Assembly: GCA_021783235.1 (NCBI GenBank)
Contig: JAJXUD010000023.1
Coordinates: forward strand, 1 to 58,504
Direction of reading: 5' to 3'
DNA: 58,504 nucleotides
From: Myxococcales bacterium
Lineage (GTDB): Bacteria; Myxococcota; Myxococcia; Myxococcales; JAKAPL01
In this document: positions 1 through 58,504 of the stretch, in pieces
How the letters are laid out: each line of letters begins with the position of its first letter
How positions within the stretch are numbered: the first letter of the stretch is position 1
Translations under genes and position numbers: made by a program
Notes under the pieces: generated by a model
Told to the model about the DNA's origin: nothing
The model's input: only the letters and a program-made list of their open reading frames with translations
The model's database searches: none

Positions 1-142
1 AGTCTCCCCCCCGGCCCCCCCTCCACCCCTCCGGGAACAGGCGCAGAGAAGACTCGTTCCGAGTCTCGTCAGTACGGCGGCGACTCATGAAGGTCAGATC
101 CCATGAGTGCAGGTCATACAAGCGCCGTCGCCGCCGACCAGG
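1..142. other. Gene-free window edge with two short inverted repeats
   Basis: No coding region is convincing here. Two inverted repeats are visible. AGACTCG-TTC-CGAGTCT at 50-66 is a 7-bp stem with a 3-nt loop. ACTCATG...CATGAGT at 83-108 is a 7-bp stem with a 12-nt loop. Neither is followed by a T tract on either strand, so they are not classical intrinsic terminators. They could be an operator or a transcript 3' structure for smc, which ends at 143. Confidence 0.35.
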
Positions 143-156
143 CTAGGCGGCGACGG
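125..156 (-). terminator. Hairpin spanning the smc stop codon
   Basis: CCGTCGCCGCC (125-135) and GGCGGCGACGG (146-156) form a perfect 11-bp GC stem with a 10-nt loop. The loop contains the TAG stop of smc (143-145 read on the minus strand). No U tract follows, so Rho-independent termination is uncertain. The stem could instead protect the 3' end or simply reflect Ala/Val codon usage. Confidence 0.35.
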
Positions 157-3100
157 TCGCCTCGCGCTTGTCGGTGAAGCGGACGCTCACGAGCTTCGAG
201 CAGCCCGGATCTTCCATGGTCACACCGTAGAGGGTGTCGGCGATCTCCATCGTCCGCTTGTTGTGCGTGATGAGGATGAACTGCGAGAGCCGGCTCATCT
301 CGCGGACCATGTCGTTGTAACGGCCGACGTTCCCCTCGTCGAGCGGAGCGTCGACCTCGTCGAGAAGGCAGAACGGCGTCGGCTTGATGAGGAAGATCGC
401 GAAGATGAGCCCGACGGCGGTGAGCGCCTTCTCGCCGCCGGAGAGCAGGTTGACGCTCTGGAGCCGCTTGCCGGGCGGCTGAGCGACGATCTCGATCCCA
501 GCCTCGAGCGGGTCGTCGGCGCCCTCGGAGAGGACCAGCCCCGCCTTGCCGCCCGCGAAGAGCCGCGGGAAGACCTCGGAGAAGCGCTGGTTCACGAGCT
601 CGAACGTCTCCCGGAAGCGCTCCCGGCTCGTCCGGTTCATCCGGGCGATGGCCTGCCGCAGCCGGTCGAGGCTCTGCTCGAGATCCTGCTGCTGGCCGCG
701 CAAGAAGTCGAACCGCTCGGTGACCTCGCGGAGCTCCTCGATGGCCATGAGGTTCACCTCGCCCATCCGGGCGAGCGCCTGCTTGAGCTCGGCCAGCCGC
801 GTCTCGCCCTCGGCGCCCGGGGGCGGCTCGAGGTGGAAGCGGCTCACCTCGATCGAGACGTCGGCGTCGTGCTTCTCCGCGAGGGATGAGACGACGTGGC
901 CCTGCTCGAGCCGCTTCTCTCGAAGTTGAAGCTGGGCGTCGGAGAGGGCGCCCCGGCAGCCCTCAAGTCGCTGCCGCTCCTCGCGAAGGGCGCCTTCGAG
1001 CCGCGAGAGATCCGCCGCGGCCGCCTCGCGGCGGGACGAGTGGCCCTGGCGCTCCTCCACGAGCACGAGGGCTCGCTCGTTCAGCTCCGCGAGCGCCACC
1101 TCGGCGCGGCCGAGATCCTCCGCGAGGAGCCCGATGCGCTCGTCCGCCTGCGAGAGCTCCGCCGCGAGCGTCTCGGCGCGGCGCGCCCCCTCGACGAGCG
1201 CCCGCTCGGTCTCGCCGCGCTGGCGCGCCATCGCCTCCCGACGCTCGCTCGCGGCGGCGGCCTCTACCTTGCGAGCGGTCAGCTCCCGCCCGGCGGCCTC
1301 GCGCTCCCCCGCGACGGTGGCCAGCTCCAGCTTGGCGGCGGCCAGCTCGGCCTCCCGGCGCTCGAGCTCGGCGCGGGACTCCTCGCGCTCCCGCCGCGCC
1401 AGGGCGTCCTCTGAATCCAGCTCGGCGAGCTGCCCGTCGACCGAGCGCCGCTCCTCGGCCAACCGCTCGAGCCGGGAGCGGGTGCGCCCGAGATCCTCGC
1501 CCGCCCCCGCGAGATCCCGTTCGCGGTGCGCGAAGTTCAGCTCCTCGGCGTGGGCGTCCCGAGCGAGCCCGCGCAAGTCGCCGTCGAGCTGCGCGGCACG
1601 CGAGGCGAGCTCGTGCTCGTCGGCGGAGAGGCCGAGAAGCCGGGCATCGAGCGAGGCGACGACGCCAGTGAGCTCGGCGATCTCGCGCCGTTGCTGCAGC
1701 TCGCCGGCGCCGCGGCCGTCGGCGGTGCCACCGGAGAGCGCCCCGCGCGCCCAGAGGACCTCGCCTCCGAGAGTCGCGAGGGTCGCCTCGACGCCAGCGT
1801 CCCGCAGCTCGAGCGCGTCCTCGAGACCCCGGACGACGACGACGCCCTGGAGGAGCTCCCGCGCGACCGGCGCGAACTCAACGGCCACCTGTGCGAGGTC
1901 GATCGCAAAGCCCACGATGCCCGGGTGCGCGGGAAGCTCGGCGGCGGGCCGCTCGACCGACGCGGCACCCGCGACCGGCACGAACGTGCAACGGCCCTCC
2001 CCCGACGCCGCGAGCCAGCGTGCGATCGCGACGGCGTCCGCCCTCTCCTCGACGAGCACGTGCTGCAGCCGCTCGCCGAGCACCGCCTCGATCGCGGTCT
2101 CCGCCTCGACCGGCACGCGGATCGCGTCGGCGACGAGCCCGCGCACGCGAGCCCCCTCGGGCCGCTCGCCCGACTCCAGCATGACGGCGCGGACGCCCCG
2201 ATCGCAGCCCTCGTAGCTCCGCTGCAGGTCGAGGAGCGACTGGAGGCGGGAGCGGCGGGACGACAGCTCATCCTTCACCTTCCCGAGCTCCTCGCGGCAG
2301 CCGCCCAGCCGCTCTCGGGTCCCGACGAGCGACCGCTCGGTCTCGTCGCGCCTCCCCGCGAGGCTCAGCTTGAGCTGCCGGGTCTCCTCGAGGAGCTGGG
2401 CCTGTTCGCCCCGCCGCCTTTCGATCTCGGCGAGCCGCTGTGAGAGCGAGCCGGTTTCGCGCTCGTTCTCCTCGCGCCGCGAGACGAGCTCGGGGCGGCG
2501 CCGCTCGAGCCCGGCGATCCGCTGCTCGAGCGCCGACAGCGACGAACCGAGCTCCCGCGCCGCCTTCTGCCCGCTCTCGGTCGCGAGCTGCCGCTCGCGC
2601 TCCCGGGCGGCGAGCGCCGCCGCCTTGGGCTCGAGCTCCGCGAGGGCACGCGCCTGGGCCTCGCAGAGCTGCGCGAGCTGCTCGAGGCCGCTCCGTTGCT
2701 CCTCGAGCGCCCGCTCGAACTCACCGCGGCGCTCCGAGAGCCTCTCGAGCTCCCGCAGCCGTTGCGCGCGGCTCTCGCGCAGCCGCTCCAGCTCGCGGGC
2801 GCCGAACTCGATCGCCTGGCGACGCTCCGACCTCCCGAGCTCGACCTCGTGGCTCCGCCGGTCGCAATCGGCGAGCTCGCGATCGATGGCCTCGAGCACC
2901 TCGCGCCCCCGGACGATGGCGAGGTCGAGCTCCTCGGTCGCGAGGGCGCCCCGCTTCTCGTCCTCCTCGAGCGCCTCGAGCCGCCCGGCGAGGTGGCCGG
3001 CGAGCGCCTGCAGCTCGAGCCAGCGCAGCGCACCGAGCCAGAGCTCGAGCTCGCGGATCTCGCCCTTGACCCGCCGGTACTTCTCGGCCTTCTTCGCCTG

Positions 3101-3733
3101 CCGATCGAGGCTCTCCCGTCGCTTCTCGAGCTCCTGCACGATGTCGTTCACGCGGGCGAGGTTCTGCTCGGTGAACTCCATCTTTCGCTCGGCGGCCTTC
3201 TTGCGCGCCTTGTACTTCGTGATGCCGGCCGCCTCCTCGATGATGGCGCGCCGGTCCTCGGGCTTCGCGTTGACGATGAGCCCGATCCGCCCCTGCTCGA
3301 TGATGCTGTAGGCGCGCGTCCCGACGCCCGTGCCGAGGAAGAGCTCGGTGATGTCCATCAACCGGCACGGGGTCTGATTGACGAGGTACTCGCTCTCCCC
3401 CGAGCGAAAGAGGCGCCGCTGCACCGTGATCTCGGAGAAGCCCTGGTAGCGGGTGGGCACCTCGGAGGGCCGGTCGTTCTGGAAGGTGAGCGCCACCTCG
3501 GCGAGCCCGCTCGGCGGCTGGATCTCGCTGCCGTTGAAGATGACGTCCTCCATGGACCGGCCGCGCAGATGCTTCGCGCTCTGCTCGCCCATCACCCAGC
3601 GGATGGCGTCGACGACGTTCGACTTGCCGCAGCCGTTCGGGCCGACGATGCCGGTGATGCCGTCGTCGAAGGAGATGATCGTCCGGTCGACGAACGACTT
3701 GAAGCCGGTGATCTCGAGGCGCTGGATCCGCAT
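143..3733 (-). CDS. smc: Chromosome segregation protein SMC
   Basis: Structural maintenance of chromosomes ATPase of about 1196 residues. It is expected to work with ScpA/ScpB on the nucleoid to organise and segregate replicated DNA. The N-terminal head has the Walker A loop GPNGCGKSN near residue 32. Two long Glu/Arg/Ala-rich coiled coils flank a hinge at roughly residues 510-650. The C-terminal head has the ABC signature NLLSGGEKALTAVG and Walker B LLDEVDAPLD. I start at the ATG at 3733 (MRIQRLEITGFKSF), where SMC homology begins and GGAG lies just upstream. An upstream in-frame start at 3805 only adds low-complexity sequence. Length is typical of bacterial SMC. No scpA or scpB is visible in the window. 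Confidence 0.97.
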   Translation of the reverse strand: MRIQRLEITGFKSFVDRTIISFDDGITGIVGPNGCGKSNVVDAIRWVMGEQSAKHLRGRSMEDVIFNGSEIQPPSGLAEVALTFQNDRPSEVPTRYQGFSEITVQRRLFRSGESEYLVNQTPCRLMDITELFLGTGVGTRAYSIIEQGRIGLIVNAKPEDRRAIIEEAAGITKYKARKKAAERKMEFTEQNLARVNDIVQELEKRRESLDRQAKKAEKYRRVKGEIRELELWLGALRWLELQALAGHLAGRLEALEEDEKRGALATEELDLAIVRGREVLEAIDRELADCDRRSHEVELGRSERRQAIEFGARELERLRESRAQRLRELERLSERRGEFERALEEQRSGLEQLAQLCEAQARALAELEPKAAALAARERERQLATESGQKAARELGSSLSALEQRIAGLERRRPELVSRREENERETGSLSQRLAEIERRRGEQAQLLEETRQLKLSLAGRRDETERSLVGTRERLGGCREELGKVKDELSSRRSRLQSLLDLQRSYEGCDRGVRAVMLESGERPEGARVRGLVADAIRVPVEAETAIEAVLGERLQHVLVEERADAVAIARWLAASGEGRCTFVPVAGAASVERPAAELPAHPGIVGFAIDLAQVAVEFAPVARELLQGVVVVRGLEDALELRDAGVEATLATLGGEVLWARGALSGGTADGRGAGELQQRREIAELTGVVASLDARLLGLSADEHELASRAAQLDGDLRGLARDAHAEELNFAHRERDLAGAGEDLGRTRSRLERLAEERRSVDGQLAELDSEDALARREREESRAELERREAELAAAKLELATVAGEREAAGRELTARKVEAAAASERREAMARQRGETERALVEGARRAETLAAELSQADERIGLLAEDLGRAEVALAELNERALVLVEERQGHSSRREAAAADLSRLEGALREERQRLEGCRGALSDAQLQLREKRLEQGHVVSSLAEKHDADVSIEVSRFHLEPPPGAEGETRLAELKQALARMGEVNLMAIEELREVTERFDFLRGQQQDLEQSLDRLRQAIARMNRTSRERFRETFELVNQRFSEVFPRLFAGGKAGLVLSEGADDPLEAGIEIVAQPPGKRLQSVNLLSGGEKALTAVGLIFAIFLIKPTPFCLLDEVDAPLDEGNVGRYNDMVREMSRLSQFILITHNKRTMEIADTLYGVTMEDPGCSKLVSVRFTDKREATVAA

Positions 3734-3820
3734 TTCCACTCCGGGTGGGCTGTCTCGCGAGCGAGGGGAGGACGAATATCGGGTCCCCCTGACACCCCTC
3801 CCCACGCGACCGCGGAGCCG

Positions 3821-4045
3821 CTACCCGCAGGTCCCGCCGAAGCAGGTGGCGCCCGAGCTACAGGAGTAGCCGCAGCCGCCGCAATTGCTCGGGTCGCTCG
3901 AGATGTCGGTGCAGCTCCCCTCGCAACAGATGAGCCCGCCGTCGGCGCAGAAACCGCCGTCGCTCGAGCAGACGCTGCTCGCGGGCGGCGCGGAGGAGCC
4001 GCCGCAGGCGACGAGCATCAGGGTGAAGAGGAGGACGCGCCGCAT
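3821..4045 (-). CDS. Small Cys-rich lipoprotein
   Basis: A 74-residue predicted lipoprotein. The signal peptide MRRVLLFTLMLVAC ends in the lipobox LVAC, so Cys14 would be lipidated. The mature part is only 60 residues and is packed with cysteines. It carries the signature CTDISSDPSNCGGCG followed by two further cysteines. This C-x-D-P-x-NCG-x-CG pattern recurs, often in tandem, in secreted proteins of Myxococcota; here it stands alone. Disulfides are likely, and the function is unknown. It lies upstream of smc on the same strand with an 87-bp gap, and is divergent from the MFS gene. Confidence 0.75.
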   Translation of the reverse strand: MRRVLLFTLMLVACGGSSAPPASSVCSSDGGFCADGGLICCEGSCTDISSDPSNCGGCGYSCSSGATCFGGTCG

Positions 4046-4096
4046 GGGCCGATTGAACCCCCGACCGGTGCGCCGGTCAACGGTTACCTACCCGTG

Positions 4097-4125
4097 GCGA
4101 CAGCCGTCGGGCCGCTCGCTATGCT
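4097..4125 (+). promoter_or_regulatory. Sigma-70-like promoter, probably leaderless
   Basis: A -35 hexamer GCGACA (4097-4102), a 17-bp spacer and a -10 hexamer TATGCT (4120-4125) sit 6 nt before the ATG of the MFS gene at 4132. Transcription would start at or next to the A of the start codon. No Shine-Dalgarno is present between the -10 and the ATG, which supports a leaderless mRNA. Confidence 0.55.
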
Positions 4126-4131
4126 CGGGGC

Positions 4132-5361
4132 ATGAAGCTGCCCTCCCCCCTCCGGCCGCTTCGCGAGCTGACGCCCCGCGAACGGAGCGCGGTGGTGGCG
4201 AGCTTCCTCGGCTGGACGCTCGACGCCTTCGACTTCTTCCTGCTCGTCTTCGTGCTGCCGGACGTCGCCCGGACGTTCCATCGCTCCGTGAGCGAGGTTT
4301 CGACGGCGCTCTTCGTCACGCTGGCGCTCCGGCCGGTGGGGGCCCTCCTCTTCGGCCTTCTCGCCGACCGCTTCGGCCGCCGCCCGGCGATGATCTGGAA
4401 CGTCCTCAGCTTCTCGCTCATCGAGCTCGCCTCCGCCTTCGCCCCCTCCCTGCCCATCTTCCTCGGGCTGCGGGCGCTCTACGGCGTCGCGATGGGCGGG
4501 GAGTGGGGCGTCGGCGCCTCGCTCGCCATGGAGACCGTTCGGCCCGAGGCGCGCGGCGTCGTGTCGGGGCTCCTGCAGGAGGGTTACGCCATTGGCTACC
4601 TGCTCGCGGCGCTCGCCTTCGAGGGGCTCTTTTCGATCGCCGGTTGGCGCGGCCTCTTCGTCGCGGGGGTCGCGCCGGCGCTGCTCGCGCTCTACGTCCG
4701 CTCGCACGTCGAGGAGTCGCCCAGCTTCGCGCTGGCCCGCGGGCCAACCCGAGCCTCGGCGGGCTCACTGTGGGAGGCGGTGCGGCGAAACGCGGCCCGC
4801 TTCGGCTACCTCGTCGTGCTCATGACGCTCTTCAACCTCTTCAGCCACGGCACGCAGGATCTCTACCCGACGTTCCTGCGCGCGCAGCGGAAGCTCTCGG
4901 CCCACGAGGTCGGGCTCGTCGCCGTCGTCTACAACCTCGGCGCGCTCGCCGGGGGGATTGCCTTCGGCGCGCTCTCGGAGCGGCTCGGCAGACGAAGGGC
5001 CATCGCGAGCGCGGCGCTGCTGGCGCTGCCCCTCGTGCCGCTCTGGGCGTTCGGCAAAGGGGCCTTGGCGCTCGGCCTCGGAGCGTTCCTCCTCCAATTC
5101 GCCGTCCAGGGCGCCTGGGGTGTCGTTCCGGCGCACCTCGTCGAGCTGTCGCCCGAGGGGGTTCGGGGGACGTTCCCGGGACTGACCTACCAGCTCGGCA
5201 ACCTCCTCGCGTCGGCGAATGCCCCGCTCCAGGCGGCGCTGGCCGCGCGCGCGGGGGGCGACTATGCGAGCGTCCTCGCGGGCAGCGCAGCGCTGGTAGC
5301 GGTCCTCCTCGCCGGCTGGACGCTCCTCGGCCGCGAGGCCCGGGGTGGAGAGCTCGCCTGA
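4132..5361 (+). CDS. MFS transporter (metabolite:H+ symporter type)
   Basis: A 409-residue major facilitator superfamily permease with about 12 hydrophobic segments. The first helix carries the WTLDAFDFF motif and the loop between helices 2 and 3 has GLLADRFGRRPAM, the MFS signature. GGEWGVGASLAMETV in helix 4-5 resembles the sialate/lactate permease branch (NanT/JEN-like), whose members carry organic acids with protons. A second half-repeat of the loop motif (GALSERLGRRRAIA) follows in the C-terminal bundle. The substrate cannot be assigned from sequence. The ATG at 4132 has no SD but a -10 element directly upstream. The GST gene follows 81 bp downstream on the same strand. Confidence 0.88.
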   Translation: MKLPSPLRPLRELTPRERSAVVASFLGWTLDAFDFFLLVFVLPDVARTFHRSVSEVSTALFVTLALRPVGALLFGLLADRFGRRPAMIWNVLSFSLIELASAFAPSLPIFLGLRALYGVAMGGEWGVGASLAMETVRPEARGVVSGLLQEGYAIGYLLAALAFEGLFSIAGWRGLFVAGVAPALLALYVRSHVEESPSFALARGPTRASAGSLWEAVRRNAARFGYLVVLMTLFNLFSHGTQDLYPTFLRAQRKLSAHEVGLVAVVYNLGALAGGIAFGALSERLGRRRAIASAALLALPLVPLWAFGKGALALGLGAFLLQFAVQGAWGVVPAHLVELSPEGVRGTFPGLTYQLGNLLASANAPLQAALAARAGGDYASVLAGSAALVAVLLAGWTLLGREARGGELA

Positions 5362-5442
5362 ACGGGCCCTCGTCGAGCGACTCCTCTCTTGAACCTCGGC
5401 GGCGATCCAGGCATCTTCGCGGCTCCTTCGAGGAGACTCCCG

Positions 5443-6054
5443 ATGAAGCTCTTTTACGTCCCCGGCACCTGTTCCCTCTCCCCCCACATCGTCGCCCGCG
5501 AGGCCGGGCTGCCAGTGGACCTCGAGCTGGTCGATCGGCAGAGCAAGCAGACCTCCGCGGGGCGCGACTACAAGGCCCTCAACCCGAAGGGCTACGTCCC
5601 GGCGCTTCAGCTCGACGACGGCCAGATCCTCACCGAGGGGACGGTCATCGTCCAGTACCTCGCCGACCAGAAGCCCGCGACGAAGCTCGCGCCTCCGGCC
5701 GGCACGATGGAGCGTTACCGGCTGATGGAGTGGCTCAACTTCATCGCCACCGAGCTGCACAAGGGCGTCTCGCCGCTCTTCAACCCGAAGCTCCCCGACG
5801 AATTGCGGAAGACGACGCTCGAGCGGCTGAACGACCGGCTCGGGCAGGTCGAGCGGCGGCTCGCCGAGAAGCCCTACCTGATGGGCGATGCGTTCTCGGT
5901 CGCGGACGCCTATCTCTTCGTCGTCCTCTTCTGGTGCAAGAAGCGGCTCGGCGTCCCGATGGGCCCCTTCCCGGCCATCGAACGGCAGTACGGAAAGCTC
6001 GCCGAGCGGCCCGCCGTCGCCGCGGCGCTGAAGGAAGAGGGGCTCGTGGCCTGA
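5443..6054 (+). CDS. gstA: Beta-class glutathione S-transferase
   Basis: A 203-residue cytosolic GST. The N-terminal thioredoxin-like domain begins MKLFYVPGTCSLSPH; Cys10 is the hallmark catalytic residue of beta-class bacterial GSTs. The thioredoxin-fold motifs NPKGYVPAL (cis-Pro) and LTEGTVIVQYLAD bind glutathione. The helical C-terminal domain has IATELHKGVSPLF, whose His matches the second conserved residue in E. coli GstA, and the capping motif FSVADAYLF. The start at 5443 follows AGGAG (5431-5435). An upstream in-frame start at 5389 would add 18 residues absent from the family. The likely role is conjugation of electrophiles or disulfide reduction. Confidence 0.93.
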   Translation: MKLFYVPGTCSLSPHIVAREAGLPVDLELVDRQSKQTSAGRDYKALNPKGYVPALQLDDGQILTEGTVIVQYLADQKPATKLAPPAGTMERYRLMEWLNFIATELHKGVSPLFNPKLPDELRKTTLERLNDRLGQVERRLAEKPYLMGDAFSVADAYLFVVLFWCKKRLGVPMGPFPAIERQYGKLAERPAVAAALKEEGLVA

Positions 6055-6056
6055 GC

Positions 6057-7853
6057 TCAGCCGCCGGGCAGCGGGGCGAGCAGCGAGGTGGCGGCCGAAA
6101 ACGACTGCCGCACCTCGCGGTCGAAGGAGATCTGGGGGCCGGCGAGGAGCTCCCCTTCCGGCCCGACGACGCCGACGAGGCTCGCGCCGTGCGGTCCGAT
6201 CTCGAGCAGGACCTTGTCGCGCCCGACCAGCGCCGCGTAGCCCTGCGGAATCTCCGTCCCGCAGGCGGCGACGAGCGGCGGCGCGGAGCGCGGCTCGCCG
6301 TGCCAGAGGTCGGCCCCCATGCCCGGCCCCTGCGGAAGCCGGGCGCCGAGCCAGCCGAGCAGAGTCGGGAGCACGTCTTGGTGGATCGAGGGCCCCGAAA
6401 GCGAGCGCGGCCGCTCGCCGGGCAGGTGCATCAAGAGCGGCACCCGGATCTGCTCGTCATCCAGCCGGCTGCCGTGCATGAGGACGCCGTGCTCCCGGAA
6501 GGCCTCCCCGTGATCGCCCGTCACCACGAAGGCCGTTCGATCCCAGCGCCCGGCGGCGCGCAGGGCGTCGACGACGCGCTCGATGCGGTCGTCGGCGTCG
6601 CGTATCGAGCGCAGGTAGCGCTCGTGGACGGCTCGCACCGCCTTGCCGTCCTCCCAGATGTAGAAGGCATCGGGCTCGAGCGAGTGGTCCCCCTCGATCC
6701 AGTAGGGCCAGTGCGAGGCGTCGAGGAAGAGAATGGTGAAGGTGGGGCGGGCGTGCGGCGAGCGCACCCACTCCTCCGCCCAGCGGATGTTTCCGTCGTC
6801 CCGGTCGATCGGGTCCATCGGCGGCGTCGGCACCACGTCGGCCTCGCCGTGGGGCAGGATCTTGTCGGCGAGGTCGAAGTTCAGCGCCATGCTCTCCTTG
6901 AAGACCACCTGGTAGCCGGCGGCGTCGAAGGCGTGCAGCCCCACCGGTGATTCGCGGGTACCCCGGGCCGCCCAGTAGGAGGCGTCGAGGCCTGTGAGCA
7001 GCGAGAACATCGAGAGGTGGGTGCAGTTGGCCGGGCTGTAATGCGAGAGCCCCACGACCGACGACTCGGCGAGGGCCGAGACGTGCGGCATCGCCGCGAG
7101 CGCGTCCGCCCGCAGGCTCTCGACGACGACGAGGAAGACGTCCGGCCTGCTCCCGAGCCCGGTCGCCGGCTGCTCCTTGGCGAGCGATCGCCCCTCGGAA
7201 GGAGGCTCGGGGGGCGAAGGGAACTCGAGGTCGTCGTCGACGACCGAGGCGACGCGACGGGCGAACCAGCGGCCCGGGTGCGGCCTCCAGAGCATCGGCA
7301 CTGCATCGGCGAGCCCGGCGTACGGCTCGGCTCGAATGGCCCGGACGCCGCTCGCGCAGAGCATCACGACGAGCTCGGCCGCGAGCGCGCCCGCCCCCAG
7401 GCGGCGCCAGTCTGCCGGAAGCCCCATCGAGGCGTAAAAGCCCAGCAGGCAGCCGAGCGCAAGAAACAGGAGGGCGAGCGCCAGATCGATCCAGGTGAGG
7501 CCGAGCGTCCAGAGCGCCCCAACCTGGAAGAGATGGCCCACGTTGTTTCGGCCGAGGTGAGCTCCGACGAGCCCGAACGCCCAGGAATCGGCGGCGACGT
7601 AGAGCAGGTACGGGCCGCAGAGAGCGATGGCGAGCGCACGGCCCGCCCGGCCGAGGCGCGAGGCGGCCGCCGCGAAGAGCGCCCAGGCGGCCGCGAGGAA
7701 GAAGGCGTGAAGGGCGCCAGCCGCGGCGAGCAGCGCGACCTGGCCCGGGTGGTGCACTCCGCTCAGATGGCTCGCGCAGGGCAGCGCCGAGAGGAGGAGG
7801 ACTCCCACGAGGAGAATGAAGCCGAAGCCCCCATCGCGCTCTCGGATCGCCAA
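6057..7853 (-). CDS. Inner-membrane sulfatase-fold protein (YejM/LtaS-like)
   Basis: A 598-residue protein with about five N-terminal membrane helices (roughly residues 9-24, 38-62, 72-92, 119-140, 152-170) followed by a large alkaline-phosphatase/sulfatase-fold domain. The domain opens with PDVFLVVVESLRAD (Glu245 and Asp250 are candidate metal ligands). It continues with SPANCTHLSMFSLLTGL, where Thr278 is in the nucleophile position of LtaS-type phosphotransferases, and TGDHGEAFREHG. This architecture fits LtaS, EptA and YejM/PbgA relatives, which act on lipids at the outer face of the inner membrane. Which reaction it performs, if any, is not decided by the sequence. The start codon is TTG at 7853, with GGGAG upstream. 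The C terminus is 2 bp from the converging GST gene. Confidence 0.8.
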   Translation of the reverse strand: MAIRERDGGFGFILLVGVLLLSALPCASHLSGVHHPGQVALLAAAGALHAFFLAAAWALFAAAASRLGRAGRALAIALCGPYLLYVAADSWAFGLVGAHLGRNNVGHLFQVGALWTLGLTWIDLALALLFLALGCLLGFYASMGLPADWRRLGAGALAAELVVMLCASGVRAIRAEPYAGLADAVPMLWRPHPGRWFARRVASVVDDDLEFPSPPEPPSEGRSLAKEQPATGLGSRPDVFLVVVESLRADALAAMPHVSALAESSVVGLSHYSPANCTHLSMFSLLTGLDASYWAARGTRESPVGLHAFDAAGYQVVFKESMALNFDLADKILPHGEADVVPTPPMDPIDRDDGNIRWAEEWVRSPHARPTFTILFLDASHWPYWIEGDHSLEPDAFYIWEDGKAVRAVHERYLRSIRDADDRIERVVDALRAAGRWDRTAFVVTGDHGEAFREHGVLMHGSRLDDEQIRVPLLMHLPGERPRSLSGPSIHQDVLPTLLGWLGARLPQGPGMGADLWHGEPRSAPPLVAACGTEIPQGYAALVGRDKVLLEIGPHGASLVGVVGPEGELLAGPQISFDREVRQSFSAATSLLAPLPGG

Positions 7854-7891
7854 GACTCGTTCTCCCTCGCGCCCCGCCGCGGGGGTTGCGA

Positions 7892-7922
7892 CGTATAGCC
7901 GGAGGAGAGCTGGCGCGCCAGC
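7892..7922 (-). promoter_or_regulatory. Promoter candidate with palindrome over the -35
   Basis: On the minus strand a -10-like TATACG (7892-7897) lies about 38 nt before the TTG start of the sulfatase-like gene. A perfect 14-bp palindrome GCTGGCGCGCCAGC (7909-7922) covers the position of the -35 box, whose match (TGGCGC) is poor. This could be an operator that controls the gene separately from the upstream two-component operon. Confidence 0.35.
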
Positions 7923-7955
7923 CGCTTCACTCGATCGATCCGGGCGCCGCCCCGC

Positions 7956-9308
7956 TCAGACCATCCCGTGCTTCTTCAGCCGATAGCGCAGGGTGTCCCG
8001 GGTGATGCCGAGCAGCCGGGCCGCCTGCGACTGGTTGCCCTGGCTCCGCTCCATCGCGTCGCCAATCATCGTCCGCTCGGCGGCATCCAGGGAGAGACCC
8101 GCGCCCATGAGGCCCAGGGGCTCGGGCACGGGGTCGGGCGGTGGCGGGGCCAGCAGCGAGGCCGGCAGGTGCTCGGGGCGGATCTCGTCGATCCCCGGGT
8201 GAAGCGCAAAGGCACGCTCGATGACGTTGCGCAGCTCGCGGACGTTGCCGGGCCAACGGTGGGCCACGAGGATCTCGAGCGCCGCCGACGACAGGCGCCT
8301 CGCCGGGAGTTTCGTCTCCTGGCTGTAGCGGGCCACGAAGAAGCCTGCGAGCAGCGGGATGTCCTCGGGCCGCTCGCGCAGCGGCGGGGTGCGGATGCGC
8401 ACGACGTTCAGTCGAAAGAAGAGATCGGCGCGGAAGCGGCCGTCGGCAACCCGCTTCTCGAGGTCGGCGTTCGTCGCGGCGATCACCCGCGCGTCCGAGG
8501 AGATCTCGGTCACGCCGCCGACGCGCCGGTAGCTTCGGTCCTCGAGAAGCCGCAGCAGCTTCGCCTGGCCCCCCGCGGGCATCTCCCCGATCTCGTCGAG
8601 CATGATCGTCCCGCCGTCAGCTGCCTCCAGCAGGCCGCTCTTCTGCGTACGCGCGTCGGTGAAGGCGCCACGCTCGTGTCCGAAGAGCTCGTTTTCGAGG
8701 AGCTGCTCGGGCAGCGCCGCGCAGTTCAGCTCGACGAAGGGCGCCGCCGCTCGAACGCTCGCGAGGTGAAGCGCGCGGGCCACGACCTCCTTGCCGGAGC
8801 CGCTCTCCCCCTCGATGAGGACCGTCGAGCTCGTCGCCCCGAGCCGCGTCACGAGCTCTCGGATCTCGCGGATGGCGGGCGACTCGCCGATCAGTCCCCG
8901 CAACCCCTCGGCCGCGCCACCCGCCGCGACGCGGCGGCGCACCGTCGCCGAGGCCACGGCCCGCCCGACCGCGGCGTCGAGGGTGTCCAGCGGGAAAGGC
9001 TTCACGAGGAAATCGACGGCGCCTCGCTTCATGGCGGCCACGGCGAGATCGACCGTGCCGTGGGCGGACATCATGAGGACCACCAACTCCGGCGAGATCG
9101 AGAGCGCGCGCCGCAGCGTCTCGACGCCGTCGATCCCCGGCAGGCGGACGTCGAGCAGCATCACGTCGAAGCTGGAGCCGCCGATCAGCTCGAGCCCCTG
9201 CTCTCCGGACTCGGCCGTGACGACCTCGTAACCGCGCCGGCCGAGCCGCTCGCGGATGGACCAGCAGATGAGCCGCTCGTCGTCGACGACCAGAAGACGG
9301 GGGGTCAC
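7956..9308 (-). CDS. NtrC-family sigma-54-dependent response regulator
   Basis: A 450-residue activator with the standard three modules. The receiver has acidic residues Asp9/Asp10, phospho-acceptor Asp53 (LLDVRLPG) and Lys103 (LVKPF). The AAA+ domain has Walker A GESGSGKE (167-174), the L1 loop GAFTDA (214-219) and Walker B GGTIMLDEIGEM. The C-terminal Fis-type HTH is GNQSQAARLLGITRDTLRYRL. In most sigma-54 activators the L1 loop is GAFTGA; here the fifth residue is Asp. The gene overlaps the end of the sensor kinase by 4 bp (ATGA), so the two are co-translated partners. Expected role: phosphorylation-controlled activation of sigma-54 promoters. I found no convincing -24/-12 promoter nearby. 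Confidence 0.93.
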   Translation of the reverse strand: MTPRLLVVDDERLICWSIRERLGRRGYEVVTAESGEQGLELIGGSSFDVMLLDVRLPGIDGVETLRRALSISPELVVLMMSAHGTVDLAVAAMKRGAVDFLVKPFPLDTLDAAVGRAVASATVRRRVAAGGAAEGLRGLIGESPAIREIRELVTRLGATSSTVLIEGESGSGKEVVARALHLASVRAAAPFVELNCAALPEQLLENELFGHERGAFTDARTQKSGLLEAADGGTIMLDEIGEMPAGGQAKLLRLLEDRSYRRVGGVTEISSDARVIAATNADLEKRVADGRFRADLFFRLNVVRIRTPPLRERPEDIPLLAGFFVARYSQETKLPARRLSSAALEILVAHRWPGNVRELRNVIERAFALHPGIDEIRPEHLPASLLAPPPPDPVPEPLGLMGAGLSLDAAERTMIGDAMERSQGNQSQAARLLGITRDTLRYRLKKHGMV

Positions 9309-10828
9309 GCGGCCTCCGCGTGGGCTTGGGCGATGGGCAGGGAGACACTGAAGATCGTCCCGCCCCCGGGTGGACAGATGAAGCTGATTCGGCCGCCGTG
9401 CTCGGTCACGATCCGGGCCGAGATCGAGAGCCCGAGTCCGTTGCCGTCGCCACGGGTCGTGAAGAACGGCTCGAAGACGTGGGGCCTCGCCTCCACGGGA
9501 ATTCCCGGCCCAGTGTCTCGGACCTCCACCACGACCTCGCCGAACCGGGCGAAGGTGCGAGCCGTCAGGATCCCGCCGGAAGCGGCCATGGCCTGGCAGG
9601 AGTTGAGACAGAGGTTCAAGAAGACCTGTTCGAGCTGTCCGCCATCAGCGCGCACGGCCGGCAGGCCCGATGCCAGCTCCCGTGCGATGCGAACGCCCGC
9701 CTCGGCCCGCTGGTGCGCGACCAGGAATAGGACGTTCTCGAGACAGGCTGAGAGGTCGACGTCCTGGAGGCGGGGAGCCTGCGGACGGGCGAAGCCGAGC
9801 AACCGGTCCATCGTCTTCGCGAGCCGGCTGACCTGCCGCCGCATCTCCCCGAGGAGCTCCCCGGTCGGGCGGGCGCTGCCGAGGTCGTCCGCGAGGATCT
9901 CGAGAGCGCCCGAGAGGCCCGCGAGCGGGTTCTTGATCTCGTGCGCGAGGCCCGTCGCGATCTCTCCCACGAGCGCGAACCGGTCCGCCCGCTCCAGCCG
10001 TTGCCGGTAGAGGGCCTCGTTCTCCGCCTGGCTCTTGTGTAGCGCCGAGAGGACGGCGTCGAAGCCCCGTGAAACGTCGCCCATCTCGTCCGGTCGTCCC
10101 TCATCCGAGGTCACGTCGTAACGGCCGGAGGCAGCCGCCTTCATGACGCCCAGGAGCCGATGAAGCGGCTGCGTCGCCTCTCTGCCGAGGAGCCACCAGG
10201 CGATCGCGAGAAGGACCAGCAGCGACGGGAGCGCGGCGAGCCCCAGCGTCCACGCCAACCGGCGCTTGGCCCGCCGCTCCGACGCGCGGGAGAAGCGCAG
10301 CTCGAGCCAGCCCGCGACGACGGGAGCGGCGCTGCAATGTGCGCACGGGCTCACGAGCACCGGCCGGAGGGCGGCGTACTGGTCGGGATCATGGGAAGGC
10401 ACGACGAGGCTCGCCTCCGGGACGGCCTCCCAGGGGCGGCTGCCGACGAGCTCCGGCCGGGTCGAGAACTCGACCCTCCCGTCGCTGCCGAGGAGGCTGA
10501 CCCACTCGATGTTCGATCGGTAGCGCTGGATGCCACCCAGCAACGCGGGAACGCCGTCCGCGTCCAGATCGCCTTGCATGACGCGCGACGCCACCGCGCC
10601 GGCGACCACGTTGGCGGAGAGTTCGGCCCGCTCGCGAGCCGCCCGCTCGATCTCGGCTCCATGGATCTGGACCGCCGCGACGACCATGGCCCCGAGCGTC
10701 GCGGCGAACAGCAGGCTCGTCGGGATGAGGATGCGCGCTCGCAGGCTCGCATCGAGTCGTTGCCACACCCTCCGGATGCCGCGAGCGAACCAGTCCATGG
10801 CTGAAAACGCTCGAAATGCAAGGACCAT
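9305..10828 (-). CDS. Membrane sensor histidine kinase (NtrB-like HAMP/HisKA)
   Basis: A sensor kinase of 507 residues from the ATG at 10828. That start has AGGAAG upstream; a longer frame to 11011 would run into the preceding gene. Two membrane helices (about 32-55 and 192-214) enclose a periplasmic domain. Near its end is a Cys pair, CAHC, at about residues 162-165. A HAMP linker follows, then HisKA with the phospho-accepting His in GLAHEIKNPLAGL. HATPase_c has N box NLCLNSCQAM, G1 DTGPGIP and G2 GDGNGLGLSIS. It is partner to the NtrC-type regulator that starts within its stop codon. The CAHC pair stands where related sensors have a CxxCH haem-type motif; here the final His is Ser. Confidence 0.92.
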   Translation of the reverse strand: MVLAFRAFSAMDWFARGIRRVWQRLDASLRARILIPTSLLFAATLGAMVVAAVQIHGAEIERAARERAELSANVVAGAVASRVMQGDLDADGVPALLGGIQRYRSNIEWVSLLGSDGRVEFSTRPELVGSRPWEAVPEASLVVPSHDPDQYAALRPVLVSPCAHCSAAPVVAGWLELRFSRASERRAKRRLAWTLGLAALPSLLVLLAIAWWLLGREATQPLHRLLGVMKAAASGRYDVTSDEGRPDEMGDVSRGFDAVLSALHKSQAENEALYRQRLERADRFALVGEIATGLAHEIKNPLAGLSGALEILADDLGSARPTGELLGEMRRQVSRLAKTMDRLLGFARPQAPRLQDVDLSACLENVLFLVAHQRAEAGVRIARELASGLPAVRADGGQLEQVFLNLCLNSCQAMAASGGILTARTFARFGEVVVEVRDTGPGIPVEARPHVFEPFFTTRGDGNGLGLSISARIVTEHGGRISFICPPGGGTIFSVSLPIAQAHAEAA

Positions 10829-10956
10829 ACCCGGCGCTTCCTGCCCAGAACCGTCGCTGGCCCGCGAGTCCCTCGATTCGCTCCTGAAGATTCTGCGCGC
10901 GAGAGGCTCGTCGCGCAGGGGTTGCAGGAGGATCGCGCCCGCAGGCTCCCGGCCTC

Positions 10957-13197
10957 TCAGTGCCCGAGGCCGAGCGCGCGCCTGAGCCGCTCGATCGGCG
11001 CGGGGGCCCACCAGTTGAGGTCGCCGAAGAGGCGCATCGTGGCGGGCACGAGGAGGATGCGGACCAGCGTGGCGTCGATGGCGACGGCGAGCCCCATGCC
11101 GAAGCCGACCGCCTGGATGATGGCGATGCCGGCGAGTGCGAAGGCGCCGAAGACGGCGATCATGATGGCGGCCGCGCTGGTGATGAGGCCGGCGGTCCGG
11201 GCGAGGCCGTCCGCCACCGCGACGACGTTGTCGTGCGTCTCGTCGTAGGCCTCCTTGATGCGCGAGAGCATCAGGACCTCGTAGTCCATCGAGAGGCCGA
11301 AGAGGACGCAGAAGAGGATCACGGGCAACGACGGCTCGATGGGCCGGCCGTGCCGGATCCAGAGGTGCCCCTCTTGAAAGATCCAGACGAGCGCGCCGAA
11401 GGAGGCACCGATGGAGAGGAAGTTCAGGAGGATGGCCTTGAGGGGCAAGACCAGCGAACCGAGCATGAGGAAGAGCACGACGCCGGTCACGAGCACGACG
11501 ATGCCGATGGCGTAGGGGGTTCGGCGGAGCACGTAGTCGCTCGCGTCGACGTCCGAGGCGGCCTGGCCGGCGACCTCGAGGCGGCCGTCGCCCACGCGCG
11601 GCTCGGCGCGGATGGCCCGGACGATGGCGCGCGCCTCGTCGCTCTGGGAGGGCGCCTCGGTCAGGACGAAGAGCAGCGCCACGCGCGGGCCGAGCGTGAG
11701 CCGCTCGGCCTCGGCGATCGACTGTGCCGCCTCCGGCGGCGGCTGGAGCAGGAGCCGCTCGTAGGAGGCGGGGTCGTCGAACGGAGCGCCGTTCACGATG
11801 CTCTCGACCTTCGCGACCCCGGGGATGCGGCCGATCCGGCGCGAGAGGGCGTAGAGGGCGTCGACGCGCGCCCGCGTGAGGACCGGCGCCGAGGGGAACT
11901 CCACGGCGACCGCGATCCGGGTCTCCGCCTCCTCGGGGAAGCTTCGCCTGAGCAGCTCGTAGCCGCGCCGCGCCTCGACCGAGCGACCGAGGACGGTCAC
12001 GTCGGCGGCCCCGAGCCGCAGCCGGGAGAAGGGCAGCGCCGCCACGACGAGCACGGCCAGGGTCGGCAGGAGCAGCCGGAGCGGCCGGCGCATCACGGCG
12101 GTGGCGACGCGCCTCCAGCCGCCGCCCCCCGGCTCGCGCGGGCGGCCGATGCGGCCGGCGTCGACCCAGGGCCCGAGCACGGCGAGCAGGGCGGGGAGCA
12201 CCGTGAGCGCGAAGATCACGGCGAGCGAGACGACGATCGCCCCGCCGAGGCCGAGCGCCGCGAGGTAGGAGCCGCGGAAGACGAGGAGCCCTCCCATTCC
12301 GCTGGCGACGGCGAGGCCGGAGAAGAGGACCACCCGCCCCGCCGTGGCGAGCGTCCGGGGGAGCGCCTCCGCCGTCGTGGCCCCGGCGGCGAGCTCCTCT
12401 CGGAAGCGGGAGACGGTGAAGAGCGAGTAGTCGATCGCCACCCCGAGACCGATGAGCGAGCAGACGTTGATCGTGTACTGGGCGATCTGGATCTTTTGGG
12501 AGAGCAGCATGACGACCGCGATCCCGCCGAGCACCGAGAGGGCGCCCACCGCCACGGGCAGGAGCGCAGCGACGAGCGAGCGGAAGACCCAGAGCAGGAT
12601 CAGGAGCGCGAGCGGCAGGGAGACGAGCTCGCCGCGCAACAGATCGTGCTCGAGCGCCTGGTCGAGATCGCGCAAGAACGGGATCCGGCCGGTGCAGACG
12701 ATCTGGAGCGTGGACGAGCGGAGCTCGGCGCGGACGGCTGGGTAGGCCGCCGCCGCCTGATCTCGATCGCCGCGCAGCGAAACGAAGGCGAGGGCCGAAT
12801 GCGCCTCCCCGTTCTCCATTCCGAGCGAGAGCGCGGCCGGGGCCTCGGCCGCGGTCTCGACCGCGAGTACGCGCCCGTCGCGCCGCAGCGGCGCGAGCGC
12901 CGCGGTCTCGGCCGCCTGGAAGGCGTCGTCGTCCGGGTCGAGCCGCTGCTCCGAGTGGAAGATCGCGACGAAGGTGGTGTCCGAGGGACGCCCCGTCACC
13001 TGGTCGACGAGCGCCTGGGCGCGATCGGAGGGGAGCCCCTCGATGGTGCTCGCCCCGAGCGCGCCGCCGTGCAGGACGACCAGGATCGCCGCGAGGAGGA
13101 GGAGCCCGGCGAACGCGAGCAGCGACCGGCGCCGCTCGAAGGCGAAGCGCCCGAGCCCCGAGAGCCCCCGCTCCAGCGCCCCGCCGCTCAATGGCAT
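10957..13197 (-). CDS. MmpL/RND-family exporter
   Basis: A 746-residue inner-membrane protein with two homologous halves. Each half has one leading helix, a periplasmic domain of about 150 residues and a block of five to six helices. In the first half the helix block contains GVAIDYSLFTVSRFREEL. In the second half the equivalent segment is FGLSMDYEVLMLSRIKEAYDE. These Asp-Tyr pairs are the proton-relay positions typical of MmpL/HpnN-type RND transporters. Such proteins export lipids, hopanoids or other hydrophobic compounds using the proton gradient. The start is the ATG at 13197. It lies 55 bp after enolase and 128 bp before the sensor kinase on the same strand. Confidence 0.92.
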   Translation of the reverse strand: MPLSGGALERGLSGLGRFAFERRRSLLAFAGLLLLAAILVVLHGGALGASTIEGLPSDRAQALVDQVTGRPSDTTFVAIFHSEQRLDPDDDAFQAAETAALAPLRRDGRVLAVETAAEAPAALSLGMENGEAHSALAFVSLRGDRDQAAAAYPAVRAELRSSTLQIVCTGRIPFLRDLDQALEHDLLRGELVSLPLALLILLWVFRSLVAALLPVAVGALSVLGGIAVVMLLSQKIQIAQYTINVCSLIGLGVAIDYSLFTVSRFREELAAGATTAEALPRTLATAGRVVLFSGLAVASGMGGLLVFRGSYLAALGLGGAIVVSLAVIFALTVLPALLAVLGPWVDAGRIGRPREPGGGGWRRVATAVMRRPLRLLLPTLAVLVVAALPFSRLRLGAADVTVLGRSVEARRGYELLRRSFPEEAETRIAVAVEFPSAPVLTRARVDALYALSRRIGRIPGVAKVESIVNGAPFDDPASYERLLLQPPPEAAQSIAEAERLTLGPRVALLFVLTEAPSQSDEARAIVRAIRAEPRVGDGRLEVAGQAASDVDASDYVLRRTPYAIGIVVLVTGVVLFLMLGSLVLPLKAILLNFLSIGASFGALVWIFQEGHLWIRHGRPIEPSLPVILFCVLFGLSMDYEVLMLSRIKEAYDETHDNVVAVADGLARTAGLITSAAAIMIAVFGAFALAGIAIIQAVGFGMGLAVAIDATLVRILLVPATMRLFGDLNWWAPAPIERLRRALGLGH

Positions 13198-13252
13198 CGG
13201 GCGTTGGGCGCCGCGGGCGCGGCCGCCACCCGCACGCGAGGGGCCGGCCGCC

Positions 13253-16089
<2,837 letters not shown>

Positions 16090-16213
16090 GCGGACGCGAG
16101 GCCTCGCCGAAGCGGCGGCGGCCCTCCCGGGCGCGAGGGTGGGGCTCGCCGTGGGCGGTGCGATTCGCTCGTCGCACCGCAGAGGGAGCCCCACCGACCG
16201 TTCAGCCCGCGAC

Positions 16214-16600
16214 CTACTCCTTCGTCGGCTCCTCGGGGACCGGCGGGACCGGCGGCAGCGCCGCCCGCTTTCCCTCCGCGATGAGCTCGCGAACCTTCTG
16301 GCCGCCCTTGCGGCCGATCTCCTCGTAGAAGGGCGTGCCGCGCTCGGCCTTGACGGCCTCGCCGCCCTTCTTGCCGATCTGCTCGTAGAACGCCGTGCCG
16401 CGCTCGGCCTTGACCCGATCGCCGCCCTTCTTGCCGATCTGCTCGTAGAACGCCGAGCCGCGCTCGGCCTTGACGGTCTCGCCGCCCTTCTTGCCGATCT
16501 CCTCGTAGAACTCGCGGCCACGCGCGTTCCGGACCGTCTCGCCGCCTTTACGGCCGGCCTCGCTCACGGTCATCGTCCCCTTCTTCTTCTCCTCCGCCAT
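16214..16600 (-). CDS. KGG-repeat stress-response protein (GsiB-like)
   Basis: A small hydrophilic protein of 128 residues. The core is five units of exactly 20 residues, each with a KGG triplet (residues 18-20, 38-40, 58-60, 78-80, 98-100) and the pattern FYE(E/Q)IGKKGG. This is the KGG repeat of glucose-starvation and general-stress proteins such as B. subtilis GsiB, thought to be hydrophilin-like desiccation protectants. The C terminus is Pro-rich (PPVPPVPEEP). The start at 16600 is chosen because of a strong SD GGAGGAG (16606-16612 complement). A longer open frame upstream overlaps glnD and is not supported. It sits 148 bp downstream of glnD and may have its own promoter. Confidence 0.9.
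   Translation of the reverse strand: MAEEKKKGTMTVSEAGRKGGETVRNARGREFYEEIGKKGGETVKAERGSAFYEQIGKKGGDRVKAERGTAFYEQIGKKGGEAVKAERGTPFYEEIGRKGGQKVRELIAEGKRAALPPVPPVPEEPTKE
16301..16555 (-). repeat. 60-bp imperfect tandem repeat coding the KGG units
   Basis: The DNA is periodic at 60 bp, matching the 20-residue KGG units. Copies two to four are nearly identical over phrases such as CCGCCCTTCTTGCCGATCT, while the outer copies diverge. This suggests recent internal duplication of the central units. Confidence 0.8.
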
Positions 16601-16748
16601 CTGCGCTCCTCCCTCTCCCTGTCGCCGCCCGATGCGCTCCCTGGCGCGCCTGCTCGGAATCTCTAAACCCTTCGGGGCTGGCGCAAGCCTGCCGTGCGTC
16701 GGGCCACCGCGGCGCCCTCCCGCCGCTCGCTCCCGCTCGGCGGCTCGC

Positions 16749-19373
16749 TCAGCCGGCGAGCGAGGCCTTGAGCTCGCGCTCGAGCCGCAGGCACTCGACC
16801 GGGTCGACGATCTTCTCGCCGCGCGAGGTGACGTAGAAGGCGTCGATCGCGCGGTTCGCCTCCGTCGCGACCTTGGCGAGCGCGATCTCGAGCCCGAGGT
16901 CGTGGAGCGACCGCGCGAGCGTGAAGAGGAGGCCCAGCCGGTCCTCGGCCTGCACGTCGATGACGGTGGCGCGCTGGGCCGAGTCGTTGTCGATGCGGAC
17001 GCGGGTCTCGACGGCCGGGAGCGCGCGGCGGAGCAGCGGCGACGGCCGGATGCGGCGGGCGAGCAGCGCCTGCGGCGACTCCTGGCCCGAGAGGACGCGG
17101 CGCAGATCGGAGCGGGCGGCGTGCCAGCGGTCGAGCGGCAAGGCCCCGCCGCTCTCCCCCTGCACGAGGAAGACGTCGAGCGCGGCCCCATCCGTGGTCG
17201 AGTAGACCTCGGCGGAGAGGATGCGGATCCGGTGGGCCGCGAGCGCGCCCGCGAAGAGCGCGAGGAGGCCGGGGCGATCGCGCGCCGCGAGCAGGAGCTC
17301 CGTCGCGGGTCCCCGGCGGACGCGCAGCGCCGCGAGCGGTCTTCCGCCCAGCCTCGCGAGGAGCCGCCGGTGCCGGAGCGCCGCCTTCGGCCGGACCGCC
17401 CGCAGGTAGCGGTCGGGCATCCGGCCGAGGAACCGATCGACCTCGCCGGGCGGCAGGGCGAGCCGCTCGAGCCCGCGCCGCAGCCGGTCGCCGCTCGGCC
17501 GAATCCGCTGCGGCGCCGCGAGCCGCTCCCGGGTCTGCTCGTAGAGCTCGCGGAAGAGGCGCGCCTTCCAGTCGGTCCAGGTCGAGGGCCCGACGCTCGC
17601 CACGTCGGCGTACGTGAGCAGGTAGAGCAGGTCGAGCCGCTCGACGGTCCCCGCCTGCGCGGCGAAGCGATCGATCGTCTCGGGATCGGAGAGGTCCCGC
17701 CGCTGGGCCACGTGCGAGAGGGAGAGGTGCTCGCGGACCAAGAACTCGCTCAGCCCGAGCTCGTGGGCGGAGAGGCCCAGCCGCTCCCCGGCACGCCGGA
17801 CCAGCTCCGCGCCCCGTTCGGAGTGGCGCCCCCCCTGCCCCTTGCCCGCGTCGTGGAAGAGCACCCCGAGGCAGAGCGGCAGCCAGGCGTGGATCTGGAG
17901 GCAGACGCGCGTCAGGTCCGGCTCCTCGCGGACGAGGTCGCCGCGCCGCAGCGCCTGGAGCCGCCGCAGCGCCCGGACGAGGTGGACGTCGACCGTGTAG
18001 ACGTGCCAGACGTCGTGCTGCGCGAGCGCCGTGACCCGCGAGAGCTCCGGGAAGAAGGCGACCAGGGCGCCGAGCTCGTGCATCTGGGCGAGCCAGGCGC
18101 CGTCGCCGTCCTCGAGCGAGAAGAGCTCGCGCAGCGCCGCGGCCACGCGCGGATCGGCTCGAACGCGATCGTCCACCCGCGGCAGCTCCTGGGAGAGGAG
18201 GTCGCGGGCGTAGCGGTAGAGCGGCACCCCGAGCCGTCCGGCGGCGAGGAAGGCGCGCGCGAGCGCGGTCGGATCGTCCGCGAAGACCGACCGGTGCGTC
18301 ACGCTCAGCTCCCGCCCCCAGAGCTTGAACTCGCCGTCGATCGGCGTCTCCTTGGGACGCCGCGCGGCCCGCGGCTCCGCGCAGCGCTCGACGATCTCGT
18401 CGGCGATCCGCTTGCTCGCCGCCGCGGCCAGGTAGTAGTGGCGCATGAGCTGCTCGACCGCGAGCCCCTCGGGCGCGTCGAGGTAGCCGAGCGCGCGCGC
18501 CACCTCCAGCTGCCGATCGAAGGTCAGCTGGTCCTCCTTGCGGCCCGCCTCGAGGTGGAGCTCGTTGCGGACGCGCCAGACGAAGTCGCGGGCGCGCATC
18601 GCCGCCGCGACGCTGCTCGGGGGCAAGACGGAGGCGGCGAGGAGCTGCCGCAGCCCGCGGACGCGGTACCGGACGCGGGCCATCCAGAGGGCCGTCTGCA
18701 GGTCGCGCAGCCCGCCCTCGCACTGCTTGACGTTCGGCTCGAGCAGGAACACGGAGTCGCCGTAGCGCTGCCGCCGAGCGACCAGCTCGTCGCGCTTCGC
18801 CTGCAGGAAGGCCTCGCCGCGCTGCCCCTGCAGGAGCTCGTCGATCGAGCGGAGGACGTCCCCGAGGAGCCCCGGGGCGCCCCAGACGGTCCGGGCGTCG
18901 AGCAGGGCCGAGAGCCCGACCGGATCCTCCTCGGCGAACTGGAGCTCGTCCTTCGGCCGGCGGACGGCGTGGCCGACCTCGAGCCGAAGGTCCCAGAGCG
19001 GGTAGAGCAGCGGCTCGACCGTCGGGGCCTCTCCCGTGTGGAGCACGAGGAGATCCACGTCCGATCCGGGAGAGACCTCGCGCCGGCCGTAGCCGCCCTG
19101 GGCCACCAGCGCGACGCGGGCCGGGTCGAAGCGCGCCCCCTCGGCGAGGGCGCGGATCAGCCGGTCGAGGATCTCGCTGCCGAGCCGGACCACGGTCCGG
19201 CCGCTCGCTCCGGCGCCGTGCGTCTCACGGACGACCCGACGCGCCGCGCCCCAGAAGGCCTTGACGTCCTCCCCCGGCGCGACGGGCAGGCGCGCGACGG
19301 CCGCGGCGCGGTCGTCCGCGGGGACCTCGGGCAGCGCGGCGCCGGCGGGCCGCTCGGGCAGGGCCTCTTCCAT
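16749..19373 (-). CDS. glnD: Bifunctional uridylyltransferase/uridylyl-removing enzyme GlnD
   Basis: An 874-residue nitrogen-status sensor that uridylylates PII proteins when glutamine is low and deuridylylates them when it is high. The nucleotidyltransferase domain has GGYGRREVSPGSDVDLLV. The central HD domain has VLFHDAGKGQGGRHSERG. Two C-terminal ACT domains (around RPGLLALFAGALA and DRLGLLFTLARSLHDLGL) sense glutamine. All catalytic motifs are intact. It starts 9 bp after the stop of the amidase gene, so the two are almost certainly cotranscribed. PII and glutamine synthetase genes are not in the window. Confidence 0.97.
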   Translation of the reverse strand: MEEALPERPAGAALPEVPADDRAAAVARLPVAPGEDVKAFWGAARRVVRETHGAGASGRTVVRLGSEILDRLIRALAEGARFDPARVALVAQGGYGRREVSPGSDVDLLVLHTGEAPTVEPLLYPLWDLRLEVGHAVRRPKDELQFAEEDPVGLSALLDARTVWGAPGLLGDVLRSIDELLQGQRGEAFLQAKRDELVARRQRYGDSVFLLEPNVKQCEGGLRDLQTALWMARVRYRVRGLRQLLAASVLPPSSVAAAMRARDFVWRVRNELHLEAGRKEDQLTFDRQLEVARALGYLDAPEGLAVEQLMRHYYLAAAASKRIADEIVERCAEPRAARRPKETPIDGEFKLWGRELSVTHRSVFADDPTALARAFLAAGRLGVPLYRYARDLLSQELPRVDDRVRADPRVAAALRELFSLEDGDGAWLAQMHELGALVAFFPELSRVTALAQHDVWHVYTVDVHLVRALRRLQALRRGDLVREEPDLTRVCLQIHAWLPLCLGVLFHDAGKGQGGRHSERGAELVRRAGERLGLSAHELGLSEFLVREHLSLSHVAQRRDLSDPETIDRFAAQAGTVERLDLLYLLTYADVASVGPSTWTDWKARLFRELYEQTRERLAAPQRIRPSGDRLRRGLERLALPPGEVDRFLGRMPDRYLRAVRPKAALRHRRLLARLGGRPLAALRVRRGPATELLLAARDRPGLLALFAGALAAHRIRILSAEVYSTTDGAALDVFLVQGESGGALPLDRWHAARSDLRRVLSGQESPQALLARRIRPSPLLRRALPAVETRVRIDNDSAQRATVIDVQAEDRLGLLFTLARSLHDLGLEIALAKVATEANRAIDAFYVTSRGEKIVDPVECLRLERELKASLAG

Positions 19374-19382
19374 CGGGGGCCA

Positions 19383-20870
19383 TCATAGCCCCGCGAGCTC
19401 GCGTCGCTCCTCGATGAAGCGACCGACGCCCCGCGCGATGCTCTTCGCGACCTCCGCCTGGTAGTCGTCCGACCGGAGCCGCTTCTCCTCGGCGGGGTTG
19501 CTCACGAAGGCCGTCTCGACGAGGATCGCCGGCATCTTCACGCCGAGCAGCACGTAGAAGAGCGCGTGCCTGACCCCGAGGTCGCGGGGCCGGGAGGCCT
19601 CGGCGCTGGGCCGCTCGCAGAGGGCCGCCTGCACGCTGGCGGCGAGCCGATGGGACTCCTCGACGTGGGCCTTCTGCGCGAGATCCGCGAGCATGAGCTG
19701 CAGGTCCGAGATGGAGCGCTCGGTGCTCTGGTTCTCCCGGGCGGCCAGCCGGATGGCGTAGCGGTCGGAGGTGACGTCGAGGAAATAGGTCTCGATGCCC
19801 CGCAGCCGGTGGTCCACGGCCGCGTTCGCGTGGATCGAGACGAAGAGGTCCCCCTTGTGCTCGTTCGCGAAGCGCGCCCGCTCCTCGAGCGGCACGAACT
19901 CGTCGTCGTCGCGGGTGAGCAGCACCTCGAGCCCCTTCGCGCGCAGCTCGGCGGCGAGCCTCCTCGCGATGGCGAGGGTCACGTTCTTCTCGCGGGTCCC
20001 GCCCGGTCCTACGGCGCCGGTGTCGCGGCCCCCGTGGCCGGCGTCGATGATCACGCGGCGGACGGCGAGCCCCATCTGCACCGAGAGCGGAACCCCGCCG
20101 GGAGCGCCGCCGGCCCGGCGAAGCTCGGCGACGGCGCCGGCGTCGGGAGCGTCGTCCTGGGGGCGCTCGCCGAGCCTCTGGCCCCCCTCGCCCAGGGCCC
20201 CGCGCCCGTGCTCCGCGCGGCCGGGGGCCCGGTCGGGCCGGGCCGCGAGGGAGGCCCGCTCGGCGGGGACGGGCTTCGGGCGATCGCCGAGCGCCGCCGT
20301 CTCATCGTCCGGCCGGGGGACGACGGCGGGGCCCTGGCGAGGGGAGCCCCGCTCGCGCCCCGCCTTCTCCGCCGGCAGACTCGCGAGCAGCTTGCGGGCC
20401 CGCCGCGCCATGTCGCCCCGCGGGTAGGCCCGGAGCAGCCGCCCGAGATCGGCCCGCGCGGCCCGCGGGTCGTTCTCCCGATCGAGCTCGATCCGCGCCG
20501 CCGCAAAGAGGGCGTCGTCGGCGAGGGCGCTCTTCGGGTAGCGCTGGGCCACCTCGTGCAGCTCCCCGAGCGCGCGCCGCCGGTCGCGTGACGAGAGGGA
20601 GATCCGCGACAGCTCGCCGCGCAGCTCGGCCGCCGTGTAGAGCGCCTCGGGCGCCCGCTCGGACCGCGGAAAGCGCGCGGCCACCGCCTCGAACTCCGCG
20701 GCGGCGCCGAGCCAGCGGTCGCGATCCCGGCGGAGCGACGGGTCGGCCTTGAGGACGTAGAAGGCGTGGCGGGCCCTCTGGTAGGCCGCCTCCCCCGCCG
20801 GCGCGCGGCGCGAGAGCAGAGAGAGCAAGAGGAGCGCGGCCGGGGGCATGGGGCGCCTCCATGGTGCCAC
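19383..20870 (-). CDS. amiC: N-acetylmuramoyl-L-alanine amidase (Amidase_3) with TPR-like N terminus
   Basis: A secreted zinc amidase of about 495 residues that cleaves the stem peptide from MurNAc during septum splitting and wall turnover. A short signal peptide (PPAALLLLSLLSRRAPAGEA) is followed by about 130 residues of TPR-like helices (AAEFEAVAARFPRSERAPEALY and repeats). A Pro/Arg/Gly-rich linker follows, then the catalytic domain: VIIDAGHGGRDTGAVG, the Glu in REKNVTLAIA, FVSIHANA and VETAFVSNPAEE. Zn ligands and the catalytic Glu are all present. The start could be 20870 or the ATG at 20849 nearer the hydrophobic core. It follows thrC by about 30 bp. Confidence 0.94.
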   Translation of the reverse strand: MAPWRRPMPPAALLLLSLLSRRAPAGEAAYQRARHAFYVLKADPSLRRDRDRWLGAAAEFEAVAARFPRSERAPEALYTAAELRGELSRISLSSRDRRRALGELHEVAQRYPKSALADDALFAAARIELDRENDPRAARADLGRLLRAYPRGDMARRARKLLASLPAEKAGRERGSPRQGPAVVPRPDDETAALGDRPKPVPAERASLAARPDRAPGRAEHGRGALGEGGQRLGERPQDDAPDAGAVAELRRAGGAPGGVPLSVQMGLAVRRVIIDAGHGGRDTGAVGPGGTREKNVTLAIARRLAAELRAKGLEVLLTRDDDEFVPLEERARFANEHKGDLFVSIHANAAVDHRLRGIETYFLDVTSDRYAIRLAARENQSTERSISDLQLMLADLAQKAHVEESHRLAASVQAALCERPSAEASRPRDLGVRHALFYVLLGVKMPAILVETAFVSNPAEEKRLRSDDYQAEVAKSIARGVGRFIEERRELAGL

Positions 20871-20900
20871 CGGCCCAGGGGCCCCGCCACTTTTCGGCCG

Positions 20901-22214
20901 TCAGCAGAGGGCGCGCCGCACGTCCTCGAGCCGCGCGGGCAGCTCGACGGGCTGGCCGAGCGGAGGCCCCTCGGCCGCCGGCAGCCGCCCCGCCTCGACC
21001 GCCGCCTTGAACTCGGTGAACTTGAGCGCGTGGGCCGTGCTGACGACGACGACGCGCTCTCCCGGCCGCACGACGCCCGCGGCCGCGGCCCGCCGCAGCC
21101 CGGCGAGCGCCGCCGCCGTCTGGGGGCAGACGAAGAGGCCGGCCCGGTCGGCGGCGATCGACGCCTCCGCGAGCTCGCGCTCGGAGACCCGCTCGACGAT
21201 CCCGTCCGAGGCCCAAAGCGCCCGGACGGCCCGCCGAAACGAGACCGGGGCGCCGATGCGGATGGCGGTCGCGGCGGTCGCGCCGGCGGCGACGGGCTCG
21301 CAGCGATCGAAGCCGCGGCGGAAGCTCTCGTAGAGCGGGCTCGCCGCCTCGACCTGCACGACCCCGAGCCGCGGCCGGCGATCGACGAGCCCGAGCGCGA
21401 GGAGGAGCTCGAAGCCCGCCCCGATCGCCGCGGCGTTGCCGAGGTTCCCCCCGGGCAAGAACAGCCAGTCGGGGACGCTCCAGCCGAGCTCTTGGGCGAT
21501 CTCGAGCGCGACCGTCTTCTGCCCCTCGAGCCGGAGCGCGTTCTTCGAGTTCGCGAGGTAGATCGTGCCGTCGGCCGCGAGCGCCTCGACGAGCCGCATG
21601 CAGCCGTCGAAGTCGGTGTCGATCGCGAGGACGCGGGCGCCGCTCGCGAGCGGCTGGACGAGCTGCGCGGCCGTGATCTTCCCGCGGGGGAGCAGCACGG
21701 CGCAGGGGATCCCCGCCGCCGCGCAGTAGGCCGCGAGCGAGGCGGAGGTGTCCCCGGTCGAGGCGCAGGCGACGGCGCGCGGCCCCCTGCCCTCGCGCCG
21801 CAGCCGAGCGACCGCCGAGACGAGGACGGTCATGCCGAGGTCCTTGAACGACCCCGTGTGCGCGTGGCCGCACTGCTTCAGCCAGAGCGGCTCGTGGCCG
21901 AGGGCGGCGCCGGCGCGCGGGACGGGGACGAGCGGCCCGTGGCCCTCGCCGAGCGAGACGACGTCCTCGTCCGTCAGCTCGGGGAGGACCCACTCCCGCT
22001 TGCCCCAGACGCCGGAGGAGAGCGGGAAAGGCGCCGAGGGGCCGCGCGAGTCGAAGAGGGCCCGCCATTCGGCCGCGCCGCGGCGCCGCAGCGCCTCGAG
22101 GTCGTGGGCGACCTCGAGCAGACCGCCGCAGCGGGGACAGGCGTAGATCGGCTCGAGGACGGGGAGCTCCCCGGGACAACCCTCGCCGCAGCGGAGCGAC
22201 GCGCGGAGGCTCAC
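20901..22214 (-). CDS. thrC: Threonine synthase
   Basis: PLP enzyme of 437 residues converting O-phosphohomoserine to threonine. The N terminus carries a zinc-ribbon-like cysteine set (CGEGC and CPRCGG). The PLP lysine is in HTGSFKDLG. The phosphate loop is GGNLGNAAAIG and other family motifs are CASTGDTSASLAAY and TAHALKF. The start is GTG at 22214, whose bases overlap the TGA of the aminotransferase gene (GTGA). The frame is open far upstream, but that part is a shadow of alaC. Coupling to alaC suggests an amino-acid synthesis operon. Confidence 0.95.
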   Translation of the reverse strand: MSLRASLRCGEGCPGELPVLEPIYACPRCGGLLEVAHDLEALRRRGAAEWRALFDSRGPSAPFPLSSGVWGKREWVLPELTDEDVVSLGEGHGPLVPVPRAGAALGHEPLWLKQCGHAHTGSFKDLGMTVLVSAVARLRREGRGPRAVACASTGDTSASLAAYCAAAGIPCAVLLPRGKITAAQLVQPLASGARVLAIDTDFDGCMRLVEALAADGTIYLANSKNALRLEGQKTVALEIAQELGWSVPDWLFLPGGNLGNAAAIGAGFELLLALGLVDRRPRLGVVQVEAASPLYESFRRGFDRCEPVAAGATAATAIRIGAPVSFRRAVRALWASDGIVERVSERELAEASIAADRAGLFVCPQTAAALAGLRRAAAAGVVRPGERVVVVSTAHALKFTEFKAAVEAGRLPAAEGPPLGQPVELPARLEDVRRALC

Positions 22215-23431
22215 GCGCCGTCCTTCAGCCAGCGGCCGATGGCCCGGCAGGCCTCCCGCGTCCGGGCCTCGTCCTCGACGAGCGCGAAGCGGACGAAGCC
22301 GTCGCCCCCGGCGACGCCCGGGACGACGCCTCCGGGGCCCTCCCCCGGGGCGCCGAAGCCCGCGCCCGCGGAGACGGCGACGCCCGCGCCGTCGAAGAGC
22401 GCCCTCGAGAAGGCCCAGCTTCCCAGCCGCCGCAGCCGCGCGGGGATCGGCGCCCAGACGAACATCGTCCCGCCGGGCATCGGCGCCTCCCAGCCGGCCT
22501 CGCGGAGCCCCTCGATCAGCGCGCGGGCCCGCTCGCGGTAGAGCTCGCGCAGCCGCCCCGGGAAGTCGCCGCAGCGATCGAGCGCCTCGATCGCCGCCGC
22601 CTGGACGGGCGAGAACATCCCGTAGTCGAGGTAGCTCTTCAGCCGCGCGACGGCGGCGACGAGGTCGCGGTTGCCGCAGCAGAAGCCGACCCGGAAGCCG
22701 GCCATGTTGTAGCTCTTCGAGAGGGAGAAGAACTCGACCGTCCGGGCCCGAGCGCCGGCCAGGGCCAGCGCCGAGGGGGCCCGCTCGCGGCCGAAGTCGA
22801 GATCGGCGTAGGCGAGATCGTGGAGGAAGAAGAGGTCCCGCTCGTCGGCGAGCGCGAGGAGCCGCTCGAGCTCGCCGTCCGGCGCCGCCACGCCCGTCGG
22901 GTTGTGCGGGAAGCAGGCGACGAGCCCCCGCAGCCTCCCCCGCGCCTCCCCCGCCGCGCGCCGCGCATTCTCCGCGAACGGCTCGCCGGGGCCGATCGCC
23001 ACCGGGACGACCTCGGCGCCGGCCATGCGGCCGCCCGCGAGGTGGATCGGGTAGCTCGGCGACGGCACGAGCACCGCGTCGCCGGGCCCGAGGCTCGCGA
23101 GGAGCAGGTGGCCGATCCCCTCCTTCGAGCCGAGCAGCGGCAGCACCTCCGACTCCGGATCGAGCTCGACGCCGTAGGAGCGGCGGTACCATCGGGCCGC
23201 CGCCTCGCGCAGCTCGCGGCTCCCGTTCGAGGCCGGGTAGCGGAAGGCCCCGGACCGTTCGGCGGCCTCGAGCGCCCGGACCACCCGCGGCGGGGGATCG
23301 CCGTCCGGGTTGCCGAGGGAGAAGTCGTAGACCGTCCGGCCGCGCGCGAGCGCCTCGGCCTTTCTCGCCGCCATCTCGGCGAAGACGTAAGGGGGAAGCT
23401 CGCTCGCCCGGCGGAAGGAGCTCGGATCCAT
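22211..23431 (-). CDS. alaC: Class I/II aminotransferase, AlaC-like
   Basis: A 406-residue PLP-dependent aminotransferase of the AlaC (glutamate-pyruvate) branch. The N-terminal FSLGNPDGDPP and SNGSRELREAAARWY are family hallmarks. CFPHNPTGV and DLAYADLDF position PLP, and the Schiff-base Lys is in FSLSKSYNMAGFRVGFCCG, which is characteristic of AlaC/DapL-type enzymes. The C-terminal Arg lies in FVRFALVED. The likely reaction is pyruvate + glutamate to alanine + 2-oxoglutarate. It follows the zinc-ribbon gene by 6 bp and overlaps thrC. Confidence 0.93.
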   Translation of the reverse strand: MDPSSFRRASELPPYVFAEMAARKAEALARGRTVYDFSLGNPDGDPPPRVVRALEAAERSGAFRYPASNGSRELREAAARWYRRSYGVELDPESEVLPLLGSKEGIGHLLLASLGPGDAVLVPSPSYPIHLAGGRMAGAEVVPVAIGPGEPFAENARRAAGEARGRLRGLVACFPHNPTGVAAPDGELERLLALADERDLFFLHDLAYADLDFGRERAPSALALAGARARTVEFFSLSKSYNMAGFRVGFCCGNRDLVAAVARLKSYLDYGMFSPVQAAAIEALDRCGDFPGRLRELYRERARALIEGLREAGWEAPMPGGTMFVWAPIPARLRRLGSWAFSRALFDGAGVAVSAGAGFGAPGEGPGGVVPGVAGGDGFVRFALVEDEARTREACRAIGRWLKDGA

Positions 23432-23437
23432 CGCCGG

Positions 23438-23992
23438 TCAACCCGCCTGCGGCCCGAGGCCGCAGTCGGCGCAGCGTCCCTCGACGAAGCGCCGGCAGCC
23501 GCAGGCGCGGCAGGCGACCCCCTCCGGCACGGGAGCGCCGGCCGCGGCCGTGGGCTCCTCGCGCAGCCTCGGCAGCCGCATGCCGCAGCGGTCGCAGAAG
23601 AGCCCCGCCGGCTGGCCGCTGTTGCCGCAGTAGCGGCAGCGGCTCTCGCCGAGCTGGCTCTTCGGCTCGGCCGGCGCCTGCGCGGTCGGCTCGAGGTCCG
23701 CGGGCCGCTCGACGACTCCGACGGCGACGGGCGCGGCGGCGGTCGCCTCGAGGTCGGGGACCGGCTCGACCGCCGCCACGGCCGCCCCCAGCTCGAGCGC
23801 GGTCGTCTCGAGCCCGGGCACGGTCTCCTGCGGCGCGAGGAGGCCGGGATCGGCGACCATCGTCGGCTCGAGATCGGGCAGCCGCAGCTCCGCGAGGGCC
23901 GCCTCCGCCGCCTTCTCGAAGATCCGGCCGCAGGTGGGGCACTCGAGCGCGCCGGGAGGGCGAGGCGTCTCGCAAACGGGGCAGGCGTCCAT
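23438..23992 (-). CDS. Triple zinc-ribbon protein with four DLExT repeats
   Basis: A 184-residue soluble protein that I do not recognise as a named family. Zinc ribbon 1 is at the N terminus (C4, C7, C18, C21), ribbon 2 at C119/C122/C133/C136 and ribbon 3 at C161/C164/C174/C177. Between ribbons 1 and 2 lies a flexible Ala/Pro-rich segment with four near-identical heptads: LPDLEPT (38-44), VPGLETT (58-64), VPDLEAT (78-84) and PADLEPT (97-103), spaced about 20 residues apart. The even spacing of a Thr after acidic residues suggests phosphorylation sites or a repeated docking motif. The start at 23992 (MDACPVCE) is chosen because homology-like zinc-ribbon sequence begins there. First in a tight run with alaC and thrC. 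Confidence 0.7.
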   Translation of the reverse strand: MDACPVCETPRPPGALECPTCGRIFEKAAEAALAELRLPDLEPTMVADPGLLAPQETVPGLETTALELGAAVAAVEPVPDLEATAAAPVAVGVVERPADLEPTAQAPAEPKSQLGESRCRYCGNSGQPAGLFCDRCGMRLPRLREEPTAAAGAPVPEGVACRACGCRRFVEGRCADCGLGPQAG

Positions 23993-24012
23993 CCCGTGTA
24001 AGCTACCAGAGC

Positions 24013-24720
24013 TCAGAACGCGAAGGCGAGGACCGGCGAGCTGACCGACGGAAGCTCTCGCACGGCGCGAACCGCGGCGCCCGAGGCCTCGGCCACCGGC
24101 TCGTAGTAGGGGGGCGGCGGGGGCGGCGGCGCCCAGAAGCGGCGAAAGAGCGGGCGGCGGCGCCACTTGGTGCCGTTCTGGACCGCCACCGTGACGGCCG
24201 CGCCGACCAGCGCCGCCACGATGCCGCCGAGCACGAGCGCCCCCAGCGAGCCCGCGCCCGCGACGAAGATCCCCCAGAAGAGGACTCCCCCGAGGAGGCT
24301 CCCGCCGTAGGCGCCGAGCAGGGTCCAGCCCAAGCGGGGCGCGAACCAGTCGGAGAAGGAGCCGATGCCCCAGACGATCAGGGCGTCCGCGATCGGCGCG
24401 AGCAGCACGAGCGCGACCGCGCCGCCCGGGTCCACGAAGTAGGCGTCCCAGGCGAGCGTCTCGACCCCGAGCCGCCAGAGGGTGTCGACGACGAATTCGA
24501 TGGCCGACAGCCCGGGCTCGGCGCGGCCGACGATGACGTAGGCGCCGCCGCCCTGCCCGTCCCCCGCGAAGTCGAGGGCCGGGCTCGGCGCGTGGCTCCA
24601 GCGAAGGCTCGGCGGCGTGAGCTCGAGATCTGGGGCCGAAGCGGCGGCGAAGGCGGCGCCGGAGAGGCCGAGCGCGGCGGCGAGGGCCACTCCAGCGGAG
24701 AGCGATCGAACGGTCGACAT
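24013..24720 (-). CDS. Exported or membrane protein of unknown function
   Basis: A 235-residue protein with an N-terminal signal sequence (SLSAGVALAAALGLSGAAFA), a short exported segment, then about four hydrophobic helices in the middle (IADALIVWGIGSFSDW, LLGAYGGSLLGGVLFWGIFVAGAG, LGALVLGGIVAALVGAAVTVA). A Pro-rich tail has PPPPPPPYYEP. I recognise no family. The start is the ATG at 24720 with a perfect AGGAGG (24727-24732 complement). The same frame stays open upstream through the whole 21-bp array to 25371, so an N-terminally extended form is formally possible but unlikely given the SD and signal peptide. It precedes the zinc-ribbon gene by 20 bp. Confidence 0.7.
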   Translation of the reverse strand: MSTVRSLSAGVALAAALGLSGAAFAAASAPDLELTPPSLRWSHAPSPALDFAGDGQGGGAYVIVGRAEPGLSAIEFVVDTLWRLGVETLAWDAYFVDPGGAVALVLLAPIADALIVWGIGSFSDWFAPRLGWTLLGAYGGSLLGGVLFWGIFVAGAGSLGALVLGGIVAALVGAAVTVAVQNGTKWRRRPLFRRFWAPPPPPPPYYEPVAEASGAAVRAVRELPSVSSPVLAFAF

Positions 24721-25388
24721 GGGCAACCTCCTCGACCGATGGAGGATGGCTCGCCCACGGGGCCGCCGCAAGGGGGATCCATCACTCCGCTCCAAGGATC
24801 GGAAAGCGGCGGCCCTCGAAGGCGATCCCCGGTGTACGGGCCCCGCGAACGCGGTCACGGGCCTCGCGAACGCGGTCACGGGCCCCGCGAACGCGGTCAC
24901 CGGCCCCGCGAACGCGGTCACGGGCCCCGCGAACGCGGTCACGGGCCCCGCGAACGCGGTCACCGGCCCCGCGAACGCGGTCACGGGCCCCGCGAACGCG
25001 GTCACCGGCCTCGCGAACGCGGTCACAGGCCCCGCGAACGCGGTCACGGGCCCGGGGAACGCGGTCACGGGCCCCGCGAACGCGGTCACGGGCCCCGCGA
25101 ACGCGGTCACGGGCCCCGCGAACGCGGTCACGGGCCCCGCGAACGCGGTCTCGGGCCCCGCAAACGCGGTCACGGGCCCCGCGAAGGCGGTCACGGGCCC
25201 CGCGAAGGCGGTCACCGGCCCCGCGAACGCGGTCACGGGCCCCGCGAACGCGGTCACGGGCCCCGCGAACGCGGTCTCGGGCCCGGGGAAGGCGGTCTCG
25301 GGCGCCGCGAACGCGGTCTCGGGCCCGGGGAAGGCGGTCTCGGGCGCCGCGAACGCGGTCTCGGGCGCCACGGCCCACGCCGCGCCGC
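24721..25388. other. 668-bp gap between kinase stop and membrane-protein start, mostly tandem array
   Basis: The stretch holds the SD of the membrane-protein gene (24727-24732), about 100 bp without obvious features, and the 21-bp array. All six frames are largely open because the 21-bp unit has no stop. No separate gene is supported. Confidence 0.6.
24839..25363. repeat. 21-bp tandem repeat array, 25 copies
   Basis: Twenty-five head-to-tail units of 21 bp fill 525 bp. The core reads GCGAACGCGGTCAC joined by GGGCCCC. Each unit contains the palindrome GGGCCC and the dyad CGCGAACGCG. On the plus strand it would code the heptapeptide GPANAVT and on the minus strand GPVTAFA. Most copies are identical or differ by one base (GGCCTC in units 2 and 9; AAG for AAC in 17 and 18). 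The last four units alternate two variant types, giving a 42-bp higher-order repeat. There are no unique spacers, so it is not CRISPR. Confidence 0.95.
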
Positions 25389-26701
<1,313 letters not shown>

Positions 26702-26705
<4 letters not shown>

Positions 26706-27373
26706 TTGGGCATCCTCCCCTCGGCCTTCGCCTCGAGCGGCAGCTCGAGCGTCAGCCGCTGGTCCGCGCCGACCTCGGCGACGAAGGTGACCTTGCCCGC
26801 GTGCTGCTCGAGCAGCCCCCCGACGATCCGCATCGAGCTGTCGACGGTCGAGCCCGTGAAGCGGGCGAGGAGCGCCACGGCCTCCGCGGTGGTGAACGGC
26901 ATCCCCTGCCGGCGGGCCCGGACGACGAGCTTGCTCTCGCTCTGCACCGCCTCGGAGGCGACGGACGCCTCCGAGCCCTGGAACGGCCGCCAGAGCGCGG
27001 CCAAGAGCTCGCGCTGCTCGAGGAGGCTCTTCAAGAGCGCCGCGAGCGCCGCGTCGTCCCACGGCTTCGTCAGGAAACGGCAGACCTCGCCTTCATTGAT
27101 CGAGCTCAAGACCGAGGCGAGGTCGGCGCAACCCGAGAGGATGAGCCGCAGCGCGAGGGGGCGGCGCCGGTGGACCTCCGCGAGCAGCTCGGCGCCGGTC
27201 ATGCCGGGCATCCGAAAGTCGGAGATGACGACGTCGGGCTCGAAGCGCTCGAGCAGCTCCAGCGCCTCGTGCGGCCCGAAGGCCAGCGCGGCATCGTAGC
27301 CCTCCCGCCGGAGGAGCCGGTAGAGCGCCTTCGCCACCATCGGCTCGTCGTCGACCAGCAGCACCTTGGCCAT
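26702..27373 (-). CDS. Response regulator with unusual C-terminal domain
   Basis: A 223-residue protein. Residues 1-115 are a complete receiver: VDDE at 7-10, phospho-acceptor Asp52 (SDFRMPG), and Lys103 in LTKPW. The LTKPWDD end is typical of RpfG/HD-GYP-associated receivers, but no HD-GYP follows. Residues 115-223 contain no recognised DNA-binding or enzymatic motif. The last 40 residues (IVGGLLEQHAGKVTF...LTLELPL) loosely resemble the end of a HATPase_c domain, without the G boxes. The start at 27373 has AGGAGG upstream. It overlaps the kinase gene and so forms a co-translated pair. Confidence 0.85.
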
Positions 27374-27838
27374 GGGATGCCTCCTGTCGGAGGGGAGACG
27401 CAATCCCGCTGCCAGCAGCCCGTTCAAGGATCACGGGTAGTTGTGGAGGCTTGCCCGGGGTCCCGGCGAACCCAGCTGGGTGCCGGCTCAGCCGCAGGGC
27501 GTTCGGCCCGAGCCGACCGAGGGCGGGAGAGCGCCCGTCCTCGGCCAGCTCGACGTCGAACCGCTCCGCGGCGAGGGCCCGCCCAACCCGCCGCCCAACC
27601 CGCCCCTCCGCGCCGCCACCCGCCCCGCCCCACCCGACCCGCCGCCCGACCCGCCCCTCCCCGCCCGCCCCGCCACCCATGATCCGCGCCATCCCTCGCC
27701 GCCCCACGGGCGATCGGGAAACGCAAGCCGCGGGCCATTCGGAATTCGGCCCGCTTCGCGCGAGCGGTGGGAAAAACCGAGCGCCGCGTGGGAAGGCGCT
27801 TGCCGGGCGAAGCGCCTTTGGACTACACGACCCGGGCC
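27374..27838. other. Divergent intergenic region with C-rich low-complexity block
   Basis: This 465-bp region separates the response regulator (minus) from hutU (plus). Next to the regulator start is its SD, AGGAGG. The middle carries a C-rich block at 27578-27679. The hutU-proximal end has a TTGCCG (27800-27805), an 18-bp spacer and TACACG (27824-27829) ending 9 nt before the hutU ATG. No gene is supported. Confidence 0.55.
27578..27679. repeat. C-rich/G-rich low-complexity tract with G-quadruplex potential
   Basis: About 100 bp composed of runs such as CCGCCCAACCCGCC, CCCGACCCGCC and CCCGCCCCTCC. The complementary strand therefore has many G3-G4 runs separated by 1-4 nt, the pattern expected to fold into G-quadruplexes. 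It lies between two divergent transcription units. Confidence 0.7.
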
Positions 27839-29557
<1,719 letters not shown>

Positions 29558-29632
29558 CGGCGGCCGCTCCCATCGATCGGGCGCTGCCGCGGCCTCGGCC
29601 GCCCCTTCCTCGCTTTCGGGCGCCGGTTCGGC

Positions 29633-29644
29633 TATCTCGGGCGG
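29633..29644 (+). promoter_or_regulatory. -10-like element abutting the hutI start
   Basis: TATCTC (29633-29638) ends 6 nt before the GTG start of hutI, and no SD intervenes. The spacing matches that of the MFS gene promoter and would give a leaderless transcript internal to the hut unit. The -35 region is poor. Confidence 0.35.
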
Positions 29645-30925
29645 GTGATCGACGCCGACTTCGCCGTGCGGGGCGCCGCCGAGCTCCTCACGATGGACTG
29701 GGAGCTCGCAAAGCCGCCGGCGCTCCTTCGGGAGGCCGCGCTCGCGGCGCGGGACGGCGAGATCGTCTGGGTGGGAGCCGACCGCGACCTCGACGGGGCG
29801 GTGGCGCTGCGCCCGAACGCCACGGTCCTCGACGCGACGGGCCAGACCGTCACCCCCGGGCTCGTCGATCCGCACAGCCACCTCGTCTACGCCGGCGACC
29901 GGGCCCACGAGTTCGCGCTCCGCTGCGGCGGGGCGGGCTACCTCGAGATCGCCCGGGCGGGCGGCGGCATCCGCGCCACCGTGGCGGCGACGCGCGCGGC
30001 CACGGACGAGGAGCTCCTCGCGCTGGCCCTGCCGCGGACGGACGCGCTGCTCTCGCAGGGGGTCACCACCTGCGAGGTGAAGAGCGGCTACGGCCTCTCG
30101 GTCGAGGAGGAGCTGCGGCTGCTGCGGATCGTCCGCACGCTCGCCGGCCGCACGCCGATGGCGCTCGTGCCGACGCTCTTGCCGCTCCACGCGCTCCCCC
30201 CCGAGGCCGAGGGGCGGCGCGACGCCTGGGTCGCCGAGATGGTCGACGAGCTCGTCCCCAGGGCCGCGCGGGAGGGGCTCTGCCGGATGGTCGACGCCTT
30301 CCTCGAGGAGGGGGCCTTCACCGCGGCGGAGGTGCGCCGGCTCTTCGCGCGCGCGCGCGAGGCGGGACTCCCCCTGCGGCTGCACGCCGATCAGCTGAGC
30401 GACGGGGGCGGCGCCGCGCTCGCCGCCGCGGAGGGCGCGCTGTCTGCCGACCACCTGGAGCGCGTCTCCCCGGCCGGGATCGCCGCGCTGGCCCGCGCCG
30501 GCACCGTGGCCGTGCTCGCGCCGGTGGCGACCTGGGTCCTGCGGCTCCCCTCCCCCGCGCCGGCCCGGCGACTCCTCGAGGCGGGCGTGCCGCTCGCCCT
30601 CTGCACGAACCTGAACCCGGGCAGCGCCCCCACCGAGAGCGTCGCGCTCGGCCTCGGCGCGGCGTGCCTCTCGTACGGGCTGCAGCCCGCCGAGGCGCTC
30701 TGGGCCTTCACGCGGGGCGCCGCCAAGGCGCTCGGCCTCGACCAGCGGATCGGCCGGCTCGCGCCGGGGCTGCGGGCGGACGTCGCGCTCTTCGGCTGCG
30801 CGGACCACCGCCACCTGGCCTCGCACCTCGCCGTCTCCCACTGCGTGGCGGTGGCCATCGGCGGGCGGCTCGTCGCGAGCCCGCGCGGCGCCCGCTGTTC
30901 CCCGCCCGGGCCGCGCATAACTTGA
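29645..30925 (+). CDS. hutI: Imidazolonepropionase
   Basis: A 426-residue amidohydrolase that opens 4-imidazolone-5-propionate to N-formimino-glutamate, third step of histidine catabolism. Metal ligands lie in VDPHSHLVYAG (HxH), LRLHADQL and SADHLE, and the late Asp/Asn region is CTNLNPGSAPTES. The substrate-binding EVKSGYGLS is present. The start codon is GTG at 29645. It forms a hutUI unit with the preceding gene. Confidence 0.96.
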   Translation: MIDADFAVRGAAELLTMDWELAKPPALLREAALAARDGEIVWVGADRDLDGAVALRPNATVLDATGQTVTPGLVDPHSHLVYAGDRAHEFALRCGGAGYLEIARAGGGIRATVAATRAATDEELLALALPRTDALLSQGVTTCEVKSGYGLSVEEELRLLRIVRTLAGRTPMALVPTLLPLHALPPEAEGRRDAWVAEMVDELVPRAAREGLCRMVDAFLEEGAFTAAEVRRLFARAREAGLPLRLHADQLSDGGGAALAAAEGALSADHLERVSPAGIAALARAGTVAVLAPVATWVLRLPSPAPARRLLEAGVPLALCTNLNPGSAPTESVALGLGAACLSYGLQPAEALWAFTRGAAKALGLDQRIGRLAPGLRADVALFGCADHRHLASHLAVSHCVAVAIGGRLVASPRGARCSPPGPRIT

Positions 30926-30930
30926 TCTGC

Positions 30931-31239
30931 ATGAAGGAACCGACGTCGACGCGCGCGCGAGATCTGGTCTTCCCAATCCTGCTGTCGCTCTCCGGCCTCT
31001 TCGGCCTCGCGGTGATGGGCTTCATCGCGTCGAAGGGGCTCTCCGAGTGGTGGTCGCTGCTCCCGGCCGGCGGCGTCGGAGTCTTCCTCGTCATCGAGGC
31101 GGTGGGGCTCGTCCTCCGGGCCCGCTGGGCCGACGCGCTCTCTGCGTGGAGCGCGCTGCTCGCGGCGATCCTTCCGCCGATCGGGACCGCGACGCTCATC
31201 TACGCGGCCTTCTGGCACCGGCCCGCCCGGGCGACCTGA
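30931..31239 (+). CDS. Small three-helix membrane protein
   Basis: A 102-residue protein with three hydrophobic stretches: LVFPILLSLSGLFGLAVMGFI, WSLLPAGGVGVFLVIEAVGLVL and WSALLAAILPPIGTATLIYAAFW. Short charged ends (KEPTSTRARD, HRPARAT) flank them. I recognise no family. Its ATG at 30931 lies 5 nt after the hutI stop. The hexamer TAACTT (30918-30923) ends 7 nt before the ATG, again suggesting a leaderless transcript inside the end of hutI. Confidence 0.7.
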   Translation: MKEPTSTRARDLVFPILLSLSGLFGLAVMGFIASKGLSEWWSLLPAGGVGVFLVIEAVGLVLRARWADALSAWSALLAAILPPIGTATLIYAAFWHRPARAT

Positions 31240-31285
31240 GCGCGCCGCGCCCTCATCAGACGGATCCGAACCCCTTCGGTTCCGC

Positions 31286-31345
31286 TTGCCAAGCGGGCGG
31301 TGGCTCGCTATGACGCCAGTCGGGTTCTGGGCCGTTCTACGGAGG
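31286..31345 (+). promoter_or_regulatory. Sigma-70 promoter and SD of the cupredoxin-like gene
   Basis: TTGCCA (31286-31291), a 17-bp spacer and TATGAC (31309-31314) make one of the best matches to a housekeeping promoter in the window. Predicted transcription start is near 31321, followed by a leader of about 32 nt with GGAGG (31341-31345) 7 nt before the ATG at 31353. Confidence 0.7.
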
Positions 31346-31352
31346 ATAATCC

Positions 31353-32078
31353 ATGACGAAGATCATGAAGGTGCTGGCGACCGCCGCGACTCTCGTTTCG
31401 GCCGTGGCGTTCGGCCAGAGCTACACGACGAGCGCGGTCGCGAATGGCGGGACCGTCTCGGGGAAGGTCACGTTCCAGGGCACCCCTCCCCAGCTCGCCC
31501 CCGAGAAGCGCAACAAGGACCCGAAGGTCTGCGGGACCACGGGCCCGAACCAGACGCTCATCGTCGGCGCCGGCAACGGCATCAAGAACGTCATCGTCTA
31601 CCTGAAGGACATCAAGAGCGGGAAGAAGATGGAGCTGAAGCCCGCGACGCTCGACCAGAAGAAGTGCTCGTACGACCCGCACGTTCAGGCGGTGCCGGTG
31701 GGGACGACGATGACGGTCGTCAACAGCGACACGGTGCTCCACAACGTCCACGCCTCGCTCGGCGCCTCGACGGTCTTCAACTACGCGATGCCGATCCACA
31801 ACCAGAAGATCCCGAAGAAGCTCGTGAAGGCCGGCTTCGTGAAGATCAAGTGCGACGTCCACGGCTGGATGAACGGCGCGATCGGCGTCATGCCGAACCC
31901 CTACTTCGCGGTCACCGGGGACGACGGCTCGTTCGCGATCTCGGACGTCCCGGCGGGCAGCTACACCGTCGAGGCCTGGCAGGAGACGCTCGGCACGAAG
32001 ACGCAGCAGGTGAACGTCTCGGGCGGCGGCACGGCCACGGCCGACTTCCAGTTCTCGAAGGGCTCGGCGTCGCTCTAG
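31353..32078 (+). CDS. Secreted cupredoxin-like protein with carboxypeptidase-regulatory-like domain
   Basis: A 241-residue exported protein. The signal peptide KVLATAATLVSAVAFGQ is followed by a beta-rich domain with a probable type-1 copper site: His130/His133 (LHNVH), Cys167, His170 and Met173 (KCDVHGWM). This spacing (C-x2-H-x2-M) is seen in plastocyanin-like domains of methylamine-utilisation-type proteins. The C-terminal part (FAISDVPAGSYTVEAWQE) is typical of carboxypeptidase regulatory-like/transthyretin-fold domains. Cys60 and Cys105 could form a disulfide. A periplasmic electron-transfer or copper-binding role is plausible. It is transcribed from its own strong promoter and no partner gene adjoins it. 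Confidence 0.85.
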   Translation: MTKIMKVLATAATLVSAVAFGQSYTTSAVANGGTVSGKVTFQGTPPQLAPEKRNKDPKVCGTTGPNQTLIVGAGNGIKNVIVYLKDIKSGKKMELKPATLDQKKCSYDPHVQAVPVGTTMTVVNSDTVLHNVHASLGASTVFNYAMPIHNQKIPKKLVKAGFVKIKCDVHGWMNGAIGVMPNPYFAVTGDDGSFAISDVPAGSYTVEAWQETLGTKTQQVNVSGGGTATADFQFSKGSASL

Positions 32079-32154
32079 CCGCCCCTCGGGCCAGATGAGC
32101 CCTCGCGGGCCGTCCGTCGCGCCTCTCGAGGCGCGCGGGCGGCTCGTCGTTTTT

Positions 32155-32652
32155 TCAGCGACCGCAGTAGGGGCAGTGGAGGTCGCCCTCCCAGCCGCGC
32201 TCGATCTCGAGCCCGCCGCCGCAGCAGAGCAGCGGGACCGCCGAGAGCTCGTTCACCTCGGCGGGCGCCGGGAGCCGGGGCGGGGCCGGCGGCAGCGCGA
32301 GAAAGGTGAGGTAGGGATTCTGGCCGAGCGTCCGCTCGGCGAGGCGGAGCTGCTCGAAGCGAACCTCGGCCGCGATCCACTCGGCGGCGCCGTCGAAGAA
32401 GCTCTCCTGCGCGCGCCCGAGGAAGAGCTCGAGCGGGCCCTGCCGGCCGCAGTACGGGCAGAGGCAGCCGCCGGCCGAGGCGCCCTCCGAGGCGATCTCG
32501 GCCGCGTTCGCGTGGGGGACGCGGCGGACCAGCTCGCCCGCGAGCTCCGCCGCCGCCCCCGGGGTCGGCCTCAACCGGAACGCCCGCCCACAGGCCGGGC
32601 AGCGACGACGCCAGAAGGCCCTTCGACCGAGTCCCAGGTCCGAGCTCCTCAT
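32155..32652 (-). CDS. Zinc-ribbon protein of unknown function
   Basis: A 165-residue soluble protein with three cysteine clusters: CPAC at 18-21, CLCPYCGR at 63-70, and near the end CC plus the terminal CPYCGR. The first two and the last pair probably bind zinc. The middle is helical (AAEWIAAEVRFEQLRLAERTLG). No named family is recognised. The start at 32652 overlaps the stop of the 48-residue membrane protein (ATGA), so they are co-translated. Homologues that I would expect are in Myxococcota only, but this is an inference. Confidence 0.75.
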   Translation of the reverse strand: MRSSDLGLGRRAFWRRRCPACGRAFRLRPTPGAAAELAGELVRRVPHANAAEIASEGASAGGCLCPYCGRQGPLELFLGRAQESFFDGAAEWIAAEVRFEQLRLAERTLGQNPYLTFLALPPAPPRLPAPAEVNELSAVPLLCCGGGLEIERGWEGDLHCPYCGR

Positions 32653-32795
32653 GGGCGGACCTCCCGCAGCGCGGCGAAGGCAAAGCCGAGGAACGAGAGG
32701 CCGAGGAAGAGGTGCACCCAGCCGCCGAGCTCGGCGCCGCTCGCGAGGCCGAGCCCCCACTGCACGAACAGGATGGCCGAGGCGATCCAGAGCAT
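32649..32795 (-). CDS. 48-residue membrane protein, Lmo0937-like
   Basis: A tiny protein, MLWIASAILFVQWGLG followed by a short Gly-rich turn and a second helix (FLGLSFLGFAFAAL). The opening MLW-x5-LxxxWxLG and the GGWVHLFL centre match the Lmo0937/DUF5670 family of two-helix membrane proteins found widely in bacteria, with no known function. It is too short for most gene callers. The start is the ATG at 32795. It overlaps the zinc-ribbon gene by ATGA. Confidence 0.72.
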   Translation of the reverse strand: MLWIASAILFVQWGLGLASGAELGGWVHLFLGLSFLGFAFAALREVRP

Positions 32796-33118
32796 GGCGC
32801 TCGCAAGATGCGGCCGCGCCGCCCACCCCACAACCCCTCGCGTCACCCGAGGCCCGCTCGGGCCAGCCGACCGCCCGTCGGCTCCCGCGCGAGAACAATC
32901 CGTCGCCTCACTCGACGACCCGTTGAAACGTCGGGGCCGATGGCTCGACCGCTCCGCCGCTCGAGGCTCCCCGATTGTCCGCAGGGCGCCCGGCAACCCG
33001 TGGGAACGCGCTGTGGATAGATGTGGAAAAGATTTTCCGTTCCAAGGGCTTCCATGGGCCCGCCCCTTGCTAGCTGTCTTCGCGTCCTCCGCAGAACGAG
33101 GACCGGGGAGGCAACGGA
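32796..33118. other. Divergent intergenic region with DnaA-like boxes and an inverted repeat
   Basis: This 323-bp gap between the mini membrane protein (minus) and the STAS gene (plus) has an unusually AT-rich island at 33012-33045. It holds two DnaA-box-like 9-mers and a GGAAAA/TTTTCC inverted repeat. TAGCTG (33071-33076) is a possible -10 for the STAS gene. GGGAGG precedes its ATG. No gene is supported. Confidence 0.5.
33012..33038. promoter_or_regulatory. Paired DnaA-box-like sites overlapping an inverted repeat
   Basis: TGTGGATAG (33012-33020) differs from the DnaA box TGTGGATAA by one base. TGTGGAAAA (33022-33030) fits the relaxed consensus TGTGNAWAA. The second box overlaps GGAAAA-GA-TTTTCC (33025-33038), a 6-bp inverted repeat that could bind a dimeric regulator. 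They lie about 45 to 70 bp upstream of a possible STAS-gene promoter. Confidence 0.4.
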
Positions 33119-33499
33119 ATGGATCTCGACGTCTCGGACGCGGAGGGCCCCTGCGTCGAGTTCGACCGCTGGGTCGGGGAGCCCGTCGCCATGGCGGGGG
33201 AGCTCGAGCTTCGAACGGAGCTCGACCCCGCCGGTTGGACCGTGCGCCTCGCCGGCGTGATGAGCGGCGCGGGGGCACGGGCGCTCTGCGAGCGGCTGCG
33301 AGAGATCGCCTCGCGGGGGCGCCGGCAGATCACCCTCGACGTGCGAGACGTCCGAGAGCTCACGGACTTCGGCGCGGCGATTCTCTCCCATGGCCTTCGC
33401 TGCGAAGCCGTCCTGAAGCGGGCGGTCTGGCTGCGAGAGCCCCCCGCGGCGCTGCGCCGCCAGCTCGATCGATTCGGGATGGGAGCGGGGCCCATGTAG
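33119..33499 (+). CDS. STAS-domain protein (anti-sigma-factor-antagonist-like)
   Basis: A 126-residue protein. Residues about 28-120 have the STAS pattern: beta strand [19 protein letters not shown], helix [15 protein letters not shown], strand [20 protein letters not shown], then a helix. In SpoIIAA/RsbV the phosphorylated Ser lies in the DxSxxxxSSG loop; here the equivalent loop is [11 protein letters not shown], so a Thr may replace it or the protein may not be phosphorylated. SD GGGAGG precedes the ATG at 33119. It is immediately upstream of an RpoH-type sigma gene, but separated by 211 bp. Confidence 0.65.
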
Positions 33500-33620
33500 T
33501 TGCGCTTCAACGAAGAGTGACACCGCTTGGGGCGGGACCGAGTGGGCGATGGCCCACCAGCCCGCATGGGGTACTTGCGAGGCTTGTCCGGCTCGAGTGA
33601 GACCGCCACGTTTCTTCGGC

Positions 33621-33637
33621 ATCCGGCGGCGCCGGAT
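33621..33637 (+). promoter_or_regulatory. Hairpin in the rpoH upstream region
   Basis: ATCCGGC-GGC-GCCGGAT is a 7-bp perfect stem with a 3-nt loop, 73 bp before the sigma factor ATG. No U tract follows on either strand. It may terminate the STAS transcript or lie in the sigma factor 5' leader. Confidence 0.35.
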
Positions 33638-33710
33638 CCGGAGAGGGGGCCCAAGCGTTATGCGAATGACGAGAACGACAGCCCAACAGAAGCCGTCTCG
33701 AGGAGGTTCC

Positions 33711-34676
33711 ATGCGCTCCAGTTTCCCGACGTCCAGCGGCTCCCTCGCCCTCTACCTGGCCGAGATCAACCAGTTCTCGCTCCTCTCCCAGGACGAGGAG
33801 CGACGGCTCGCTCGCCTCTACCGCCGGAGCAACGATCCGGCCGCGGCCCACCACCTCGTGACGAGCAACCTCCGCTTCGTCGTCAAGGTGTCCTACGAGT
33901 ATCGCTCGTACGGCATCAAGATGGCCGACCTCATCCAAGAGGGGAACATCGGCCTCATGAAGGCCGTCGAGAAGTTCGATCCCGAGAAGGGCATCCGACT
34001 CATCTCGTACGCCGTCTGGTGGATTCGAGCGTACATCCAGAACTACATCCTGCGCTCCTGGTCGCTCGTGAAACTCGGCACCACGCAGGCGCAGCGCAAG
34101 CTCTTCTTCTCCCTCGCCCGCACGAAGCGCGAGCTCGAGAAGCTCGAGGGGGGGCCGGGCGACGAGCGGCTCTCGCCGCAGAAGATCGCGAAGAAGCTCA
34201 AGGTGAAGCCCGACGAGGTGCTCGAGATGGAGCAGCGCATGGAGGGTCGAGACCTCTCGCTCGACGCGCCGATGGGCGACGACGGCGGCAACAGCCACGT
34301 CGACTTCGTCCCCTCCAAGGCGGCGGGGCAGGAGGAGAGCCTCGCCCAGCGGGAGGAGCAGCTCCTCGTCACCCGAAAGGTCGAGGAGGCGCTGATGCGG
34401 CTCGACGAGCGCGAGCGCTTCATCATCGAGAAGCGCGTGATGAACGACAAGCCGATGACCTTCAAGGAGCTCGGCGAGCACTTCGGCTTCTCGCGGGAGC
34501 GGGCGCGCCAGCTCGAGATCCGGGCGAAGGAGAAGCTCAAGCTCGAGCTCACCCAGCTGCTCTCCGACGTGGACGTGAGCGGGCTCGTCGATCTCGTGGG
34601 ACCGCCGAAGCAGCTGCCGATCTTCCGCGAGGAGAGCCCGCTGGAGGCCGCCGAGCTGCACGCGTCGAACGCCTAG
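33711..34676 (+). CDS. rpoH: RNA polymerase sigma-32-type factor (RpoH-like)
   Basis: A 321-residue sigma-70-family factor. Region 2 contains [40 protein letters not shown] and [19 protein letters not shown]. The RpoH box is recognisable as [16 protein letters not shown], the signature of heat-shock sigma-32. Region 4 has [14 protein letters not shown] and [20 protein letters not shown]. Myxococcota carry several RpoH paralogues (the SigB/SigC type), so the exact regulon is not certain. The start at 33711 is set by a perfect AGGAGG (33701-33706). In-frame starts at 33660 and 33549 add a basic leader without homology. Confidence 0.92.
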
Positions 34677-34725
34677 GCTCGACGCCGGCGATGGGGGCTC
34701 CGCGCCCCGTCGCCGGCGGCCGGAG

Positions 34726-36015
34726 CTAGCGCTCGCCGAGACCCCGGGCGAAATTGCCGATGCGCAGCCAAGGGGCGGCCCGCCGAAGTCGCCTGAGCGC
34801 CTCGGGCAGCCCGAGCGGTCGCCCTCCCGCGCCTCGGTCGCGCGCGACCTCGAGGTACTGGAGCGGATCGATGGCGAGAGGGCGCGTCTGGAGCTGGTCG
34901 ACCCGATGGCGGGCGACCAGTTCGCAGAGCGCCTCGACCTCGCCCTCCCGGTCGGTCACGCCCGGAAAGGTGAGGAGGTTCAGCGCGACGTACGCTCCCG
35001 CCCGCCGTGCCACCCGGAGGCTCCGCGCGACGTCCGGAAGCCCGTAGCCTTGCGGGAGGTAGTAGGCCTCGTAGAGCTCGCGGCTCGCCGAGTTCAGGCT
35101 GACTCGCACCGCGTCGACTCCCGCCCGGAAGAGACGGCCCAGCGCGCCGGGGAGGCTGCCGTTCGTGTTGATGTTCAGCGAGCCGCGGGGGGTCGCGAGT
35201 CGCATCGCGCGCACGGCGCGCTCGATCGCGACGGCCTGGGTGAGCGGTTCGCCCTCACAGCCCTGCCCGAAGCTCACCATCACCCGCCCCCGCGCCGAGG
35301 ACAGGTGCCGGCCGCCGATCTCGGCGAGCTCCTCCCAGAGCGGCGCGCGCGCCATCCGCGCATGGGAGGCCGGTGGCCCGCCCGGGGGCTGCTCGCTGAT
35401 GCAGCCGACGCAGCGAGCGTTGCAGCGATTCGAGGCGGGGAGCGCCCCCTCGTCCCGCTCGTAGAAGACGTTCTGGGCCGTGAAGCAGCGGTATTTTCGC
35501 GCGCAGACCGAGAGCTGGAGCAGCACGCCGTTGCCCGGCGAGCGCGCCAGCGCGGCCTCGACGCGCCCCGCGAGGTCGGCGGTCGAGAAGCGGCGTGGGT
35601 CCCAGTGACGCCGCCGCTCGGTCCGGACGGCCGCCACGGCCACGCCGCCCCGGACCAGCGCCGCCGCTGTGTAGGCCCATTGCGGCAAGGTCGGCGCGAC
35701 GATCGACCGGCGCCCCGCCGGCAGCGCGGACCGCGTCCAGCCGGGCGGGAGGACGGCGCCCACGGCCCGCGGGCGAACGCGGCGGCCGAAGGCGACGAGC
35801 TCGTCGACCAGCACGAAGCGGCGCCCGGCGGGGTCCCACCCGACCGGCTGCCAGCCCGGAAGCGCCGCGAGCGCCGCCCCGGCGGGCAGCGCGGCGAGCG
35901 GCCCCTCGACCTGGCGCCACTCGTCCCCCCAGGCGACCGCCGCCTCGAGCTCCGGGTGGTCGAAGACGCGGCCGCTCTCGTCGGCCAGGAGCAATCGGGG
36001 ACGCGCTCGGGTCAT
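34726..36015 (-). CDS. Radical SAM protein of unknown specificity
   Basis: A 429-residue protein. The [4Fe-4S] motif C-x3-C-x2-C is NRCNARCVGC at about residues 195-204, followed by a radical SAM TIM barrel (MVSFGQGCEGEPL, LNINTNGSLPG, AVRVSLNSASRELYEAYY). The first 180 residues are a separate region without recognised motifs; Cys-containing CARKYRCF just before the cluster may bind an auxiliary metal. GQGCEGEPL and SLNS are seen in pyruvate-formate-lyase-activator and MoaA-like branches. The substrate cannot be inferred. Convergent with rpoH (49-bp gap) and divergent from ald. Confidence 0.85.
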   Translation of the reverse strand: MTRARPRLLLADESGRVFDHPELEAAVAWGDEWRQVEGPLAALPAGAALAALPGWQPVGWDPAGRRFVLVDELVAFGRRVRPRAVGAVLPPGWTRSALPAGRRSIVAPTLPQWAYTAAALVRGGVAVAAVRTERRRHWDPRRFSTADLAGRVEAALARSPGNGVLLQLSVCARKYRCFTAQNVFYERDEGALPASNRCNARCVGCISEQPPGGPPASHARMARAPLWEELAEIGGRHLSSARGRVMVSFGQGCEGEPLTQAVAIERAVRAMRLATPRGSLNINTNGSLPGALGRLFRAGVDAVRVSLNSASRELYEAYYLPQGYGLPDVARSLRVARRAGAYVALNLLTFPGVTDREGEVEALCELVARHRVDQLQTRPLAIDPLQYLEVARDRGAGGRPLGLPEALRRLRRAAPWLRIGNFARGLGER

Positions 36016-36086
36016 CGGGGACGTGAACCCGTCGGGCCGGGCTCTGCCTTCCGCGGAGGGCCGCGGGGCGACGCCCCGGGGCGGAG

Positions 36087-36117
36087 TTGAAAGGGTGAGG
36101 ACGCTCTGTTAGCGTCC
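36087..36117 (+). promoter_or_regulatory. ald promoter candidate with overlapping inverted repeat
   Basis: TTGAAA (36087-36092), a 17-bp spacer and TAGCGT (36110-36115) lie 25 nt upstream of the ald ATG. The -10 is embedded in GGACGCT-CTGTT-AGCGTCC (36099-36105/36111-36117), a perfect 7-bp inverted repeat that could be a repressor site. SD AAGGAG is at 36133-36138. Confidence 0.45.
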
Positions 36118-36140
36118 GCTCCCCCGTCATTCAAGGAGCC

Positions 36141-37337
36141 ATGCGCATGATCGTCGGTGTCCCCAAGGAGATCAAGACTCGCGAGTACCGCGTCGGAATG
36201 GTGCCTGCAGGCGTCCGCGCCCTCGTCGGTCGCGGCCACAAGGTCCTCGTCGAGAAGGACGCTGGCGCGGGAGCCGGGGTTTCGGACAACGACTTCGTCC
36301 GGGCCGGCGCCGCGATCGCCCGCTCGGCCGCGGAGGTGTGGGAGAAGGCCGATCTGATCATCAAGGTCAAGGAGCCGCTGCCCGCCGAGTACCCCCACAT
36401 TCGCGAAGGGCAGATCCTCTACACCTACTTCCACCTCGCGGCCGCCCCCGAGCTCGCGAATGTCCTCCTCGAGCGCCGCGTCAGCGCGGTCGCCTACGAG
36501 ACGATCCAGACCCCGGACGGCGCGCTGCCCCTCCTCAAGCCGATGAGCGAGGTGGCTGGCAAGATGGCCATCCAGGTCGGGGCGGCGTGCCTCGAGAAGG
36601 AGCACGGCGGCAAGGGCGTCCTCCTCGGCGGCGTGCCCGGCGTGCGGCGCGGCCGCGTCGCCATCCTCGGCGGCGGCATCGTCGGCACGAACGCCGCGAA
36701 GATCGCGGTCGGCCTCGGCGCCGAGGTGTCGCTGCTCGACATCAACCTCGATCGGCTCGGCTACCTGGACGACGTCTTCCTCGGCCGCGTCACGACGCTC
36801 CACAGCGACAGCGCGCAGATCGAGAAGGCGGTCTGCGAGGCGGATCTCGTCATCGGCGCGGTCCTGATCCCTGGGGCGCGCGCGCCCAAGCTCGTGCCCG
36901 AGGCGCTCATCGCCGAGATGACCGAGGGCGCGGTCGTCGTCGACGTCGCGGTCGACCAGGGCGGCTGCATCGAGACCTGCGTGCCGACGACGCACGACAA
37001 CCCGACCTACGTGAAGCACGGCGTCGTCCACTACTGCGTCGCGAACATGCCGGGCGCGGTCTCCCAGACGTCGACGTTCGCCCTCACGAACGCCACCATG
37101 AAGTACGCCCTCGAGCTCGCCGATCACGGGCTCAGCGAGGCCACCTCTCGCGATCCGGCCCTCGCCCTGGGGGTCAACCTCCACGGCGGGCAGGTGACCC
37201 ACCAGGCGGTGGCCCACGCGCTCGGCAAGGAGTTCACCCCGCTCGCCGCGGCCCTCGCCGGAAGCGGGGAGGAGCCCGGGGGCAAGTCCGGCGCGCAGCG
37301 CCGACCCGGCGCGAAGGGTAAGGAGCCCAGGGCCTAG
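36141..37337 (+). CDS. ald: Alanine dehydrogenase
   Basis: NAD-dependent alanine dehydrogenase of 398 residues interconverting L-alanine and pyruvate plus ammonia. The N-terminal [16 protein letters not shown] contains the pyruvate-binding Arg. Lys75 region is IIKVKEP and the catalytic His is in YTYFHLA. The Rossmann NAD site is [18 protein letters not shown], and Asp in DVAVDQGG completes the site. The C terminus extends about 25 residues beyond the family with a Gly/Arg/Lys-rich tail. AAGGAG precedes the ATG. Confidence 0.97.
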
Positions 37338-37363
37338 CCACCTCGCGCGGTTTCACCCCCCGG

Positions 37364-37397
37364 GGCCCCTCCGACCGCCGCCCGGCCGCGAGGGGCC
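37364..37397 (+). terminator. Terminator-like hairpin after ald
   Basis: GGCCCCTC (37364-37371) pairs with GAGGGGCC (37390-37397), an 8-bp GC stem with an 18-nt loop, starting 27 bp after the ald stop. No U tract follows. Confidence 0.4.
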
Positions 37398-37534
37398 TCG
37401 CTCTACCCGGGGGGGCGGCGAGGGCCCAGCCCTCTCCTCCCCAGGAATAGCCCCAAGGGCCGGGTTGTTCGAGGGGTGATGTCCGTGATTAGCTTAAGCG
37501 AGGAAGATCGTTGAGGAAACGGATCGGAGGTCCC

Positions 37535-38173
37535 GTGCTCGACCTGAGGCACGATGATGCGACGCGAGTGGAGTTCGAGCAGCTGGCGCTCGACCACATC
37601 GACCCGCTCTATTCGGCGGCCCTGCGGCTGACGAAAAACGAGCGCGACGCCGAGGATCTGGTCCAGGACACCTACCTGCGGGCCTTCCGCTTCTTCGACA
37701 AGTTCGAGCGCGGGACCAACATCAAGGCCTGGCTCTTCAAGATCCTCACCAACACCTTCATCAACCGCTACCGCCGCAAGGTGAAGGAGCGGAGCGTCGT
37801 CGAAGGGAGCGAGCGCGAGACGGTTCACGAGCGCTTCGTGTCGCGCGACGCGACCGACTTTGCGGCGAACCCGGAGCAGTACCTCTTCGACCGGCTCCTC
37901 TCGGACGACGTCCTGCGCTCCATCGAGGCCCTCCCCGTCGACTTCCGGCTCGTCGTCATCCTCGCGGACCTGCAGGAGTTCTCCTACAAGGAGATCGCCG
38001 AGATCCTCGAGTGCCCGGTGGGCACGGTCATGTCGCGGCTCTACCGGGGGCGCAAGCTCCTGCAGAAGAGCCTGCAGCACTACGCGCACGACATGGGGAT
38101 CGTCCACGAACAGGCCGGCAACCCGGCCGATCTCGAGGCGTTCCGCCGGCGGCGCAGCGGAAAGCAGCACTGA
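37535..38173 (+). CDS. ECF sigma factor
   Basis: An extracytoplasmic-function sigma factor of about 212 residues. Region 2 is [20 protein letters not shown] through [21 protein letters not shown]. Region 4 is [20 protein letters not shown] with the [24 protein letters not shown] 40-residue acidic insert separates the two. I prefer GTG at 37535 because GGAGG lies just upstream; TTG at 37511 (24 nt earlier, AGGA upstream) is the alternative. The downstream anti-sigma gene follows after 3 bp. A TAGCTT hexamer at about 37489 is a possible -10. Confidence 0.93.
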
Positions 38174-38176
38174 AGC

Positions 38177-38986
38177 ATGGCGAGCGAGCTGGAGAAGCCG
38201 TTCGACTGCGGCGACGTCGAGCGATTTTCTTTCGCCTACCTCGACGGCGAGTTCGAGTCGCCGGAGGCCGGGCAGCTCGAGGCTCACCTGTCCGACTGCG
38301 CCCCCTGCGCCGCGAAGCTGCGGGAGGCCGCGGCCTTCCGGTCGGTCCTGCGCGCGCGGGGGACGAGCGGGCCGAGGGCCCCGGAGCCGCTGCGAGGCCG
38401 GGTCCGAGAGCGGCTGGTCGAAGAGCAGCGCTCGCGGGCGCGCGCGGTCCACCGCCGCTGGGCAGTCCGCTCGATCCCCTCCGTCGCAGCCGGCGTCGCC
38501 GTGGCGGCCGGCCTCGCGATGGTCTACCACCGGGTCGCGCCCGGCAGCGCCGACTGGGTGGTCGACGACGCGGTGGCGATGCACGCGCGGTCGCTTCCCC
38601 TCGAGATCGCGAGCAGCGACTTGAGCCACCTGCTCCCCCTCTTCGAGCGGCAGCTCGGCTTCGCCATCCATCCGCCGCGGTTCGCGCCGCAGCGGCTCTC
38701 GCTCGTGGGGGGGCGGCTCTCGCACCTCGGCACGCGCGACGCCGCCTATCTGGAGTACGGCGCGGGGCCGGGCCGGCGGGTCTCGCTCTTCATCATGGCG
38801 GATCCCGCCTCGGATCTGCGGATCCCGGGCGCCGGGATCCAGCGGGTCGCGGACCGCCAGGTCTTCTTCACCCAGCTGCGAGGCCACAGCGTCGCCATCT
38901 GGCGAAGCCACGAGATGGTCTACTCGATGGTCAGCGACCTCGACGACGCGGACACGCTGGCGCTGCTCTCCGCCGAGCCGCGCTGA
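38177..38986 (+). CDS. Transmembrane anti-sigma factor (zinc-finger type)
   Basis: A 269-residue predicted regulator of the adjacent ECF sigma factor. The cytoplasmic N terminus has the ZAS motif HLSDCAPC (H-x3-C-x2-C) that holds zinc and clamps the sigma factor. A single membrane helix (SIPSVAAGVAVAAGLAMVY, about 97-115) follows. The C-terminal domain of about 150 residues, outside the membrane, has repeated beta-rich segments and no known signature. Release probably needs proteolysis or redox change at the zinc site; the sequence does not say which. Confidence 0.88.
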   Translation: MASELEKPFDCGDVERFSFAYLDGEFESPEAGQLEAHLSDCAPCAAKLREAAAFRSVLRARGTSGPRAPEPLRGRVRERLVEEQRSRARAVHRRWAVRSIPSVAAGVAVAAGLAMVYHRVAPGSADWVVDDAVAMHARSLPLEIASSDLSHLLPLFERQLGFAIHPPRFAPQRLSLVGGRLSHLGTRDAAYLEYGAGPGRRVSLFIMADPASDLRIPGAGIQRVADRQVFFTQLRGHSVAIWRSHEMVYSMVSDLDDADTLALLSAEPR

Positions 38987-39012
38987 TCGCGGCCCGCACA
39001 TCGACCACAAGT

Positions 39013-39041
39013 TTGACACCCCCGAGGCCATCCCATAGGCT
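39013..39041 (+). promoter_or_regulatory. frzS-like gene promoter
   Basis: A perfect -35 TTGACA (39013-39018), a 17-bp spacer and TAGGCT (39036-39041). Predicted start near 39048 gives a leader of about 30 nt before the ATG at 39078. The SD is weak. Confidence 0.6.
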
Positions 39042-39077
39042 TCTCGGTAGGTTAGCTCCCTTTTCTCGGCGGTCCAA

Positions 39078-40655
39078 ATGTCCAAGCGAGTCCTCCTCAT
39101 CGACGCTGACCAGCCGCTCGTCTCCACCCTGACGGGCGAGCTCGAGGCCAGGGGCTTCGAGGTTCTCCACACCGCGGACGGCAAGGACGCCCTCGATCTC
39201 GCACGAGCGCAGGCGCCCGACCTCGTGGTGCTCTGCGTCGAGCTGCCCAAGGGCTCGGGCTACAGCATCTGCAGCAAGCTGAAGAAAGACGAGGCACTTC
39301 GCGCGATCCCCGTCGTCTTGACCTCGGCCGAAGCGACGCAGAAGGCCTTCGACGACCACAAGAAGCTCAAGATCGGACGCGCCGACGAGTACCTGCGCAA
39401 GCCCTTCGACGGAGCGCTGCTCCTCGAGCGGATTGGCGCCCTCATCGGCCTGCCCGAGAGCGCCGAGGCCCCCGTGCTGGACGGGGAGTTCGACATCTCG
39501 AGCCTCGCGGAGGAGGTCTCGGTCGAGGGCGAGGAGCCCGTCGCGATCGAGGAGGTCGAGGAGATCGCGCTCGAGAGCGCGGACGTGGCACCGACCCCCG
39601 AGCACCTCCCCGGCGACGAGGATCTCGCCATGCTCGACGCGGCCTTCGAGACCGTCTCGGAGGACGACAAGCCGCTGCCGTCCGACGACGAGCCTCTGGG
39701 CGCGCTCGCGGACGAGCTGCACACCGACGAGGGCGACGTCGCCTCGACCCACGCGCCCCAGCCGACCGACGAGCACGACGACCTGCTCGCCGGGTTGGAC
39801 GCGCCGGCCGGCGTCGAAACCCTCGAGCCGCTCGGCGCCTCCGGAGGCGCCGACGCCGAGGAGCTCGAGCGGCTGCGGGAGAGGGTCGCCTCTCTCGAGA
39901 GCCAGCTCGAGAGTCAGGCGGCCGCCGACGCGGGAAAGGTGGCCGCGTCGGGCTCGCGGGACAAGGACTACTTCGCCGTCAAGGAGAAGCTCTCGCAGCG
40001 GGAGCGGGAGTTCCTCAAGATCCGCGAGGAGCTGACCGGGCGCGAGAAGGAGCTCGTCGAGCAGCGCGATCGCGAGATGTCCCTCGAGCGGGACCTCTCC
40101 GCGAAGGACGGGGAGATCGCGAAGCGCGACGTGCAGCTCAAGACGCTCCAGCAGAAGATCGACGCCCTCGTCGCCGGGCAGCGCCGATCCGAGAAGGATC
40201 TGGCCGCGGCGCGCGAGGAGGCGAAGCAGGCCACGGCGCAGCGCCAGGCGGCCGAGGCCCGACGCGACGAGCTCGAGTCGACGAGCGGTGCGCGCGAGGC
40301 GGAGATCTCACGCCTCACGGACGAGCTCGAGACCGCGACCCGGCGGGTGACCGAGCTCGAGTCCGATCTCTCCTCGGAGCGGTCGCGAACCGACGAGCTC
40401 TCCGCCGAGCTCCACGGCACCCGGACCCAGCTCGAGGAGACGCAAGGGGCGCTCGAGGAGCTGCGCCGCCGAGCCGCCGAGCTCGAGGAGCAGAACGCCA
40501 AGGGCGAGGAGCGGGCACTCAAGGCCTACCAGAAGATCAAGGGCGACGAGAAGCTGCGCGACAAGGTGAAGAAGGCCGTCGGAATCGCGCTGCAGCTCCT
40601 CGACGAGCCGTCGCTCGAGGTCGACGATCTGACCTCCGAGGAGCAGCGGAGCTGA
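39078..40655 (+). CDS. frzS: FrzS-like pseudo-receiver/coiled-coil motility protein
   Basis: A 525-residue protein matching the architecture of Myxococcus FrzS, which moves between cell poles and is needed for type IV pilus (S-) motility. Residues 1-125 are a receiver fold (SKRVLLIDADQPLV, GYSICSKLKKDE, DEYLRKPFDG). The acidic pocket is degenerate: Asp9 is kept, Asp10 is Ala. The phospho-acceptor position is Cys53 (VVLCVELP). Residues about 135-255 are an acidic, flexible linker. From about 265 to 500 is a long coiled coil (KLSQREREFLKIREELTGRE and on). M. xanthus FrzS also has a non-phosphorylatable receiver. No frz chemosensory genes are nearby. Confidence 0.85.
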   Translation: MSKRVLLIDADQPLVSTLTGELEARGFEVLHTADGKDALDLARAQAPDLVVLCVELPKGSGYSICSKLKKDEALRAIPVVLTSAEATQKAFDDHKKLKIGRADEYLRKPFDGALLLERIGALIGLPESAEAPVLDGEFDISSLAEEVSVEGEEPVAIEEVEEIALESADVAPTPEHLPGDEDLAMLDAAFETVSEDDKPLPSDDEPLGALADELHTDEGDVASTHAPQPTDEHDDLLAGLDAPAGVETLEPLGASGGADAEELERLRERVASLESQLESQAAADAGKVAASGSRDKDYFAVKEKLSQREREFLKIREELTGREKELVEQRDREMSLERDLSAKDGEIAKRDVQLKTLQQKIDALVAGQRRSEKDLAAAREEAKQATAQRQAAEARRDELESTSGAREAEISRLTDELETATRRVTELESDLSSERSRTDELSAELHGTRTQLEETQGALEELRRRAAELEEQNAKGEERALKAYQKIKGDEKLRDKVKKAVGIALQLLDEPSLEVDDLTSEEQRS

Positions 40656-40668
40656 GCGCGCCGCGCTC
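40654..40668. terminator. Hairpin between convergent genes
   Basis: GAGCGC-GCC-GCGCTC, a 6-bp stem with a 3-nt loop, overlaps the frzS stop and lies before the end of the converging helical-repeat gene. Short and without a U tract. Confidence 0.3.
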
Positions 40669-40691
40669 CGTCCGTCAGCGGCAGCCGTCTC

Positions 40692-41789
40692 CTAGTGCCC
40701 CCCGCCACCGCCCTGGGGGGCCTCCTTCTTCGCCATCATCGAACGGGCCTGGTTCTGGATGCCCGCCGGGACGTTCTTGCTTCGAGCGAGATCCCGGACG
40801 TCCGAGTCGCGAAGAAGGGGCAAGAAGCGCATCGCGGTGGGCAGGGGCACCTTCGGGTTCTTCACGAGCGCGAGCTTGAGCTGGTAGTTCTTGAGCCACT
40901 CGCGGTTGTTGTAGACGCAGCGCAGCACCTCGTCGTGGGCCGTCCGGCTGTTCGCGATGGCGAACACCTCGCCCTCGGTGATGCGCGGGCTCTGGATGGC
41001 CGCCATCGCGACGAGCTTGTTCGAGTCGCGCAGCAGCAGCGTACGGGCCTCCTTGTTGCCGAGGGACGCGAGCTTGATCTTCTGCGAGATGTTCAGCTTG
41101 ATGACCTGCTGCGTGAAGGTGAGCCGCTTGCCCTCCTCGAGCGGCGCCGCGCCGTCCTCCGCGACCGCGAACTGCGAGACGATCTGCTCGGCGGTGGGCA
41201 CGACCTCGGCCGGAGGCGGCGCCTCGCCGAAGACGCGCCGCCGCGCCTCGACCAGCGCGGGCAGGTCGGGCAGGTCGACGCCGGCGCGGACCGCGAAGTC
41301 GGCGACGCCGTCGACCGTCGAGCGCAGCGCCCGCGGGTTCGAGAGCAGCGCCCGCAGGAGCGGCTCGTGGCGCAGCAGGCGGAGCTGGTTCTGCCCGATG
41401 ATCTCGCAGAGCTTCTCGGACGCCTCCACGGCGAGGCGGGCCACGGCCTCGTCCGGGGTCGACGCGTTCAGGCAGATCCACTCGAGGTAGGTCTCCTTGC
41501 CCGAGAGCACCTCCCCGAAGAAGGCGAGGACGCGGGGATCGAGATCGCCATCGCGCAGCGCCGCCGAGAGCACCCGGTCACCGAGCCCGGTCGCGGTCGC
41601 CCTCGCCTGCCCGGCGATCTCCGCCTCGGGATCGAAGGTCAGCATGAACAGCGCCGTGGCGAGCTGGGGGGGGCCCATCGGCACGAGCCCCTTCGCGGCC
41701 ATTCCCCGAAGCGGCTTCGGCGCCGTCGGATCGACGTGCTTGCGGAGGTTCGGCGGCAGCGCTTCGAGACTGAGCGGGCAGTCGGACAT
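40692..41789 (-). CDS. Helical-repeat (HEAT/LRV-like) protein of unknown function
   Basis: A 365-residue cytosolic protein with no signal peptide. Repeated helix pairs are visible: ATALFMLTFDPEAEIAGQAR, AVARLAVEASEKLCEIIGQN, NQLRLLRHEPLLRALLSNPR, LPTAMRFLPLLRDSDVRDLA. They resemble the HEAT/leucine-rich-variant proteins conserved in Myxococcota and Geobacter. A basic/Gly-rich tail (KKEAPQGGGGGH) ends it. The start is the ATG at 41789 with GAGGG upstream; a GTG at 41801 overlaps the TPR gene stop (GTGA). Convergent with frzS at 36 bp. Function unknown; a scaffold role is plausible. Confidence 0.75.
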   Translation of the reverse strand: MSDCPLSLEALPPNLRKHVDPTAPKPLRGMAAKGLVPMGPPQLATALFMLTFDPEAEIAGQARATATGLGDRVLSAALRDGDLDPRVLAFFGEVLSGKETYLEWICLNASTPDEAVARLAVEASEKLCEIIGQNQLRLLRHEPLLRALLSNPRALRSTVDGVADFAVRAGVDLPDLPALVEARRRVFGEAPPPAEVVPTAEQIVSQFAVAEDGAAPLEEGKRLTFTQQVIKLNISQKIKLASLGNKEARTLLLRDSNKLVAMAAIQSPRITEGEVFAIANSRTAHDEVLRCVYNNREWLKNYQLKLALVKNPKVPLPTAMRFLPLLRDSDVRDLARSKNVPAGIQNQARSMMAKKEAPQGGGGGH

Positions 41790-41797
41790 GTCGTCCC

Positions 41798-42331
41798 TCA
41801 CCTTCCCGACAGGCGGGTTCGCAGCCGGCCGAGGAGCCGATTGACTGGGTTCGAGCGCGAGAGGAAGCCGAGGACCGGGCGGCGCCGAACGCCCAGCTTC
41901 TCAATCTCGTCGAGGAGGCCGGGATGAGCGGAATCGAGGCTCAGCCCCTTCTGGAGGGCCCGGACGGCCCGCTCCCGGTAGCCCAGCGCCAGGAAGGCGC
42001 GTGCAAGGTTGAGCCAGGAGAGCGGCGCCTCCGCCCCGGCCCCGCGCGTGCCCTCCTCGCAGAGCCGGACGCCGAGATTGCTGTTCTTCTCGACCAGGAT
42101 GAGCGTCAGCCCGTACCAGGCCTGGCAGCGGAAGTCGGACGACCGCCGGGCATGGGCCCGCCGGAAGAGTCCGTGCGCCTCTTCGAGCCTTCCCTGCTCG
42201 TGGGCGGCCGCCCCCTCGCGAAGCAGCGCCTCGAGCTCCGGATCCTCCGCCAGGGCTCCACGGGCGGCCGGGCGCTGCAGCGCCGCCGCCCCTTTCTTGT
42301 CGACGGAAGCGTTCGCGGCGGCCGGACTCAA
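41798..42331 (-). CDS. TPR-containing protein
   Basis: A protein of about 177 residues with two or three TPR-like helix pairs ([61 protein letters not shown]). The end is strongly basic ([21 protein letters not shown]). No Met or GTG fits the N terminus, so the likely start is TTG at 42331, which shares bases with the coaX TGA (TTGA). This indicates translational coupling to coaX. Function unknown. Confidence 0.7.
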
Positions 42332-43095
42332 GCGTTCCTCTCGTGGATGAGCCGCAGCCCCTCGAGCGTGAGCAGCTCGTCGACCGTCTCGATCACCTCG
42401 GACTCCTTCGCAATCAACGGGGCGAGCCCCCCGGTCGCGACGACCTTGGGCCTGGGATCGCCCATCTCGGCGATCATCCGGCGCGCGAGCCCGTCGCAGA
42501 GGGAGACGTAGCCGAAGAGGAGGCCCGACTGGAGGCTCGCGACGGTGTTCCGGCCGATGACCCGCTCCGGCCGCGAGAGCTCGACTCGCGGTAGCTTGGA
42601 GGCGTGGTGGAAGAGCGCCTCCATCGACACGCCGACGCCGGGACAGATCGCGCCGCCGAGGTACTCGCCGCGCGCCGAGACGCAGTCCAGCGTGGTGGCC
42701 GTGCCGAAGTCGACCACGATGAGGGAGCTGTGCCAACGCTCGAACGCGGCCACGGCGTTGACGATCCGGTCCGCCCCGACCTCCTTCGGGTTGTCGTAGA
42801 GGATCGGCATCCCGGTCCGCGTGCCCGGACCTATCCAGAGCGGCGCCCGGCCAAACCAACGGCGCGAGAACTCTTGCAACGCGAACTGGAGCGGCGGCAC
42901 CACGCTCGCGATGGCGACGGCGTCGACCGACTTCGGGTCGAGGCCCGCCTCGCGGAAGAGTCCCAGCGTCAGGATCCCCCACTCGTCGCCGGTCCGCCCG
43001 GGGTCCGTGCCGAGCCGCCAATGCTGCACGAGCTCGCTGCCCCGGAAGACGCCCAGGACGGCGTTGGTGTTGCCGACATCGACCGCCAACAGCAT
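42328..43095 (-). CDS. coaX: Type III pantothenate kinase
   Basis: A 255-residue kinase that phosphorylates pantothenate in the first step of CoA synthesis. The type III signatures are all present: [16 protein letters not shown] at the N terminus, [24 protein letters not shown] (ASKHA phosphate motif) and [16 protein letters not shown]. No coaA-type P-loop is expected. It follows birA; in many bacteria birA and coaX are adjacent, as here. Confidence 0.96.
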
Positions 43096-43102
43096 GGTCC
43101 GG

Positions 43103-43132
43103 ATCGTAACGTAAGGTCACCCCGAGCCACAA
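43103..43132 (-). promoter_or_regulatory. coaX promoter candidate, near-leaderless
   Basis: On the minus strand TTGTGG (43127-43132), an 18-bp spacer and TACGAT (43103-43108) end 7 nt before the coaX ATG. No SD intervenes. This would allow coaX to be transcribed separately from birA. Confidence 0.4.
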
Positions 43133-43174
43133 GCGGCCCGGGGGCTTCTGCCTCCCGCGCCAGGGGGCGACCCT

Positions 43175-44173
43175 CTAGCGGAGCTGCTCGACGTCGCCGG
43201 CGACCACCCGGTGGCGGGCTCCGGCGGCGTCCTCGACGATCAGGGCGCCGCTGTCGTCGATGTCCAGGGCGACTCCCTCGATCCGTTCGCCCGACGCCGA
43301 CACCTTGACGCGGTCGCCCAACGTGGCCGAGAGCTCCCGCCACCGCTGGCGGACGCCTTCGAAGCCCCCAAGCTCGTGCCGGTCGAGCCAGCCCTCGATC
43401 CCGGCGAGCAGCGCGGCGAGGAGAAAGACCCGTGGAACCGCCTCGCCGCGCTCCGCGCGGAGCGAGGTCGCGGTCGCGGCGAGCCCCTCCGGAAGCGCGG
43501 CCGGCTCGAGGTTCACGTTGACGCCGACGCCCAGGACGACGTAGCGGAGCTCGCCCTCGGCGGAATCCATCTCGAGGAGCAGACCCGCGACCTTGCGGCC
43601 GCCGATGAGGATGTCGTTTGGCCACTTGATCCGGGCGTCGAAGCCGGCCTCCCTCAGCACCTCGGCGATCGCGACCGCCGCGACGAGGGTGAGCTCGGGC
43701 GCCCGCTCCGGGGAGAGGCTCGGGCGCAGCACCACCGACAGGTAGAGGTTCACGCCCGGCGGAGAGACCCAGGCGCGGCCGCGCCGCCCCCTGCCGCGGC
43801 TCTGCGACTCCGCGACGACGACCTCGCCGTGGACGGCCCCCTTCTCGGCGAGCCCGCGGGCCACGTCATTGGTCGAGGCGACCTCGTCGCAGGCGTGGAG
43901 CGTCCTGCCGAGCGAATGGGTCGACAGCAGCGGCCCCAGCTCGAGCGAGGTGAGCCGATCGGGCACCCCGACCAGCCGGTAGCCGCGCCCCGGCAGCGCG
44001 TCGATCCGGTAGCCCTTCGAGCGCAGCCCATCGATGCGACGGAACAGCTCGACGCGCGGGAGCCCGAGCTTGTCCGCGATCGCCTCGCCGGTCAAAAAGC
44101 CTTCGGTCGCCTCGGCCAACAGGCCCAGGACCAGCTCCTCTCCCATCAGATCGGTCGGCGTCGGCTCGGCCAC
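43175..44173 (-). CDS. birA: Biotin--[acetyl-CoA carboxylase] ligase/BirA
   Basis: A 332-residue biotin protein ligase. The N-terminal winged-helix (LTGEAIADKLGLPRVELFRR) suggests it also represses biotin genes. The catalytic domain has SQSRGRGRRGRAWVSPPG (biotinyl-AMP loop), FDARIKWPNDILIGGRKVAG and the C-terminal SH3-like domain. It starts at GTG 44173. Apo-BCCP of acetyl-CoA carboxylase is the expected substrate. Confidence 0.95.
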   Translation of the reverse strand: MAEPTPTDLMGEELVLGLLAEATEGFLTGEAIADKLGLPRVELFRRIDGLRSKGYRIDALPGRGYRLVGVPDRLTSLELGPLLSTHSLGRTLHACDEVASTNDVARGLAEKGAVHGEVVVAESQSRGRGRRGRAWVSPPGVNLYLSVVLRPSLSPERAPELTLVAAVAIAEVLREAGFDARIKWPNDILIGGRKVAGLLLEMDSAEGELRYVVLGVGVNVNLEPAALPEGLAATATSLRAERGEAVPRVFLLAALLAGIEGWLDRHELGGFEGVRQRWRELSATLGDRVKVSASGERIEGVALDIDDSGALIVEDAAGARHRVVAGDVEQLR

Positions 44174-44181
44174 GCCCCCAT

Positions 44182-44210
44182 CTGGTAGCCCGGTCGGCGG
44201 CCCCGGTCAA
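44182..44210 (-). promoter_or_regulatory. birA promoter candidate, near-leaderless
   Basis: TTGACC (44205-44210), a 17-bp spacer and TACCAG (44182-44187) lie 8 nt before the birA GTG. The -35 overlaps the stop of the M20 peptidase gene. No SD is seen. Confidence 0.45.
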
Positions 44211-45601
44211 TCGGAGGCGGTCAGGGCGGCCCAGAGCATTCGCAGGCCGGCGCGGAAGCCGTCGACCGGGATCCGCTCGTCGACCGCGTGGTAGAGCCGC
44301 GGAAAGTCGAGCCCCTTCGGGAGTACGACGGGCGCGAAGCCGAAGCAGGCCGTCCCGAGCCGCGCCCAGCTCCCCGCGTCGGTGAAGCCCGGGATCGCGT
44401 AGGGAATCGGGATCCCCTCGGGGTCGACCGCCTTCACGGCGGCGGCCAGCCGGTCGAACCAGGGGTGGGGGTAGCGCGTCACCTGCGGCGGCGCCGCGCG
44501 CTCCAGCTGGACCTCGATCCCAGGGCCGACCACCGCCCGGATCTCCTCGAGGAAGCCCTCGATCGTCTGCCCGGGCAAGATGCGCCCGTCCAGACCGGCC
44601 GAGGCTTCCGCTGGAACGACGTTCCGCTTCCCGCTGCCCGACAGCTCGGTCGCCGTGGCGCCGTTCGACAGGAGCCCGAGCAGGCTGCGCCGCAGGCCCG
44701 AGTCGGGGGTCAACGAGAGCAGGAGCCGCAAGAGCCCGGGGGTCGCCCCAATCCAGGCCATCGCGCCGGCCGGCCCGCCGATGCCCCGGCAGAGCGCCGC
44801 GAGCATCCGCTCGACCGGTGGGCTTCGGTGGGGCGGCAACGCCGCCTCGTCGAGCCGACCCACCGCGCGCGCGAGTCTTCCGACCGCGGTCTCGGGCGGT
44901 GGCACGCTCGCGTGCGCCATCTCACCCCGCGCGCGCAGCCGCAGCGAGGCGATGCCCCGCTCGGCGATCTGGATCGGGTAGAAGCGCCGCCCCGCGAGGT
45001 GGAGGGTAAACCCGCCGATCTCTCCGAGCGCGACGCCGGCGCGGACCTTCTCGGGATGCCGCTCGACCAGGAAGGCCGAGCCGAGCCCGCAGCCCTCCTC
45101 CTCGTCGGCGACCCCCGCAAAGATGACGTCCTGGGCAGGGACGACGCCGAGCTTCTTCAGCCAGCGCAGCGCCGTCACGGCCTGGGCCGCGAAGTGCTTC
45201 ATGTCCACCGCGCCGCGACCGTACAAGAAGCCGTCGTCGATCACGGCCTCGAAGGGCGGGTGGCGCCAGCCGTCACCGGCCGGCACGACGTCGAGGTGGG
45301 CCCCGAGCAGCAGCGGCGGGACGGCCGGATCACGACCGGAGAGCCGCGCGACCACGTTCGTTCGTCCCGGGAGCTGCTCCAGGAGCTCGACCGCGATCCC
45401 GGCGCCTTCTAGCGCAACGGCGCAGAGCTCGGCGGCGGGGCGCTCGCCGCCGCCGGACGGTGGGGGGTTCGTCGTGTCGATCCGCAGGAGCGCTCGCAAG
45501 AGCTCGACCGCCTCGTCGAGCGCCTGCTCGGGGAGCTCCGTCGAGGCTCCCGCGGAGGGCCGTCGGGGCGCCGGCGGCAGCCGGTCGATCTCAGGCGGCA
45601 C
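44207..45601 (-). CDS. M20-family metallopeptidase/deacylase
   Basis: A 464-residue dizinc hydrolase of the M20 family (ArgE/DapE/ACY1/CPG2). Zn ligands are visible in GAHLDVVPAG, YGRGAVDMK, VADEEEGCG and near the C terminus LYHAVDERIP. The proton-shuttling Glu is in the DEEEG triplet. Substrate is not certain: it could release amino acids from acylated or dipeptide substrates. The dimerisation domain lies between. Start GTG at 45601 overlaps the end of the ALDH fusion gene by 11 bp. Confidence 0.9.
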   Translation of the reverse strand: MPPEIDRLPPAPRRPSAGASTELPEQALDEAVELLRALLRIDTTNPPPSGGGERPAAELCAVALEGAGIAVELLEQLPGRTNVVARLSGRDPAVPPLLLGAHLDVVPAGDGWRHPPFEAVIDDGFLYGRGAVDMKHFAAQAVTALRWLKKLGVVPAQDVIFAGVADEEEGCGLGSAFLVERHPEKVRAGVALGEIGGFTLHLAGRRFYPIQIAERGIASLRLRARGEMAHASVPPPETAVGRLARAVGRLDEAALPPHRSPPVERMLAALCRGIGGPAGAMAWIGATPGLLRLLLSLTPDSGLRRSLLGLLSNGATATELSGSGKRNVVPAEASAGLDGRILPGQTIEGFLEEIRAVVGPGIEVQLERAAPPQVTRYPHPWFDRLAAAVKAVDPEGIPIPYAIPGFTDAGSWARLGTACFGFAPVVLPKGLDFPRLYHAVDERIPVDGFRAGLRMLWAALTASD

Positions 45602-47789
45602 GCTTCCCGCCGCCCGGCGCCGGAGGCCCTCCCTTGGCGGCCTTCGACTGCCTCGCTCCCCGCTCGAGGAGATGCCGCAGGGTGCGCAGGGCCAGCCCCA
45701 CGCTCCGCCGCCCCGGAACCCGGAGCGCGGTGAGGCCCCGGGCGAGCTCGACGAGCCCCTGGTCGTAGGGATACCACCAGAGCTCCGGCCGCTTCGCCCG
45801 GTCGACGAGGAGGAAGCTCGGCCGCGTCAGCCCCTCGAGCGCCAGCGGCGAGTTCGTCACCCCGTAGCCCGACGCCCCGACGCCGCTCCAGGGCGCCATC
45901 GGCAGGGCGGGCGTGAAGGCGACGTTGTCGATGGTGATCGTCCCGACCCGCAGCCGACTCGCGAGCCGCTCGCCCCGGGCAAGATCCCGCGTCCAGATGC
46001 TCGCCGAAAGGCCAAAGGGCGACTCGTTGGCCCGAAGGATCGCCTCCTCCTCGTCCGCCACCGTTTCGACCACGACGATCGGCCCGAACGTCTCGTCGCG
46101 CAGGACGTGGAGCTGGTCGCTCGCGCGGCCGCGCTCGTAGACGAGGACGCTCGGCGGCACCCGGAGGCCCAGGGCGGCGCCCCCCCCGATCTCGCGCAGC
46201 CCCGCCGCGCGGGCCTCCACGAGCTGCTCCTCCACGACGCCGAGCTGCCGCTGCGAGGCGAGCGGCCCGACCTCCGCGAGCTCGCCGTCGCGCGTCAGCC
46301 GCCCGGTGAAGGCGGAGAGCGCCTCGAGGAACCGGTCGGCGACCGCCCGCACGACGTAGATCCGCTCGACCGACGCGCAGTTCTGGCCGGCGTTCGTGAA
46401 GGCGCCCCAGCCGACGCCCGCGACCGTGCGCTCGAGATCGCAGTCCTCGAGCACGATCGCCGCGTCCTTGCCGCCGAGCTCGAGCGAGCACGGGATGGGG
46501 AGCCGGGCGCAGCTCTCCGCCACCTTCCTGCCGGTCGCGCTGCTGCCGGTGAAGCAGGTGGCGTCGGGCCCCGCCTCGATCAAGGCGCGCCCCACCTCGC
46601 CCGCGCCCTGGACGATCTGGAGCACGCCCGGCGGGAGCTCCGCCTGGAGGATCGACGCGAGGAGGGCGCCGGACCGCGGCGTCAGCTCGCTCGGTTTGAA
46701 GACCACGGCGTTGCCCGCGGCCAGGGCCGGCACGAGCGTCCGCAACGGGATGGCCACGGGGTAGTTCCACGGGCTGAGGAGCGCCACGACGCCGCGCGGC
46801 CGCCGCTCGATCCGCCCGGACTTGCCCGGGTAGAGGAGCGGGTTCAGCGAGACGCGCTCGGAGGCGAGCAGCCGGGGCGCCTCGCGGATCCAGTAGGAGA
46901 AGAGATCCGCGGACGGCACGACCTCGACGAGGTGGGCCTCCGGGAGCGGCTTTCCCGTCTCGCGGCGAACCGTGGCGACGATCTCGTCGCCGGCGGCGAG
47001 GAAGCGATCGCGGGCGCGACGCAGCGCCGCGACCCGGGCCTCGACGGGCCAGGCGCCCCAGACGGCCTGGGCTTCGCGCGCGGCCGCGACGATCCCGGGC
47101 AGCCGATCGGGCGAGGTCGTGGCCACTGGGACGAGCGGGGCGCCGTCCCCCGGCGAGCTGCCCCCGAGCGGCGCGCCGCCCCCGGCGTCTGGCACGCTCA
47201 CCGCCGCGGCGGCGGACGGCCGTTCGCGCCGCCGGGTCCGGGCGGCCTCGAAGACGATCGCGAGCCCCACGACCAGCGAGGGAACCAGCGCCGCGATCCC
47301 CGCCAGATTGAACGCGACCGTGAAGGATGGATCCCCCGCGATGGTCCTCGCGAGCCTCGCCCGGTACTCGAGCGTGGTGCCGACGTGGACGTACTGGTCC
47401 GCGGTGAGGGCGAAGAGGATCCCCCAGATGGCGAGCCCGAGGATCACGAGGCCCAGCGCCGCGAGCGTCCGCCGCTCGACGATCGCCCGCGTCGCGAGCC
47501 GCGTGCCCAGATGGGCGCCTCCGATCCAGGCGAGGGCGAAGAGCGGATAGCACGCGCCGAGCGGGAGCCGCTTCGCCTCCACCAGGTAGACGAACATCCA
47601 GTCGGGGTAGCGGAAGAAGAAGAAGCCGAAGATCCCGGCCATCCAGGCGCCGAGCGCGGGCGCGACGAGGCCGTAGCCGTCGGCCCCACCGCTGCGACGG
47701 ATCATCGGCGCCGCGAGCAACGGCACGAGCGCCCCGAGCGCGAAGGCGACCGGAGGATCGAGCAGAATGGTGTCGAAGATCGGAGCCAC
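45591..47789 (-). CDS. Aldehyde dehydrogenase fused to a five-helix membrane domain
   Basis: A 732-residue protein with an unusual architecture. Residues 1-190 contain five predicted helices (12-30, 40-59, 78-95, 109-129, 157-180). A Pro/Gly-rich linker to about 225 follows, then a complete aldehyde dehydrogenase: ALLSPWNYPV (337-346), FTGSSATGRK (413-422), catalytic base Glu437 (LELGGKD) and nucleophile Cys471 (AGQNCASVERIY). The ALDH part resembles succinate-semialdehyde/fatty-aldehyde enzymes. Membrane anchoring would place it on lipid aldehydes, but that is inference. The start is GTG at 47789. The frame is continuous with no sign of frameshift at the junction. Confidence 0.88.
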   Translation of the reverse strand: MAPIFDTILLDPPVAFALGALVPLLAAPMIRRSGGADGYGLVAPALGAWMAGIFGFFFFRYPDWMFVYLVEAKRLPLGACYPLFALAWIGGAHLGTRLATRAIVERRTLAALGLVILGLAIWGILFALTADQYVHVGTTLEYRARLARTIAGDPSFTVAFNLAGIAALVPSLVVGLAIVFEAARTRRRERPSAAAAVSVPDAGGGAPLGGSSPGDGAPLVPVATTSPDRLPGIVAAAREAQAVWGAWPVEARVAALRRARDRFLAAGDEIVATVRRETGKPLPEAHLVEVVPSADLFSYWIREAPRLLASERVSLNPLLYPGKSGRIERRPRGVVALLSPWNYPVAIPLRTLVPALAAGNAVVFKPSELTPRSGALLASILQAELPPGVLQIVQGAGEVGRALIEAGPDATCFTGSSATGRKVAESCARLPIPCSLELGGKDAAIVLEDCDLERTVAGVGWGAFTNAGQNCASVERIYVVRAVADRFLEALSAFTGRLTRDGELAEVGPLASQRQLGVVEEQLVEARAAGLREIGGGAALGLRVPPSVLVYERGRASDQLHVLRDETFGPIVVVETVADEEEAILRANESPFGLSASIWTRDLARGERLASRLRVGTITIDNVAFTPALPMAPWSGVGASGYGVTNSPLALEGLTRPSFLLVDRAKRPELWWYPYDQGLVELARGLTALRVPGRRSVGLALRTLRHLLERGARQSKAAKGGPPAPGGGKRAA

Positions 47790-47819
47790 GGATCCTCACC
47801 CCCTCTGGCGCTCTCGCGC

Positions 47820-49256
47820 CTACTGCATCAGCTCGGCGTAGCGGCGCCGCGCGAGGTCGCGCAGCGGGCCCGCGTCGGGCGCGGCGCTCCCGGCGCACTC
47901 CTGGTAGTACTGCGCGGCGCGCGAGCGATCGCCCATCCCGCGATAGGCCTCGCCGAGCCCGAAGAGCGGGGCCGCCTGGTTCGCGTTGAGCGAGAGGCCG
48001 CGCAGGTAGTCCTGCACCGCGTCCTGGAAGCGGCCGAGGCCGACGAACGCGCTGCCGCGGGCCACGTAGGCGACCGCGAAATCGGGCTTGAGCTGCACCG
48101 CCGAGCTGAGCGCGGTGACGGCGTCCTGGTAGCGCCCACCCTGGATGAGCTGCACGGCCTGATCGTAGTTCTGCTTCGCCATCTGCGCCGCCTGGAGCGG
48201 ATCTTGGACCGGAGGCGGCGCGGCCTGGGCCGCCTGCTGCTGCGCCTGCCCCATGCGCGCCTCGGCCTTCTGGATGTTGTCCTTCGCCCCCTGGTTCTGC
48301 GGATCGAGGGCGAGGACCCGCAGCCACTCGTCGATGGCCTGCGGGTAGTAGCCGAGCTGCGCGTAGGCCATGCCGACCTTGAAATGGGCGCGCGGGTCGT
48401 TCGGGCTCTGTCGAACGGCGTCCTGGTAGGCGTAGAGCGCATCCCGCAGGTTCTTCTCTGCGACGTACTGGTCGCCCCGCGCGATGAGCTGCGCCACCGG
48501 GTCCGCGGGCTGGGGCTGGTAGCCGGGCTGGGACTGGGCGGGATAGCCGGCCTGGGGCTGGGGCTGGTAGCCGGCCTGGGGCTGGGGCTGGTAGCCGGCC
48601 TGGGGCTGAGCGGGATAGCCGGCCTGGGGCGGCGGCACCGCCTGCCGCTCGGCCTGGACCGGAGCCGACGGCGGCGTCTGCGCGGGCGGCGCGGCCGCGG
48701 AGGGCGCCTTCTTGAGCTCCGAGGCGTACTCGAGCGCCTTCTCGACCCAGCGGCGCTCGGACGGACGCGTCTCTTGCTGCGCGTACTGCTCGTAGGCCGC
48801 CGCGGCGAGCTGGTTCTGCCCGAGCAGCCGGTAGCACTCGGCGAGGCCGTACTTACCGTCCGAATCCTGCGGCTGGAGCTGGATGTAGCGCTGGTAGACC
48901 GGCAGGGCGTCGGCGTAATGGCCCGCCTTCCGCTCGGCGTAGCCGAGGTTGAAGAGCGCGGTCGTGTAGGTGGGGTCGACCTGCGTCGCGGCCCGGAACT
49001 CCGCGATGGCCTCCTCCGCCCGACCCGCCTGAAAGAGCAGCGTGCCGAGTTCGTTGTGGGCGAGCGCGCTCTGCGGATCGACGGCGAGGGCCCGCCGGTA
49101 GGCCTCCATGGCGCCGTTCTTGTCGCCCGCCGCCTTGAGGCGCTGCGCCTCGTCGATCGCCGCCGCGGCCTGCGGGGGCGGCTGGTGGGCGGCCTGGGCG
49201 AGCGCGGTCTGGGCCCAGAGGGCGGTGAGGAGCGCGAGCGCGGTTCGGCGAATCAA
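47820..49256 (-). CDS. Secreted TPR protein with Gly-Tyr/Pro/Gln-rich linker
   Basis: A 478-residue exported protein. The signal peptide is MIRRTALALLTALWAQTALAQ. TPRs at about 33-180 (AMEAYRRALAVDPQSALAHN, ALFNLGYAERKAGHYADALP) are followed by five octad repeats of the type PQAGYQPQ (210-249). A second TPR block spans about 255-478 (DALYAYQDAVRQSPNDPRAHF, AVTALSSAVQLKPDFAVAYV, AQYYQECAGSAAPD). It could be a periplasmic scaffold. It lies 30 bp upstream of the ALDH fusion and 18 bp downstream of the thiolase gene. Confidence 0.85.
   Translation of the reverse strand: MIRRTALALLTALWAQTALAQAAHQPPPQAAAAIDEAQRLKAAGDKNGAMEAYRRALAVDPQSALAHNELGTLLFQAGRAEEAIAEFRAATQVDPTYTTALFNLGYAERKAGHYADALPVYQRYIQLQPQDSDGKYGLAECYRLLGQNQLAAAAYEQYAQQETRPSERRWVEKALEYASELKKAPSAAAPPAQTPPSAPVQAERQAVPPPQAGYPAQPQAGYQPQPQAGYQPQPQAGYPAQSQPGYQPQPADPVAQLIARGDQYVAEKNLRDALYAYQDAVRQSPNDPRAHFKVGMAYAQLGYYPQAIDEWLRVLALDPQNQGAKDNIQKAEARMGQAQQQAAQAAPPPVQDPLQAAQMAKQNYDQAVQLIQGGRYQDAVTALSSAVQLKPDFAVAYVARGSAFVGLGRFQDAVQDYLRGLSLNANQAAPLFGLGEAYRGMGDRSRAAQYYQECAGSAAPDAGPLRDLARRRYAELMQ
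48510..48629 (-). repeat. 24-bp tandem repeat encoding PQAGYQPQ octads
   Basis: Five consecutive 24-bp units encode Gly-Tyr-containing octads in the linker of the TPR protein. The phrase GCCTGGGGCTGGGGCTGGTA recurs almost exactly, so copy number could vary by slippage. Confidence 0.85.
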
Positions 49257-49274
49257 GGCGGTCGTCCTTTCGGG

Positions 49275-50438
49275 TCAGTCGATCTTCCGGTCGATGATGG
49301 TGGCGACGCCCATGCCGTAGCCGATGCAGAGCGTCACGCAGGCGCGCCGCAGCTCGCGCCGCTCGAGCTCGCCGAGGACGGTCCCGAGCAGCATGGCGCC
49401 CGTGGCGCCGAGCGGGTGGCCGAGGGCGATGGCGCCGCCGAGGACGTTGACCTTCTCGAGCGGGATGCCGAGCTCGCGCGCGACGACGAGGACGACCGGC
49501 GCGAAGGCCTCGTTGATCTCCCAGAGGTCGATGTCCTTCACGGTCAGCTCGGCCCGCTGCAGCGCCTTCTGGACGGCCGGGATCGGGCCGGTGAGCATCA
49601 GCACGGGATCACTGCCCGCGACGCCGGTCGCGACGATGCGGGCCCGCGGCCTCTGGCCGAGCGAGCGCGCCCGCTCCTTGCTCGCGAGCAGCAGCGCCGC
49701 CGCGCCGTCCACGATGCCGCTCGAGTTGCCGGCGTGGATGACGCCGTTCTCCTTGAACGCCGGCTTGAGCCCCGCGAGGATCTCGACCGTCGTCTCGGGC
49801 CGGCAGTGCTCGTCGGTGTCGAACGCCCGCGCCCCGCCCTCCCCCACGACCTCGATGGGCTCGATCTCCGCCTTGAACTTCCCCTCGCGGATCGCGGCGC
49901 CCGCCTTCTGCTGGCTCGCCACCGCGAACTCGTCGAGCTCGTGGCGCGACAGCTTCCACTTCTCCGCGATCAGCTCGGCCGAGATCCCCTGCGGCACCAG
50001 ATCCGGAAAGCGGGCCGCGAGCGCGGGCGACAGCGGCCCCGTCCCGGGCCCCTGCGCGTCCGAGCCCATCGGGATGCGGGTCATGCTCTCGACGCCGCCG
50101 CCGATGGCGAGGTCCAGCTGGCCCGCCTGGATGGCCTGCGCCGCGAAGTTGACCGCCTGGAGCCCCGAGCCGCAGAAGCGGTTGACGGTGGCGCCCGCGA
50201 CCTCGACGGGGAAGCCCGCGGCCAGGACCGCGCCGCGCGCGACGTTGAGCCCCTGCTCCCCCACCTGCGTGACGCAGCCCATCACCACGTCGTCGACCAC
50301 CTTCGGATCGAGCCTCATGCGCCGCATCGTGGCCTTGAGGACGTGCGCCGCGAGATCGACCGGGTGGACGCCGGAGAGCGCGCCCTTCTTCTTGCCCCGG
50401 GCGGTCCGAACGGCGTCGATGATCACTGCGGTGGGCAT
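49275..50438 (-). CDS. Acetyl-CoA C-acetyltransferase/3-ketoacyl-CoA thiolase
   Basis: A 387-residue thiolase condensing acetyl-CoA or cleaving 3-ketoacyl-CoA. The nucleophile Cys is in NRFCGSGLQAV, GGGVESMTRIPM follows, the second active-site Asn is in INEAFAP, His in GGAIALGHPLGATGA and the acid/base Cys in TLCIGYGMG. The start at 50438 has AAGGAG upstream; a longer frame to 50474 is unsupported. Whether it is a degradative FadA or biosynthetic AtoB/PhaA enzyme is not clear from sequence; no beta-oxidation partners adjoin it. Confidence 0.94.
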   Translation of the reverse strand: MPTAVIIDAVRTARGKKKGALSGVHPVDLAAHVLKATMRRMRLDPKVVDDVVMGCVTQVGEQGLNVARGAVLAAGFPVEVAGATVNRFCGSGLQAVNFAAQAIQAGQLDLAIGGGVESMTRIPMGSDAQGPGTGPLSPALAARFPDLVPQGISAELIAEKWKLSRHELDEFAVASQQKAGAAIREGKFKAEIEPIEVVGEGGARAFDTDEHCRPETTVEILAGLKPAFKENGVIHAGNSSGIVDGAAALLLASKERARSLGQRPRARIVATGVAGSDPVLMLTGPIPAVQKALQRAELTVKDIDLWEINEAFAPVVLVVARELGIPLEKVNVLGGAIALGHPLGATGAMLLGTVLGELERRELRRACVTLCIGYGMGVATIIDRKID

Positions 50439-50490
50439 GCCTCGCTCCTTCGTGGAAGGAGGCTGAAAGAACACGCGGTGACGCGCGCTG

Positions 50491-51780
50491 TCAACCGGCG
50501 AAGGGGGCCGTGAGAGAGAGCGTCTCGGCGCGATCCGGACCGACTGAAATGGCCGCCACGGGTACGCCCGAGAGCGCCTCGATCCGCTCGACGTAGCGGC
50601 GCGCCTCGGCGGGCAGCTCCGCGAGCCGGCGAACCGCCGAGAGGGGTCGCCTCCAGCCGGGCAGCCGCTCGTAGACGGGCTTCGCCCGCGAGAGCGCCTC
50701 GGCGTCCGGCGGCAGCTCGTCGAGCCGCTCGCCGTCCAGCTCGTAGGCGGTCGCGACGCAGAGCTCGTCGAACGCCGAGAGCACGTCGATCTTCGTGAGG
50801 GCGAGCGCGTCGAGCCCGTTGACGCGCGCGGCGTAGCGGAGCACCACGGCGTCGAGCCAGCCGCAGCGGCGCGGCCGGCCGGTGGTGGCGCCGTACTCCT
50901 GCCCGAGCTCGCGCAGGAGATCGCCGGTCGCGTCCGTGAGCTCGGTCGGGAAGGGCCCGGCGCCGACGCGCGTCGTGTAGGCCTTGGCGATGCCGACGAC
51001 CGTGCCGATGGCCTTCGGCCCGAGTCCGCTCCCCACCGCCGCGTTGGCCGCGACGCAGTTCGAGGAGGTGACGAACGGATAGGTCCCGTGATCGACGTCG
51101 AGCAGCGTGCCCTGCGCCCCCTCGAACAGCACCGCCTCGCCCGCCGCGAGCTCGCGGGAGAGCCAGAGCGAGCCGTCGACGCGCAGCGGCGCGATCCGGG
51201 CCGCGTGCGGGGAGAGCTCGTCCAAGACCTCCGCCTCGGTGAGCGCGGTCCCAGCGAGCCGCTCGATCTCGCCGTTCACCTCGGGCAGCCGCTCCTGGAT
51301 CCGCGCGCGAAGCCGCGCCGGATCGCAGAGGTCGCGAACCCGCAAGCCGCGGCGGCCGATCTTGTCCTCGTAGGTCGGCCCGATGCCTCGCCCCGTCGTG
51401 CCGATCTTGCCCGCCCCGGCGCGCGTCTCGCGCAGGACGTCGAGCCGCCGGTGCCAGGGCATCACCACGTGGGCGTTGTCCGCGACGAAGATCCGCCCCG
51501 AGAGCGAGGCGCCGTGAGCCTCGCAGAGGTCGATCTCCTCGCAGAGGACCTTCGGGTCCACCACGACGCCCGAGGCGACGAGGCAGCGCTTCCCCGGGTG
51601 GAGCACCCCGGAGGGAACGAGGTGGAGGACGAGCTTGCGGCCCTCCACCACGAGGGTGTGGCCCGCGTTGTTGCCGCCGTGAAAGCGGACGACCACGTCG
51701 GCCCGCTCGGTGAGCAGATCGACGATCTTCCCCTTCCCCTCGTCCCCCCACTGCGCGCCGACGACGACGGTGCCGGGCAT
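50491..51780 (-). CDS. purA: Adenylosuccinate synthetase
   Basis: A 429-residue GTP-dependent enzyme joining IMP and aspartate in AMP synthesis. Key motifs: GAQWGDEGKGKIVDLL, FHGGNNAGHTLV, GTTGRGIGPTYEDKIGRRG and the GTP-binding loop region ALTKIDVL. The start is 3 bp after serA, so the two are cotranscribed. Confidence 0.97.
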   Translation of the reverse strand: MPGTVVVGAQWGDEGKGKIVDLLTERADVVVRFHGGNNAGHTLVVEGRKLVLHLVPSGVLHPGKRCLVASGVVVDPKVLCEEIDLCEAHGASLSGRIFVADNAHVVMPWHRRLDVLRETRAGAGKIGTTGRGIGPTYEDKIGRRGLRVRDLCDPARLRARIQERLPEVNGEIERLAGTALTEAEVLDELSPHAARIAPLRVDGSLWLSRELAAGEAVLFEGAQGTLLDVDHGTYPFVTSSNCVAANAAVGSGLGPKAIGTVVGIAKAYTTRVGAGPFPTELTDATGDLLRELGQEYGATTGRPRRCGWLDAVVLRYAARVNGLDALALTKIDVLSAFDELCVATAYELDGERLDELPPDAEALSRAKPVYERLPGWRRPLSAVRRLAELPAEARRYVERIEALSGVPVAAISVGPDRAETLSLTAPFAG

Positions 51781-51783
51781 CGC

Positions 51784-53382
51784 TTAGAGCCGGAGCTGCT
51801 TCACGTCGAGGATGGGCGAGAGGCCCCGGAGCTCGGCGAGGACCTTCTCGGGCGCCGCCGAGTCGAGGTTCAGGATCGCGAGCGCCTCCTTCTGGAGCGT
51901 GCGCCGCGAGAGCGCCATGCGCCCGATGTTGAGCCCGGCCGCCCCGAGGCACTGGCCGATCTGGCCGATGGCGCCCGGCACGTCTCGGTTTCGCAGGACG
52001 AGCAGGACCCCCTCCGGCACGGCCTCGACCTCGAACTGATCGAGCCGCACGAGCCTCGGATCGTGCTTTCCGAACAGGGTGCCCGAGGCGGAGCAGATGC
52101 CCTCGGGGCCGCGGGCCGTCACCGTGACGAGCGAGGCGAAGTCCTTCGCCTCGGCGCTCCGCTCCTCGACCAGCTCGATGCCGCGCTCCTTCGCGACCGC
52201 CGGCGCGCTGACGTCGTTGACCGGCCCCTCGGCCCCCTGCGCGAGCAGGCCGCGCAGCGCGGCGAGCGCGATGGGCCGCCGGGGCTGCTCCGAGACCGTC
52301 CCGGCGAGCGTCACGCGAAACTCGGTCATGTGGGAGGGGGCCATCTGCCCCACGATGGCGCCGAGCCGCTCGGCGAGCGCGAGGTGGGGCCCGAGGATCT
52401 CGAGCATCTCCCGCGACACCGACGGCAGGTTCACCGCGTTCTTCACCTCGCCGCGGACGAGGAAGTCCACGAGCTGCTCGGCGAGCGCGAGCGCCACCGC
52501 CGCCTGCGCCTCCTCGGTGGAGGCGCCGAGGTGCGGGGTCGCGACGAAGTTCGGCTGCCCGAAGAGCGGGTGATCCGCCGCCGGTGGCTCCTTCTCGAAG
52601 ACGTCGAGCGCCGCGCCGCCGAGCTGCCCGCTCTCGAGCGCCTTCGCGAGCGCCTGCTCGTCGACGATGCCGCCGCGGGCGCAGTTGACGAGGAAGGCCC
52701 CCTTCTTCATGAGGGCGAACTCCCTCGTGGAGAGCAGGTGATTCGTCTGCTCGGTGAGCGGGACGTGCAGGGTCACGAAGTCCGAGCGGCGCAAGAGCTC
52801 ATCGAGCGGCACGAGCTCCACCCCGAGCCGCGCCGCCGCCTCCGCCGAGATGAACGGGTCGTAGGCGAGCGCCTTCATCCGCATCGCCCGCGCCCGCTCC
52901 ACCACCACCGAGCCGATGTTGCCCGTGCCGACGACGCCGAGGGTCTTGCCCGACAGCTCGTGGCCCCCCGCGAACCTCTTCTTCTCCCACTTGCCCGACT
53001 TGACCGAGGCCGTGGCGGCCGGGATCTGGCGCGCGAGCGAGAACATCATGGCGAGCGTCAGCTCGGCCACCGTCACCGCGCTGCCGCCCGGCGTGTTCAT
53101 GACGACGACGCCGCGCCTGGAGGCCGCCTGGAGGTCGACGTTGTCGACGCCGACGCCGGCCCGCCCCACGACCTCGAGCCGCGTCGCGGCCTCGAAGAGC
53201 TGCGCGGTCACCTTGGTGGCGCTGCGGACCGCGAGCGCGTGGTAGCCCGGGATGACCGCGAGCAGCTCCTCGGGCTTCATCCCCACCCGTACGTCGACCT
53301 CGAGCTCCGGAGCCCTTCGCAGGATCGCGATCCCGTCCTCCGACAGGTCATCCGAGACGAGCACTCGCTTCTTTTCGGCCAT
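51784..53382 (-). CDS. serA: D-3-phosphoglycerate dehydrogenase
   Basis: A 532-residue enzyme for the first committed step of serine synthesis. The NAD-binding motif is GVVGTGNIGSVV. Active-site Arg, Glu and His appear in VNCARGGIVDE, around LDVFEKEP and in TPHLGASTEEAQ. The C-terminal half is the intervening (ASB) domain and an ACT domain (VPGAIGQIGQCLGAAGLNIG) for serine feedback. The start at 53382 (MAEKKRVL) has GGAGG 8 nt upstream; an extended frame to 53592 overlaps nadC. Confidence 0.97.
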   Translation of the reverse strand: MAEKKRVLVSDDLSEDGIAILRRAPELEVDVRVGMKPEELLAVIPGYHALAVRSATKVTAQLFEAATRLEVVGRAGVGVDNVDLQAASRRGVVVMNTPGGSAVTVAELTLAMMFSLARQIPAATASVKSGKWEKKRFAGGHELSGKTLGVVGTGNIGSVVVERARAMRMKALAYDPFISAEAAARLGVELVPLDELLRRSDFVTLHVPLTEQTNHLLSTREFALMKKGAFLVNCARGGIVDEQALAKALESGQLGGAALDVFEKEPPAADHPLFGQPNFVATPHLGASTEEAQAAVALALAEQLVDFLVRGEVKNAVNLPSVSREMLEILGPHLALAERLGAIVGQMAPSHMTEFRVTLAGTVSEQPRRPIALAALRGLLAQGAEGPVNDVSAPAVAKERGIELVEERSAEAKDFASLVTVTARGPEGICSASGTLFGKHDPRLVRLDQFEVEAVPEGVLLVLRNRDVPGAIGQIGQCLGAAGLNIGRMALSRRTLQKEALAILNLDSAAPEKVLAELRGLSPILDVKQLRL

Positions 53383-53405
53383 GGCGTCTGCCTCCGGGGT
53401 CCGAG

Positions 53406-53434
53406 TAGCTACCCCGAGACGGAGGCCGGCGCAA
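53406..53434 (-). promoter_or_regulatory. serA promoter
   Basis: TTGCGC (53429-53434), a 17-bp spacer and TAGCTA (53406-53411) on the minus strand give a predicted start near 53399 and a 17-nt leader that contains the GGAGG SD. Confidence 0.5.
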
Positions 53435-53441
53435 CAGCTGG

Positions 53442-53458
53442 GGCTCTCCCGAAGAGCC
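53442..53458 (-). terminator. Hairpin between nadC and serA
   Basis: GGCTCT-5 nt-AGAGCC, a 6-bp stem, lies 22 bp after the nadC stop and just upstream of the serA promoter. It is a weak terminator candidate because no U run follows. Confidence 0.35.
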
Positions 53459-53479
53459 GCCCGGAAGGAGCGGCTGCCG

Positions 53480-54316
53480 TCAGCCGGCGTCGAGGCCGAT
53501 GTCGACCGAGCGGGCGCCGTGGGTGAGCACCCCCGCGCTCGCGAAGTCGACGCCCGTCCGAGCGATTTCCCCAACGGTCTCGAGCCCGACACCGCCCGAG
53601 GCCTCGAGGAGCGTCCTCGGGGAGCGGGCGTTTCGCCGCGCCACCGCCTCGCGCAGCGCCGCCGGCTCGAAGTTGTCGAGCAGCACGATCTCGACCCCGA
53701 GCGCGAGCGCCTCGTCGAGCTGGGCGAGCGTGTCCACCTCCACCTCGATCCGGAGCAGCGCTCCGCCCCGGCTCCGGGCCGCGAGGAGCGCCGGCCCGAG
53801 CCCCCCGGCGGCGGCGAGGTGGTTGTCCTTGAGCAGGATCCCGTCGAAGAGCCCCATCCGGTGGTTGTGGCCGCCGCCCGCGCGGACCGCGGCCTTCTCG
53901 AGCAGCCGATGGCCCGGAGTCGTCTTGCGGCTGTCGAGCAGCCGGCAGCCCGTGCCCTCGAGCCTCTCCACGAAGCGGCGCGTGAGCGTCGCGACGCCCG
54001 AGAGCCGCTGGAGGAAGTTCAGCGCGGTCCGCTCGCCGGCGAGCACGGCGCGGGCGTCGCCCTCGATCTCGGCGAGGACGCCGCCCTTTTCGAGCGCGCT
54101 CCCCTCGGCGACGGCCGCCCGGAGCGCCACCCCGGGGTCGAGCCGCGCAAAGACGCGGGCCGCGACGGCGAGCCCGGAGACGACGAGCGGCTCGCGCGCG
54201 ACGAAGCGGCCCGAGAAGCGCGCGCCCAGGGGCAGCGCCGCCTCCGAGGTGACGTCGCCCGTGGGGCCGAGATCCTCGCGCAGCGCGAGATCGACGAGTT
54301 CGTCGACGAGATCCAT
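53480..54316 (-). CDS. nadC: Nicotinate-nucleotide pyrophosphorylase (carboxylating)
   Basis: A 278-residue quinolinate phosphoribosyltransferase, making nicotinate mononucleotide from quinolinate and PRPP in NAD synthesis. Family motifs: REDLGPTGDVTSE, LDSRKTTPGHR, KAAVRAGGGHNHRMGL, LLKDNH, IEVEVDTL and LLDNF. It starts 3 bp after valS. Confidence 0.96.
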   Translation of the reverse strand: MDLVDELVDLALREDLGPTGDVTSEAALPLGARFSGRFVAREPLVVSGLAVAARVFARLDPGVALRAAVAEGSALEKGGVLAEIEGDARAVLAGERTALNFLQRLSGVATLTRRFVERLEGTGCRLLDSRKTTPGHRLLEKAAVRAGGGHNHRMGLFDGILLKDNHLAAAGGLGPALLAARSRGGALLRIEVEVDTLAQLDEALALGVEIVLLDNFEPAALREAVARRNARSPRTLLEASGGVGLETVGEIARTGVDFASAGVLTHGARSVDIGLDAG

Positions 54317-54319
54317 CGG

Positions 54320-57205
54320 TCAGCGCCTCTTCTTGGGAGGCCTCTTCGCCGCGGGCCTCGGCCGCTTCGACGCGCCCGGCTTCGGCGGCGCCTCCTTGCG
54401 CGCGGCCGGCTTCGCCTTCGCGGCGGGCCTCTTCGTGGATGCCTTCGCAGGCGACGCCTTTCCGGCGGGCCTCTCCTTCGGCGCCTTCGAAGCCTTCGCC
54501 TTCGGCGCCTTCGCAGGCGGCGCGGCCGGCTCCTCGCCCCGGACCAGCGAGAGCTGCTGGCCGAGCTTCTCGAGCCGCTCGCCCAGCTCGGCGACGCGCG
54601 CCCGATCCTTCGCGACGATCTCCGCCGGCGCCCGCTCGAGGAAGCTCGGGTTCGAGAGCTTTCGCTCGAGTCCCGACCGGTCGCCCTCGGCCTTCCCGAT
54701 CTCCTTCTCGAGCCGCCGCTCCTCCTCGGCGAAGTCGACGAGCCCCTCGAGCGGCACGACCAGCTCGAGCTCCGGGAGCAGCGCCACGGCCGCGCGGCGC
54801 AGCCGCTCGCCCGGCGCCGTCACGGTGAGCTCCGAGAGCTGCGCGAGCGGCCGAATGAACGGCTCCGCGGCGCGGAGGCTCTCGCGGACCGACGCCTCCT
54901 TGGCGCGGACGATCGCGGGGATGCGCTTTCCCGGCGGAACGTTGCTCTCGCCCCGCACGCGCCGGATCCCGAGGACGGCGCGCTGCACGAGATCCATCTC
55001 CCGCAGGGCCGCCTCGTCCAGCTCCCCGTCGCCCGCGGGGTACGCCGACACCATGATCGAGGGCGGCTCACCGCGGCGGTGCGGCAAGAGCTGCCAGATC
55101 TCCTCGGTGATGAACGGCATGAACGGATGCAGCAGCCGCAGGGCGCCGTCGAGCACGTCGACGAGCGTCCGCTGCGCCGCGCGCCGGGCCGCGGGATCGC
55201 CGCCCTGCAGCGGAATCTTCGCGAGCTCGATGTACCAGTCGCAGAGCTCGTGCCAGATGAACTGGTAGATGGCCGAGGCGGCGTCGGGGAAGCGGTAGGC
55301 CTCGAGCGCCGCCGTCACCTCGGCCGCGGTCTGTGCGAGCCGCGCGCGGATCCAGCGCTCGGGCAATCCCCCCTTGGGCGCGGACCCCTCCCGGCCGTCG
55401 GCCGGGAAGTCCTCGAGGTTCATGAGGGAGAAGCGCGAGGCGTTCCAGACCTTGTTGCAGAAGGCGCGGAAGCCCGCCACCCGCTCGACCGACAGCCGCA
55501 GATCGCGCCCCTGCCCGCTCTGGGAGGCGAGGGTGAAGCGAAGCGCGTCGGCCCCCTGCTCGCGGGTGAGCTCCAGCGGGTCGATGACGTTGCCCTTCGT
55601 CTTCGACATCTTCTCGCCGTTCTCGTCGCGCACGAGCGAGTGGAGGTAGACGTCGCGAAACGGCACCTCCCCCGTGAACTCGAGCCCCATCATGATCATC
55701 CGCGCCACCCAGAAGAACAGGATGTCCGATCCCGTCTCCATGAGCGTCGTCGGGTAGAACGTCTCCAGGGCGGCCGTCCGGTCCGGCCAGCCGAGCGTCG
55801 AGAAGGGCCAGAGCGCCGAGGAGAACCAGGTGTCGAGCACGTCGGGGTCGCGCCGCAACCCGCCCGTGCCGCAGCGGGGGCAGCGATCGGGCTCCTGTTC
55901 GGCGACGACGATCTCGCCGCAGCCGCAGTACCAGGCCGGGATCTGGTGGCCCCACCAGAGCTGGCGGCTGATGCACCAGTCCTGGATGTTGTGCATCCAG
56001 TGGAAGTAGGTCGCCTTCCAGCTCTCGGGGAAGAAGCGGATGCGCCCCTCCTCCACCGCCTCGATGGCCGGCGCGGCGAGCGGCTTCGTCTTGACGAACC
56101 ACTGCCAGGAGAGGAACGGCTCGACCACGGTGGCGCAGCGCTGGCAGACGCCGACCGCGAGCCGGTGCTCCTCGACCTTCACGAGGAGCCCCTTCGCCGC
56201 GAGATCCGCGACCACCCGCTCGCGCGCCTCGAAGCGGTCGAGGCCGGCGTAGGGCCCGGCCGCCGAGCTCATGCGGGCGTTCTCGTCGAGGACGACGATC
56301 CGCTCGAGCTGGTGGCGCAGGCCCGTCTCGAAGTCCGCGAAGTCGTGGGCCGGCGTCACCTTCACCGCGCCGGTGCCGAACTCCATCGAGACGAGGATCG
56401 GGTCGGCGACGATCGGCACCGGCCGATCGACGAGCGGGACGATGGCGCGCCTGCCCGCGAGCCCCGCGTAGCGCGGGTCGTCCGGGTGGATCGCGACGGC
56501 GCTGTCGCCGAGCAGCGTCTCCGGCCTCGTGGTGGCGACCACGAGGGAGCGGTCGCTCCCCTCCACGGCGTAGGCGATGTGCCAGAGCTTGCCGGCCCGC
56601 TCCTCGTGCTCGACCTCGAGGTCCGAGAGCGCCGTCTGGCAGCGCGGGCACCAGTTGATGAGCCGCTGCGCCCGGTAGATGAGCCCCTTCGCGTGGAGCG
56701 CGACGAAGACGTGGCGCACCGCCCGCGACAGCCCGGGGTCGAGCGTGAAGCGCTCGCGACTCCAGTCGACCGAGAAGCCCATGGCGCGAAACTGCTCGTG
56801 GATCCGGCTGCCGCAGCGCTCGCGCCACTCCCAGACCTTCTGCACGAAGGCCTCGCGGCCGATGGCGCGCCGCTCGATCCCCTCCTTGCGCAGCTCCCGC
56901 TCCACCACCATCTGCGTCGCGATGCCGGCGTGGTCCGTCCCCGGGAGCCAGAGCGCGTTCTTGCCCCGCATCCGCTCGAAGCGGGTGACGATGTCCTCGA
57001 TGGTGTAGCTCAGGGCGTGGCCCATGTGCAGCGAGCCCGTGATGTTGGGCGGCGGGATCGCCATCGAGAACGGCGGCTTCGGGCTCCGGTCCTCGGCCCG
57101 GAAGTAGCCGCCCTTCTCCCAGATCGGGTACCAGCGGGCCTCGACCTCGCGCGGGTCGTAGGCCTTCGAGAGCTTCTCTTCGGACACGGCAGTGGCGTCG
57201 CTCAT
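54320..57205 (-). CDS. valS: Valyl-tRNA synthetase with basic C-terminal tail
   Basis: A 961-residue class I synthetase. The HIGH box is PPPNITGSLHMGHALS and the KMSKS loop is KMSKTKGNVIDPL. The editing domain (VVATTRPETLLGDSAVAI) and tRNA-arm coiled coil (EEERRLEKEIGKAEGDRSGL) are intact. A zinc-finger insert has CGCGEIV/CPRCG. After the coiled coil, the last 68 residues or so are Lys/Ala/Pro-rich (APKAKASKAP, KRPAAKAKPAAR, KRPPKKRR), resembling histone H1 or AlgP tails and absent from most ValRS. nadC follows 3 bp downstream. Confidence 0.97.
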   Translation of the reverse strand: MSDATAVSEEKLSKAYDPREVEARWYPIWEKGGYFRAEDRSPKPPFSMAIPPPNITGSLHMGHALSYTIEDIVTRFERMRGKNALWLPGTDHAGIATQMVVERELRKEGIERRAIGREAFVQKVWEWRERCGSRIHEQFRAMGFSVDWSRERFTLDPGLSRAVRHVFVALHAKGLIYRAQRLINWCPRCQTALSDLEVEHEERAGKLWHIAYAVEGSDRSLVVATTRPETLLGDSAVAIHPDDPRYAGLAGRRAIVPLVDRPVPIVADPILVSMEFGTGAVKVTPAHDFADFETGLRHQLERIVVLDENARMSSAAGPYAGLDRFEARERVVADLAAKGLLVKVEEHRLAVGVCQRCATVVEPFLSWQWFVKTKPLAAPAIEAVEEGRIRFFPESWKATYFHWMHNIQDWCISRQLWWGHQIPAWYCGCGEIVVAEQEPDRCPRCGTGGLRRDPDVLDTWFSSALWPFSTLGWPDRTAALETFYPTTLMETGSDILFFWVARMIMMGLEFTGEVPFRDVYLHSLVRDENGEKMSKTKGNVIDPLELTREQGADALRFTLASQSGQGRDLRLSVERVAGFRAFCNKVWNASRFSLMNLEDFPADGREGSAPKGGLPERWIRARLAQTAAEVTAALEAYRFPDAASAIYQFIWHELCDWYIELAKIPLQGGDPAARRAAQRTLVDVLDGALRLLHPFMPFITEEIWQLLPHRRGEPPSIMVSAYPAGDGELDEAALREMDLVQRAVLGIRRVRGESNVPPGKRIPAIVRAKEASVRESLRAAEPFIRPLAQLSELTVTAPGERLRRAAVALLPELELVVPLEGLVDFAEEERRLEKEIGKAEGDRSGLERKLSNPSFLERAPAEIVAKDRARVAELGERLEKLGQQLSLVRGEEPAAPPAKAPKAKASKAPKERPAGKASPAKASTKRPAAKAKPAARKEAPPKPGASKRPRPAAKRPPKKRR

Positions 57206-57256
57206 GGGGGGCCGAGCGAATAGCGCAAAACGGGGATGAACGAAAGCGAAAGCGCG

Positions 57257-58504
57257 CTACTTCTTCTGCGCGGCGAGCCTCTCGACGTGCTCGCGCAAGA
57301 TCGCCTCGGCGAGCGGCGGGACGACCTCCCAGGCGATCCGCTCGATGACCTCGCGCGAGGCCTGCGAGAGCGCGGCTCGCAGCGCGGCCTCGCCTCCGTC
57401 TTCGGCCGCGCCGTTCGAGGCGTGCGTCGGCGCCGCCGGGGGCGGGGCCGCGACCGGGGCGACCGCCGCCGAGGAGAGGAACTCGTGCGGCGCCGCGAGC
57501 TCCATCGGCTCGCCGTCCGAGCTCTCCTCGCCGAAATCGAGCGACTCGACCTCGCCCGCGGGCGCCTCCGGCTGGGAGAGCGAGGCGAGCGACGACGACG
57601 CGATCGGCTCGGGCTCCGGCTCCGAAATGGGCTCGCCGAGCGAGATGTCGAGCTCGGCGGCGAGCGCCGCCACCGGCTCGGGCTCGATGGCGAGCGCCGG
57701 CACCGGCTCGGGCTCGAAAGCGAGCGCCGGCAGCGGCTCGGGCTCGGGCTCGAACGCCGGCTCGGGAATCGGCTCGAGGACGGGCTCCAGGACGGGTTCG
57801 AGCGAGAGATCGGAGAACGACTCGGACGCGCCGAGATCGAGCGCCGACGCCGGCGCATCGGCGGCGGGAGCTGCGGCGGGCTCGTCGTCGAACGAGACGT
57901 CGAGCGAGAGATCGCTCGAGGGCGCGGCCGCCGCCGGCTCGACGATCACATTCGCCGGCGCGATCGGCCGGGCAGGGGGCGGCGCGAGGACGGGCGGCGG
58001 CGCCGCCGGCGGGGCGGGAATCGCGCCGAGGCCGAAGGGATCGGTCCGGGTCACGGCTCGCGCCGGGGGGGCGAACGGCGCGGCGGGCATGGCCGCGGGG
58101 GCGACGGGCGGGCGCGGCAGCGACGGCGACGAAGGCGTCAGGACCGGCGGAGCGACCGCCGCCGGCGTGGGGGCCAAGACGGGCGGAGCGACGGGCGGCG
58201 CCGAGGGAGTCAGGACGGGCGGCGGCGCGACCGGTGGCGAAGGAGCGGCCGCGACCGGCGCCACCGGCGAAGGCGCTCGGGGGATCGCGGGCGTCGGGGA
58301 CGCGGGGCCGACCGGGAGCGTCGGCGTCAGCACCGGCGGAGCGCCCGTGGCGCCGAGCCCCCAAGCGGGGGTCGGGCTCGCGACCCGAGGCTGCGGCGGG
58401 AGCGGGGCAGCGGCGGCGGGCGGTGCCACGGGCGGCGCCCAGGCGATCGTGCCGCGGGGGCTGGGCGGCTGCTGTCCAAAGGCGAGCGGGGCCGCGGGCG
58501 TGGC
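57257..58504 (-). CDS. Partial Pro/Glu-rich protein with conserved C-terminal helix
   Basis: The gene runs off the end of the window, so the N terminus is missing; the frame stays open through base 58504. The visible 415 residues begin with a Pro-rich tract repeating PPVLTPS and PPVLAPT. A middle part repeats Glu-Pro elements (EPVLEPVLEPIPEPAFEPEP). Short acidic patches such as SLDVSFDDEP and DISLGEP also occur. The C-terminal 45 residues (ALSQASREVIERIAWEVVPP, then an AEAILREHVERL helix) look folded and conserved. This tail occurs at the end of several deltaproteobacterial receiver or zinc-ribbon proteins, so a receiver domain may lie beyond the edge. It ends 51 bp before the valS start. Confidence 0.75.
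   Translation of the reverse strand, partial: ATPAAPLAFGQQPPSPRGTIAWAPPVAPPAAAAPLPPQPRVASPTPAWGLGATGAPPVLTPTLPVGPASPTPAIPRAPSPVAPVAAAPSPPVAPPPVLTPSAPPVAPPVLAPTPAAVAPPVLTPSSPSLPRPPVAPAAMPAAPFAPPARAVTRTDPFGLGAIPAPPAAPPPVLAPPPARPIAPANVIVEPAAAAPSSDLSLDVSFDDEPAAAPAADAPASALDLGASESFSDLSLEPVLEPVLEPIPEPAFEPEPEPLPALAFEPEPVPALAIEPEPVAALAAELDISLGEPISEPEPEPIASSSLASLSQPEAPAGEVESLDFGEESSDGEPMELAAPHEFLSSAAVAPVAAPPPAAPTHASNGAAEDGGEAALRAALSQASREVIERIAWEVVPPLAEAILREHVERLAAQKK

Follow-up and report, generated by a model that had tools for sequence, protein, structure and literature searches.

Non-coding bacterial tandem repeats whose unit keeps a constant size (20–21 nt) while its sequence varies have been described by Subirana and Messeguer (2020, 2021), and their function is unexplained (PMC8161180). 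The authors note that the unit spans two helical turns of DNA and suggest a nucleoid protein or a small RNA, leaving the function open; several families are found per species, each species has characteristic short sequences, and strain variability in array presence and length is reported for a second class with a 52-nt unit (PMC8161180). Why unrelated non-coding arrays keep one unit length of two helical turns has been an open question since 2020–2021. Our literature searches turned up no report of such arrays in myxobacteria. REP/BIME and REPIN elements are repeats of another kind, with palindromic units that have a sequence common within the genome and are moved by RAYT.

Here we consider an array in an uncultured member of the Myxococcales (assembly GCA_021783235.1), located in a 58,504-nucleotide stretch of contig JAJXUD010000023.1 that was analysed as a whole and is called the window below. 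The features of the locus are:

24836..25360 (partial unit to 25366), no strand: 21-bp tandem array, 25 full units of ACGGGCCCCGCGAACGCGGTC (TRF and unit table)
25277..25360, no strand: units 22–25 of the array, a 42-bp higher-order repeat (22=24, 23=25; unit table)
25172..25213, no strand: units 17–18 of the array, with one C-to-G variant in common (unit table)
25389..26705, minus strand: histidine kinase gene (HisKA + HATPase_c), which ends with a stop codon 22 bp from the array and has an approximate start (26705 by codon score)
24013..24720, minus strand: gene for a small secreted/membrane protein, with ATG at 24720 preceded by AGGAGG and a signal peptide recognized by inspection; its start lies 115 bp after the array
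26702..27427, minus strand: response regulator gene upstream of the kinase

TRF delimits the array at 24836–25366 with a period of 21, 92% match, 0% indels, a score of 880 and 25.3 copies, a figure that may be inexact, as it derives from a single draft assembly (133 contigs). A 25-copy array is beyond the reach of chance. The 25 in-register units up to 25360 depart from ACGGGCCCCGCGAACGCGGTC by 25 substitutions, representing nine distinct changes, and contain no indels. The preliminary description had placed 25 copies at 24839–25363, which describes the same array with a shift of three bases, and its account of the internal structure is borne out by the unit table: units 22–25 form the alternating 42-bp block, units 17 and 18 share their variant, and GGGCCC and CGCG dyads are both present in each consensus unit. 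The kinase-side end (units 22–25) is the most diverged part of the array. Units two positions apart are more alike than under shuffled unit order (p 0.005), no other lag being above expectation, and this excess is probably due to the 42-bp block. The two dyads are limited to the sequence family of the window array itself. The copies stand head-to-tail, without the unique spacers that separate the repeats of a CRISPR array. Taking a unit of 20–21 nt (20–23) in at least four regular copies as the criterion of the 20–21 nt class, the window array is of class size, with 25 indel-free copies of 21 bp. It is also non-coding in character, occupying a spacer between two genes, with flanks that carry no coding signal and units without synonymous bias.

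The minus-strand gene order is response regulator, histidine kinase, array, secreted membrane protein, zinc-ribbon protein and aminotransferase, and the array sits within a 668-bp spacer between the kinase and membrane-protein genes, outside both, as had been proposed from the letters alone. The membrane protein has no Pfam match outside the repeat and no NCBIfam match, and its homologues in two genomes of the same family are 47–48% identical. Elsewhere in the window, a low-complexity CCCGC-rich stretch with several overlapping periods lies between the response regulator and urocanase genes (27577–27678). The orthologous kinase/membrane-protein junction measures 82 bp in one relative (G002, locus L020) and 49 bp in the other (G001, L021), with no array in either, and an array upstream of tlyA in the genome under study is also absent from both. 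Because these junctions are empty in both relatives, array positions are lineage-specific at the two testable sites; site conservation was informative only there, since the neighbours of the arrays at L137, L151, L176 and C126 gave only paralogues or distant homologues. The sequence family of the window array recurs on contig C126 of the same genome (L009, 6004–6165), where an intergenic array has about three forward and then about five inverted 21-bp units. This array lies just past the stop codon of a gene resembling an FAD oxidoreductase, so that orientation switches within a single array. A further related array, of 14.6 copies, occurs in the related genus at G002:C150, at a non-orthologous site.

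A census of arrays with at least 3.5 copies places the locus in a wider context. It sampled 1.47 Mb of the 4.58-Mb genome, mostly contig starts, which may over-represent arrays because assemblies break there, and genes were called with a home-made codon-score gene finder. The sample held 64 arrays, with a basic period of 21 in 31 and of 42 in eight. The period was a multiple of 21 (21n) in 36 of the 46 intergenic arrays, whose units are mostly unrelated; when six loci fetched for their array resemblance were left out (1.44 Mb), 30 of 40 remained. Some of the arrays scored as intergenic and not 21n are in fact missed genes. One such case lies in the window itself (16293–16546, minus strand), where a 60-bp repeat forms part of a short gene for a KGG-type general stress protein (EEIGKKGGETVKAERG repeats) that the gene finder overlooked; this protein family with 60-nt repeats is mentioned in PMC8161180. 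Within genes, the period was 21n in only 5 of 26 arrays (Fisher p 2e-6 against intergenic arrays, on the unbiased set). The sister genome G001 gave 11 of 14 intergenic arrays with period 21n, whereas four genomes from the order's other families had 2 such arrays among 10. Expressed as density, 21n arrays number 20.8 per Mb in the genome under study and 34.9 in G001, against 3.1 in the four other-family genomes, and 80 unrelated loci contained no 21-bp array. Extrapolation to the whole genome gives about 95 period-21n arrays.

The 47 class arrays fall into 21 loose sequence families, with mostly unrelated units and some relationship between families. A search for a motif common across families gave nothing convincing; sharing is weak, with CCGATC recurring in 4 of 21 families where 0.7 would be expected of this k-mer, a level below the random-set maximum. 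Indels are scarce (0% in 31 of the 47 arrays; an estimated ~1766 mismatch columns versus 106 indel columns). Dyad symmetry of the units shows a weak excess (arm 4.57 vs 3.88), a level that 3 of 300 random sets reached. Most 42-bp units consist of two 21-bp halves related to each other, several of them by inversion as well; in four 42-bp arrays of the genome under study (L151 9108, L152 14401, L171 1 and L176 7067) the inverted relationship between the halves is significant (p up to 0.006) and the arms, 7–10 bp long, are perfect. Gaps that carry arrays (13 tandem, 7 divergent, 4 convergent) resemble other gaps in gene orientation. The arrays lie nearer to stop codons than to start codons (medians 77 vs 145 bp, p 0.02). 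The census also returned an 85-bp repeat family built of four 21-bp subunits plus one base (L126 1–417, L133 587–1297, L139 5748–6331), which recurs, frequently at the ends of contigs, and is a probable cause of assembly breaks. Two coding arrays of cysteine-rich repeats, with identical TRF statistics and 2.6 kb apart (L121 3608–4564 and 6243–7199), are possibly a recent gene duplication.

We consider it likely that the window array belongs to the non-coding minisatellites with a 20–21 nt unit, constant in size but variable in sequence, and that a 21-bp segment was duplicated, grew by slippage or unequal exchange and was tolerated in spacers. The duplication would have been lineage-specific. 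Replication slippage or unequal exchange would then have extended and homogenized the array in whole steps of two helical turns, and the product would have been tolerated in spacers, more often near stop than start codons, presumably as neutral sequence. The constraint would fall on repeat length, the sequence being free. Growth by slippage or unequal exchange had already been suggested in the preliminary description, and it is supported by the exactness of the period, by the 42-bp block and by the empty orthologous junction in two relatives.

Neutral growth alone does not account for the fixed period of 21, and the data also fit an architectural role under selection. Under such a role the period would align all units along one helical face, and a putative nucleoid protein with little sequence specificity would polymerize on the arrays, organizing the chromosome or insulating neighbouring genes. 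A period that stays fixed while sequence is free across many families and two genera is consistent with this, as are the scarcity of indels in class arrays, the match of 21 bp to two helical turns pointed out in PMC8161180 and the greater distance of arrays from start codons than from stop codons. However, the units show no identity excess at lag 10, which would mark an internal half-unit repeat (10/11 bp), no clear 31- or 52-bp noncoding class was seen in the census, array families have no strong motif in common, the two testable sites are unconserved between genera, and the reading comes without a candidate protein. Selected architecture is somewhat improbable as an explanation, although a nucleoid protein that reads geometry is a serious alternative to a neutral satellite. 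It is quite unlikely that this bacterium's family keeps in each genome some 100 arrays, independent of sequence and with a phase of exactly two helical turns, as binding platforms for a putative protein of that kind.

A role confined to the neighbouring genes is doubtful to a greater degree. The array could influence the kinase gene or the membrane-protein gene in cis, as a cluster of binding sites, an RNA hairpin, a terminator or a spacer whose copy number tunes expression, and it does part two genes that are 49–82 bp apart in the relatives and may uncouple them. A 147-nt minus-strand stretch also folds better than its dinucleotide shuffles (z −5.1), but against arrays built from shuffled units the fold is ordinary (20th percentile). 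Fold-back of the RNA was rejected as a property of the class too, the mean percentile against unit shuffles being 0.49 over 29 families. Neither a terminator nor a promoter match was obtained (the sigma-70 search would miss high-GC promoters), Rfam gave no match, and genes flanking array-bearing gaps are oriented as they are elsewhere. The suggestions of a multi-copy specific binding site and of a spacer switch between the kinase and the downstream operon therefore appear unlikely, because arrays occupy lineage-specific positions with no preferred orientation; moreover, the window array is one of about 100 that are scattered through the genome with mostly different sequences. The array probably serves neither this kinase nor this membrane protein in particular.

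The proposal that one strand encodes a heptapeptide polymer (GPANAVT or GPVTAFA) started from the claim that no frame contains a stop, which is wrong, as the third minus-strand frame carries 19 TGA stops (in GTGACC) and five of six frames are open. Several open frames are unremarkable at this GC content, about half of random 21-bp units at 72% GC being open in all six. On this reading the plus frame (TGPANAV) would give the xxNxVxG repeat of the grass ice-recrystallization-inhibition beta-roll, while the minus frame (GPVTAFA) is in frame with the membrane-protein gene. The plus frame scores 96.8 bits against Pfam PF21300 (cut-off 30), the same query matches structure 3ult, and the codon scores within the array, 0.356 in the plus and 0.330 in the minus frame, are values that genes also show. 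However, that query matches the heptad tail of RNA polymerase II as well, so the ice-binding match is generic to heptads and looks like an artefact of the heptad repeat. In these two frames, codon scores next to the array are −0.07 and −0.41; on the minus strand an open frame continues from the array into the membrane gene, with negative scores between the array and the ATG. No frame shows an excess of synonymous changes (p 0.16–0.89). In the plus-frame register the related array of G002 reads RLASAVA/T, with the motif lost, and the C126 array of the same family flips orientation midway. The plus frame has no start signal, whereas the membrane gene has its own Shine-Dalgarno sequence, ATG and signal peptide; AlphaFold modelled the plus ORF at low confidence (pLDDT 56), and the same site in relatives is without an array. 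An ice-binding (LbR_Ice_bind) protein was accordingly rejected despite the xxNxVxG repeat, in view of the flank scores, the absent synonymous excess and the motif lost in related arrays. The array probably makes no protein, and a coding array is highly improbable. For the window array the point is mainly corrective, as annotation as a protein or as a kinase-specific switch is unwarranted.

Among known systems, the grass antifreeze beta roll (PF21300, LbR_Ice_bind) resembles the array in that plus-frame PANAVTG fits xxNxVxG above the score cut-off, but differs in that the array has no gene evidence, the motif is not kept in related arrays and the query matches other heptad repeats. REP/BIME and REPIN elements are likewise dispersed, intergenic and repeated. 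Membership there was rejected, since the units here, far from being palindromic and genome-wide, are head-to-tail, 21 bp long and mostly unrelated, with a weak dyad excess. The 52-nt Bacillus satellites of the same authors are also constant in size, variable in sequence and non-coding, whereas their unit is 52 nt, a period not seen here, and they occur in Firmicutes only. The bacterial family studied here (an estimated 20–35 arrays per Mb) offers a dense, GC-rich test case that separates size constraint from sequence constraint well. The closest likeness is to the 20–21 nt repeats of Subirana and Messeguer, with a non-coding unit of 21, several differing families per genome, lineage-specific positions and many copies without spacers. 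Here they occur in a high-GC (72%) uncultured bacterium of the myxobacterial order and not in Bacillus, the strong short motif corresponding to the species-characteristic sequences of that paper was not found, and periods other than exactly 21 or its multiples are rare.
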